This document shows, one piece after another, positions 1-64,000 of a stretch of DNA of 64,000 bases (position 1 is the first letter of the stretch; every line of letters begins with the position of its first letter). The DNA is from Chrysomallon squamiferum (lineage: Eukaryota; Mollusca; Gastropoda; Neomphalida; Peltospiridae). The DNA lies in assembly GCA_012295275.1 (NCBI GenBank), contig CM022679.1, positions 9,283,169 to 9,347,168 of the forward strand. Direction: 5' to 3'. A program made the position numbers and the translations under genes. The notes under the pieces are model-generated. The model did not search any database, was not told the origin of the DNA, and saw only the letters and a list, made by a program, of their open reading frames with translations.

Positions 1-212
1 GAACTGAAAAACTGGTTTTGTTTTTCACATTAAGAGATTAACTTAAGTGAAAAAAGTGTGTATAAAGCAGTCAGTATAGAAATATGTATTTCATAATATC
101 TCGGACACCTCTGAAAAACATTACACTTTTCTGAAATAAAATAAAGATATTAAATCTGGATACGACTTGGGGAGGTTGATTGTTGTTGTTGTTACTGTTA
201 TTGTTATTGTTG

Positions 213-249
<37 letters not shown>

Positions 250-3200
250 CGAAGAACTACAACTTGTCTGTGAAGAAAAATTAATGTTCCTTTTATCTTT
301 TACTGTACATGACAGACAAGTCCAGCATTACCACGGCTATGTGAGAAATGTTAGCTATCTCCTTTGCAATGGTCCGCACTGACCATCCATTACCGAAATG
401 ACAGACTGCACGTGAAGTATGGTTCTGGTCAGTTTGTGAGAAATTAGTGTACAGGTCATGCTATCAGTTGTCTTTGTTTCGTTCTCTGATTAGCACTGGG
501 TGAAGCCGTGCATGTAATTATCTTTGTTAAACTGAGACAAGGTTAGTTTGCGATAACAGCGAGCGCAAAGCGAAATAAACAGCAAAAACGTAAAAACCGT
601 CCTCTTGTTAATTAGTGATTCTGAGATAAAACGGGTTTGAGATAATGCAGAGTATTTCACACGGATAAAAATCTAATATGAGAAAGCATTATTAATTACT
701 AACTATATATTAGTTAGTAAGGCACGTTCTTGCGTAAAATATATGCATGTATTTACAATATATAAACACCATACATATATCGTTCATTTATGCATCCATA
801 TATTATAGTTATCACTAAATAAAAATAGCATGTATAATTTTTTCATCGACAAGAATTACAGTTAAAAAAAAAAAAAAAAAAAATTAAAAAGAAGAAGAAG
901 AAGAAACATCAAAGATGTCTCAATATTTTCAAAGCACTTCAAAATTTTGGTGTGAGAAAGTAATTTCCTCTCTTGTTTTCAGATTGTTTTTCTGTCATTG
1001 ATCTAAATCGCACGTTTGTACAAGTTATGGATTGTTATTTCTGAACAGGTGAAAAATATTTCTCTTTGCTTCTCAAGCCAGCAGCGTGTTGAAAGATAAA
1101 CTTATCAGTCACTACACACAACGTACAAACAGTTCCAACTGATAGCCGATTATAAAATAAAGTCAACACATTTCTGATGGCAGGAATAAAGAAGAAAGAA
1201 AGAAAGAAAGAAAGAAGAAAGAAACAAATATAGGAATATTATACTTTAAAAATGACGATAACACCAAAAACAGAAACTAAAATAATAATAATAATAAAAT
1301 AATTATAATAAAGATAATGCTGATGCTGATGATGTTGATGATCATGATAGTAATGGTGACGACAATGATATCTGTTTACCTTATTTGTGTTTTTTAAATG
1401 GTTTTAGAATTTTGTAAATCTTCATAGCTCTTAACTATAAATGTGTGTATGTGTGTGTGTGTGTGTCTGTGTGTGAGAGAGAGAGAGATCGGTATTTTTC
1501 AGCAAGAGTGACTTTAAAACAATCATATTAGATAACAAGGATTCACACAAATTAATCTAATCTTCCAAGAAGTCGTGCATAGTAAGAAAACTAACAACGC
1601 CTATTATTATATTCTATGCGAAATGACTGAATCGAATAAGATAATGTCTTACAAAAATTTTCTGCAGCCAAGACGAAGCTGTATTTTGTTAGAAATGCAT
1701 ACTAAGGATAACTAAACACGAGTCTTAGTATTTGTTTATTGACAAAACAACTTCAGTCAACGGCTCCTACGTTTCAGACGAATCATTGCCGAGATGACAG
1801 AGGTTAAGAAAAGAATCAAGTGCGATTATTTTTACAACTTCCAGCTAGCAAGTAACACGTTATCTCTGTCTTCCCGATCTTCTTTCGCTGGTGGATTGGG
1901 AAAATATCCCGAACACGTCACCATGATGATCAGATTCTTGGCCGAGTTCAGATGCAAATTAAACAAATTGCAGCTTAAGTTTTAACATTCACAAGGGGCT
2001 CTCAGAATATCACGGTTGTTATTATTGTTGTTGTTGCTGCTGCTGCTGCTGCTGCTATTATTATTATTGTTATTGGTATTGTTATTACCCTTCTTCTAGA
2101 CGGATTGGTAATGGGTCTTGCAAGCACTATTGCCTTGCTGAATTATATTAAAGCTATATTATTGGTTAATAATCGCCATATGAGGCTATTACAAATTAGG
2201 GCCTCAATAAAGCTCAGTCTGGCACTGTTTAAGTGTAGTTACAAAAAACACTATGTTTATATACATACACACGTAAGCAGAAAATGATGCATGAGACTGA
2301 AAATATGTTAAAACTAAATAGCAGGTATCTTCAGTCAGTCCAAAGTCTTTTTTAAAATAAATATTTTATCTTTCCAAGTTCGCCCAGTCGTGTATTAGTC
2401 ATCATGGGTAATGTAAGGAATTACCCAATTTTTTTTTTTTTTTCTCTCTGGTGTTTAATGATTCTGACATGAACTTAGAAGAATTTATAAATGTTATCTC
2501 CCCGATGCGTCATCAGCTGAACTTTAAAAACAAAATGTTTGAAAAATGATCTTGATTAATCATTTGAAAGAGACATCGAGATTAAGTACTGTTGATGATG
2601 AGAGAAACCAGACTGTTCAGACAGTTATCTAAGAAAAACCAAAACGAAATAAAATAAAATAAACAATAATAATGATAATGATGATTACAAGCATAACGAT
2701 TATAATATTGATGATGATGATGATGATAAATGTAAAATAAAATACGTAACATATCATTTCCATTTTGAAGAGCAAATTAAGCATAGCAGTATTTTTCATT
2801 ATTTCTTTAAAAAGGGTAAACATAATTTTGCTCCCAAAATCTAGACACGACTGTGATGAAATATAAATAAAAGTCGTAACGATAACCTAAATGATTTCAA
2901 ACAAACAAAAAAACTGTTACAACAATCAGTTTCCTGCTAGTTAAATGGGGAAAATGTTAAAAACTTTTGTCAATATTTTCAGCGGAAGTCTGAAAATATA
3001 TAAAAATAATATTTCACTAATTACTTTAAAAAAAAAAAAAAAAAAAAAAAAAATATTCCGTTCGTTTCGTTATAAACTGAACTCCATAAATCACTTGCTG
3101 GAATATCCAGCCTCGTTAAGAATATTAACTTTCGTAACACGCAGTACGTCGTATTTTCATTTTAAAAGTTACAGTTATTATTTTGTTGCAGGGAGTTTCC

Positions 3201-4440
3201 AGTGAACGGTGACGGTCTGTGAGAGACGGGATTCCGAGGAAATAGGTGACGCGCTGTTTAGAATGATTTAACACTCACAGACGCGTGTAATGCACATTAC
3301 GGTCTGCACCGGCTGGCGAGACAGTACACATATTTCCACGAAACGGCAACAGTCTGTTTGGATTATGAAAGACTGGCGATTTATTTGTACACGTCTCCTT
3401 TCTGGCCCAGATGTTATTATTATTATTATTATTATTATCGCTGAAGCAAATCCGGTGCTCAAAATGGGATGGAAACTGAAAAGTACTTTTAAAAAAATTC
3501 AGAATATAATTTTTTTAAATTACAGTTTTACGTCACTGTCGGTAACAGATCCATTTGGTATGTTTTTCTTGTTTGTAATAGAACGTCCATAAAATGTCTG
3601 AGATCTTCATTTCAGCCGTGCCTTTCTAGATTGGACGAGGTGCTAAATAACGGTTTAAAAGAAGATGAGTGTGTTAATTTTGAATATTTAAAAATATTTT
3701 CTTTATGGCGGCCATAAGAAGAATGAAATTGATTACTCTGCTTTCCTTTTCTTTCTTTTTTACTAAATGTTAACCAGATCGTCCAATAAGAATAGATCTA
3801 AAAACAATCCTTAAAAAATTAATAATAATAATAAAAAAATAAATAAATAATAAAAAAATAATAAATAAATAAAAATAAATAAATAAATGAATGAAAACAA
3901 AAACAGCAACAAACAGAAACAACGAAAACAGTAATTAAGTAAAATAATAGTAAAGAGTTCCATTCTAAACAGTGAAGGAAGGAAGAAAGGAATTAATAAT
4001 AGCAGAAATGATAACAGTAATGATGATGCATAGACCTGCTAACCTTTTCTGACTGACACACTGGTATTCATCGCGAAAATATCAAGTTTGCTATTTTCAT
4101 ATTATCTCGAATTATCTGAGTTTTCAAACGCCAGTAGTACAATGCCGTACGATCTGAACAGATAACAATTGTGTTAGCTGTGACTTAATAACCAGCTGTT
4201 AAGAATATTTATAAAATTTACATAAAAATATACAGATTTATTAACTATGTGAAAATACCAACGATTACAGGGATCGTAAATAAGCTGTTGAAATAACATT
4301 AATCTTGTTTTCTAAATTCATTTCCAAAAGGTTTCTCTTTTCTAAACTCAGTACTACAACATAAACCACCAAAGGAAGACTTTTAAGAAGAAAAATAAAA
4401 AAATCAAAGAATAATAATTTTTACAATGTAAGTTCAATTT

Positions 4441-4830
4441 AAGCAGCCAATTTTAAAACATGTATTTATTAAAATATTGAAGAGAACAACATTAAACATG
4501 AAAAACAGTTAATTCGTTACTTTATTAGTTATAACACCATAGCCATGATTTCAGTTAAATCGTCTATTTTACTGTCACAAACTTGAGACGAGTTGGCAAG
4601 CACTTGACTATTTCTTCTTTAAAATAAGTTGAGCAGCAATTTCAGTATTTATTAAAATACCGAAAAGAAAAATATTGAGCATGTAAAACAGTTAATTCAT
4701 AACATTATTAATTATAATAACACCATAGCCGAGATTCCAGTTAAATCGTCTAGTTCACTGTCTAAACAGAAGATGAACTGGGAACCACTCGACTGTTTCT
4801 TAGACTTCATTTGAGAAGAGTTTCACAGCA
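4441..4830. repeat. diverged direct tandem duplication, about 190 bp unit
   Basis: Two head-to-tail copies start near 4441 and 4631. Both carry, in the same order: a GCAGC(C)AATTT start, a TATTTATTAAAATA block, AACATTAAACATG or AATATTGAGCATG, AACAGTTAATTC, AACACCATAGCC, CAGTTAAATCGTCTA and a block with GACTRTTTCTT. Substitutions and small indels separate the copies, so the duplication is not recent. No reading frame is conserved. Function unknown. Confidence 0.75.
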
Positions 4831-6747
4831 AGCACTTGAAAGTTAACCCACACGTGGACAGAAGCAGCGTTTATTTGGTTATCTACAAATTGATAGTGTT
4901 TACAAAAAGATGAGCTTCTAAGAATGCGAACAGTTGCCAAAAAAACGTCACCGGGCACTCGAGATTAGCCTCCAGTTTGCGCTGTTTCAACTGGAAGATA
5001 AAATGATTGGAGCTGACAGCTTGATGTAACTAGCAGAAAACGTTTGCGAGCTTTTATGCATATCTTGTCTTTTTGTTTGATGTTAAACTCATTCTCTGTT
5101 CGTTTCGGCTGTTTCAGTGATTGGTCTTAAAGAGAACCAGATTTGGTCCGACAAGGTTTATGAGTTTGTTACGCCGAAGTCGTCGGAAAAAAAAATAAAA
5201 AAAAAAGAAAGAATACCTGACTGCTTTGCACGTGACGCCGCCTAATTACGAAATTTATAGTTTTCCTGGGATATAAAATTTAATTTTCAGCACTAGCTGT
5301 TTTCAGTCCAAAAAAGTAATTGTTTCCGGATGGATAAGGTTTTAAAATAACTTTAATTTAATTGCTCATTATCTAAACCTGCCTGCAAACTGTTTTCAGA
5401 TTTATTTATTTATTTATTTATGTTTATATATATTTTTATTATTATTATTATCTTTCTTTTTTCTTTTTTCTGCTGATGTATACAGTTCTGACGCCTTTTT
5501 AGTTAGAAACCCTGCATCTACATTAACGAGACATAAGAAAAATATGAAGTGATACATTATGTATACAATAATCATAACCATTATAATAAACAATGCCCAA
5601 ATTTCTGGCAAACTTAATAACTTGTTAATATGACAACAATTAAAACTCTTAACCAATACTCTGTAGCAACATATTAAAGTTTTATTCAAACTTTAGAACA
5701 CATGTATGTTAATTTGAATATCAATTTCAGGATATTTCTGTTAAGATTTCTACAAAAAGATACGCTTTTCAGTAAATGGCGTCTTAGGTAGACAGTCCAT
5801 CATCATGTTAGGTTACATTAACCTTCAGTCGAGAGAATTTCCAGTCAGATATGAACTCATAGTAGTGTTTATCAAATTCAAACCCTGTGACAACGGAGCT
5901 TTGAAAATAAAGCAGCAGTACTTTCCGTTTATCAATAACGTTTTATTTTAAATCGCAAAGTTTAATTACAAATTCGAAAGGCTATCAAATAATTTCAAGG
6001 CAAATCACATATTTATCAGTTTTAAGGGTGTCAGAATTGCCAGATGTTTTCTTTAAATTTGTTAAATCTAGTTTGTTTCCAAAATTGCTTGTAATTTTGT
6101 AAGTATCTGTGTGCGTGCATGTTGTTTGTTGTGTGTTCATGTATATGTGTGCTGTATTTTGTATGTCTGTATGTGTATGTTTGTTTTGTGTGTGTATCTG
6201 TGTCTGTACGAGTGTGTATTTATCTGTCTCTGAATGTCTACATCTAAAGAATGTATCTAGGTTAAGCTAATACCTATATCCGGAGTTTTTCATTTATTAC
6301 ATTATTCCATGACCTTTCAAACATGCATTCAACATTTTTCATAGGGAGTTATATGATTATATATATATTTATCACAAACTTTATAATTAAAAAAAAAAAT
6401 CTATGTAAATGAAAATAATCATACGTTATCGTGACTCATAGGTGTGCAATTTTCACAAAATGCATTAGAAATAAATATTTCAGAGTTCTATTAAATATTT
6501 ATACCAACAGCGAAAACCGCCACAAAGAAAGCAGTGAGTTGAAAGAGGGAAAACGCATATTTTCATTTTGATATTAATCTATGAAAGACACATGTTTTTA
6601 AACGGAAATATGCTGGTTAAGGGAACGCCCAGAACAAATGCGCGTACACATGATAATGCACCAATGCTGACTGTGTATCTTTGTGGACGTTCGTGTTGTC
6701 TGTGTGTGTGTATATGTGTGTATTTTTGTAAGTGCTTTTTTTGTGGG

Positions 6748-6752
<5 letters not shown>

Positions 6753-6782
<30 letters not shown>
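6753..6782. repeat. (GT)n microsatellite
   Basis: An uninterrupted GT dinucleotide array of about 15 units, preceded by GT-rich sequence from about 6695. The apparent open frames across it on both strands are artefacts of the repeat. Confidence 0.95.
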
Positions 6783-6785
<3 letters not shown>

Positions 6786-6934
6786 TGTAGGTATGAAGAC
6801 TTTTGAGTCGGAATTGTAACATGAAGCTGAACCAGCGGGCCATTTCACTTTGAGATAATTCTTCGATATAAATCTTTTGTTGATTTAAATTTAGAATATA
6901 CTAACCCATAGACTGGTATAAATTCAGGATTGTT

Positions 6935-6938
<4 letters not shown>

Positions 6939-7030
<92 letters not shown>
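6939..7030. repeat. compound (TA)n(GA)n microsatellite
   Basis: About 15 TA units run directly into about 31 GA units without interruption. Such compound arrays are mutable and prone to assembly-length error. Confidence 0.95.
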
Positions 7031-7033
<3 letters not shown>

Positions 7034-7835
7034 CGAAGGAGAGACAAGAAGAACGTATACTGTTTGTTCTGCTATCGAGAACGCTCTTTACTAACAATCC
7101 TAATAATAAAATCAAGAGTATTATCAGTATTGCCATTTTTTTTTTCTTTCTTTCTTGGTTATCCTTGAAACAACATCTTCCTACAAAATGTAAACAATAA
7201 ACAAACAAGGGCAACCATCAAAGAAAAACACCCACAACGACTGACTCACAGAAACGAGAAATTTGCCAATATTTTCCTCACTGATAATGAAGATAACCAT
7301 TTTATTATCGGCGAAAAAAACCCCATAAAAACAGTAAAAAGATCAGTTGGATGCCTACACCACGTATTTAGCCTATTTTTTCAGCAGTAATAGAGATATT
7401 GTAAATCTCGACGATGCTTTGTTTCGCTTCCACTCAATATAGGCTTTTCCAACGTGTCAGTATTTTTTTCAACGGTGGGCAAAACTTTCTGTTACTTTTA
7501 ATATTGCTGCCTCAAATCGACTGGCAAATTTCTAGCATTGTTTCCAGCAAGAAGCTGATTCCCTTACAATCTCGTAATTAACTTGGTAATGCGGCTTCAC
7601 AAATAAAGAATCTTTTTTTTTTTTTTTTTTTTTTTTTTGTATATATCCTTCCTCTGTAGCATAGTATGTCATAATCCAAAGCAAATAAATAGCCCATCTT
7701 TTTTCTCACAACGACGTAACGTTTTAAAAACAAAACTTTTCCAAAACCTACTTTGCTTTGTCTTGTATTACAACAATTGTTTTATCGTGACATCCCGTAT
7801 ATGTAATTAACTGGAAACAGATATAGCCAAACAGA

Positions 7836-7886
<51 letters not shown>
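7836..7886. repeat. (CA)n microsatellite
   Basis: A perfect CA array of about 25 units, ending 170 bases from the Frizzled-domain exon, in the first intron or downstream region of that gene. Confidence 0.95.
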
Positions 7887-7888
<2 letters not shown>

Positions 7889-8054
7889 ATTTAAAAAATA
7901 CTATTTTTCTTTTATACGTTTAATGAATAGATCATTATTCATGGTTTACTGAATGTTTAAATTACAACATCAGTTATTAAACCGAAAAAAAAATACTTGA
8001 ATAAAATAACAATCATTCCACATGCGGTGAACATGCATATAATTACTGACTTAC

Positions 8055-8502
8055 CATCAATCATGTAACATTTTGCCGTTGGAAAACTGGTGCAATCCAA
8101 TTCTGACGGCCACAGAACATCGTTTCCACTCAGGACGTCATGGCATTCGTTGTAAGCAGCCTCGCACTGAACTCGGCATGGGACAGTCTGCGACTGTGTA
8201 TCGGCTTCACCGTGACAAGGGGGAAAAAACACAGAGCACACAAAATAGGTAAACACCGGACAGTTAGATGACACGGAGTTCAGAAGGGGCGAGATGGTTT
8301 CTTTTATCTTGTCCTGCGTTCTGTGACCGAAGATGTTCGGAAGAGACGTCGTATTGACGGTTTCGCGACAAGCCGAAATTGACGTTGCTTCACATTTTGT
8401 TACGACGGTGTGCCTGGCTTCTGCGAGTAGGAAGAAAAACAACAAAAACCACAAATATCGTTTGACATACTGTGTCAAGCACAAGAAACTTTCTTCACTC
8501 AT
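8055..8502 (-). CDS. Frizzled-type cysteine-rich domain protein, first coding exon (partial)
   Basis: This exon encodes the N-terminus of a Wnt-receptor-like protein. The start Met at 8502 is followed by a hydrophobic signal or anchor segment (about residues 16-28). A Frizzled cysteine-rich domain then spans about residues 37-145. Ten cysteines are visible at 37, 45, 81, 89, 96, 109, 113, 120, 137 and 145, the full number and spacing expected of a Frizzled CRD, including the C-x7-C, C-x6-C and C-x3-C-x6-C groups. The exon ends at a consensus donor (GTAAGT read on the minus strand, just below 8055) in codon phase 1. The open frame beyond that donor runs into intron and should not be used. No later exons were found at lower coordinates, so it cannot be said whether the gene is a Frizzled receptor, an sFRP or another CRD protein. 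I am confident of the domain and not of the gene identity. Confidence 0.82.
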
Positions 8503-8734
8503 CTCTATCTTCGCTTTGAAATATTAACGTTGTGCTTATCTTTTTCTCCAGAGAGAACGGTTTTTTTTTATCATTTTATAAGGTAATCTCTTACACTTAT
8601 ACACTCCGACATTATCATCTATAAATGTCTTATGTATCTATCTTTTTTTAATTTTTCTTTTTTTTTATCCTTTCACTGTCTTGTTAATACTGTTATTATT
8701 TTTCTTTTTTCTTTTTTCCCCTTTCCCCGAGTAC

Positions 8735-9040
8735 GAGAATGTCATCTGGACATGCCACCTCCTAGAAAGGCGGTTTCGCTATCATTACTGGCCAGGTAGT
8801 AGCAGACGATGAAGTTATCTGAGCGCGCCAACACCAGCCAACCAGCGTCAAGCTCATCTATGGACCCTCAGTTTCCTGCCCGCGGCCTGAGGGGGATGTC
8901 AAACCAGTGCCAGACTGAAATAAACTGCCGACTGTTTGGAATCTACTGTGGATTCTCTGGCTAGATGTTTAGGATGCAGGACACACATTGCGAGCGGCTA
9001 CCTTTGAAACTCGATTCTTGGGTTTTCACACGTGTTAGCA
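8735..9040. other. GC-richer island upstream of the Frizzled-domain exon
   Basis: About 300 bases stand out from the AT-rich surroundings by higher GC and several CpGs (for example around 8820-8900). They lie 230-540 bases upstream of the minus-strand Frizzled-domain start. This could be the promoter or 5' UTR exon of that gene, or an old repeat fragment. No open frame or known element was recognised. Confidence 0.35.
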
Positions 9041-9374
9041 GACGAGTTAGCGGCCAGATGGTTTAACGAGTGTCAAATTATTTGAAAGAAAGAAATCATT
9101 TATTTTCAGATGTTTTGAGATTTGACGCTTACCGGTGAATAACAGAATAGAAAATTTACGTCTTAAATGACGGCAATAAAGCGTGAAAAAAAAAAAAAAA
9201 AAAATAATAATAATAAAATAAATAATAATAAAATAAATAAATAAATACAAAATAATAATAATAATTCTGTATTGAATTTGAGAACTGTTTTTATTATTTT
9301 TATAAACTGTAATAAATAAGACGTAAGTACAAGAAATGTTTCACTTTATAAATCGATATATTCATAAATACATT

Positions 9375-9375
<1 letters not shown>

Positions 9376-9433
<58 letters not shown>
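9376..9433. repeat. (AAT)n microsatellite
   Basis: About 19 perfect AAT/ATA units in intergenic DNA. Similar shorter arrays recur through the window (11680, 13420, 14790). Confidence 0.95.
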
Positions 9434-9435
<2 letters not shown>

Positions 9436-10593
9436 TATAAAAAAAACATTAAAAAATTTGCGACCAAACTCTGTTGTTATATATATTGCAAATTTCAGAA
9501 CTGTATTTTGATTTTCTGGATTTGGAAAACCAACAAACTACAAAAACAAAAGGCATGAACAGAAATTAAGAAAGATTTCAGACATTCACGCTTAATGATT
9601 CGCTCATTTAATGTAGATGCTACTCTATCTAATCACAGACACTCTGTTAGTAGAAAAATGATATGTAAAGAGCATTTGAAAATTCGTTCTTATCTTTGCC
9701 AGATAAAGCATTTCAACGCAAAGGCCGTTAAGTACTAAGTGATTTAGTATAAACTTCTTTTTTTAGCTTTTTAAAATTTAAACACACACACACAGACAGA
9801 CACAAATTTAAAAAAAAGAAATGGAGGTCATATTCTCGTGTATAAACGTGTCGGAGAGGATAAATCGAATAAGTAAAGGATAAAAATCGGAAGAAGATTT
9901 GGAAATGCCCATACACACCATCATAAATAGATTTGCAGGCAGAACATTTTATTTTCTCATTATGTGTTCTTATATTTTATAACACTGGCGTTTGAGGTAA
10001 TTTTTAATTCACAATATTTTACAGACGATAACCGTTCATTTATAATAATCAAAATGCGATTTATATTAGCTGTACAATTATATTTCTCTATCGCGATACT
10101 GTTCTTTCTTCAAGAAACGAGATTAATATAATTGTATTCCTCGAAATTAACGAGTATTAGTTTGATAAAATGATGAAATCTGATCGTGCTCAATTAATTA
10201 TCACCTAGATAAGATGGAGTAACTGTAGGGTTTTAAATACTTTCATTTATTTTTCACTGAAGGATTCATTTTAATTAGTATTAATGGATTTTTATTGCTT
10301 CCTTTTATTATTTAATGTAAAAATGACTTTAATGGTCTAATTTAATATAGATGGCATCTGTAATACATAAAAAAAACATTTTAGTTTCACGCATTCAACT
10401 TATTTTAAAGTTTATTTGTGGAGAGATGCAGGAACAGTTTAAATACTTCGACGTTTCGATGGTGTTGTTACTTCTACCGTCCAGTCTTAATCAATAACGA
10501 AGTAAACACCAAAACTGTAGTTTAAAAACATATGGGCATTGCCATCATTCTGTAGTTATGTCGTCATCGCGTAGACTGGATATATACACGTAC

Positions 10594-10634
10594 GCGATGA
10601 CGTCACTTCTTATAAATAATAAAATGGCGGCGTT
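10594..10634 (+). promoter_or_regulatory. promoter-like cluster: CRE, TATA-like box and YY1-type AAAATGGCGGC
   Basis: A perfect palindromic CRE (TGACGTCA, 10598-10605) is followed by TATAAATA at about 10611 and by AAAATGGCGGCG at about 10621-10632. The last motif is the YY1 class often found at metazoan housekeeping starts, and LUC7L3 starts with the same string. The ATG opens only a short, phenylalanine-rich frame that runs into a T-rich tract, so no coding gene can be supported. It may be a promoter for a non-coding transcript or a decayed gene start. Confidence 0.35.
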
Positions 10635-11676
10635 TTCGTCTGTTCTGTTTTCTTTCTTTTTTTTTTCTTTTTTTTGGTAACAGTATTTTTGTGTGTATGT
10701 GTGTGACTCTTAGTCATGAACGATTATAGATCGTCCAAAATCAGTAAAATAACAATATGGAAATAAATTAATTTGATTAGACGATTTATTCGTACATTTT
10801 ACAGGTACATTTTAAATATAGAATGGAATACCTAGCAAGTTAGCACTGAAAAGCGACATAGAGAAATAATTACATTACCATATCTCGGTTAGGAACCTAC
10901 GCATTGGTTTTTTTTATTGTGGTTTATTTTTTTATTTTTTATTTTTTTTGAGCGCGGGAAAGTATATAACCAGAAATATTCATAAATTCTCCATGATAAG
11001 ATAGCTGTGCCCGGATGATAATCATCGTTCGCGCTACATCGAAGGAGTACACATCCAGAAATAATGAGCCTACCGTTACAGCCATGGGAAAGTTCCGCTG
11101 CTAAAGATACGCACAAAAACATTCACAATAATATTTATTATGACCGCAGTTTTTCGTTATCTTCGTAGATGTTCTTTCAGCAAATGTGGCAGAAGTGCTT
11201 GCTCTGGAATACTTCAGACATTATTTCAAATACTGCATTCAGTCAGTATGACATGTTACAGTAAATATTGAGTCTGCGTTATTCTTTTCTTTTCTTTTTA
11301 ATTTAGAAATACATGTAATGTGCAAAAAGTAAAGAAACAAAAAACATTTTAATTTTGGAACGTGTCTTTTTTTATTTAAGCTGTATTAAACAAACAAGAT
11401 AATGTTTGTATGAAACAAGACGGATTTTTATTTGTTTAAAATGTACGTTACGATCAGGAGAAAAAGGAAATCAAAATCATATATATATATATATATATAC
11501 AAAAAAATGGAATAGCGATTCTGTATTAAAACACTATTTAAAAATTAAAACCTGTCACATGAATCTACAAAACCCAAAGTTATACTAAATTAATAAGCAA
11601 ATTACATCGCCGATTTTCTTTACAGTGGAACAGCAGGTCTTGCAACTTTTCGTTGGTATGTACGTGATTTAAAAAA

Positions 11677-11716
<40 letters not shown>

Positions 11717-14499
11717 GATTAGGCTAGAAGCAACTCATACAGCACTGATCTGTAATACCTCAACCCAGCTCTCTAACCACTGAACTTCGGCTCACTGTTT
11801 CAAAACAAATCTGTTTTCTCAATATAAATATCATGTTTATTACACACCTAACAGACTGGATTATTAGCTCCGATCTTGACCTCACCGGCTGAAAGAAAAT
11901 ACGAAATACAGAGATAAACAATATTTATGTGGCAGATGATCTGGAGCTGTAGAAGCAGAATGTTTGTCTTAACGTGCGGTTTCCCCAACGATAGACGCGC
12001 TAGACAAATCGTAATATTTGTTTTGAGAAATCTTTCTTCACAGGTGCCAACTACTGACTCCAAGCCAGCGTAACAGCACTGATGTATATCCTCAACATCT
12101 CATCTATGAATGACAGGTAGCCAGCCGATCAGACCGTTCGAATGAACAAGACTGTGAAAGATAACCAAGATTTTGTTGTTTTGTTTTTTAAATGTGTGAT
12201 ATGCTGTAAAATATATATTTTATATCACTACACTAAAAATTACAATTATTAATTACTGCAAGGGAATTGATTAATTACTAAATCATTAACCAACACCAGC
12301 TGTATTGTTTTTGTGTTTTTTTGTGACGTATACGCATTCGTTTTTCGTCAAGGGTATTTATTTAATGAGGATAAAGTTAACTTTCAACCAAGCAATTCTA
12401 GAGAATGAGCTGTTACGATTGAAATAAATACGTTACTCAAGCCCGCAGGTTTGTATTATTTAATATATTATTTAAATAATTACGTGTCTGGCTCGATAAT
12501 TTTGTATTTTTCAAAATGGTCGACAAAAACATTGAACACATGATGATCTTAGACAAGGTTTGATAAATGTTTTTAATCAACTGAAATAATAAATATTTGC
12601 GCAAATAAAACACTTACACAACATATCCCTTTAATTAATAATTTATAATTTTCCTAACTAATGAAATTCTGATGTTCAGGAAGCGATAAATATTCTATTT
12701 TAAATTTTCTTTTTCTGAACAGGCATATATCCTACCTGTAATATAATTTATCTAAATCAGTGTAAAGGTTTTGGCAAGAGAAACAGCTTTATTCGTGGAT
12801 ATAAATAATGAATACTTTTATCAGTTAAAAGTGTTTTGAAGAAGAACAACTATATATGTGATGTACAGAAATATCTTTGTGAATTTAAATTTAAAATGTA
12901 AGGTATATAAATAACATATGCACTTGAACTTTTATTTTAATATGAACTAAGAATAATAAACTTTTGGAAACACTTGCTAATCTGTTTCACTATTGTTTTC
13001 TTATTTATTTGGATATATATATTTTAAAGTGTTATTTCTTCTTTTTAAAATGAAAATCCTACGACCTTTTCACTTATATTGTGAAACATTCCACTATCAA
13101 ATGGGATATATATATATATATATATATTTTTTTTTTTTTAAATAAAAGACATGAATAACCAAAACTCCATTCAACAGTGGGCATATTTTTTAATGTCCAA
13201 ATTGTAATTATATAATTATTGTACCTTGGTTCCGATTTTCTGAAAACTGCTGCTCCACCTTTCCAGCCATTTCAACGAACTCATATAAACCATATATTGC
13301 AAAAAGTAAATAAATGCCATAACTATGAACAAAATATAATGTACTGACTTAAAATGAATATTAAATTTATATATATGGACCAAAAGACCAAAGTTTGTAG
13401 AAAATATGTGTAATGTACATTATTATTATTATTATTATCTGTTTCAATTAATATGTTTTCATTACAACTACAATTGAAAATGAAAACATTTTAGGATTAT
13501 TTTTTAATATATTAAAAAATATATTTTTTTTCAACGTTAAAAGACAGACATTTCACACCATCTTAAATAATAAAAAAAATTACTTTATTTTATTCCTTTG
13601 ATCGCTACACATCTAGTTTTCTAGAAAGTTCATTCAACATAAAAGAGAATTATTTATCGATTTATTTTAATATTTCTTGTAAATTATTAATTCTGACATA
13701 AGTTTTCTTTTACGGACAGGACTGTAAGGTTTTATTTACCATTGTTATACATTTTTCAAAAACCAAACATACTGTATCTATGTACATTTATATTTACAAT
13801 TTAATTACAATGAAAAATGGATGATTAATATAAATGAAAAAAAATGAAAAAAAGAAAGAGTTTTAACTCCAAAACAAATACTACATAAAAATAACAAAGA
13901 AAAATAAAACTAATGAAGCGAATCGTGAGAAAAATTAAAAGAAAATGTTTTATAAAAAATGTTTTGATTATGGCACATTGTGCTTTATTGTTAAATGATG
14001 TAACAATGTCTTGTTTTGGATGGTCAGTTACACCGAACATAAATAAATGTTACTACTGTCCACGCATTATATACATCGAAAGAAACAAATCCCATATTTT
14101 AAAAAAAAATGTCAAGCATGAGCGTACAAACAAAGTAGAAAAGATGAAACACCTTTATTAATGTACACAAACAAGTTTTATCATTTTCACTGGTTAACAA
14201 AATTGTAGAAAAAAAACAAACAAAAAAAAAAAAAAAAATCAACAAAAAAAAACAATGACAGTCATTTTAAATGTTATCCACCTGATAATGTACACGGGGT
14301 ATTTCATTTTATTTTGTATGTCATTTCAAACTGAAATGTCATTTCCATTTCTAATCTAAATTTATTTGTGTAATTTTTAATTAACGGTAATTAAAATATC
14401 TGAAACTGAACTATTTTGCAGATGTTGGTGTTTTACGTCAAAAAGATGATCTAACCTCTATATTCTGCTAACAAGGAGATGACAAGAGAAAACCATTGG

Positions 14500-14563
14500 A
14501 GACACACCGAACCATCCAGCCTGACAGTATTCTCTGAATGATGCCGAAATCCACTTCACAGCT
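14500..14563 (-). other. LUC7L3: possible 3' UTR terminal exon start of LUC7L3
   Basis: On the minus strand a strong polypyrimidine tract and CAG acceptor (about 14564-14580) precede unremarkable non-coding sequence. It could pair with the donor 18 nt after the LUC7L3 stop codon, which would make a 3' UTR intron of about 4 kb. This is inference from splice-site quality alone. The exon's far end is not defined. Confidence 0.25.
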
Positions 14564-17500
14564 CTGAAAAAGAACAAAAAACAAAACGTCTATTTTAATT
14601 ACAATGCAAAGTCAAGAAAAATAAAGATATAAAGACAATACCCTCCCTGTTGTCGTCTATAATTTTTTTCTTTTTCTTTTTCTTTTTTTGCTTTATATAT
14701 TTGCTTTTCTATTTTTTTTTTCCTTTCTTGCTTCAAACAGAGAGAGAAATCCCACATTCCACAAACAACAACAACAACAACAACAACAACAAATAATAAT
14801 AATAATAATAATAAATAGAGATTTTCAAGAAGAAATACTGATACAAATACTGTTCACAAACTGTGAAGGAACCATTTTGGAAAAAATACTGAAAATATGA
14901 TTTCCAGAACTGAAAGCGTCTAACACGGTTGTCTGTGTGGTTTGTGAGATTTTTCCCTCGGTACAAAAATAACATATTTTATATCACACAGAGGATTGTT
15001 TTGCAAACTAGTATATTGCATAGATATCACCCACCTCTGAAAAAAAGTACACCTGTGAGATGAAACGTTGCTGTGGATTTCACAAATTGGTGTTCCAATT
15101 CCTCGACACCTCCTAGGCAAAGCACGGTTGTATGGCTGAATAACTCGTGGAATAGAAACTGGACAATTTAGTTTACAAACAGCCACCACACGTGTTAAAA
15201 GTATTTTTGACCACATATTACACACTAGCATTGGGGGATGGACGGGGTGGTGCAATACTTTGGGTATTTTTTTTTCTTTTTAAGTAACTGTTTGGAAGTT
15301 ATAGGAGCTATGCTATGCTATGCAAAATAACAAACCTCATGGGAGACAAAAGTTATTAAAAAAAAAAAAAAAAAAAAAATAAACAAAATATTAAATAAAA
15401 AAAATAAAAATAAAAAAAATAATAATAGGGGTATAGTTTGTCTTAAACAATCTTGAATATCAATTGTCTCTATTTTGTAAACTTAAATCTAAAGTTAGAA
15501 AATAAAACTATTCATGTTGGAGGGGAGAAATCGTTGCAACAAAGCAAGAAGGTAAACAGAATTTGCTTAGCTTTCACGTGGTTTCAAAAAACAAGTATAT
15601 GTATATATTAAAATCCCATAAATTAGTTTTATCTACGTATCAAACATTTTGGAATATCGAGTTCATTTTTTCAAATTTTATTTTATTTCTTTGTTTGTTT
15701 ATTTTTTGTTACTGTTGACATTTATTATTTATTTATTTTTGATTTTTGTGAATTAAACTATTTTATCATCCTAATGATTAAACTGATTAAATTACTTAGT
15801 ATGAATGTGCATTTCAAAAAGAATTTTTTCCCACCAGCTCCTAACCCTTGCTAAATTTTAAAATCATTTCAGATAGTTATTTTCTTAACAATTATTTTTA
15901 ATAATTTATTTCAAATCAGTTTTTAAAGCCAGTTTTACAAATATTTAAAAAATTATTTAAGCAGGTATTTTTTTGTATTGTTTTAAAAAGTATGATTTTA
16001 TTGCATAAAACAACTGATTAACACAGGTACCTGTTTTTGAAAGTAAACTATTTTTCTCATGGCATTTTTCTCAATTCTATGAACATAATTAGTACATTTG
16101 CGCTAAAATACATTTTAAAAGTGAAAATAACAATATTCAGGATTGTGTCAAAAAAACTGCATCAGGCATTATGCATTTTCAAAAAATAATATGCTGAAGC
16201 CAGAAAAAGTCCTTTTTTTTTAAAAATGCATTACTGATGTAAACACCTGACTTTTACAGGTAACTGATAAAATATAATCACTTTCTAACTCATTTTGGAC
16301 TGTTGAAGCAGTGTGAAAGGAAAATAAAAATTAAAGTACTGTTGTGAATTTGTTAAAATGTATTTCGTCCGTATGTTAAGAACTTAGATCATGATATCCT
16401 CCAACAAAAAATGTTTAAAGGTACAAATGTCTATGAATTTAAAGCTGATATCTGAAGGGCAATTTTACTGCAGTAATCAGTTTTCTGGACTACAATTTAT
16501 TATCCAGCAATTCTGGATTTTTCTGACACTGTATTGCTTTGCATAACTATTTATTGCAGTGAAAATTATTGGACACTGAAACAAAGTATTTGATAATAAC
16601 TCCCAATAAAATGACATGGATTATACATTTTTATGAAAATTTAAAAACAATTTTTTTTTTTTGTTTGTTTTTTAACTAAATAATAAAAACAAAATAAAAT
16701 AATAACTAAAAAAAACTAAAAAAAAAAAACCCAAGTCACCGTTTTTCCACTTTTCAGAAGTAATACAATACATAAATTCTGTCACCACAAGAAATACCTG
16801 TATAAATAAACTTTGAAATTCCACAAATATCAAATGATCATCGCTGGTGACTGTCGCATCCCTGGTAACATGATCAGCTTGTGTATGGTGACTGTTAAAC
16901 GGCAACAAAGTCTACTTCACTTCACCTTAACATCATCACACACACGTCATCAAACCAAAACATGGCTCAAACTTAGCATTAATTTGTTATGTGTATCATT
17001 AAACAAAAGAAAGAAAAACTTACAATGAAATTTGTTTTTTTTCTTTTTTACAAGAGATACATGAAAAAAGAAATGTGCCATTTACAAGAGTAATGTTTGT
17101 ACAATTAAAAAAAAAAACATTACTAGTAACAGAGATACCAGAATTCATAATGCTAAAAATCTCAATGATTTTGTAAAAGAAGAAATATCAGGAATCTTGG
17201 ATAAACAAGCTGTAATTAAAATTATTAAATAAGCTTATGAGTCAACTCAGTTTTTATCAAAAGCCTTTTTACATTTGACACCTGTATTTTTAAGTGAAAA
17301 TCAGAGACTTTATATAAAGAAAGACTTAGATTGATCAACTGTACAGTGAGGGTTAAAAGTCCTTCCAAAACTTTTACTTGGTCTGCATATAACTTTCTTT
17401 TCCTTTTGTTCTAACCAAAAAAAACAGTTACTGGAGTGTACTGAAAACAAATACTAGTAATATTCTCTGAATGAGGTTTTTAATGCACAAAAACCAAAAT

Positions 17501-18359
17501 GATCTTCAGGATATTTTAACAAATAAAATGGTTATATGTGAATCCAGAATGAAGTGACGTTACACATCAATGTGTTTGTTGTCAGTCTAAATCGACCCCT
17601 CTTTATAGGATTTTCACTCATTTCCTGTCATGTTCTTTGTTCATGTATTTCTCAAATTAATGTTAAAAATTCTTGTCAGTACAGATTATACTTCTATCAT
17701 TCTTTTCCTGGCATCTAGAACATGCTGTGCAGCTATGATGCATTAGTGTTTTATAGACTAATTTAGTCTATAAAATAATTATCTAAATGAATCTGCACAC
17801 GATGCTTTTTCACATATTACTAATTTTAATACCATCTGTTAAATAAATAATGTATTCAGAATCCCATTTTCTTTGACTAAAGACATTTGATTATTTGTTC
17901 ATTTTAAACACATAATTTGAAATTTATGCAGTCACTTAGAGCTTTACTGTTGTTAAAAAAAGATTTAGGAAACTAAGAAAATAAAAGTGAATATTTGAAT
18001 ACATTAAAGAACATCAAATTCAAGGACCTTTGGACTAAGACACAGGAATATTTGTAATTATTTTTCTTATGACAAATTGATTTCTGTCCAAAAATAAACA
18101 ATATGTAATATTTTAATAGTTTCTGCTTTCTTTTTGACAAATCGTTAATTAGAAATTATTTTATACAGACTTAAAGTGGTGTTCATATTCAAATCATTGT
18201 TAAAAGCACTGATGTCCTTGCAGAAATTTAAAAAAACAATTAAATAATAAAAAAAAACATTTGCAGTCTAATAGCTGCACTGCATGTTTAAAATTAAAAA
18301 AAAATGTTAGAAAAGCTTTCAAATTTTTAAAAGCTGATGTTAATCTAGAAGAAAGATGG

Positions 18360-18391
<32 letters not shown>

Positions 18392-18604
18392 GAAAAAAAA
18401 AAAGATTGTAGATCAACAAAATATTAATATAAATGATTTAAACAAAATGAGAACATAATACATAAAAAAGGAACTTCTAACCTGACCTACAAAATATATT
18501 TCCAATCATTTTTTTTTTTTTTTTCCCTTTCAGAGAATGGCACTCACCTGAGAAACTGAAAAGGAAATGTTGTGCACATGAGGAAAGAAATCATCTATAA
18601 AGAA
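14564..18604. other. probable 3' UTR intron or downstream region of LUC7L3
   Basis: No coding gene is supported. There is (CAA)n(TAA)n at about 14763-14815, and long A runs at about 15358-15380 and 18358-18390. A short cysteine-containing open frame on the minus strand (14920-15255) has no recognised relatives. Confidence 0.4.
18541..18566 (-). promoter_or_regulatory. recursive-splice-like site or 8-nt microexon in the 3' UTR intron
   Basis: On the minus strand a pyrimidine-rich tract reads TTTTCAG, then TTTCTCAG, then GTGAGTG. A strong acceptor is joined directly to a strong donor at 18547/18548, the layout of a zero-length recursive splice site. An upstream CAG could alternatively define an 8-nt microexon. 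It lies 65 nt below the donor at 18612. Confidence 0.3.
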
Positions 18605-18605
18605 C

Positions 18606-18618
18606 ACTTACCTTTATT
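18606..18618 (-). promoter_or_regulatory. LUC7L3: poly(A) signal overlapping a consensus 5' splice site
   Basis: Read on the minus strand, 13 nt after the LUC7L3 TGA (18631-18633), the sequence is AATAAAG|GTAAGT. An AATAAA hexamer (18613-18618) abuts a perfect U1-type donor whose exon ends at 18612. The stop-to-junction distance is only 18 nt, so splicing here should not trigger nonsense-mediated decay. The arrangement suggests competition between early polyadenylation and splicing of a 3' UTR intron. Confidence 0.6.
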
Positions 18619-18630
18619 AGAAATGGTACC

Positions 18631-21600
18631 TCAATGATCTGGAGAAATATTCTCACTCTGCGATGCACCGTTATCAAGCTGCCGAGTGGTAATGTCTTGT
18701 GAATAGTTTTCATCTTCAGTTTTGTCGCTTTCCATCTCATTCGACTGGTATTGCTTTGTTGGGGAATGGCTACTTCTGTCACATGACAGTCTTGTTTCGT
18801 CTTCAGATTTGCTCCGTTTCTCTCTAGATATGCTTCTTTTCTCCCTGGATTCCCGAGAATGGCTTCGTCTGTAGATTTTGTCGTCATTCAGCCTCGCTGT
18901 TAATTACAGAAAAAACTTAATTACATTTCAGTCAGTTTTTCAATTTTTTATTAATATTTCCCCCCTCCAAAAAAAAAAACAACAACAGAAACACGACAGT
19001 ATTTATTGAAAAAAATAAATAAATAAAATAAAATTAAAATAATAAAGTAAACACTTTTACACTCAGATTTCATTTCATTTGTGTAACAGTAAAGAAGTTT
19101 CTTTATCTTTCAAATCCTTGAACATTTTGAATCTTTAACTTGTTTATTATTTAGCAACCAATGCCTTAATTTTTTCAATGTTGTAAGCATGTGCTAAACA
19201 GTCGCATATTTGTTGCAGTTACACAAAAAATTTAATTTTTTGCTGGCAGACATTTTGAATCCTCTAAAAACCTGACAGAGAACATAACGATACTAATATA
19301 ACAACTAAAAAAACAAAAAACAAAAACAAAAAGAAAATATCTCTATAATCAAACTAAATATAGAACCATCTCTTTTGAAAAAAACAAAAAAAAATTAAAA
19401 ATAGCAATTGAAGTTTAACAGCCATTAAAATCAATTCAAATAATGGTTATTTTCTGCAGCTGCTGTTCATTAATAATGTCTAGTATGACTAATTTATTTC
19501 CCTGTGACAAGACATCAGTCAGACAGTTATATTTTAACAGCTTCATTGTAATGGGATCATGGATACCTCCATCTGTCGATGCTGTGTTATTGTTTTACCT
19601 TTGTCCCTACTGCTATGATCTCTACTCGTCGATCTCAGTCTGTCTCTGCTTCGTGACCTCCTTTTCACGTCTCGATCCTGACTTCTGGTTCTCTGTTTCA
19701 TTTCTCGGTCTCGGCTCCTCCTGCTGCTCGAATGTCTCCTTGATCGGCTCCTTGAGCGAGAGCGGGCAGATCGACTGGATCTGTGTCGATCCTTACTTCT
19801 TGAGTGTTTTCTGTGTCTGCTCCTGCTTCTTGTGTGTCTCCGTCTGTAATGTAATCAAAATAAATGATTTTTACACAAATACTCACACCAGTATTAATTA
19901 AAACAACATTTACAGTGAAAAGATAAATTTAATGATGGAATAGTGTGAATCTGTTTTGATAGACAAAATAAATATTTCAAGATTTTTATTAACCTGGTTA
20001 AAATACGTAATCAGCAGACTTCATGGCTGCAAGAAAATTAATCTTCAGTTACAAAGAGTTCTGATAATTTCATTAATGAACTAACCTCTCTCTGCTACGA
20101 TCTCGTCTATCCCGACTACGTGACCTTCGACCTCTACTTCTTGATCGACTACGTCTTTTCTTCTCTCGTTCTTTTCTTCTTTCTTCCCTTTCCTTATCCT
20201 CTTTCTCCTTTTCTTTTCTTCGTCTTTCCTCTCTCTCTCTTTCACGTTCTTTTTCTCTGTTCTCTCGTTCTTTTGCTAATCTTAATTCTTTAGCTTCTCT
20301 TTCTTCAGCATCTTCTCTCAGTTTTTTCTGCAACACAGATCACAAATGATAAATATGCTAATATATACAAACAGAATTTAACAAATGCCATTAAAAACAC
20401 ACAGTAAATTTCTAGAAAACTGACACAAGACAAAATCAACCCAAAAACTTAAGAAATAAATTTCGTCCTTAATACCAAAAATGTTAACAAAAATGTGCCA
20501 TAAATAGAAAATCAAATCTAGACACCAAGAATAAATGAATGAAAAAAAAAATTACAGGGATCATTTAAATCAATCATTCTAACATTGCTAATAAAACCCA
20601 TTCTAAAATGATGAGAACAAAGGAGCGGACAGATTAGGTTTAAACACCATACGGTTTTTGGCCTGTGGACCCTACCTGCTTTTCATCAACATATGCTCTA
20701 ATACGGGCATATCCTGTGTGCTGTCTACCGTACAAGTGCTCATCAATGCGCTGTTGGGCATCTCCGACAACCAGAAATGCACTACATACACTGCACACTT
20801 CCAGTGTCTTTTCGGGATCAGCCCACTGAGGCCCGGTGGGGTTCTACAACATGAAAGGACAAAGTATTACGACCTCATTCAAGGACACTCACCTTATATT
20901 TCTCAACAGTTGCCCGCACGGTGGCATATCCCGCATGCTGTTTGCCTAGAATGTGCTCGTCTTGCCTCTGAGGCATATCTCCAACGATCAAGAAAGCACC
21001 GCAAACTTCACACACTGACATTTGTTTTAGTGGTGGTAGCTCGGGCATTGGTTGCTGTCAAGTAAAAAAGACAGATCCAGTAATTAATCTACAGAGCAAG
21101 CTGTGGGTCTGCGAACCAAGAAATAAAAATTATTATTACCAGTTAACCTTTGCCCGCAATTGTTTTTTTTTTTTAATTGTTTTTTTTGTTGTTTTTTTTT
21201 AACCTTTAGGTATTTTTACTATTAGTTTTTTTTTTTTACCAGTTATCTTGAAAAATTCATTTAAATTTGTGCCTTTGCAACTGTAACTTTCCAAACACGA
21301 CAGATGTAAAGACAATTACTGAATATGGTCATAGTTTTATTTTTCACAATTTACCAACTACCAGGACACCATTCTACACCATTTTTTTTTTTTGCTTTAA
21401 AAAATTAGTGTTAATAAGATAAAATAGTAACAATAACAATAACAATAACAGTAATAAAATATAACTAAAAAGCTAATCCAAACTGGTGAAATGACCCAAT
21501 TCAGTATTACGTAGATTAATTACTGTGATCTCTCTTTTTTTTTCTCTTGGAAATCAGCATGTCTTCTGTATCTACTATATCAACTCAAATAACAACACCA

Positions 21601-24600
21601 CAAAATAAAACACATTAAATAAAACCATGGAATCCACTATCTATATTAAAAACATATTTTCTTTAAAATTATAAACAAGTACAATATTTTAATTTGTTCA
21701 TAAAAATAATTTTTCTTCACTATGCAAAAGATCAAAAATAAATTACTATTCAAGTTTAACAAAAAATGTAACAGAATAACTTTATATTTAGTATTTGCAT
21801 TTTGAAAAGGCTGTAACAAGGAAACATACAAATCTTGACAACCAACCAATTCATGTAAATTTTCTAATTAATATATTTTCCAGTGACGTGCATTGTCGTA
21901 TTTGTTACCAATTACAGGGAATAAATGGCAAGATGGCTAATGATTGGTCTTTCTCCATAACAAATAAAACATTGGATTTATATTTCAAAAATACGATATT
22001 CAAAGAATAAAAACACAAAGTAACTAAACTTTAAAACCATTAAACACACCAATGACACGACATATTTATGACATATGTGCAGAATACAGCAAGTTACCAA
22101 TTATAATTATTTTACTTAACTTCAACATTCTTTAAACAGGCATCATGTACAGACAACTGTTCATGAAAATTATTACAGAAAATCTTGAACCTCTTTTAAA
22201 AATATTCTAACTTTAAAAAAATATATATATATATTTATTCAGTCATTTTTTAATTGGTGTATTTAATACGACTGATAAAGCAACCATTAATCTTTTGTTA
22301 AAAACAGTGCTTATCCAATACATAAATATTTTATTTCAAACTGCCCACCATTTCCAGCTGACGTCTTTCTTCTCGTAACTGGTCGCACAACTTCATGACT
22401 CCCTGGGCTTCCTCGACTTTACCTTCACAGCCCAGCTGTTCTGCCTAATAATAATAACATCAAAATTATATATATATATATATATATATAAATACACATA
22501 TACACACACACATTTTACTCGTTTTCCAAATAACAATTTTAATAATGGTACTTATTTATACATATAAAAAAATATATATTCTTTGATTGTATTATTATTA
22601 GTGTTTCAAATTAAAAGATTATACATAAATTTAATGGTACTTATTTATATTTAAAAAAAAAAAAAAATTATATTCTTTGATTGTGTTATTATTAGTGTTT
22701 CAAATTAAAAGATTATACATAAATTTAAATAGATTCTAAAGTAACTTAGTTGAGAACCTGAGTGTTCTTTAGCTATTAATATCCGCTGTGTGATAAGTGA
22801 ATAAAAATAGATCTGAAAACATAATACAAAAACACAGACTATCTTTACATGAAATAAAAATAAAAATAATAATGAAATTGTTATTACCTGATTTACAAGT
22901 TCATTTATTTTTTCTGTTAACATTTCAGCTTTGTCCTCTTTAGCACTGGGGAAATTTCCATTCAGCTGAAACAAAATAAAATAACACTTCTTTTTCATTC
23001 TGACCTAAATAATTTCTCAATACAATCATATTCTTCAAAACAGATTACATTTTTTATTAATAATCTGTTTTGTTTATGTATTAAGAATATATTTATTTAA
23101 TAAAAATGGAATACAGCATTCTGATTCCACTTGTACAATATCTCATTGTATGAAATATTTTCTGCTTCTATTTACATACAATAATCTCTGAACAAGCAAT
23201 TGAATGTTTTCTTTTAAAGAGAGAAAGTGTATATTTAATTTATCCACAACTTTACAAATAGCAGAAATTTAGATTGGCAGTTGTTGTTTTTTTAAGCTAC
23301 GAGTGATTCAGATAAACATAGTTTGAATTAATTATTTGCACTAATATAGCTGTGAGATTAAGTGCATTTGGTGTCTCAACTTTAAAGGAAATCTGCCTTA
23401 TCAAAACAAAATTTAAAATTAAAATTTTAAACCAGTTAATGTAAGTATAATGAATATAGCTGTTACTTACAGTTCCTTGCATGGCATTTAAAGCCAAACG
23501 TTGATGTCCTCTTCGGATTCTCTTTTCCACATCAGCAATAAGGCTTTGCAAAAATCGCATAAACTCTTCTTCATAACCACACTTTTGATAACGAGAACTC
23601 TGTTCATATCTACAAAAGAAAATATAACAAAAAACTGAATTCATGCATCAAAATAATAATGATAATAATGAATGTACTCCATGGAACTGCCCCATTCATT
23701 TATGAACAGTCTGGTAAATCCAGTGGCTGCTGGGCTATGCTAAATTAAATTAGGTTTATATGAATATAATGGTGGTACTCAAGTTGATTCCAATTTCCTA
23801 ATTAGGTAGATTAATATATATATGATGAAAAAGTAAATGAACAATTCTCTATTAATTTGAATGTTACTTACTCTTTTCTAAGTATTTCATCATGTACCTT
23901 TGGACACTGACCTGCAAATCAGTAAATAAGAACACAAATTAAAATTGAAATTCAATACAATATGATATTAGTTGTTTTATATAAGAAAAGAAATTTAAAT
24001 TTCCAGTACACATAAAATAAAAATCTGTTCTGCATCGTTACCTTTATAAAAGTTAAAGTTTTCTTTACACAGATTTTTTTATTATTCATTTACATTTTTT
24101 TTCTTCTTTTTAATGTTATTTCAGGCACTGCTCAACAGCACCTTCAGTATTCTTAATCTTTTATAGTAAATACTTATATATTACACAATTGAATATCCTA
24201 TCAGGGCAATGTGCAGTAGAAAAAAAAAAACAAGGTAGAAAACTGCATATTTCAGAACGTTTTGACTAAATGAGAGAATAAGACATCAACAAGCCATTAT
24301 CATAAACATAAAATTAAACATCTGCATGTATGCATCAGCATTCTGTTTAGAACTAATAAAAATCTAAATATTTAATCAAACACATACACAAGTGGTAAAA
24401 TTATATAACAAATGTTTATGATTACTTGCATTCTGCTAGCAGTACCTGGAGAACTGGACCCAACTTTTGTAGGTTTGTAAACTGTAATCACTACTGTACA
24501 TGTAATTTATGTAGTCATTTATCATGTCCATCTCAAATTAGTTTAATTTGTGTACCAGTTTACTTTAATCACAACAGTAAAATAATAAATGCATTCATAC

Positions 24601-26405
24601 TGTTGGTCACATGATATTCTTTCATGTCACCAGCTAGTGAGGACATCCATCTCTGTAGTATTTCGTTGTCGATATGAAGTGTTTATCAATTAACTAAATG
24701 TCTTAAGGATGAGATTTGTGTTTACTGTCATTAACAATTCCATGAGGTTCGACTGACACAAATAAGGCATATTAATGATCATTATACCAGCTTCCTTGTG
24801 TCATAAGTGATGTAACAGGAAAAGGACACAGAATTATTTTTAATGTAATTAAATATTTTTGGTTTGACATCCATCACCAGATCCATTTTGTTTTTTTATG
24901 CTGGGGTGTTGCTAAACATTCATTCATTTACTTTCTGTAAATATCTGAAGTTATGTGCAGATTATAAAATGGTTTGCATTATATATATATGAACCAGTTC
25001 TGTAAAAAAATAAAAAAATAAAAAAATAAAAAATACAATGCTGTGTATTATACACTGGTTCTTGTTGCAATCAGCAAAATACAGTATTCATCACATTTTA
25101 AATATATCTTTCTAGAAAGAGTTCTGAATGTGTATTAAAGTGTGTGTTTGTGTCAACAGAAATATACATGTATTTACTTACCAAGATCAGCACGTGTGTT
25201 AACAAATAGTTCATGTGGACAGAAACCACACAGGAAATATTTACATATCTGGAAAAGAATCAAATTGCTTTTAGTATCTAGGGACAATAGTTATGTATCT
25301 AACCTGAATAAATCCAATATACCTTACAGAGATAAAAATGGGAAGAAACTCAAATCATAACAGATGATTTTTAAGAAGTTATTTCTAATACATTTTATTA
25401 GTTTACTTGAAATAAAAATGGTTTTAAGAACATTAAATCAATAAATGTCATATGAAAATCAGGAGTCAAGTTTTATATAACTAACTCATCTACAGCCTAC
25501 ATCTTTTGGTGTTAAATTAATCATGTACACTTTGTAGTCATAAGGATAAATATATTAGTTGTTATAAAATCAATTTAAATTTCAGTGTAATCTGCCTCTA
25601 GAGTGAATAATTTTGATGGGTTTTATCCATATTATAGAATAAGGTACATTTAATTTTTTTAAATGATATTCATTTTCCCCGTCTAGATAACATATATATA
25701 TATATATATATATATTTAAGGTAGTTAAATGACACAGGGGTGGCCATTTAAAAAATAAAATCAACAAAGAGCCCTTAATGATATATATATATATATATAT
25801 ATATAAATATATGTTATATGTATTCATTTCCAGACCCATTTTAAACCATTCTAGACTACTGATTTATGATGGTATTAGTTTCAGTGTTGATATTTTGGAT
25901 ACGGTCAAGTTTGGTTTTATAATTCGTAGGACTAAATTTATGTTAGGATTATCATTGAATGTAAATAATTGTAATCAGTAATGGTTAATGATTATATTGA
26001 ATTATTTTTACAATTTCTATTGTTTGTAGATTCTATATTTTACGAATTCAGATACCGAAAAGGTTGAAAATCTTTCAAAATACAATACAATGGAAGTATA
26101 AAATGCAATTCAAGTTGCTGAAAACTTGTAAAGATAAAGATTAAATGCTAATATTTGCAATTAGTTGAATTACGAAAACGGAAGGACGCACGGTTTCGTT
26201 TCTAACTCTAACTAAGCATGCACAAACGAACAAAATATACTCCTAACAATATCGCAACTTGTTTTCATTAGTGGATATCAGATATGTTTTTGATCATTTC
26301 TACCTCTGGATCATCCCAATGTACTTCACTCTTCTGGTCTGTTGGGGCAAGATTTCTACCCCTTCCCATTAATTCATCTAATAACGCCGCCGCACTAGCC
26401 GCCAT
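18631..26405 (-). CDS. LUC7L3: LUC7-like protein 3 (U1 snRNP-associated SR-rich splicing factor)
   Basis: LUC7 proteins bind the U1 snRNP and tune 5' splice-site choice in the nucleus. Coding exons, in order of transcription: 26405-26304, 25248-25182, 23911-23872, 23609-23471, 22965-22888, 22444-22349, then either 21054-20893 or 20843-20676, then 20327-20086, 19843-19599, 18896-18631. All junctions keep phase and give about 478-480 residues (human about 430). The N-terminus MAASAAALLDELMGRGRN matches the family. Next come the first CCCH-type finger (CKYFLCGFCP), a helix with RFLQSLIADVEKRIRRGH and KVEEAQGVMK, the second finger (encoded twice, see separate entries), a Glu/Arg/Lys-rich coiled stretch, an Arg-Ser domain over two exons and a Ser-rich tail ending at TGA 18631-18633. 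The exon at 22444-22349 has a weak donor (ATG|GTGGGC). The start codon lies in an AAAATGGCGGC YY1-type motif. Divergent partner: GSPT1. Confidence 0.93.
20676..20843 (-). CDS. LUC7L3: LUC7L3 second zinc-finger exon, version B (tandem duplicate)
   Basis: This is a 168-nt, 56-codon exon, also phase 0 at both ends, with a TTGTAG acceptor and a GTAGGG donor. It encodes 15 linker residues, then VCSVCSAFLVVGDAQQR and on to DEKQ. Over the 41-residue finger I count 24 identities with version A (59 percent). All zinc ligands are kept, the linker is unrelated, and there are no stops or frameshifts. It joins in frame to the same downstream exon. The 49-nt intron between versions A and B is very short for efficient splicing, so the two are probably alternatives. 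Confidence 0.85.
20893..21054 (-). CDS. LUC7L3: LUC7L3 second zinc-finger exon, version A
   Basis: This is a 162-nt, 54-codon exon with phase 0 at both ends, a GACAG acceptor and a GTGAGT donor. It encodes 13 linker residues, then the second finger beginning VCEVCGAFLIVGD and ending in QHAGYATVRATVEKYK. The CxxC and the H-x5-H pair are intact. Its VCEVCGAFLIVGD start is the same as the human version, so it looks like the canonical copy. It joins in frame to KKLREDAEER in the next exon. Confidence 0.9.
22543..22730. repeat. tandem duplication, about 95 bp, in a LUC7L3 intron
   Basis: Two adjacent copies both contain TGGTACTTATTTATA, an A-rich spacer, TATTCTTTGATTGT, TTATTATTAGTGTTTCAAAT and AAAAGATTATACATAAATTT. 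They differ by few substitutions and by the length of the A run. Non-coding. Confidence 0.85.
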
Positions 26406-28059
26406 TTTGGCATAACCCGACCACGTTTTCAATCGGTTATTTCCGTATATCAGCTCCGAATTAAATACACTGGTGTGCCAGATAGTTTATGGATATATCA
26501 TTAACAGACTCTTGAAACGTAACAAAAATTAATTTTAAATAAAAAATTTAAAATGACATTAAAAAACTAAAAAAACAACAACAACTAAAGTTTTTTTTTT
26601 TTTAAACTTTCGCAAAGCAAAACTATATTAAAGAGGAATAATATAAAGGTATGAAAATACGGTTTCTGCACAAAATAAAGAAAATGAAAACACTGAACAA
26701 TAGACACACTCAGAGACATAACATGCTGAAACGCGCCTGAGGGTAATAACATAATAAATATTTCCAAATGTGGGAGATAAAAAAATATATATAATAATAA
26801 TAATAATATAATAATTTTCTAGTTTTAAGCTGACCATTACTCGGCGATTTTCAAACTATATTACTTTCCTAATGTCAGTTTTCCGATTTGTTTTTCTTTT
26901 GCAACCGCTCATATAAATGAAACAGAGAATAATAAATGAATTTGCTGAGATATGTAGAGTGTTATCTGAGTGATTATGATGATACAGTTATGTACGTGTT
27001 CATCTTAACGGATAGAAAAAATTAATGATATATCCATAATTCATATATATATATATATACATAGACAAAGATATGTAAACTAAATAAAATAATACATACA
27101 TACATAATAAAAAGTATATGAATTTCATTTTAAGCAGCAAAAATTGTATACTGATTTTAGTGTTTACTGCATATGTCATATTGTTTTATTTATATTATAT
27201 TTTTACTTACGTATTTATTTATAATGCATTATTTATTTATTTATTTCCTTCTTTCTTTCTTTGTTATTTTTATTATTATTAAAAAAAACAATTATCACGC
27301 CGTAGACATTTACTTTTTTATGAACACCAAATAAATAAATAAATGGTAAGAGAAAGATTTTAAAACATAAATAAAAATATATATCGATTATAAGTTCTCT
27401 AAAAGGTGATGTTTAAAAAATTATAATAATTGTAAAGATAAGATAGAGAGATAGATAGATAGAATTATTTAGTGCTATTGCTTATAACTAGATAACTTTT
27501 AATAGTTCATCACAAAATTACACAAGAAATAATTGAGTTTATGTTTTAAATACTATATTAATCTTCACCCCTACCAACAATAAATAAATAAAACTAGAAG
27601 CTAAACAAGAAAGCAATGTCAAAGTCAAAATAAGCAAAACAACAACAACAACAAAAAATCCTCCAAAACATGTTGTTATTTAAAATTGAAAAATTCGACA
27701 TTGCTCAAAGAATAAGAACGATACTTACGCCTCAATTTTAAACGAATAATTTCTATACTTATTTAATACAATTTATGGCACTTCAGTGTAGTAGTTGGCG
27801 GACATGTACGAATATTTTCGTTTATTTTCGTAATGCTGTATCTGCAAATATTAATATTTTTAAAATTCCGATGTTAAAATTTTTATAATAGTATATGTCT
27901 CAATAAATATATATAGTAACCAATATTTATAGCATACGTTTCTGGTAACTTTCAATTAACAGTGCGAAACTGCGTTTGGTGTGACGTCACTATCTGGTGT
28001 TCCACGCGGTGGACAAGCAAGTTAACGAAAACAACGATTTTATTCCGTCAAATTAACAC
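26406..28059. promoter_or_regulatory. divergent intergenic region between LUC7L3 and GSPT1
   Basis: About 1.65 kb separates the two start codons. It is AT-rich with an (AAT)n stretch near 26785, TA runs near 27040 and GATA repeats near 27445. GC rises at both ends, next to each start, consistent with two separate core promoters. No coding exon was seen. Confidence 0.55.
27982..27989. promoter_or_regulatory. GSPT1: perfect CRE (TGACGTCA) upstream of eRF3
   Basis: A palindromic CREB/ATF site sits 71 bases upstream of the eRF3 start codon, in the only GC-richer part of the flank. This position is typical of CRE-driven housekeeping promoters. The site is seen directly; its use is inferred. Confidence 0.5.
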
Positions 28060-30296
28060 ATGGCTTCTCAAAATGGTCAGGATTCGATACCGGAATCCTG
28101 GGAAGAAAGTGGGCTCGGATCAACTGGTAGTGGAGACGCAGTTTCTCAATTATCTAAACCATTTTCATCGCTAAATGTGGAGGCACCTGCATTTGTTCCA
28201 GGTCAAAATGTGTTTGCCCCAGTGTTCGTGCCTTCCACGCCGCAGCATGAGAACGATGACACAACAGGTGCTCACACTTAGAGTGTATTTAAGTCATTGT
28301 GAATTGTCTGAATACATTATTTTATTAGCTGTAGACAGTTTTTATATCGGTATATTATTAGTGGCTGTTTTTTTAACCATCAGTTTTTGAGACACGACGT
28401 CACAGTGGCATGGAATAAATGTTCAGTCCATCTAAGTTCAAGTTAGACAGGAAATGGCCACAGCTGGTTTTGTTTCAATTTTTATGTCGATTTATAATAC
28501 AACTTATTTATTTGCTACTTAATTTAATTTTTATGTTATGTATATTTCCTGTTGTGTAACAATAATTTCTATTTTATTTCATTTATTTATTGTAGGTTTT
28601 TTTTTTTTTTTTTTTTTTTTTTTATTATTACTCACTCGAGTTAACGCATTATTCACTTTATTGCTCACTCCTAACAGATTTTATAATATGATTAGTACAG
28701 TATTTTGTTTTTGTCTAAAGTCACTTAAAATCTGGTTTATTATTTATATTGTATTTCACACATACATTAAGTAAAGTTTTAAGATAAACAACACCCATAT
28801 AAAAACAAGTTTTTCTCTTTATATTATTATTATTATTCCTCTTTAGTTTGGGTAATATTAAAGTTTAAGTCTGTTTTGTCTGCAGACATTTTGCTTGGAA
28901 TTATTGTTTTACAGCTGTTACACTTTCAGAAATAGAGAATATATAATTTTTATTTGCCAGAACAATATGTTTTTCCTTCTCACATTTTTTTGTTTTCTTG
29001 CCAGCATGTGATTCATTTGCAGATGTTCATCCAAAATGTTACCCCATTTTTAAAAATCTTAACACTATATTAAACAGAAGAAATAACACTATAAATTTAT
29101 GAAATTTTTTTTTTTTTTTTTTTTTTTAATTGATAATAATGTAATGGTTGATGAATAGAAAAACCGATTAAATATCCATGGACTCTTACCTTGTCACTCA
29201 CAACAAAATAATGCCAATTCAAAATACAAATGCTGCCATTTTTTTCTTCCTTCACAGGTGGATTTTTTCATTAAACAGATATTAATTTTATTCATTCATG
29301 TTTTTAACAAATTTATTTATATCATTTCAGAAATTCCTAATAAACCTACTGTGCCAGATGAAACTCCGCCTGGGGGTTCAGCATTACAAGAAGCAATGGA
29401 TACAGGTTGAAAATAAATATATTTTTGAAATAAAGGCCATATTTGTTACTCTTTAAATTATTTCACTAATAATGAATATTACACTTGTAAATCTTGTTCA
29501 TTTAAAAAAAATTGGGATTGAATATGAAAAAAAAAAAATATGTTTCTGAAAAGCGAGAAAACAAAATGTAACATCTACAGTTTTTATATTTTTATTTTCA
29601 TTTCAGATAATACGGAGGACAAAGAGCAAGAAACATCAGAAACAATTGGTAAGATACTAAGAATACTGTTTAAAACAGGACTGTAAATTAGTAAATTGTT
29701 TCTAGTATTACTTTCAGTATTTTCAACATTGAATGTATCTGTAAAAGGAAGGGAAAAGAAACAACACTTTTATTCTGTTAGATCATAAACTAGTAACACA
29801 GTGAATCACATCATCAGTTAACCTTGGTATTTTGCTTTCTGTAAATTAAAAATGCTTATGAATAATCCCTTTCTGCTACATGGAATAGATAACCCTTAGT
29901 AATTAAAACAATATGTATTTTTATCTCGTACATATTAGCTAATAAAACCATTTATTTCATGTGTTGAGTGAAAACAGAACAGTAAACTAAGTGTGGGTGT
30001 AATTTTAAAAAAAATGTTTGCAGCTGATGACTGGGACGGGAATAATGCCAACAATGCTGAAGAAGATATTGAAGATGAGGAAGAGGAAGATGACGAAACA
30101 GAAGCAGAAGCAGCTGTTGCAGTTGAATCTGCTGTGAAAATAAAAAAGAAGGTTCCAGAGGAAGAGCCATTAAAAGAGAAAAAAGAACACATCAATGTGG
30201 TTTTTATTGGTCATGTTGGTTAGTTGTCAACTTACATTAAAAACTGTTTAGATATTAAATGTTAAGTTATGGAAAACAAGTTGTGTATGTTTAAGT

Positions 30297-30364
<68 letters not shown>

Positions 30365-33300
30365 GTAGTGAGTGAGAGAATGAAGTAATGGTAGGTTTAT
30401 AATTGAATTTCTAAAGCACTGATATTTTGTTACAAAGTTTTTGTTAGTCTGAATTTATTTGAAGAAATTGTTTCAGCTATTATTAAAGAAATATGAAGAT
30501 TTTACAATATGTCCTTTAGCTGAATAGGAATGGTGAGAAAATATTTAAAATTATTAGAAATTAGTGACCCGTGTTTACCCTTTTTAAGAGTAACCCACAC
30601 AAAAAGTATGGCTCCTTCAGTTAACACATAGGTAATACTGACGGTGGTATATTAGAAAACTGTGGGAAGAATGACATACAGTAAAAATGTCAATGAATAC
30701 ATGAGAGCAAATTCATTAACATTGGCAATCCATTTATGTATTAACAAACAGCTGAATTTCTGGCAGAATTGTGGATCATAATACTATTTTCTCTTGATAG
30801 TCAATATAAAATATTTGTCTTGTATGCATTGTTTTCATTTCATTTGAACATGATACATTTTTTTATTTTTTATTATTAGATGCAGGAAAGTCAACAATTG
30901 GTGGTCATCTTTTGTAAGTTTTATTTTATCTTTTCAGTTTTTCTTCTGTTAAATTGTATTTTTTATAAATGAATATATTGTTGAATGATTTGTAACTTGT
31001 TTTTTTTTAAAAAAAAACCTTTTTCAAACAAAATTTTCTTTTTGGTTTTTAATACTTAATTTGATTTGTAGGTATCTGACTGGCATGGTTGACAAAAGAA
31101 CTCTAGAAAAATATGAGAGAGAAGCCAAAGAAAAAAACAGGGAGACATGGTAAGTGTTGCAAATTAAGAAATGAAATTGTAAATAGTTACATTTATTAAC
31201 ACTCCAGCAGAATCCATGTACAAGTAATATGGGTGTCTTAAAAATCCAAACATGTTTCTTTAATTAATGTATGAGAAATAAATAACTTGTTAATCAAGCC
31301 TTCTGTTCTGTTTAAAATGATTTATTTCGGCTTAGAAATCAGTACATATGATTGATAATGATTTTAAACAAATTTTGTAAATACCGTAAATATATTTTTT
31401 TTAAAGTTTTAAGATGTATTTTGTTCATTGTACAAGTTTTGTGCATAGTGTGTGTGTTTTTTTTGTTATATATATTTTTTTTTTTACAGGTATTTGTCAT
31501 GGGCTCTTGATACAAATCTTGAGGAAAGAGAAAAAGGAAAGACTGTTGAAGTTGGAAGAGCATTCTTTGAAACAGAAAAGAAACATTTCACAGTCCTTGA
31601 TGCACCAGGTCACAAGAGTTTTGTACCAAATATGATTGGAGGTGCTTCACAAGCTGACTTAGCAATTTTAGTGAGTCAAAACTAGTTCTAATTTTTTAAT
31701 TTTTGTTTTTGTTTTTAAATTATAAAAATTATCTCTGGTGTGATGATCCTTCACAACAGACAAATTGGAACTAAAATTATTTTCATCCCAGTTGTATCAG
31801 AATACTTGCATTGTTATTTATGGAGTTTTAAAAAAAAATTATTTTACCTGTTTTTGATCCTAATTCTGATTTGGAACACACTGCATATGTAAACAAAATA
31901 ATTCACATCTATGAATGATTATCATTAAAAAGAAAAATCCAACCTTAAATTGAATCATGGGAATTGATCCTACTCCAAGATTCATTTATTTTACAAGAAA
32001 GTTCATGAGAATGTGTATAAATTTTGAAAAATAAATAAATAAGAAAAAGGAAAAAAAGGATGTAATCAGAAATGAAGGCTAATGTTATCTTTGCTTCCAA
32101 GGTAGATTATCATAAAACAGTTCAGATAATGGATAAATATAGCTTCTTAAGACACACTGGAATTTTTTTGTCTTATTAATATCAGAAATGCATGAAGAGT
32201 AATAATTTAAAAAAAATTCTTTAGGTAATTTCTGCCAGAAAAGGTGAATTTGAAACAGGCTTTGAAAGAGGTGGTCAAACGAGAGAACATGCCATGTTGG
32301 TGAAAACTGCTGGAGTCAAACATTTAATAGTCCTTGTAAATAAAATGGATGATCCAACAGTCGAATGGTCAGAAGAAAGGTACAGATTATGTTTACACAG
32401 ATAAAAATGTGTATTTTTAAAATGCATTTATAAAACTATCTATATACATCAACAGTAATGACATTTCATGTCTGCTTTATTATCAATGATCAAGGTACAT
32501 GGCATTAGAAATGTTTGCTAGAAATGTCTAACATTAATTACAATATTTAAAGTTCTAGATCTTTTCAAAAGTTCTGTCATAATCAGTGTACATATTACTG
32601 TTATTTTCAGTGACAGTTATGATAACTATCTAGATTTTTAATTTGTATATTTTTCAGGTACACAGAATGTAAGGATAAGTTAATTCCCTATTTAAAAAAT
32701 TGTGGATTTAGACCAAAAACTGATGTATTTTTCATGCCTTGCTCGGGTTTGACAGGAGCATTCTTAAGAGAAGTTCCAGAAGAGAGTTTATGTCCCTGGT
32801 ACAGGTGAGTTTGTTTTCAAGAAGCTTGAAGTACATTTCTTTAAATAAATCCTTTATTCTATCGTCTCTTTTTTGTTTTTTTTTCTTTCTTCATGAATTT
32901 CCTAAACATAAGGACACAAATTTGTCACCAATTTGCATGTCAGTCAGGTTCAAAACTTTATCGTGAGATAATTCACAGTTAACCATTTTTAATTGTGCTG
33001 TTCTTATATAGGGAAACCAGATGCACTGTATCTCCCAATGGGATATTTAGTAACAGCTGTGGTTACCATTGTTGTTGACAGAAAACATCGTCCATTACAG
33101 TTAATCAGAAAGGCTTTTTATCATTATCTACAGTAATTTCAGTTTTCTTTGTCATTTCATAGTATGAATAAATTAACTGATGCCTGACATATCACATGGT
33201 ATTAAATGTTTAATATTTGCACTTGAATAATTTGTCTGTTATAAATTTCAGAGGACCATCATTAATAGAATACTTGGATTCATTGCCTTCAATGGACAGG

Positions 33301-36300
33301 TCAATAGATGCACCAATTCGAATGCCAATTGTTGACAGATACAAGGTGGGCATTTTTTCTAAAAACAATATTCTAAACCATAGGCATAAATACTTGTATT
33401 GTTTAATGAAATGTATTGGAAAAAGTTCCAGGATCTATGTCTTTATGATAAAATAATTTATGAATGTAGAGGAAATCCTTTGCATTTCTCGAAAACAAGT
33501 TGTCCACCACATAATATGTATCTGAAGAGTCTTCACAGTATTCATACAGATTACGTGACTATAATTTGAGAAACAAAATACTGTAATTTGTCAGCATATA
33601 GTGCATTATGATATGGGAATGTCTGTTTTGTTTCTTTAGATTTTTTTTTTTTTTTTTTTAGTTCATTCTTTAACTCTTGTACTGTTACTGGGTTAATGAT
33701 TGGTATTTTCTTTTACTTAGAATAATCTAATCTCATAATTTTCTTTATTTCAGGATATGGGTACCATTATTCTTGGCAAAGTTGAATCAGGGATCATCTA
33801 TAAAAATCAGACGCTTCAAATGATGCCAAATAAGGTATGATAATTCATGGTCTTTATAGGAATATTTCAATCTTATTTTGTTAATTACACAGATCCTATA
33901 TAAAAACTGGATGCTTCAAATGATGCCAGATAAGGATCATTATAAATTATGTGTATAAGAATATTTCAACATGTTGAAGTGGGGGTCACATATAAAAACC
34001 AAATACATCAAATGATAACAAATAAGATTTGATAATTAGATAGGTTGAGCATTCTTCCTGTAAGACTATTTCAGTTTCCTAAATACTTTTTTTCACATTT
34101 AATACACTGAATTTAATTATTTAATAGTTTTGTTTTCATACTGAAAAAAGTTTGTCAAAAATGCTAAATCATGTGGGATGTGATTATATTAGATAAATAG
34201 GAATAGACTTGCATTAATTAGTTAAAACAGATATTTATAGATAAAATCTAATACTTCTGTCATAGCAGTTGTGGAACAACCGTCACATTTAATTTGACTG
34301 TAATCTGGTTCATGCTATTTTTCAAATGATAAATTTAGAAGTTTTAGAAATTTAATATTCACATGGTTAGAATGTTTACTACTTTAGGTTAGTGTGAAAG
34401 TAATGCAGATCTGGTCAGATGACAATGATGTTGATGAGGCAACTCCAGGTGAAAACATCAAAATGAAACTTACAGGAGTGGAAGAGGAGGTAGATACACT
34501 GGTTACATCAATCATATTCTTTATATTACATACATAATGCTTGAGTTTGTTACAGATAGAATTTCACAGATATGCTTCGTGATATGTTACCTCAGGAAAT
34601 TTAGTTCACTTACAAAATGGAAAATGGATGAGATACATTTTTAAAAATGTGCATTTAATTTAGATTAAATTGTATGATACCATAATTATTTCTCTGATGT
34701 TAAACAATTTAACAGGAATACAAATATACATTGTTTTATATAGTCATTTTACTTTTTTTAATAATTTTTATTTATCTATTTATTTATTTTATTTCTAGGA
34801 TGTCACAGCAGGATTTGTATTGTGTCCTCTGGATAACCTTTGTCATACAGGCCACGTATTTGATGCTCAGGTAAATATTTACTCATAAACAGGTGTTTAT
34901 AAAATTAGATTCATGTAATACTCTTTTTAAAAACTCTGAAATTCATATTTTATAATGATCTGTTGTACATATATACTGACACAAGTAACGTATGCCAACT
35001 AATGCTGCTCGTTTTTCAGGGAACATTACTAAAATAAAACAAATCATTATGTTCTTGTTTCTGTTTCAGATAGTAATATTAGAATTGAAATCAATCATCT
35101 GTGCTGGTTATAGCTGTGTTTTACATATCCATGCGTGTGCTGAGGAAGTCACAATAAAGGTTAGAATTTCCAAACAAGGTGAATTTAAAGAATTAAATTT
35201 CAAGTGTTACAGCTGAAAATTTCAAAATGCCTTTAAATATCTTAAATTTTAATAAACCATTCAATAATGAAAATAAAGAAAATAGTAAATGCATTGCTTC
35301 ACTAAGTAATTAACTCCTAAAAAAAAATGTTGCAACAAATACTAAAATATAATTGGACAGTTGATACAGAAATATATTATCATAATGAAACGTGAATACC
35401 CCAAAATAGAAATTCCATTTTGATAATTTCATTCAAAAGTACAGTTGATAAAAAAAATACTGACAATTTGGTTTTTCTCTTTTCAGACATTGTTGTGTTT
35501 GTTAGACAAGAAAAGTGGCGAAAAGACTAAAAACAAACCTAGATTCATTAAGCAGGATCAAGTCGGCATAGCACGGTTTCAGGTTAATGCCGGCATGATT
35601 TGTTTAGAGACCTTCAAAGACTTTCCACAAATGGGACGATTCACATTGCGAGACGAAGGTGTGTATTACATATCGACTGATACTGTTAGATAGGCTTTGG
35701 TATGCAAGGACAAATGCATGTGTTTAGTGTTTAAAAAAAAAAAATAATAATAATAATAATTTTAACAATATATTTAAAAATATCTTAGTACAATCAACAG
35801 GACTTGTAGCTGTATTGTTTACCTGAGAGATGTCAGCACATATTTGGTTTATGTGATTTTGATAGTCATAATAATGCAATATGAAGTAAACCCACTTTCC
35901 ACAGTTAACTGTAAAAAAATTTTTACATATATATATTTTGGATATATCAACTTATGACAAGAAAAGGGTTGGGTTTTTTTCTTGTTCTGTTTTGTTTTTA
36001 TTATATTTTTTGTTAGTTCTCTGCTATTGTGCAATTAATAGTTTTCGTATAAGAAAATCTTTCCTGGATTTGGTATTAACAAGTTTACTGATAATTTCGG
36101 AAAGAAAAAGATACTGTAGCTATGAGTGCCAAAATATTTAAATAAATTTTCTTTATCTGCCAGTGATGATTGTTATCCAGGTCATAGATAAAATGGTTGA
36201 CAAAATAGCTGAGACTGAGGCAGATTTTGCTTGTGAAAATATTTAATATTGATTTGACTGGCAGTTTTTATCAGCAGTTAATGAAATTAGTGTTTAAGGA

Positions 36301-39044
36301 TAATTTTTAGTTTGTCCAAATAAAATGCTGTGTTTGGTTGATTCAGTTTTAATTTTATAAAACTTAATTTCATCTAAAAAAATTAGTGATCTTAGTTTGA
36401 TAGATTTGTGCCATTTAAAAATTTATTAAATATAAAATGGTCAAATAAAATGATTATTGAATACTGATAGGGTAATTCAAACCAATGCATTCTGGATTGT
36501 GTATCATGATACATCATCATGTTGAGGATACTTTCTCCAAAAAGCTGACAAATCTGAAACTTTTTCCAAGCAGCAAAAATAGTTATGATGTTAGTATTCA
36601 GATTTTTTTGCATACATGAACTTCATTTAATAGAATTAAAAAAATATGAAATATTTGAAACATCATATTCTCAGGCTATCTCCTTATATTACAAAATCCG
36701 AAACACTTTCTGTCCCAAGCATTTTGGATAATGGATTCTCAGCTGGTAATTTTTTCTCATAAAAATATTAATACTGGGAAGGTTATCTGTGTCTTATTTA
36801 AATTATTTTAACTAATCTGACAAAAATAACAAAATTAATTTTATCAGTTATCCTATAACCTTTTTTTTTTCATTGGTTCTGCCAATGATGATGGTTATTC
36901 ATGTCAGACATACAGTGTTGAAAAAGCACGTCAGACTGAGGCAGATTCTAATAAATCTATTTATATTAATTTTTAAAATGCTATTGTACTGTTCAGACTG
37001 CTTGTATGTAATTTGTCGTGTTTTTGATAACATTTTAGTGTGCTGTTCTATCATTTTCTGTTTGTGTGGTAGATGTAATACTAGAAATGTTTATTGAATA
37101 TTCTTATTAATACTGTGAATTAACATTTATAAGGGCAGACATTTGTTTTTCTGTTTTTCTTAATGTGACACTTGGTGAAATGTAAAAAATATTCAGATAG
37201 TGTTGAAAAAGCACATCAGACTAATCTAATTAATCTTTAAATATAATGTTATTTCTAACTGCAACAGACTGCATGTTTGATACCTTTCACTGTGTTACAC
37301 TAACATTGTCTGTCTGTCTGTGTAGTGGATGTATTACTGGCATTATGTACTGAATGTTCTTAATAATATTGTGAATTAACAAAACAGATGCGTTGAGGCA
37401 GATATTTTACTAATTTTTTCTTAATGTCACTTTGTACAGTTAAATGTACAAATATTTTAATTCAGCTATGTAGAAAGATCAGTTAATAATACAGGATATT
37501 TTTTTTTTTTTTATCTGATTGTAACTGGTTTAATTGGTTCCGTGTGGCTGTTAATAGTTGTTGTAGGGAAGTGTATTCATTGACAAGGTAAAGAAAAAAA
37601 AAATTAGAAACTTAATGGACAACAATTGTGATGACATTGTTGGATAGGAAATTAACAGCCTTGTGTATCTTATCTGTTACTTTCTTTCATTTCATTTATT
37701 AGAATTTGGTATCAAATTGACTTAAAACCAGAGCACATAAAATGCATTCTGCCATGACAAATACACATTAACGCTATTCTGTGATGTGTCTGTATATTGA
37801 AAATCAATAATATTCTAATCTTTGCATTCCTGTCAGTGATGATTACAATTTACTATCACCATCTTACTGTGGCATGATGATAAATAAAAACTGAGACATG
37901 TTTACATTAGGATGTTTACATAATGATTATTAAGAATGCATAAATAACTGCCTAATTGCTGTCAAAATGTCACCTCGGACTTTGTTTTGTTAAAGCTGTC
38001 TTCTTTTCTAAATCTGCTTTGCAAAATATAATGTTTGTGTTGCTGAACAGTTATATTTATATTCTTACTAGTGTTTTCACATTCATGTGATCATTCATAA
38101 AGATAAATATCTTAACAGTTTTACTTGCTAATGATACAGTATGAAAATGAGTAAACTAATAGAAGGTATGGTGACATACTAAATTGAACCATGGTAGCCT
38201 GTGTGCTTCTATTTATTTATTCCATTGCATTTTTTCCAGATATTAAACATCAGCAAATAAAAATAGTAATTTAAGCTTTGTTTGACAGTTACATTTGAAC
38301 AGTATAATGTGATATGGCAATGTCTTGAAAATAAATCTAACCTTTGCATTTTTGTCGGTGATGAGTATAATTTACTATCACCATCTAACTGTGGCATGAT
38401 GATAAATTTCAACTGAGACAAGTAGTTAACTTTATAATTACTGTGACTATAAATAACTGTCTAATTGTTGTTAAAGTGGCATCTCAGTCTGCTTGAGTTT
38501 CATAAGCATTTTGTCTTTTCAAAATCTGGTTTGTTCCTGCTTTGCAATATAAATATATTTGTCAGTGAACTGTCTTGTGTAATATTATTTATGATTTTTC
38601 AGATATTTTCAGTCTAATTCATACAGATAAATATTTGTTTTAGATACTTAATTTATGACGTGTCACTGGGGTTTTTTTTATCTGTTGAGTGTAGAATATT
38701 GAAATACATCTTCTGTTTTAAAGACTATTGTAAAATACTTAAATAATGTGTATTTATTGTATTGTATTGTGTTGTCTTGTCTTGTTCTGTCTATGATGAT
38801 GTTTACTATCACCACCTAACTATGGGATGACGAAAACATTGAAAACTGAGACAGATTTAGGCTGACAGCATAACACCACAGACACGTACTAATAAAAACG
38901 TTTTAATTTCAGATCTTGTTTATTTTTTATATATTCCTTTTTTTCTTTCGTTCGACATGAAAATAAAAATATTCTTTTCTTTTCTAAAATCTCTTTGCAG
39001 GTAAAACCATAGCAATCGGAAAGGTGCTGAAGATCATTGAGTAA
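28060..39044 (+). CDS. GSPT1: eukaryotic peptide chain release factor GTP-binding subunit (eRF3)
   Basis: eRF3 is the cytosolic GTPase that works with eRF1 to end translation. Sixteen exons: 28060-28267, 29331-29405, 29607-29648, 30024-30218, 30880-30913, 31072-31149, 31490-31670, 32225-32379, 32658-32804, 33252-33345, 33754-33834, 34388-34489, 34799-34870, 35070-35159, 35487-35658, 39001-39044. All phases agree, giving 589 residues. Residues 38-58 form an overlapping double PAM2-type motif ([20 protein letters not shown]) for poly(A)-binding protein. An acidic stretch follows. The GTPase motifs are GHVDAGKST (171-179), a switch I region with [14 protein letters not shown] (248-252), NKMD (310-313) and SGLTG (352-356). 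Elongation-factor-like beta barrels follow, with [16 protein letters not shown] and [13 protein letters not shown] just before the TAA. All key residues look intact. The last intron is 3.3 kb and carries snoRNA-like units. Confidence 0.96.
30301..30361. repeat. (CT)n microsatellite in an eRF3 intron
   Basis: About 30 perfect CT units lie 80 bases after the donor of the fourth exon. On the sense strand it is a long polypyrimidine tract without an adjacent acceptor. Confidence 0.95.
33892..34026 (+). pseudogene. two decayed partial copies of eRF3 exon 11 in the following intron
   Basis: The end of exon 11 and its donor flank (about 33790-33870) recur twice downstream, at about 33892-33934 and 33984-34026. 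Each copy shows TATAAAAA, a CTTCAAATGATGCCA-like core and an ATAAG end. The first copy is also followed by the ATATTTCAA intron motif. The donor GT after ATAAG is lost in both (GATCAT, ATTTGA), so they cannot be spliced as exons. This is a local tandem exon duplication in decay. Confidence 0.7.
36156..36224 (+). ncRNA. C/D-box snoRNA candidate 1 in the eRF3 last intron
   Basis: A 69-nt unit with a perfect 6-bp terminal stem (TCTGCC at 36156-36161, GGCAGA at 36219-36224). The C box is GTGATGA (36163-36169) and the D box is CTGA (36215-36218). Box-to-stem spacing and length fit a C/D snoRNA that guides 2'-O-methylation. The rRNA or snRNA target was not assigned. It probably matures from the eRF3 intron. 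Confidence 0.72.
36878..36945 (+). ncRNA. C/D-box snoRNA candidate 2 in the eRF3 last intron
   Basis: A 68-nt unit with the same 6-bp terminal stem as candidate 1 (TCTGCC 36878-36883, GGCAGA 36940-36945). The C box is ATGATGA (36885-36891) and the D box is CTGA (36936-36939). The interior differs from candidate 1. The presumed guide next to the D box reads AAAAAGCACGTCAGA. Target not assigned. Confidence 0.72.
37164..37440 (+). repeat. decayed tandem copies of the snoRNA 2 region
   Basis: Around 37196-37231 the candidate 2 segment AGTGTTGAAAAAGCAC(A/G)TCAGACT recurs, but the D box has become CTAA and no C box remains. The sequence after it (ACTGCATGTTTGATA, TGTAGTGGATGTA, TTGTGAATTAAC) matches that following candidate 2 at 36985-37126. 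Near 37394 a TTGAGGCAGAT relic suggests a further copy. The unit is about 250-280 bp. Confidence 0.6.
37831..37898 (+). ncRNA. C/D-box snoRNA candidate 3 in the eRF3 last intron
   Basis: A 68-nt unit with a TGTC/GACA terminal stem, C box GTGATGA (37836-37842) and D box CTGA (37891-37894). An internal C'-like ATGATGA lies at 37874-37880, with a degenerate D'-like CTGT just before it. The segment ACTATCACCATCT upstream of D' is shared with candidates 4 and 5, so it is the likely guide. Target not assigned. Confidence 0.72.
38352..38421 (+). ncRNA. C/D-box snoRNA candidate 4, paralogue of candidate 3
   Basis: A 70-nt unit with TTGTC/GACAA stem, C box GTGATGA (38358-38364) and D box CTGA (38413-38416). 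It shares ACTATCACCATCT and an internal ATGATGA with candidate 3. Sequence outside the boxes also matches candidate 3 flanks, so it arose by tandem duplication of a unit of about 520 bp. Boxes and stem stayed intact while flanks diverged. Confidence 0.74.
38786..38855 (+). ncRNA. C/D-box snoRNA candidate 5, more distant paralogue of 3 and 4
   Basis: A 70-nt unit with perfect TCTGTC/GACAGA stem (38786-38791 and 38850-38855), C box ATGATGA (38793-38799) and D box CTGA (38846-38849). It keeps TTTACTATCACCACCTAAC, close to the shared segment of candidates 3 and 4. It ends 145 nt before the final eRF3 acceptor. Confidence 0.72.
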
Positions 39045-42000
39045 ATTTCATCAGAACATTCAGTAAAAATGGGACACCAAACTTGAACACACTCCAAGGC
39101 ATTATGCAAATCTTCTGTGTAAAACTGAAGTGTCAATTTGTCTTTCTTCCTGTAACCGTGGTAACAGACTTGCTTTTTCAACATTGATTTTAAATTTTTT
39201 TTTAAAAGAAGTTTTGAGCAAATATTAATCTTATCAGAGAACCTGGGCCAGGAATCTTCACGACAGATGCACAATGAGATCTGAAAGGTTTTGAGAGAAA
39301 TTTTCTGTCTTGAAAAGCTGAAGAACTGATACACAATCAAAATCTATTTTTACAGTCTTTCTTTTTCTTTTAAAACATGACAACATAGTGTGTACAGACA
39401 AGCATTTTACCAGGAATGAAACTCATTCATTTCAAACAGTGAATAACTGGTTTTGCACTTCGTGTGCAAAACAAGTATTTGGCACGTAACTTTTCCTAAT
39501 TATTTTTGTCGTAAATTAATTAAAAATTATTTGGCAAGTTTTTGCCATTGTTTTTGTTAACTTTCCCTCCTCTTCTCTTCTCTTCTCTTCTCTTTTTACC
39601 ATTTTGGGCATTATCAGTTCAGACCATCCAGCTTTGAGTTGGTTGGTTGGTTGGCCCAGAATAATTAAATAATTTATATATAAATTTTTCTTTTTAATTT
39701 TTTTTTTATTAAACTATCTTCAAACCAGTTATTTTTCTTTGTAACTTTTTTCATTAAACTATCTTCAATCCAGTTGGTGAGAAGGTAATCAACAGGAATT
39801 ACAAACGGCTTGTATTTGGATGTTACTATTAATTTATATAAAATGCTTTTGGATAATTGATTTACCCAGGTGAGACAATTAAACCAAAACCAGTAAGTGA
39901 CCATTGATGGAGAGTCAAAACCAGACACATACACCAATAAACAAAGCCAGGACAAAACCATTTACAGTACAGTAACATAATTCTCTTCTCTTAAAATAAT
40001 GTTCCATCAAGACATTCCTAACAAAAGATGCAATCAGCCATAACTGGATAGCTGTTGGGTTTCTATTTCTTTTCATTTTTTTTTAGTTTTTTTAAAAGCT
40101 GATAAATAAATGTCTTCAAAATGTTATAGTGTTTGGATTGCATTCGATCAACTGCCTTCACTTAAACTGTGCCATGTATTATGAATCTAGCTCATTCTTT
40201 CAATGTTATGTAAATATTTATTTTATTTTTTAATGTTCTCTTGTGTATGTTGGCTTACATTGTGAATATTAATACAATTTCATTGTAACAAAAAAAAAAG
40301 GGGGGAAAAATCAATGGCATTGTTGACAGTTAATTTTACTGTAATTTTCATCAATTTAAAGGATTTAGGGATTATATTTTTTACTGAATAAAAAAAAAAT
40401 AATTTTACAGATATTAAAAATTCAAATACCTCGTCCATATTTTCCCAAAAAAAATATTTGTGGAGCATCATTTCTTTCTTTGATACTGCAGAAATGTCAA
40501 AACTATTAAAATACCTTTTTTTGTTTTATTTCTTCTCTTTTTTTTTTTCATTTTTTTTTTTTTCAATGCAGTTTAAATGCCAAAGATAAATGTTTAGATA
40601 ATGCTATTAACATCATTCAAATAATATATGTACATATACATATTAATATATGAACCATTACAAAGATAGATTTGAAAATGTAAACTTGTACATATTTTAT
40701 TTAAAGATTGCTAAAAGAAATTTTGCAAGATTTGGATGTGTTTATTTGATGTCAGTTTTAAATTACTCAATTTTGATTCTATTTAAAGCAGAGAAAAAAA
40801 GTTAGTAATTTATTTTTATCTTTCTTTCTTTTCTTTTTTTAAACTTATAAACTTTAATACTCACTTCAAACCCAGTTTAATAGGTTTTTTGAATGCTGCA
40901 GTTTTTGTGTAGCTGTATAAAAAGCTTGTATAATTTTTGGCAGTTTCATAGTACAACAACATTTAGTTATCTTGTTTTAAACACTGCTGAAAAAAAAAGT
41001 GTACAGCAGAAAACTGCATTTCACTAAACATCTACATTTCAGTTCCATTATTTCATGCGTATGTGACATGACATGTAACTTGGAATGCTGTTTAATGAAA
41101 GTTGATAGTCGTTCAGATTCTGCATTAATTAATAACATTTCTTACAGATGATCTGTGTAATATAACAATAAAAAACTTCATGTATTTGACAGATATCTTA
41201 CAAGTTGCTTGAAAGAATGTAAAATAAAAATAAATAAATCATTCATATTAATATATTTATATAACATCTTCAAGTACTAAACATTGATCTGTTCTGTTAA
41301 ACATTTTTTTTTTTTTTGTATTAATTGCAGATTCTTTAACATACTTGTTTTGGACATTGTTATATGGCTAAATTGCAATTCATACTAATTCCATTAACAT
41401 ATGAAAACTGATTTAATTCAGATTCACAGACAAGTAGGGACCATACGATGGCAGAAATGGTTACTGATAAGTCATTCAGTATAAATCTTAAAGAAAGTTT
41501 CTCAAGCTCAGCTAATATAGGCAAATAAAATAGATACGATATACAGTCAACATTTTTTTTAAAATAAAAATGGTAGCTACGCACATACACAGTATGAACA
41601 TAAAATTTAACAATTTTTTAGTGAAATTGTAAGGTTAGGTTTTTAATTTCTTCTGCTTTATTATTTTTTTAAGTGAATTCTGTAAATTGAAGGTTCATAT
41701 ATGGTTTACAGTCTGAAATGAACTGTACTGTAATAATATTTGAAGGATAATTAGTCTCAGAATTACATGTCATGGTGGACTAGTCAGAATTGCTGGGTTA
41801 TTTTCTTCTTTTTTTCTTTTTAATAAATGAGCACTTAGGATTTAAAAAATATATCTGTAGCAAGAATTAAGTCACTTGTCAGCACTAAAATCAGGCTAAA
41901 AGAATTGCATCTTCAATGCTGTTTTGATGAATTGTTTTTATTTTATATTTGTAGCAGAACTGGAAAGGGTCATCTTATTGTACTTAATTTTGAAATTGAT

Positions 42001-45000
42001 GAGAACATGAAGAGCTTCTGTTACTCAAATATAGTTGAACTATTTTAAATTTTCAGTCCGTATGTTTTAAGACAATGCAGATTAACATTCAGAATAAAAC
42101 AAATTCTGCTCTTATATTTTGTGCTGAAATAATGGTGAAGATATTTCATCCAACAAACATCAGAATATTTCATACGTTATTTTATGAAATAAACAGAATA
42201 TATTGTTTGTGTTAAAATATTTTAAAAAATAAAAACATTTGTGAAACAAAATTGCTTACCTTATTATTATTATTTTTTTAAATTGTTAATGTGGGAATAT
42301 ACTTTAGAAGAACAAAAAATCACAAAAAAAAAATAATAATAAATGAAAAGATGCCACATTTTATGAGAGGAAAAAATTATTTTGTTTATTTTTTAAAAAG
42401 ATCTGCTTTTTTATTATTATGTTTTGATTTTTGCTATTTAAGTTCTTAATGAAAACAAATGTAGATGTTAATTTCTTTTGTTGTTTTTTTCTGTGTACAA
42501 GTTAAAATTGAACAGTTGCAAATAACTAACAATTATTATTTTTTTTTTTTTTAAAGCTAAAAAAGCAACAAAAATAAAATGATTATTTTTTAATGCTTCA
42601 GTGTCATTGATTTAATCTTTTTAATATTTTAATCAGTCTTCTGTTGTCTTTAAAAAAAATGCTCAAATTACACAGTGGCTGCATTTATTTTTTACATGTA
42701 CATTTTAATGCAGTTAACAGTGAATTTTACACAGGTAATTATAATTATATAGGTAATTATCAATACACCTTTTTATTTTTTTTAAATTATTTCAAGTCTG
42801 AATTAACATTATTTAAGTTCATGCTATTGCATAGATTTGTATGTTCACTACTGGCCATAACAATAAATAATTATCTTAAAGATGAGCTACAAATTGAAGT
42901 ACTTGTTTGTTTATTTAATAAATATGGCAAAATTGATTTTGGAAGATTTTTTTTTTTTTTTTTTAATTGTCCATTTTCAGAATTGGAAGATTTTTTATTT
43001 CATACCAAGGTGGAATCTTAGGCAGGTTGGCAGGTATTTTAAATATATAAATTAGCTTTTCTGATGTACATTATCTATGAAGTAGTGGCATTTATTGCAT
43101 GGGCTATAGTGATGATGAGTAATGTTTATTTATTGCATTAAACTGTTGTATTTGCATTAATAAAGCCATAATTACAGGCTATTTCTGTTTTGTCCAAACT
43201 CATGCATGCTTTAAGTTAAATTTTGACAAAAATTCACTGAAGAGACGATCAAAATATAGTTTGGTTTTATCTTTATTATTTAAAAAAAAAAAATTCATAA
43301 ATATTATTTCATGAGGTAGACAAAGTTTAAACAACACAGAATACTTTCAAGGATTAAAAAACAAAGTACCAAGTATTTCAGTTTTCAGAGACAGCATAGT
43401 ATCTTGTTCCATCAACAGCAAGAGATGTTTATATACAAAAATATTAATAAATAATAACATCCAAAACTATTTTGGAATTTATAATGGAGAAAAGTGTATT
43501 ATAATTAAAGCAAAATAAACAAAAATTAAATCCAATGATATTTCCAATCTGTGAAATGAAGTTGCACTACTGCTTAAAGCTTAAATTTTAAAAATAAAAA
43601 ATAAGATCCTTGATGATGCACTAAAGTAATATACAGTGTATTAAACTGGAATCTGTAAAATGTGTTTTTCAATAATGGTTTTGACTGCAACATATTAGTT
43701 TATAACTGACAAGAAGACGTAATTTATTTTATAACTTGAACTAATTTTTGATGTAGTTACCTATCGTACATAATACAATCACAGACATTACTGTTAATGA
43801 GAGAAAAAGTGCTGCTGATATGCAATTGGTGACTTTCATTTAGCAATAACCAATAACAAAATACACTGCATTCCAATTGCAGCTGAGTGCAGTTCTTATT
43901 AATGTCAAAGTATCAGTAATATTTTCAAAGCAACTCTCCCAATCTGGATATCTTCTAATGAAATTTGTTAAACGGATGTTTTTATTTGGTGATAATACAT
44001 TCCTTATAATGATAAAGGTTTTATTCTGCATCTGACATGGAATCCTGTAAATAAGTGTAAAAGATAAGTGTTATCACACTGTGTATAGTTCGTATTTTCA
44101 AATTGGATAAGTCAACTGGCAGGCTTGTATGAATATACCTAAATAAAAAAATATATATTTTAAAAAAACCTTTAATCCAGTTGCATATAATGTAGTTCAA
44201 AGTGACAACTTTATTTTACTTAAATTTGAGTGCTGCTACTTTTTTAAAAAGCTGTTTGATTATAAAGAGAACACTTAATTGACAGCTAAAGTAAGAGATC
44301 AACAATGTACACAAAAACACAGTGTATGCTTAAGCCAGAGCACTGGGTAGGAGACAAGCTACAGTTATAATAAGAAACTAAACACAGACAATTTATACTT
44401 TTTAATTTTGAATTTATCTTTACAGGCAACACACAAAATAACAGAACATAAATTTCTCAAAACATTATGTACAGTTTATCACAGACAGCAACTACTCCAA
44501 CCATGTGAATTTAAAGCCAGAAAACAAGTAGATTTGGATGATAATGCTACTTGCTGGCAAAATGGAACAAAATGCCTGAAGAATTAAAATAATTATGCTT
44601 CATTTAAAAAAAAAAAAAAAAAAAAATTAAAAACTATTAGTGTATATAAATATATGTAGTAAAGCAATAATAAATTTTGCATTTGTATGTATTTCGATCT
44701 AAAACAACGAAGTATTATTACTGTAGATTACTGTACTAATTTAAAAGGAATGTATGGGTTACCACATTTGGCACAGTTTGGTCATTGCCGATTTAAGTTA
44801 TTAAAATGTTTCATAACATAAAAGCAACTTCCAAATCTGTCTTTCACCCTTCAGTGACCTACTAATCACAACATGTTAAGGACTTTGACAACACATGGAC
44901 CAAGTGATTCACTCATTCTCCCATCACTTACTGCATGGATCAACCATAAATCAGTCTCACAAAACTCGGTGGTCCAGTGCTTCAAATCCTCCATACCCAA

Positions 45001-45779
45001 ATTAATCATGTTAAATACCAACTCAGAGAAGGAATTTTAAGTTAATGTTGAAATTCACTGTCAGGTTTCATGATTAGCAAAAATACTATTAAAGTATACC
45101 ATGGGAGTACGAATGAATTGTCTAGAACCATTTTTTTTTTCTTATAAATTATTATTATATTTGGCTTTAGTGATTTATAATCATTAATAACAAATTATGA
45201 CAATGGAATAATACTGTTATAAAATATTTGAATGCCTCCATTTGACTCTTTACAACTAGTAAAATGCTGGAAGAAACCAGAACAAAGTGGTTCATCCTGT
45301 ACATGATGATGTCACAGCTAGAGAAAAATAGCAGCATTCAGATATTTCTAAATTGTACTTTTTCGTTGTTATACTTTATTAAAAATTAAAATTAAATTGC
45401 AAAAAACAACAATTTGGAAATGAATTTAGACTCTTTCTTATTATCAACATGGCTATAAAAGTTACCTGACTGAGTAAAAAGCTGATGCAAGTGCAACCTG
45501 CAATGCTTTAAAGATCTGTAATATATGTTCTCTTTTTTTCTCACTGTCCTGGGTGATTTTTTTGGCGGGGGGGCGGGGTTATAACACTTTTTAAATAGGA
45601 TATGGAGAAATTACATCACCGCGTTAACATGTTGTGACTAGTTTTATATATATATATATATATATTAAAAACTTATTTTATTCTACATTTTATTAAAATA
45701 CTAAAGGAAATGTAAAGCAGTTAATGGTATTTTTCAATCACATACATGAAGTGTGAATAAATCAGCACTGTTGAAAGAA
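39045..45779. other. convergent 3' region of GSPT1 and CANT1
   Basis: About 6.7 kb lies between two converging stop codons and should hold both 3' UTRs. AATAAA hexamers are many (for example near 41169 and 43160), so neither end can be fixed. Simple sequence includes TCTCT pentamers at about 39572-39592, T runs, and TA repeats at about 45646. No coding exon was recognised on either strand. Confidence 0.5.
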
Positions 45780-47787
45780 TTAAATGAATTCAATTCCTTC
45801 ATATTTCACATTTCCTATTATTTTTTCAGACATGATAATCTCTCCGTCAATGGTGAAGGCTAACATGTAAGTTGCAATCTTCCCATTAATCTCTTCGGAT
45901 TTCAGTGCAATTATAACAGTATCCTCAGTTCCAGGCACAAATTTAAAGGATGAAAAACCCCTTGTTGGATATGTCAACCCCACATGGGTGACCTGAATAT
46001 CACTGAAAAATTTGTCTGCTGTAATTAGGAGATTGGTCCCATGCTTTTCATCAGAAACTTCGTCATATTTCTGTGAACTAGCACGACGAGGAAGAAAAAA
46101 CCACTTTTGATGAATGTCACTCCAAACTGCAGATTCATGTATCATATATCCTAGAAAAAAAAAAAAAAAAAAATAAAATAATAAAAATAATAATAATAAT
46201 AATAAATAAATAATAAAATAATAATAATTTTAATATTTGATTATTTTAAATGATGATTTCAACAAAAACACATAATTATTTATAAACTGATTATATATCT
46301 TTCATTTGCATAAAAAAACAAAAAAATAAAAATAAAAATAAAGTAATCTAAAACATAATCTAACTGCTGGGTGTATGGCACTGACAAATTAAGTGATGGA
46401 TTATAACCACTTTTTTTGGAAGCCTTTCAACATAGCCTAAGATGATATAACCAATGCAGTCTATGAGTTCGTGCAGCAAACAGTATATCAAAATTATAAT
46501 GTAAACTGGTGAAAGCTCATTATTGTCTCATACCTGGCAAAAGAGTTCCTGTTTTCTTCCTGAGAGCATTGTATTTTTCATGCCAGTCGTAATGGCGAAC
46601 ATCGCCATTTTGTCCAACTGATTTGACCCACTGAGGGTCAAAATTGACCACTTCACCTGTTGCTGTTGTCCATTCCTTACCCAAACCTCCAACATATAAC
46701 CTCTGTTCCTTCACTGTGGCCCATTCACATTTAAAACCTACAACAGAAAGTTTTTGTTATTGTTGGCATTTTCTGTGTGCTATTAAATTATTATTATTAT
46801 TATTATATATACATACATACTTGTTGTGTATCACATATTAATTTTATGTAATATAGACATTCCTCACATTATGCAAAATCCTGCAGATGTCACAATATAC
46901 GACGGAGTACTTGTGTGTCACAAATACATAACAGTATAATGAATATTAAAGTTTTTTAATTTAAAAAAATAAGCCAGAATTTCCAATGATTTGTCTTTGG
47001 AAAATATCCATTTCTTATTTAAGAAAATATTTCACTGAACATTTTAGTCATCTATTTTTGGTATATTTCACATATTTAACGGAGCAAATATTTACCCAAA
47101 TGTTTGGAAACTTGAATGAATCATAAAATGATGCAATTTAGATACAAACCTTTACTTCTTTGTCCATTGCCATCCGATAGAATTACCCATGGAATTACAT
47201 GATTGTTGAAAATTTCATAAATTACACCTGTCCTATCGTCAAATGAATATAATTTACCATTAAAACACAACTAGTTCTGATAATTCCATTCCTCTTCCAC
47301 CATGAGAATAAGATGAGCTAAGCACAATTGGTTGTTCCAAATTAACAACTATTTTCTTATAATCATCAGATATTGTGAGATTTCCTGTCCTGAAATAACT
47401 GATCCATGTATATTTCTTTTCTCTACTTTTGGAATTTGTGTCTAGATCTGTAATAAGTCCAATTTTGTACGTGTAACCTCCCTTAACTTTTATGGGTTTC
47501 GTTAGTGGATAGGTATTGTTGTAGGGTACACTCAATAACAGATGTGTGTAATCTAGTATATTACTGCATGGTATACTCGACGATTTTGGTATAAACATAA
47601 TGAATAAAATAAGTACAGCCCCTGTAAATAAAGCCATGTAAAATATAGTTCTTGTTTTCAAATGTAATTTGGCATTGCCCACTCTGTATGGAGTTGGACG
47701 ACGAATAGCTTTCATCCATTCTTGTACAGACGACGGATAACTAGCTGATATCATATCTAGTCCCTCTTCATCAGATGATAAACTCAT
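45780..47787 (-). CDS. CANT1: soluble calcium-activated nucleotidase 1 (apyrase), with a 1-nt frameshift
   Basis: CANT1 is a Golgi/ER type II membrane or secreted Ca2+-dependent nucleotidase acting on UDP, GDP and UTP; in vertebrates it supports proteoglycan synthesis. Three exons: 47787-47150, 46737-46534, 46150-45780. The start at 47787 is followed by a cytosolic tail and one membrane segment (about residues 48-66). Family landmarks of the five-blade propeller are clear: [76 protein letters not shown] and the conserved C-terminus VKYEGIEFI. One odd feature: after SELVVF an extra T in a T-run (AAAA at 47262-47265 on the plus strand) creates TTT TAA and shifts the frame. Removing one base gives a full 403-residue protein (human 401). 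All other exons and sites are intact, so an assembly or allele indel is likeliest. Confidence 0.92.
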
Positions 47788-48143
47788 TGAGGATGGTTTC
47801 AGGAAAAAATACTTCTAATAAAACCATGACAGGTACCCAAGAACAGCCGACTAACGTTGCTGCTAGCCGACCAAACGTTACCTTCGTGTACTAGTAGCCA
47901 TTTTGAAATTTACATTTCCGCACAAAATGTATACGTTGAATTAATTTCAAATGTAATTTTAATTTATATAGAATATATTATATAAAAGCTAAAATATAAT
48001 ATATGTAAAATTCTGAAGTTGTTGTTTTTATAAAACAAAATAAAAACCTTATTTTCTGCGTTCCAACAAGAAAATGATTTCCGGTAAACCTTGTTATCGT
48101 ATACACGTGTTGTCTTAATTTTTTAACTTTTATTAAATTTGTA
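47788..48143. promoter_or_regulatory. 356-bp bidirectional promoter region, CANT1/RSL1D1
   Basis: The two start codons face away from each other with only 356 bases between them. The region includes GCCATTTTG at about 47898, the reverse complement of a YY1-type motif, on the CANT1 side. No TATA box is evident near CANT1. This is a compact shared promoter by position; activity is inferred. Confidence 0.55.
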
Positions 48144-51100
48144 ATGGATGGCAAAGTGACCGAGATTAAACTCTCAAAAGAACAGGTTATATTTTTTGCC
48201 TCTAAAAATAGATTTTTTATTGATATTATCGAAGTTTTTCAGAGTTTTTAGTGTATAGTTAGCCGTTAGTGTTAGTAATCTGCTATTCATAATATGATAA
48301 TTAAGTTTATTCAATAAATATAAACTATAAACATTATTGTCGTACTGATTATCATTTTATTGTAGATGCGTAAATCGTAAACACTTTTTGTCAGAGTTTT
48401 TTGTTAATGTTCTTTGATTTCAATGTTGGTGGTTTAGGTGGATGTTCCACCCAATACCACAAAGAAATTCTGCCAATTTACAACTAGATATTTTGATTCA
48501 TTTCCACCACAACTTTGTTAAACATACTCCTGATACTAAAGCAAGCTGGAGAATATATAGGGAAACCCAGTTTAACCTGGTACATTTTATAAATCATTTA
48601 CAGTAGGAAGCCCTTAGTTTAAATCTATCCTAATCAGTAAGCTAGACCTAATCCTGCCTAATTGATCCTAATTAATAAGTGTAACAAGTCACCACCCCTG
48701 CACAACATGAAGCCTCTTTCTTTAATCTAGCATAACCAATAAACTTAACAATTACCCCATGCATACTATGATGCCACATTCAATAATCTGCAAACACATA
48801 CATTTTCTGAATTTTTTCCAGCCAACGCTTTAAGAACAAAAAGATATATACTGTTCAAAATACATTGACTTAGATAGTTCATAACAAATTAAACTTAAGA
48901 AGGAAAAACATTCTACAAACATTTAATTTGTTAATTCATCAGATTTTAAGCAGTCTAATAATAATAATATATAGTTTAAATTTGTAGCATTCTTGTATTA
49001 CATTTCCAGGTTATCAAAGCAGTAGAGGCCTTGCGAGCATTAATAAAACGAAGACAGAAGAAAAAGAAACTACTTGATGATCCTGAAAAAATTGTACTAC
49101 AATTATGTTTCATGAAAATACCACAAACAAAAAATATTACCATAAAACTGTAAGTACTGTCAACATAGGCAGTTAGATAGTGTAATGATCAATATCTTTG
49201 AATCATTTCAGAACATGCAGCAGTTAAACTGGATTACACATAATGCAATCTGGCAAAATAACAGTAACATTTAATAGGTTTGGATTTTTTGGATGTGTTT
49301 TTTTTTTTTTGCCAATTTGTAAATACAAAATAAACATAATTTGGAGGGGAAAAATTTACATGTAATAGTATTAAATACAATCTGTTATTAGCAGCTGTGG
49401 ATAACAAATAGGTACTAAATCTGCAGTGGACCCTGCAGGAATATCCAGCATCAGAAAATTAGCTTGTTACCAGTTTAATTATGTTCTGACATTTACACCT
49501 GGAATTTTAATTTTAATATGACAAATAATTCCTGGGGGTTTTTTTGTGATATAATTAAAATAATAACATATTTTTCTTTATTTTTATGTTTTATGTTTTA
49601 AAATTATAATTACTGTTTTATAAATTATTTGGTGTAGATTTTAAATCATGATAATTACAACTCTGTCTTGCATGTTTTTTTTTTGGTTGTTGTTGTTGTG
49701 ACAAGAAGTCAGTTAATTTTTTATGTTTCAGAGGCATAAATTATTATTAAAAATACAACATTTTCAAGCTTTAAGCAGTAATTTTGTATGTTTTGTAGGA
49801 ATGTTCCACACCCAATAGCACAAGATAACATTGATGTGTGTTTGTTTGTCAAAGATCTAGACAAAACCTCTCGAGATTATGAACCAACAGAGAGACATTT
49901 CAAGGAATTGCTCAGCAAAAATAATGTGACTTGCATAACAAAGGTAGGTATTTAAATAGGAGATTTAGATAAATGCACTATCATGTTTTGGATTATGTTT
50001 GAGGAAATGGGGATTTGAGAAAAATAATTATCTAGCCCATAAAAAATTGTAATGCTATGTAGTGAATGTTCCATTACTTATCATATCATTATTGTTTCAG
50101 ATGAAAATTATACTAATTCAGCAGACCGTTTAAACATATGGAATATGTATTTTTATTTTTTCTTCATTTTCTTATAGGTAATTCCTTTGAAATCACTGAA
50201 GTTAGAATACAAGCCTTTTGAAATAAAAAGGAATCTTTCCAACATGTACGATTTGTATTTAGCAGATGATAGAATAATTCGACTGTTGCCAACATTTCTA
50301 GGCAAAGCCTTCTATGGAAGAAAACGGTAGTTATAAATTGTGATTTTTTTTCCAGTCAAAAGATTTATTTATTCATGTATTACCTGTTATTTTCTATTTA
50401 ATTTATTGGATTTTTATTTTTCCTTTTTTATATCCCATTATTCATAAAGTAAGTCTTATGTAATTTTATTTCTGAAAGTTCAGGAATTTAGTAAATTTTC
50501 GAGAATTATGTCACAAGTTATCAGCTGTTTAATAATGTAGTGTATGGCATTAATATTGTCAGAAATAGTGTTATTTGTTATTATTTTTTTTAAATATACA
50601 TTATACTTTTGCTACTGATGATTCAAAATAATTTTTTTATAATTAAATAATCTTAAAATGCTATATTTATAGAATGTTTCATTTGATTTTCTTAATATTT
50701 TTTTAATATTTTTTTAATTGTTTTTTACTCTTCTATTCTAAGGATTCCAGTACAGGTAAATCTGAAAGCCAAAGATCTAAAAAATGAAATTGACAAAGCT
50801 GTAAACAATTCCAGATGTTACATCACTGGCAAGGGATCGTCATGGTAATGTACTAAAAAAACAACAACATGATAATACAGTTTCAGATGATATACTCCAG
50901 AAATAAAATGCATTTTTAAGAATTTGTATTTTGAAATGAATGTTAAAATGTCTGAAATTTTATGTAAAAACATTTTTGAGGTATAATAATGATCATTTTG
51001 GAATAGAATGAAGAAACTGACGAAATGTTTAACATCTGAAACATCATGGTTTTTTCTGTGGTATTTTTCCAGTATTAAACTAAAAATAGTTTAATGAAAA

Positions 51101-52274
51101 GATGAAGGAAAACATCTACGTTTTTTATACTCTCTTTACAAAATTATGCCATTAAAAATAATTGAGTTTGTTTTGTAATTTATATATTTATTTAATGTGA
51201 TTACATTATTGGCTCTTATCTTAACTTATTCTTTGTATTTTTTTTCCTATCAGTATGGCTACTGTTGCTCACTCAGGAATGACGACAGAAGAAATTGCTG
51301 AAAACATAATAGCTTCTGCTGATCAGCTGTCACAAAAAATTCCTGGTGGTCCTAACAATGTCAAACTGTTAGTTATCAAAACACTTCTGTCTCCTAGTGT
51401 GACAATTTATGCAGCAATTGGTAAGTTATCAGCAAAGTTTTCTTTTTCTTCACACATATTCAGTGCTGAAATTTTGTTTTTAAAAACAAGAAATTACTAA
51501 TGCTGATCCTAAATTCTTTAATTTATCAGCACAAGTGTGCACAGTATTTTAACATTGTGATTTCAACTATTGGTGATTTAACAAATGGTTTTGTTCTTTC
51601 TTCCATTTCATGACATTTTTTGATGGTATTGATGTAAACTCTTTTAATTTATCACATAAAAATTGTAAAGAAACTTTAACTCTATAGTGGTAATTAAATG
51701 CCCATGCTGACCACCTCTCTATAATAAAAAAAACAAAAATAACAACAAAGGCACCTAAAATACATTGCAGCTTTTTATGCCTCATACTATTTTAGGTTTT
51801 TTATAGATTGATATCATTTCTCATTATAAAAACATTCAAATTGTAAGTCAGCTATTGTTTTACACTGTCACCAACACCTCATTTTGCACTGTTATCAGTA
51901 CTTAAAAACTTTTTTCCATTTTGTTAGGTTCACCAGTTGATGTAACTCTGCCTGAAATAGAACACACAAAGAACAAAGATACCATTGGACCAGAAGAAAT
52001 AACAACTTTGGTTGGTGCGAAAGTCAAAGTAACATCAGATGGCAAAGTGTTTATCATCAAAAAAAGACATTCAAGAAAGAGAAAAGCAGATCCTGCAACC
52101 TCAGAAAAATCAGATAATTCAGATGAGGATGCATCATTAATTAGAAAGTCAGATGTTAAAAAACTGAAGAAACCCAAAACCAGTAAACAGCTGTCAAGCT
52201 CAAAAAAAACTGGAATTTCTGTAAAATATTCATCAAAGAAGAAATCTCGCCCAGTTAAGAAACCAAAAAATTAA
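48144..52274 (+). CDS. RSL1D1: ribosomal L1 domain-containing protein 1
   Basis: RSL1D1 is a nucleolar protein with an L1-type RNA-binding fold, linked to ribosome biogenesis and growth control. Seven exons: 48144-48185, 49010-49149, 49799-49943, 50178-50326, 50743-50844, 51254-51420, 51928-52274. They join in consistent phase to 363 residues (human about 490). The first exon is only 14 codons (MDGKVTEIKLSKEQ). The L1 domain follows with VEALRALIKRR, VCLFVKDLDK, YDLYLADDRIIRLLPTFLGK and FYGRKR. The end of the domain is GMTTEEIAENIIAS and NVKLLVIKTLLSPSVTIY. The last exon encodes a Lys/Ser-rich basic tail ending PVKKPKN, typical of nucleolar localisation. The first donor (CAG|GTTATA) is weak. 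Divergent with CANT1, convergent with ANKRD40. Confidence 0.93.
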
Positions 52275-52317
52275 AAAACTGGAGTCATTAATTTCAATTT
52301 GAAATGTTTTGCTTTTC

Positions 52318-52323
52318 AATAAA
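52318..52323 (+). terminator. RSL1D1: poly(A) signal of RSL1D1
   Basis: An AATAAA hexamer lies 44 nt after the RSL1D1 stop codon and is followed by a T/GT-rich tract (TTTCTGTTGTTGG), the expected downstream element. A very short 3' UTR is implied. Confidence 0.65.
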
Positions 52324-53249
52324 ACCATTCAGAATGTTAGTAATAATATTTCTGTTGTTGGTTTGAATGCTGTGAGAAAGTATTGTTTATTTTTTTTTTC
52401 TTCTTTAAATTCAGAACCTTATTGAAGCAAAGATGATCTTGTTTTATAGAGCTAAGATCCTTCACAGTCAGTGAAGTACAGTTGCATAATATTTAAATGA
52501 AACAGTTCATAATGATTTTTATAATTTATTACAGTTATTTTACAATAATACAATTTATAGACAACAATACAAATATAAAATCTATAAATTGAAAAAATAT
52601 GATATGAAAAATGAAAAAGTGTAAGATAAAAAAAGATACACTTCAGTTAGAATAAATCCAAAATAACATGATCATGTTTCCAAGCTTCAAGCAAATGATA
52701 ATACTGTTTAACAATAAGGCAGATATTTTTTTTTCATGATTTGGAATTGTCACTTTTCCTTGACAAAAGCTGAATAAAAGCAGATTACACAATTAAAATA
52801 TCCCACAGTGTATATGGTGTGTCAGATACCAACAATAACAACAATATAAATATAAAATTCCATCAAAGTACCCAAATTTTATACAGCAAATGTGTATGAA
52901 ATTTACTAAATGCTCTTTACTGTTGTATTGATCAAGAATTATTAAATCTTTAAAGCTCTTGCAACCAACATCATTTTTTTTTATCATCCATCATTTTAAT
53001 CTCTATGTGCATTACAAGTATTAATGAATGTTTTTATTACTAATAAACCATTTTGAGTATTTAAATCGTATCTCCAAAACTGGATTTCAGATAAAAGGAT
53101 AATCAATATATATATCTACTCTGCCTAAATCATGATCAACATGCATATTTTGGGATAAATTAAGTATTCCAATTTTCTTGGCAAAGTTTCCCAAAAATAC
53201 ACAAAACTTGCACCTCCTCAACAAGTGAATTTAATTTTTTTTTCTTTTT
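52324..53249. other. convergent region between RSL1D1 and ANKRD40
   Basis: About 0.9 kb with no coding exon. It should hold the 3' UTR of ANKRD40; TTTATT (AATAAA on the minus strand) occurs near 53033. Nothing else is recognisable. Confidence 0.5.
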
Positions 53250-55135
53250 TCAGTATAGAATTTGTTCATTTTTTATGTTAGGAGTGAAGGTGTAATTTCT
53301 AGAAGATGCACTGATGGCCTTGTTGGACAGGACCAACTCCAGTTCCTGCATGTTGATCAATCGTTTTACATCTTTATCTTTTCGGACGATTGTATCTGGA
53401 AGTTTACGAATTTTGCAAACCAGTTTTTTGTCTACAAGTAGTTCTGAACACAGCAGACTGAAAAGGGCATCAAATGTCAAGTTGTCTCTGTTCAGTTCAA
53501 CTTCAATGAAGTCTTTCTCGTCTGAATTTGCAATTCTTGCTTTGAATACAATCTCTGGAAAAAATAATAAAAATGATTTTTTTATTAAAGTTTACTTTTT
53601 AATTTGTGTGCCCAACATGACTTTTTATGTGAATTGTCAAAAAAATCGTGAAATTCTTTCATAGTAGCCACAAAATTTTAATATCAGAATTTGTTTTTAA
53701 CCTAGTCTCTGGATATAAAGATAATTCATCTTTTTTTCCATCCTAGTCAAAAGGTGTCTGGTTTATGAAAAAAATCATTTCTGGTTTACTCACCATTTTC
53801 TGGTATGCTACTTGTCGGTAGGTGGGGGTGCTAGTTTTTACTAGTGGAGGGGTGCAACTTGTCTGGGTGCTCTCAAATCGCTGTGAGTTCAGTCCATTCT
53901 GACTGAGGTATGGAAAAGATGGGTGAGCCAGATAGCTGGCAGTTATTGGTAATTTGCTGTCTTTCCTTTGTACATTTTCTAATTCTGAAATGAAAAATAG
54001 ATCAGTAATAAACAACTTTTACATGTCAGGCAAGCAGATACGGCTATTTTATTTTTTTAATGTTCCATATGCAAACAATATGGTGAAATGTGTAGTTCAA
54101 TGAAATCTCTTAGGAGGGTGAATCCTTACATCTCACCAAAGTGCTCTACAAATGAGCAACAAATGGTCCGACATTTTATACAAGGAAAAACATTTCTTTC
54201 TTGAATAAAATACTCCTGTGTTGTGAAAAGTAAGTCTTTAAATAATATACAAGATGTAAGGCACCAACTGAAACAGAAACATGGATTCTCTGAATGAGCA
54301 ACTGTTAGCTTTTGTATAAAATACATACATCTACTACAAAAATTAAGTTAAATTTTGTGACAAAGATAAACATAAAAAAGGACTTGTGAGACTTTTTTAG
54401 TTGTACCTGCACCTAAAATCTTGAGAATTTCACTGTTGCTAGTGAGCTGAGATGCTTGACAATTATCTTTGTTCAGTATTGTTTTATCTGCACCATGCTC
54501 AAGCAGGTACGAAACCACAGCAACATGATTTCGTTTTGCTCCCCAGTGCAAAGCTGTCCTGAAAAACCAACAGATATAGATTTAAAAACAAAAAATACAC
54601 ACACATCCGTTACATGTCTATTAATTTTATGAATACTGCTTGTTACACTAGACTGTGAAATAGCTAGCATTTTAATTAAATTTACTTCATAAATAATTCA
54701 ATAAATGCAATATAATGGCAACTGTCAACAAATTGTTGACGTGTGATAATGCTTATTTGAGACTGTTTTGATTAATTTTAGTTTTTTTAATTATTGTAAG
54801 AACAGTTAAATTTACAAACAACAATCATTACAATCGTAACAATGATCACCGTCATTGTCATTCCAGTTTTTTATAGTTAAGTACACCAACTATTATCTTT
54901 CCAATATCACGCTCAAATATTCCTTTCTTATTGCCAAGTTCCATAATGTTTCTATCTGTTATATAAACTTGTACAATTTATTTATTTATATAAAGAATAT
55001 TTCTAACCATCCATTGATTCTATTTTGTGAATTAACATTAACATTTTTCACTTCTGTCAAATTTGTTAAGGCTTCCATATCGCCAACACATGCTGCTTCT
55101 CGCAATTGCTCTTCTAAATCTTGGGCTGTGTCCAT
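53250..55135 (-). CDS. ANKRD40: ankyrin repeat domain-containing protein 40
   Basis: Four coding exons: 55135-55008, 54558-54407, 53984-53794, 53552-53250, about 257 residues (human 368). The N-terminus (EEQLREAACVGDMEAL) and the exon 1/2 junction build an ankyrin pair with VNSQNRINGWTALHWGAKRN and VVSYLLEHGADKTI. A short proline-poor linker includes LPITASYLAHPSFPYL, matching the human LPFVPNYLANPAFPF block. The C-terminal conserved domain includes DFIEVELNRDNLTFDALFSL and CKIRKLPDTIVRKDKDVKRL, then QELELVL. The molecular role of the family is poorly known. The start of the last exon is uncertain: the obvious CAG acceptor gives the wrong phase. The next AG, two bases on (CAGAG), restores it, so 53552 was chosen. 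A missed small exon is the alternative. Confidence 0.9.
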
Positions 55136-55907
55136 TTTGAAACAAAAATAATAAATTAATATATAAAAAGAAAGTTTATTTAATAACTAAACACGTCAGC
55201 ACGAACACATTTCTTTTCAAACGGATGTACTAATTACCGATAAAATCCGATAAAAACCGTCAAATACCGAAAACAAGCACCAACTCCGTAAGAGGTAACA
55301 CAGATATCGAACCATTTATCCGGCAAATTTGTTAATAAATCATTACTTAAAATATAAAACAAACACTGAAAAACAGTATTTAACACATACAAAATAATAC
55401 ACTTCTAAAGCAGTGTCTGTTTTATCTTTATTCATTCATTTAAGATTATGGAAATAAAATGTAAAATGCGATTTTAACTAGTAAATCGCGTTTCTGCTAG
55501 TCAGAGGGATTCCCCAGACGTCCGTTACAAAAATAAAAAAATAAATAAAAAATAAATAAATAAATAAAAAATAAATAAAAATAAAATAAATAATAAAAAA
55601 TAAAAAATAATAAAATGAAAAATAAAAATCGACTATACAGAATGCTTAAACAAGAGAATGTTAAGAGTTTACAGATATGTATATATTTTCCTTGATATTT
55701 AAAAAAAAAATGTTTTGGTTATTAGTGCATAAAATAATATATCAATATATTCATTAATTAATCAATAATCAATTCATTCATTCATCCATTTATTATTTGA
55801 TATTATTTTGTACATACGGAAAACGCAGGATGATTTTCACCACGTTCTTTCTTAATTAAAATCTGTAAATTCCGCTCTTTGCTATTGTTCAACATCCAAA
55901 TCTTTGA

Positions 55908-55957
<50 letters not shown>

Positions 55958-56022
55958 ATATATATATTGCTTTTAGTCTTTTTTATTATTATTGTTTGTT
56001 TATTTAATTTATTTTTTATTAT
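55136..56022. other. upstream flank of ANKRD40 with A-rich and (GT)n repeats
   Basis: It holds an (AAATA)n-type low-complexity tract (about 55530-55630) and a (GT)n array (about 55910-55954) of some 22 units. No coding exon was seen. The ANKRD40 promoter presumably lies in the first few hundred bases. Confidence 0.6.
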
Positions 56023-58449
56023 ATACGGTAAGGTGGGTTAATTCTGGCCCCTAAGGTATATTATGACTTACAGCCACTATACTGTTCTGTGCTGACTTCT
56101 GGAACTTTCTTGATATAAACAGAACCTTCCTATTTCTCATTAGAATAAAGGATGTAGGTAATCAGCCATTTACACATGGAGTATAGTGGCCATGAAAGTA
56201 GCGATAACAATAAGGTTGTAAAAAAAAGTGCTTTTTGAGGTTTCAAAATTGTATGTTATTTTTTCAGTCCTATAGACATAAGGTTAGTGATAACTTATAA
56301 CAGGTAAACATATAATCAATTATTAAAGTCAGCAGAAGGAACTTGATTAATATGTGGTAATTACGAAAGGAGTGTATGTTTTATTTTACTCCAACACTTG
56401 GGACAATTCTGGCCTTCATGCATGGGGTAAATCTGATCCCTATATGTGGTGGTGAAATCAATAGTTTTGGCATTGATACAGTCCATTCTGAATTTTATTT
56501 AATTTTTTTTTTTTTTACACAATTGAAAGTCCACGGTCCATCTGTTGGGACACGTTGTCAAATTTCAAATAAAATCAAGAGGATGAGGTATGTCGAGGCA
56601 CTGACAGAAGAAGAAAGTCTCAAGAGGCATGACGAGGAGTTGGCAGAGAAGAAGAGGAAGGAGGAAAAAAGGCAGAGAGAGCAAAGGTGAGAGAGGTAAA
56701 ATAAACAAAAAAACAAAACAAAAGAAGATACCGAAGGCAACATGGCAGCTCAATTTGAATGTCACAGCAGAACCGGTGGATGCAGTCAAAGAAAACGTTG
56801 ATGGTCACGAGCCTGAACTAGAAAACAGAGATGTAGTAGATACACAAGAAAATGTGAACTCTGTGGCAGAGTTGATGATGGCATGAATTATGACGAGTTC
56901 ATAGGATGTGATGGGTGCCCAAATTGATATTGTCTTTATCAGTGGTTCTCAAACTTTTTGAAGTCGGGGCACACGTGAAGCCTTACGCGGGCACACTACA
57001 CACACAATGCCAAGAAATATAATGTAAAATGTAAAAAAAAAATACAGAAATAACTGAAAGAAGGGTATATACCTTTTATTCATCATCCATTTTGTGCTGA
57101 TGAGAAGTATGAGCCTGACGTGTCTTGGCAATTTTTTCAACGTTGGGGTGTATGTATGATAAGCAAACTCTCATTTCCTTGTCAACAGACTGAAGATTTG
57201 TTCTTTTTTTTTGCACTTAATGTTGATGAGAGTGGAAATCCTAATTCGCATAAATATAATGTTGAAAAGCTTTTTTGGACATTGACTGGTATTCTTCTCT
57301 GATTGAAATCCAACACTTTTCAAGACTAGATTCCTTATATTTAATCTTCAATACACCATCGGTGGATACAGTTGCAAAAAAAAAAAAAGTTTTTCTTCTT
57401 CGGTTAATGTTAAACTAGCATCATCTGAAATTTCTATGAATGGATTTCGTATCCAAGCGTACTGTTCAGTGTTAAGAGATGGAAAATAATAATTTAATTT
57501 ATCTTCCAAATTTGTCAAATGTTCAAGTATTAAGGGGAAGATATCATTTATTTGTCAAAGGAAACATTTCCAAATTACCTTCAGAAGCTCTTCTCTTCCA
57601 GATTAGTATTTTTTTTAAATGCTTTCATTTTATCAGTAGATGTCAAAATATTTTCTTCATTTCCTTGCATGCTAGCATTCAAAAAATTGAGGTGCTGAAA
57701 TATATCAGCCAAATACGCTAATCTGCTAATCCAAAATTCACATCGAAGAGGCTCACAAAAATAGTTTTGCTTCATTTCTTCAAAAAACTTTCAGTAGGTC
57801 TTATCGTAGCTCATATACACGATTTCTTGCTGGATATCTTTCCGCTCTTAACATAATAATAACGATTTGCCGTAAAGAACATTTTAGTGCTGAAGTGTGG
57901 ATACCGTATACTATAAAATTTTTTTTTTTTTTTTTTTTTTCATCACAAATATAGGCCTAGATCCTAGAATTTCGAGGGGCACACCTAAGCATGTCTCAAT
58001 CTTTGGTCTTTATGTTTGCACAAACCTCGAAATCCCAGCTGGTACTGAATTAAAATATTTTGTATTCTTGTCTGATAGTTGTCAAGGAGTTTAGTTTATT
58101 GAACTTTTGAATCTGACTTATATTATGATTAGTACTAATTATCATTAGCAGTTGACAATGATTACATAGCAATAATCAGTACAACAAATTTGAGGAACAA
58201 AGTACATCATGAATGTGGAGGCCAGATTTACCCCATGTAAATGGAGCAAAACTGGCCCCTGGCAACAATTTTTAACCTGGTTCCCCATTTCAAATGTATA
58301 CACACTATGCATGTAGTGTTTATGTATTTTGAAGCAGAAATAGATATGCTACACATTATTCACTCCATTTTGTTGTTTCCTTTTGTCTGTGAAGCTGTAG
58401 ATGAGGTTGAATGGAAAAGGGGGCTTGAATGACCCCACCTTACCCTATA
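56023..58449 (+). mobile_element. dead pogo/Tigger-like DNA transposon with terminal inverted repeats
   Basis: The left end reads TACGGTAAGGTGGGTTAATT and on to GGCCCC. The right end, reverse-complemented, reads TAGGGTAAGGTGGGGTCATT and on to GCCCC. These are imperfect inverted repeats of about 28 bp next to TA dinucleotides, as for Tc1/mariner-pogo insertions. Plus-strand coding relics include a Lys/Glu-rich tail (MRYVEALTEEESLKRHDEEL) and a C-terminal zinc-finger relic with CELCGRVDD and GCDGCPN followed by a stop where Trp is expected. Frameshifts and stops make it inactive. The DDE catalytic part was not found, so most of the transposase is deleted. The superfamily call is inferred from ends and tail. 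Confidence 0.68.
56940..58005 (-). mobile_element. dead hAT transposon nested in the pogo-like element
   Basis: One end begins CAGTGGTTCTCAAACTTTTT, a classic hAT terminus. An 8-bp duplication GTCTTTAT flanks the insert (56932-56939 and 58006-58013), as hAT elements make. Minus-strand relics match the C-terminal half of ZBED5/FAM200-type hAT transposase, for example WISRLAYLADIFQHLNFLNASMQGNEENIL at about 57610-57735 split by substitutions, then degraded dimerisation-domain sequence with frameshifts toward 57130. The right terminus has lost its recognisable inverted repeat, though subterminal GGGGCACACC remains near 57977. The host element reads on in frame across the duplication, showing insertion after it was resident. 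Confidence 0.78.
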
Positions 58450-58610
58450 TATAAAAGAGACAGGAATATCTGGAAAGATAATATCTAAGTTCATTTATTA
58501 AACTTCGATGATTATATATACATTATCAATAATTATGGCAAAAGGACTTTAACTTAATGTTCCTTATAAATTATTAAAAGAATTGTCTTCTTTATATAAG
58601 CTCAATTTTT

Positions 58611-59572
58611 CTAAGTTAAATTATTGTTTTCTTTCGTCTGTTTCCGAAAGCTTTCCAAAATTATTTCCATCGGGTCCATGTCTTTTGGATAGACATTATC
58701 TTCTTTTACTTTAGGTTCTTCTTTCAGTCCACCTTCATCTTCTTTGTTCAGTTCATCTTTAGTTTCTTTGTCCATTTTATCTTTGGCTTCTTCGTTCAAT
58801 CGATTTCCAGTTTCGTCGTTCACTTCATCTTCAGTTTCTTCGTTCTGTTTCTCTTCATCCTCTCCGCTCGATCCTTCTTCAGCTTCTTCGTTCAGTTTAC
58901 CTTCTGAACGATCTTCTTCTCCATTTGCTTTATTATTATTCAACGAATGTTTATTTTTATACGGTTTGTTTCGCTTATGATAAGAACGAAACTTTTCTGT
59001 GCCACCATCAATTCTGCTTAATTCATCGGTGAGAGCTAGAAGTAAGTCAGCGCTAGGCCTGACTTGCCAGTCATCGTTAAAATTCGGTATTTTGTCCGAA
59101 AGCAAAGCTTTATCCGGTTCGCTAGATTCCAAGCTTTGAGATAAGTTCTAAAGGTAAATAGACCATTTAAACTCAGTAAATATTTTAAATAATACATAAT
59201 TTTCGTTTAAAAACAAGATTTAGGTTTTGAATAACTATTCACTAACATTAAGGTGTTTCTGAAAATTGCTTGTAAATCGATAATCAGCAATAGTCTGTTG
59301 TTTAATACAAAATTAATTAAGTTTTGATTATATTTTCCTGCTTCTGGAATAAATATTACAAATGTTACTTAATTTATTTTTTATTTTTTAAAAGTGTTTC
59401 AGTGTCTAGAAATTACGTAATTTCAGTAGGTCATATCCAAAGTCATTAAACTATTAGTTCAAATTACTTTTAACATTTTGAAAATGCCATACCTTATAAA
59501 TAGGAAAACTCCAGCTAGGATTAAGAACAAATGCTGCTGTGAGTAATATAATTATCTCCATCATTCGATAAT
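58611..59572 (-). CDS. predicted secreted acidic protein of unknown function
   Basis: Two exons contain coding sequence: 59572-59493 (ATG at 59564) and 59147-58611, joined in phase 0, giving about 202 residues. Residues 2-20 are a good signal peptide (MEIIILLTAAFVLNPSWSFP). The mature part has a moderately conserved-looking segment (DDWQVRPSADLLLALTDELS and on to FRSYHKR), then a dibasic KR. A long Glu/Asp/Lys-rich tail follows, built from irregular ten-residue repeats around LNEEAxDxxx. The tail ends PMEIILESFRKQTKENNNLT. A 5' UTR intron is likely: an acceptor at 59573 fits a donor at 59876 on the minus strand. Signal peptide plus a dibasic site would suit a peptide-hormone precursor, but no known family was recognised and a secreted acidic matrix protein is equally possible. 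Confidence 0.6.
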
Positions 59573-59876
59573 CTGAGAGAGAAAAAAAGATGCTAATACA
59601 GTCAAGGATTTGTATATTAAATGTAAATAAACGATGCTATTTCTTTAGCTTATTTTGTTTTTATGTTTCTTTTTTCTTTTTTTTTTTCTCCCCCCCCTTA
59701 TATCTCTAGGCATGAAAACAATTATTGCTGAGAATAATACTTATATATATTATGATAACGTTTTTATCATACGTATGTGAAACTGTACTAAAAATCGATA
59801 TTAAAATCAGATTAACTACACAGACATAATAAAACATTTAAACCGCAAATACAGTAACTGAAGATGAAAGCGTTAC

Positions 59877-59937
59877 CTTTAAGTTACCCTAACCATCTAC
59901 AACTGATGGTTGTTATATCAATAGTACTATGACGTCA
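59877..59937 (-). promoter_or_regulatory. CRE and probable 5' UTR exon of the secreted acidic protein gene
   Basis: On the minus strand a perfect CRE (TGACGTCA, 59930-59937) lies about 50 nt before a consensus-like donor (AAAG|GTAACG, exon end 59877). A first non-coding exon would run from about there and splice to 59572. The CRE is seen directly; the transcription start is inferred. Confidence 0.4.
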
Positions 59938-61228
59938 TCACGACGTAAGTATATAGTATTTTACATAAATATATATATACACACACACATATACATATAT
60001 AATTTATTTAATTTAAACTTTAGCATGGAAGGTTTAACGTTAACATATTACCACAACAGTGAAAAAGTATTCAGTTTTCTTTAAATACAATGTTTTGATA
60101 TTAATAAACAAAAACAAACAAACACACAATAAATAAATAAATAAATAAATAAATAAAATAATAAATAAATAAATAAAATATTAAATAAATAAAATAAAAT
60201 AAAATAATAAAAACATAACACAAAAAACACGTTAAAATATAATTATTATAGGTTTATAAATTCGCGGAACAAAAAAAAAAAAAAAAAAAGAAGAAGAAAT
60301 TCGATCTTCTCCATAAACAATGAAGGAAAAAAAAAAATAATAATAATAATAATAACGGCTTAAGCGATATTACTTCAGACTGTTTCAGATTTGTCCTGTT
60401 ACAAAGAGTCGAAAGCAGGAATTTTAATGAGAACAACCACTTATAGTTATTTCTTCCAGACCTTTTGATCATGTTAAAAACTCGTTTTACAACTGTTGCG
60501 TTCATTAGTTATTTTGCATTTCATGACAGTTCAGACATGCTTGTACAACATATCAAAAACGTGTTTTATAACAGAATACTCTGATGTTACTTGGAAGCGG
60601 ATTTAAAATATTTAAATAATCGTAATATGACCAAAAGATAACATTTTCCCTATGTCACATATTACTGATTAATATATAAAATATTTATAGTAAATGAACT
60701 AAAACAATAACTGATATAAAGATAAGTCACGTCAAACGTTAATTATTGTTATGACGGGTTCGCTTTCCACATAACATGTTAACACTGTTATCTGATAAAT
60801 ATTAGAATATTCATTGTCGGAAGACGAAGGCTGTAGTTCCCAGAAAATGAAACCACCAGAGAGAAATTGTTCGTTCCACCGTCCATAAAATGCGAACATT
60901 TTGATGCCAATCTGCCAAAATGTTTCTGAAACTATTTGTTAGAACAGCAGTGTTATTTTGCTAGTGAAAATGGATGATACATTGAACATAGCCCTAAATA
61001 ATATTGGGAAGAAGCTGTGAACTCTGAAATTTCTTACTAAGGTTTAAACAAAGTATTATTAATAAACTTAATGAATATATTGACGTTGAAGTAAACTTAA
61101 TTTTAATATTTCTTTGAACAGATAACAAACAACCAGATATATCTATCCGTCAAAAATATTCACGTTTATGCTTGAACCACTGTGGGTGCTGCTAGATTAC
61201 TGTGGAAATTAAAGACAAAATATTAGCA
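59938..61228. other. intergenic region before coilin
   Basis: It holds an (AAATA/AAAT)n low-complexity tract at about 60121-60215, A runs at 60270-60290, and otherwise AT-rich sequence. No coding exon was seen. The coilin promoter should lie in the last few hundred bases. Confidence 0.5.
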
Positions 61229-63855
61229 ATGGCAGCGTCGGTGGGAAAATGTGCGAGAATTAAACTCTTCTTCAAACATTGCACTATTGAGCCTTCATGG
61301 CTCTTAATAAAAACAAAGCAGTTTCCTCTAGTAGAAGATATTGAAAAACATATTTTAACTAAGTTTAATTTACCATTTTCGGGCATTAAATTATTGTCGG
61401 ACGGATGCATTCTTCCTTCGTGGGAGAGCACAGAATTGCTGCAGGACAACGATGCTGTAGATGTTGTTATGTACGATTAAATTATTGAAATTATTTTATC
61501 AATGAAAGAATAATATTTATATTATATTTTTGACAAATCTGGACATGAATTAATCCAAGTTAATAACAATATATTATTTAAACGTACAAACAGTCAAACA
61601 CGTACATACTATATTATGTATATTATTATATATATATTATTTATTTTATTATTATTATAATTTTATATGATATTAATATTATTATAGTATATGAATCACT
61701 GACTGTAAACAATTGTTGTTTGGACGTAGAAAAGTAATAGTTCTTAAATACTTCTTTCTATGTCATTATGTTTCAGATTTTAATAGACGTTGAAATTGAT
61801 AAAATGACACATAATGAAGTTGTACATAAAAAGCTTTCTGATATTAAAGAAGTTGTTCAATTTTTTTATTTATTTATTTATTTATTTTTATTATTTTAGC
61901 AAAAAGAATATGGACACATACAGTCATACAATAGAGGAACCGCAACATAAGAAAAAGAAACATAAAATAAACAAGGATGAAAATACTAAGAAAGATCCAG
62001 GAGTTGATGAATCTCTTTCAAAAAGAAACTCTATTGCAGAAGTTACAAATAAAATGGATTGTTCTGATCCCAGTGAAAAAGGTTCAGCAGAATCTACTTG
62101 TGTAAAGAAAAGAAAAAGAAAACATAAGAAAGAAAATGGCAATATTGAACAGAAAGCCACTGACTCTTGTAGCGAAAACATTGAAAAATCAGAGAACAAC
62201 ATATCACAAAAAAAGCGTAAGAAAAAACAAAGTGATATTGATGAAGTTGTGGATTCAGTCATTCAGGATCTAAATCACATGGGTAGCAGTAAGGTCTTAG
62301 AAACAGTTCCTAAAAGTATTAATAATGGTGTGAAAAATGTCACGAGTTTGTTGCCAGAGTCCACAACAAAAGATGCCTCTGATAATGTGAGTCATTCTCA
62401 GACTTCTTCACTAAATGTTTCAAACTGCGTAAATAATGTGCCATTAGGAGATTCAGAGATCAAAAAGAAAAGAACAAGAGTAAGAAAGAGGAAAAGGAAA
62501 ACATCACCATCACAAGTGAACTCTCCCAGCCTTACTGTAAGTGAAAAACCTGCAGAGATGGACGGGTCAGCCAGTAAGGATATCAAGCTCAACTTACCAA
62601 GGTCAAAACAACCAAATAATAAACGAATCACATTCAATGATTCTTCCGAATCACAAGAAGAAGAGGAAGAAATCAACGTTTCTAGTAAACCTGAATATAT
62701 TTCACCATCAAAGGATATTTCAAAGATCCCTAGTGCAAGGCAGAATATTGATACAGGAATCACTGAAAATGAATTTTCCTATGATAATTCTGTGGTAAAA
62801 GTGAGAACACCCAAAATTCTAAATAATGTAGAGTCAGTCCAAATTTAACTAACTCCACCAAAGTTTACACCAGGCAGAAACCTTGTTACATGAACACAGA
62901 GGAACATCTTGTTACAGTACCAGTTGTTTCTAAGGTTTAAATTTTTATTTTTTTTTTCACTCTATCTTGTTGTTAGAAAATAGTAGAGGCATCAATTCAA
63001 TAATGGAGAAAGAATGTATATTTTTACATAACTCAGCTTAGTATAACAGAAGTAGTAATTATGTCACGTCAGTTTTTTCATATTTTTAAATCAGTTTTCA
63101 TTAGTTTTTTTATGTATTTATTAATCTGTCCTTTGTTTGCATATTTTAGACCATTTTATTTTAAACAGCACATAATAATTTTTATGTTTACATAATAAAA
63201 GATTATGATGAGTTCAGGTGTAAACTTGTATTTCTTTTTCTGATGTCATTAACTAGACATCTTTAGACTGGCAAACCTCAAAAGCAAAACATTTGAACAG
63301 CACCATTTTCATTTATCTGTAATCATTATTTTTAAAAGATGTATTATCTTTGAAAAGTTTTTATATTTATATTTATGTTTACATAATAAAAGATTATGAT
63401 GAGTTCAGGTGTAAAACTTGTATTTCTTTTTCTGATGTCATAACTACACATCTTTAGACTGGCAAACCTCAAAAGCAAAACATTTGAACAGCACCATTTT
63501 CATTTATCTGTAATCATTATTTTTAAAAGATGTATTATCTTTGAAAAGTTTTTATATTTATTTAATGATTCAATTGATGTGGGTTTTATATTGGATAATG
63601 ATTATTATTATTAAATATTTAATATTGGGGTATATGTAAAATTGAGTTTTATTGTTCTTACATTTTAACTTTTTACACTATTTATTTCAGGAAACTCCAA
63701 AAGTAAATTGCACAGAAATGGACACATCTGTATACAACGAAAATGTGAATGGAAATTTTACAAATAAAGAAGAAACAGTTGTAATTCCCAAAGATTATTC
63801 CAAATTTCCTGCATTGCATGGACCACCAAGAATAGGAGACAAAATTGCATTTAAG
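61229..63855 (+). CDS. COIL: coilin, Cajal body scaffold (3' end beyond the window)
   Basis: Coilin organises Cajal bodies, nuclear sites of snRNP and snoRNP maturation. Three exons are visible: 61229-61470, 61900-62800 (or 62794) and 63691-63855. Exon 1 encodes the ubiquitin-like self-association domain: MAASVGKCARIKLFF, WLLIKTKQFPLVEDIEKHIL, GIKLLSDGCILPSWEST, LLQDNDAVDVV. Its donor (GTTAT|GTACGA) matches the phase of exon 2 (C AAA AAG). Exon 2 encodes a long low-complexity Lys/Ser/Glu region with several KKKRK-type nuclear signals. Exon 3 opens the C-terminal Tudor-like domain with VIPKDYSKFPALHGPPRIGD and KIAFK, matching human [22 protein letters not shown] in outline. It ends at donor AAG|GTGAAT. 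The rest of the domain lies past 64000. Confidence 0.88.
63181..63561. repeat. near-identical 191-bp tandem duplication in coilin intron 2
   Basis: Copy 1 (63181-63371) and copy 2 (63372-63561) are almost identical, differing by a few one- or two-base indels and substitutions (for example TGTAAACTTG against TGTAAAACTTG). Recent duplication is implied. No boxes, stems or frames were found that would give it a function. Confidence 0.92.
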
Positions 63856-64000
63856 GTGAATTGTATTTTAATATGCTTTGTATATATATATATATATGGA
63901 TGAGATTGAAAGAGCCTGTGTGTGTGTGTGCTTGAATGTGATATAGTGATTAATTATCAGATAACTCTTTCAAATGAACTGATCATATTCACTGGGCAGT

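Follow-up and report, generated by a model that had tools for sequence, protein, structure and literature searches.

Tandem second-zinc-finger exons in the LUC7L3 gene of Chrysomallon squamiferum, probably an old mutually exclusive pair

Results

Two versions of one zinc-finger exon in LUC7L3

The LUC7L3 gene of Chrysomallon squamiferum contains two neighbouring exons, designated 7a and 7b, that encode alternative versions of the second zinc finger, and our sequence comparisons make it likely that they are an old pair of mutually exclusive exons, used one per mRNA. The gene lies on the minus strand of the window, which is the whole 64-kb stretch of DNA that was analysed; exons E1 to E6 run from 26405 to 22349 and are followed by 7a, 7b and the RE/RS exons. 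The features are listed below in the order of transcription.

26405-26304, 25248-25182 and 23911-23872, minus strand: E1, E2 and E3 of the LUC7L3 gene
23609-23471 and 22965-22888, minus strand: E4 and E5 of the same gene
22349..22444 (96 nt), minus strand: E6, the upstream exon, whose weak donor would be spliced to 7a or 7b
21509..21540, minus strand: 5' arm of the predicted stem, which would form 29 base pairs with its partner over a 414-nt loop
21063..21094, minus strand: 3' arm of the same predicted stem, at -40 to -9 relative to exon 7a, where candidate branch points and the pyrimidine tract lie
21054-20893 (162 nt), minus strand: exon 7a, phase 0/0, linker and second zinc finger (from splice sites, frame and tree)
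20892-20844 (49 nt), minus strand: mid intron between the 7a donor and the 7b acceptor
20843-20676 (168 nt), minus strand: exon 7b, phase 0/0, the alternative version of linker and second zinc finger (from splice sites and frame)
20086..20327 (242 nt), minus strand: E9, the downstream exon of the RE/RS region, which would receive 7a or 7b

The first zinc finger is encoded within E1-E5 (22888..26405, minus strand). Exon 7a is bordered by an acceptor ending in gacag and the donor gtgagt, exon 7b by an acceptor ending in tgtag and the donor gtaggg, and the two share the zinc-ligand pattern C-X2-C-X15-H-X5-H. A preliminary description of this DNA had reported tandem duplicated LUC7L3 exons at this place, and the report was borne out: the coordinates hold, splice sites and zinc ligands are intact in both copies, and each exon has phase 0 at both ends. 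When the exons were joined in silico, the frame into the next exon was kept by the 7a form, the 7b form, the form with both and the form with neither. The 7a and 7b forms scored 272.2 and 268.6 bits, respectively, against the Pfam LUC7 family (PF03194; cut-off 33), and the solved structures related to them were yeast Luc7 chains. The named relatives of 7a and 7b were annotated as luc7-like protein 3, the rest being unnamed or hypothetical, and the LUC7L3 core was nearest to that of Haliotis (81% of 172 residues; 26 proteins compared). From the names of the relatives, the RE/RS exons downstream and the presence of a separate LUC7L-type gene, the gene was assigned to the LUC7L3 subfamily and not to LUC7L.

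The matches in the genome (404.6 Mb, 22 contigs) comprised a single copy each of 7a and 7b and one further LUC7-type gene. The latter (C15:28839387-28842917; L001) shares the contig with LUC7L3 at a distance of about 19.5 Mb and has one second-finger exon, LUC7L-like as judged by eye. As a LUC7L-type gene, typed in the same manner, it is placed at C15:28839534-28841417, and its finger reads CEVCGAYLGIHDNDRR. The idea that 7b is itself a LUC7L-type finger was ruled out, as 7b grouped with LUC7L3 fingers in the tree. No retrocopy recording a splice form was present among the genome matches.

Similarity of the two copies

The 7a and 7b fingers are identical at 24 of 44 residues, and as homologous neighbours they combine this identity with phase 0/0 in both exons. 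The earlier figure had been 24 of 41; the recount returned the same 24 identical residues, over a 44-residue segment. When the same number of base differences was placed at random, a mean of 13.5 identical residues remained (sd 2.1, maximum 20, 2000 trials). The observed 24 exceed this maximum, and the likeness is therefore beyond chance. A stop codon was gained in 84% of the 2000 trials. Between the copies, dN was 0.43 and dS 1.58 by NG86, the latter being near saturation. Each copy also resembles its own type in other molluscs, as 82% of 44 residues are identical between 7a of the window and 7a of Nucella, and 77% of 44 between 7b of the window and 7b of the scallop Ylistrum.

One version in most products of relatives

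Evidence for alternative use came from the abalones. Haliotis rubra has annotated isoforms with 7a (P0006) and with 7b (P0002) at the same position, and H. rufescens likewise has P0007 with 7a and P0003 with 7b. In the isoform pairs of these two species the exchange is a clean swap at the finger, with identical sequence before and directly after it. Using the 7b part as query, the 7b-type segment was found directly after the E6 segment in H. rubra, H. rufescens and Saccostrea cucullata (P0004). Among the matches listed, H. asinina P0008 is a 7a isoform and the 7a type also occurs in Patella, Nucella and the brachiopod Lingula. The double-form query, for which the best 120 of 304 matches were taken in, listed 7b-type proteins in scallops, and a scallop 7b query assigned Ostrea, Crassostrea virginica and the cephalopod Argonauta to the 7b type. 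The protein of Owenia that combines the two types came from the double-form query, that of Tegillarca from the scallop query, which also yielded two 7b proteins on short contigs. The preliminary description had proposed looking for the pair in other molluscs and annelids; both types are indeed found in molluscs and in the model of the annelid Owenia. Because the searches retrieve only proteins that have exact words in common with the query, the absence of one version from a species has little meaning.

The named lophotrochozoan entries among the matches listed numbered 16, with 7a only in six, 7b only in eight and both in two. One exon per product is thus the form of 14 of the 16 in these protein records of relatives, the exceptions being the Owenia model P0005 and the Tegillarca model P0123, each of which joins 7a and 7b; the Tegillarca model is without the first-finger exon. 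From relatives, mutually exclusive use is well supported, by the isoform swaps in two abalones together with the 14 one-version entries among the matches listed, and for C. squamiferum it is probable. The mutual exclusivity suggested in the preliminary description is upheld as regards the swap, and the two of the 16 named entries among the matches listed that join both exons speak against its strict form. Two 7b-only proteins without a name, P0126 (on contigs of up to 3782 nt) and P0127 (on a 1990-nt contig), can be read without interruption for 460 and 409 aa, respectively, which suggests that they derive from spliced RNA.

A short intron between 7a and 7b

The 49-nt length of the intron between the copies was also confirmed, and it is small for this genome. 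The other modelled introns of the LUC7L3 gene range from 243 to 1294 nt. In a survey of CCT and myosin genes (54 CCT and 81 myosin matches), 45 estimates of intron size had a minimum of 111, a next value of 183 and a median of 534 nt, a survey that is weak for very short introns and for introns read through in frame. Both matches behind the 111-nt estimate lie within one open frame, and it is probably no intron. What looked like a short intron in one CCT gene was discarded as the apparent fusion of an exon with noise. Some animals do splice introns of around 50 nt.

The AG dinucleotides of the mid intron are at positions 4, 18 and 48, and from these the predicted branch adenines were placed at +14/15 and +25 to +28; another adenine, at +41, stands just 9 nt before the exon. 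Retention of the intron leads to a stop after five codons. Among nine donors of the gene, pairing with U1 was best at 7a (-12.6 kcal/mol against the U1 5' end), compared with -11.4 at 7b and -7.3 at E6. According to passages of PMC7969005 and PMC5740500, a donor-branch distance below about 50 nt is taken as steric interference, the branch points of human OGDH are 25-41 nt from the donor, and the steric type accounts for 57 of 629 human clusters. The predicted branch point of 7b, at most 28 nt from the 7a donor, is well within this distance, and on this ground it is likely that 7a-7b joining is sterically blocked, U1 at the 7a donor and U2 at the 7b branch point being unable to bind together. 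Breaking of the frame by double inclusion was looked for as another means of exclusion and was not found, as 162 and 168 nt stay in frame; frame and mRNA decay therefore do not enforce exclusion here.

A predicted stem over the 7a acceptor

The preliminary description does not mention a stem at the 7a acceptor. The predicted stem has 29 base pairs with a perfect 15-nt core (-36.9 kcal/mol), and its 3' arm covers the candidate branch points and the pyrimidine tract of 7a. The best duplex between the intron and the 7a acceptor reached -38.4 kcal/mol, a value attained in none of 300 shuffled introns and none of 300 shuffled acceptors (means -22.0), so that the duplex is stronger than chance; a perfect 15-nt repeat alone arose in one of 200 shuffled introns. 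The pair probability of the core was at least 0.997 in ten folds, namely four pre-mRNA stretches at 37 C and three each at 25 and 10 C. When eight acceptors of the gene were tested, 7a (z -6.6) and E6 (z -5.9) stood out, the E6 acceptor lying in TA repeats. Only two of 800 random sites in the window reached -38.4, one being the 7a stem itself and the other a GA repeat; in an earlier sample of 150 random sites there were also two. The 20-21-nt core motif occurs at two sites in the 404.6-Mb genome, which are the two stem arms, inverted, and a dispersed repeat was thereby ruled out. By these models, the stem may hide the 7a branch point and pyrimidine tract.

Other structures were considered at the locus. 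A strong fold spanning both exons was rejected, as the 521-nt stretch folds like its shuffles (z -0.20), and so was pairing between the mid intron and the introns on either side (z -0.8 and 0.9). The docking/selector pairing of other Dscam clusters was looked for and not found, the 5' arm showing no pairing beyond shuffles with the mid intron, 7b or the downstream intron (z 0.2). No Rfam family was above threshold in the window.

Age of the duplication

A finger tree was made from 31 proteins (33 fingers), hand-chosen from 127, and the two window exons, giving 35 rows on an alignment of 44 columns, which is few for that number. The 7b types formed a single group with support of 98/92; of its 16 rows, those of P0016, P0084 and P0018 are from unnamed proteins. 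A group of seven molluscan 7a rows had support of 86/84, and the first Owenia copy grouped with Lingula at 97/92. The type nearest to the LUC7L3 finger of insects and spiders in this tree is 7a. Constraining a pair to its own clade was rejected for the window (p-AU 0.0117) and for Haliotis (p-AU 0.0017), and a duplication after the split from Haliotis was thus ruled out. With Owenia, Tegillarca and all gastropods, forcing the copies together was not rejected (p-AU 0.113, 0.072 and 0.052, respectively). In 22 rows compared, residue 13 is I in 9/9 rows of 7a and V in 13/13 rows of 7b, and residue 39 is T or E in 7a versus Y, F or H in 7b, with no overlap. The exon order, 7a then 7b, is common to the window, Owenia and Tegillarca.

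As judged from these sequences, the duplication is older than the split of C. squamiferum from Haliotis, and very probably older than the gastropod-bivalve split. An origin before the parting of molluscs and annelids is the best topology and is not proven. A 7b-type finger is also present in the unnamed proteins P0016, P0084 and P0018 of the tree and in P0017, whose finger is the same as that of P0016. If any of these four proves to be non-lophotrochozoan, the 7b type is older still.

Discussion

Alternative explanations and the proposed mechanism

The two exons could be routinely included together, so that the second finger would be present twice and a product would have three fingers in total. 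The models of Owenia and Tegillarca and the in-frame double form speak for this, but the 14 one-version entries among the 16 named matches listed speak against it, the Tegillarca model without its first-finger exon is not a careful one, and the 49-nt intron would have to be removed by way of a branch point no further than 28 nt from the donor. Gene finders tend to fuse duplicated exons, which also weakens the double models, and we regard routine double inclusion as improbable. Still less credible is that the animal really uses a single exon, its neighbour being a leftover or minor noise. It is true that the matches of several species contain one version, 7b in oysters and scallops, 7a in Patella and Nucella, but a missing version means little in exact-word searches. 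Moreover, frames, ligands and splice sites are intact in both window exons, each version is conserved across species (7a at 82% with Nucella, 7b at 77% with Ylistrum), and dN is low against a nearly saturated dS between the copies (0.43 against 1.58). Nor do we think it at all likely that recent, independent duplications gave rise to the pair in several lineages. The tree has only 44 columns, and it retains the copies together for Owenia, Tegillarca and all gastropods; against this stand the rejected clades of the window and Haliotis pairs, the 98/92 support of the 7b group, the separation of the types by residues 13 and 39, and the common order of the exons.

A more serious alternative accepts the exclusive use and takes the stem as incidental, with the choice made by proteins and splice-site competition; we give it close to an even chance. 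The layout of branch site, donor and acceptor alone could yield exclusion, and the E6 acceptor, which lies in TA repeats, also scores high. On the other side, none of 600 shuffles reached the duplex, two of 800 random window sites did so, of which one is the stem and the other a GA repeat, the genome contains the core motif in these two arms and nowhere else, and the stem is placed exactly on the functional elements of 7a.

For the reading of 7a and 7b as mutually exclusive exons, the mechanism would be as follows. Each mRNA would take 7a or 7b, which would give two LUC7L3 proteins differing only in the second finger and linker. With U1 at the 7a donor and U2 at the 7b branch point unable to bind at once, 7a would not be joined to 7b. 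The stem would bury the elements of the 7a acceptor and make 7b the default, and its opening would allow 7a; that the stem biases the choice in this manner is a tentative proposal, with chances slightly short of even. We consider it unlikely, as a speculation, that the stem and U1/U2 competition across the 49-nt intron together set a switch through which the splicing machinery would sense its own state and adjust its preference among 5' splice sites to tissue, stage or temperature.

Functional consequences and known systems

LUC7L3 is a U1 snRNP-associated splicing factor. According to passages of PMC9436412, the second finger of yeast Luc7 is near the duplex of U1 and the 5' splice site. Passages of PMC11732430 and PMC12862383 describe LUC7 proteins as differing in the classes of 5' splice sites that they favour; in the former, human LUC7L/L2 and LUC7L3 support different classes. 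We infer from this a possible, rather doubtful difference between the 7a and 7b fingers in the 5' splice sites that they support. In these passages, the diversity of LUC7L/LUC7L2 and LUC7L3 comes from separate genes, while 7a and 7b come from one gene. A single LUC7L3 gene in which the second finger and linker alone are exchanged amounts to a natural domain-swap experiment that molluscs have conserved, and the pair offers a direct test of the share of the second finger in 5' splice-site choice and of whether animals retune this choice without a second gene.

Duplicated exons in a splicing factor are already known from U2AF1. Exons Ab and 3 of vertebrate U2AF1 (U2AF35b/U2AF35a; portions of PMC5224494) are likewise tandem duplicates within a core splicing factor that are used alternatively, and RNA structure near the acceptors contributes to the choice, as we propose for 7a. 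That pair encodes part of the UHM, whereas the LUC7L3 pair encodes a zinc finger; it concerns recognition of the 3' splice site, unlike LUC7L3; and mRNA decay reduces the transcripts that contain both exons, while the double form of LUC7L3 is in frame (same portions of PMC5224494). For exons 4a/4b of vertebrate OGDH, exclusion is similarly enforced by the short distance of 25-41 nt between the first donor and the branch points, which is below a proposed threshold of about 50 nt (PMC7969005, in part). OGDH is a metabolic enzyme, unlike the splicing factor LUC7L3, and according to the same part of PMC7969005 its branch points are far from the acceptor, whereas the whole LUC7L3 intron is 49 nt and its branch points are predicted only. 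Steric hindrance together with RNA secondary structure controls a two-exon pair in exon 17 of insect Dscam, as worded in a title cited in PMC7969005. Dscam, unlike LUC7L3, is a cell-surface protein. The 49-nt intron and the long stem make the LUC7L3 pair a compact case of exclusion not enforced by the reading frame. No report of duplicated LUC7 exons was found among the top-ranked results of the literature searched, whose coverage leaves subscription papers mostly outside, and within that literature the LUC7L3 instance is apparently new.

Other features of the window

A coilin N-terminal exon is located at 61202-61480 on the plus strand (Pfam Coilin_N, 55.8 bits). Coilin is a Cajal-body protein, so two snRNP-related genes, this one and LUC7L3, are about 35 kb apart, probably by coincidence. 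Exons of an apyrase-type gene (Pfam PF06079) are found at 45780-46145 and 47260-47787 on the minus strand, and a reading frame with an Fz domain (Pfam PF01392) at 7957-8502, also on the minus strand.
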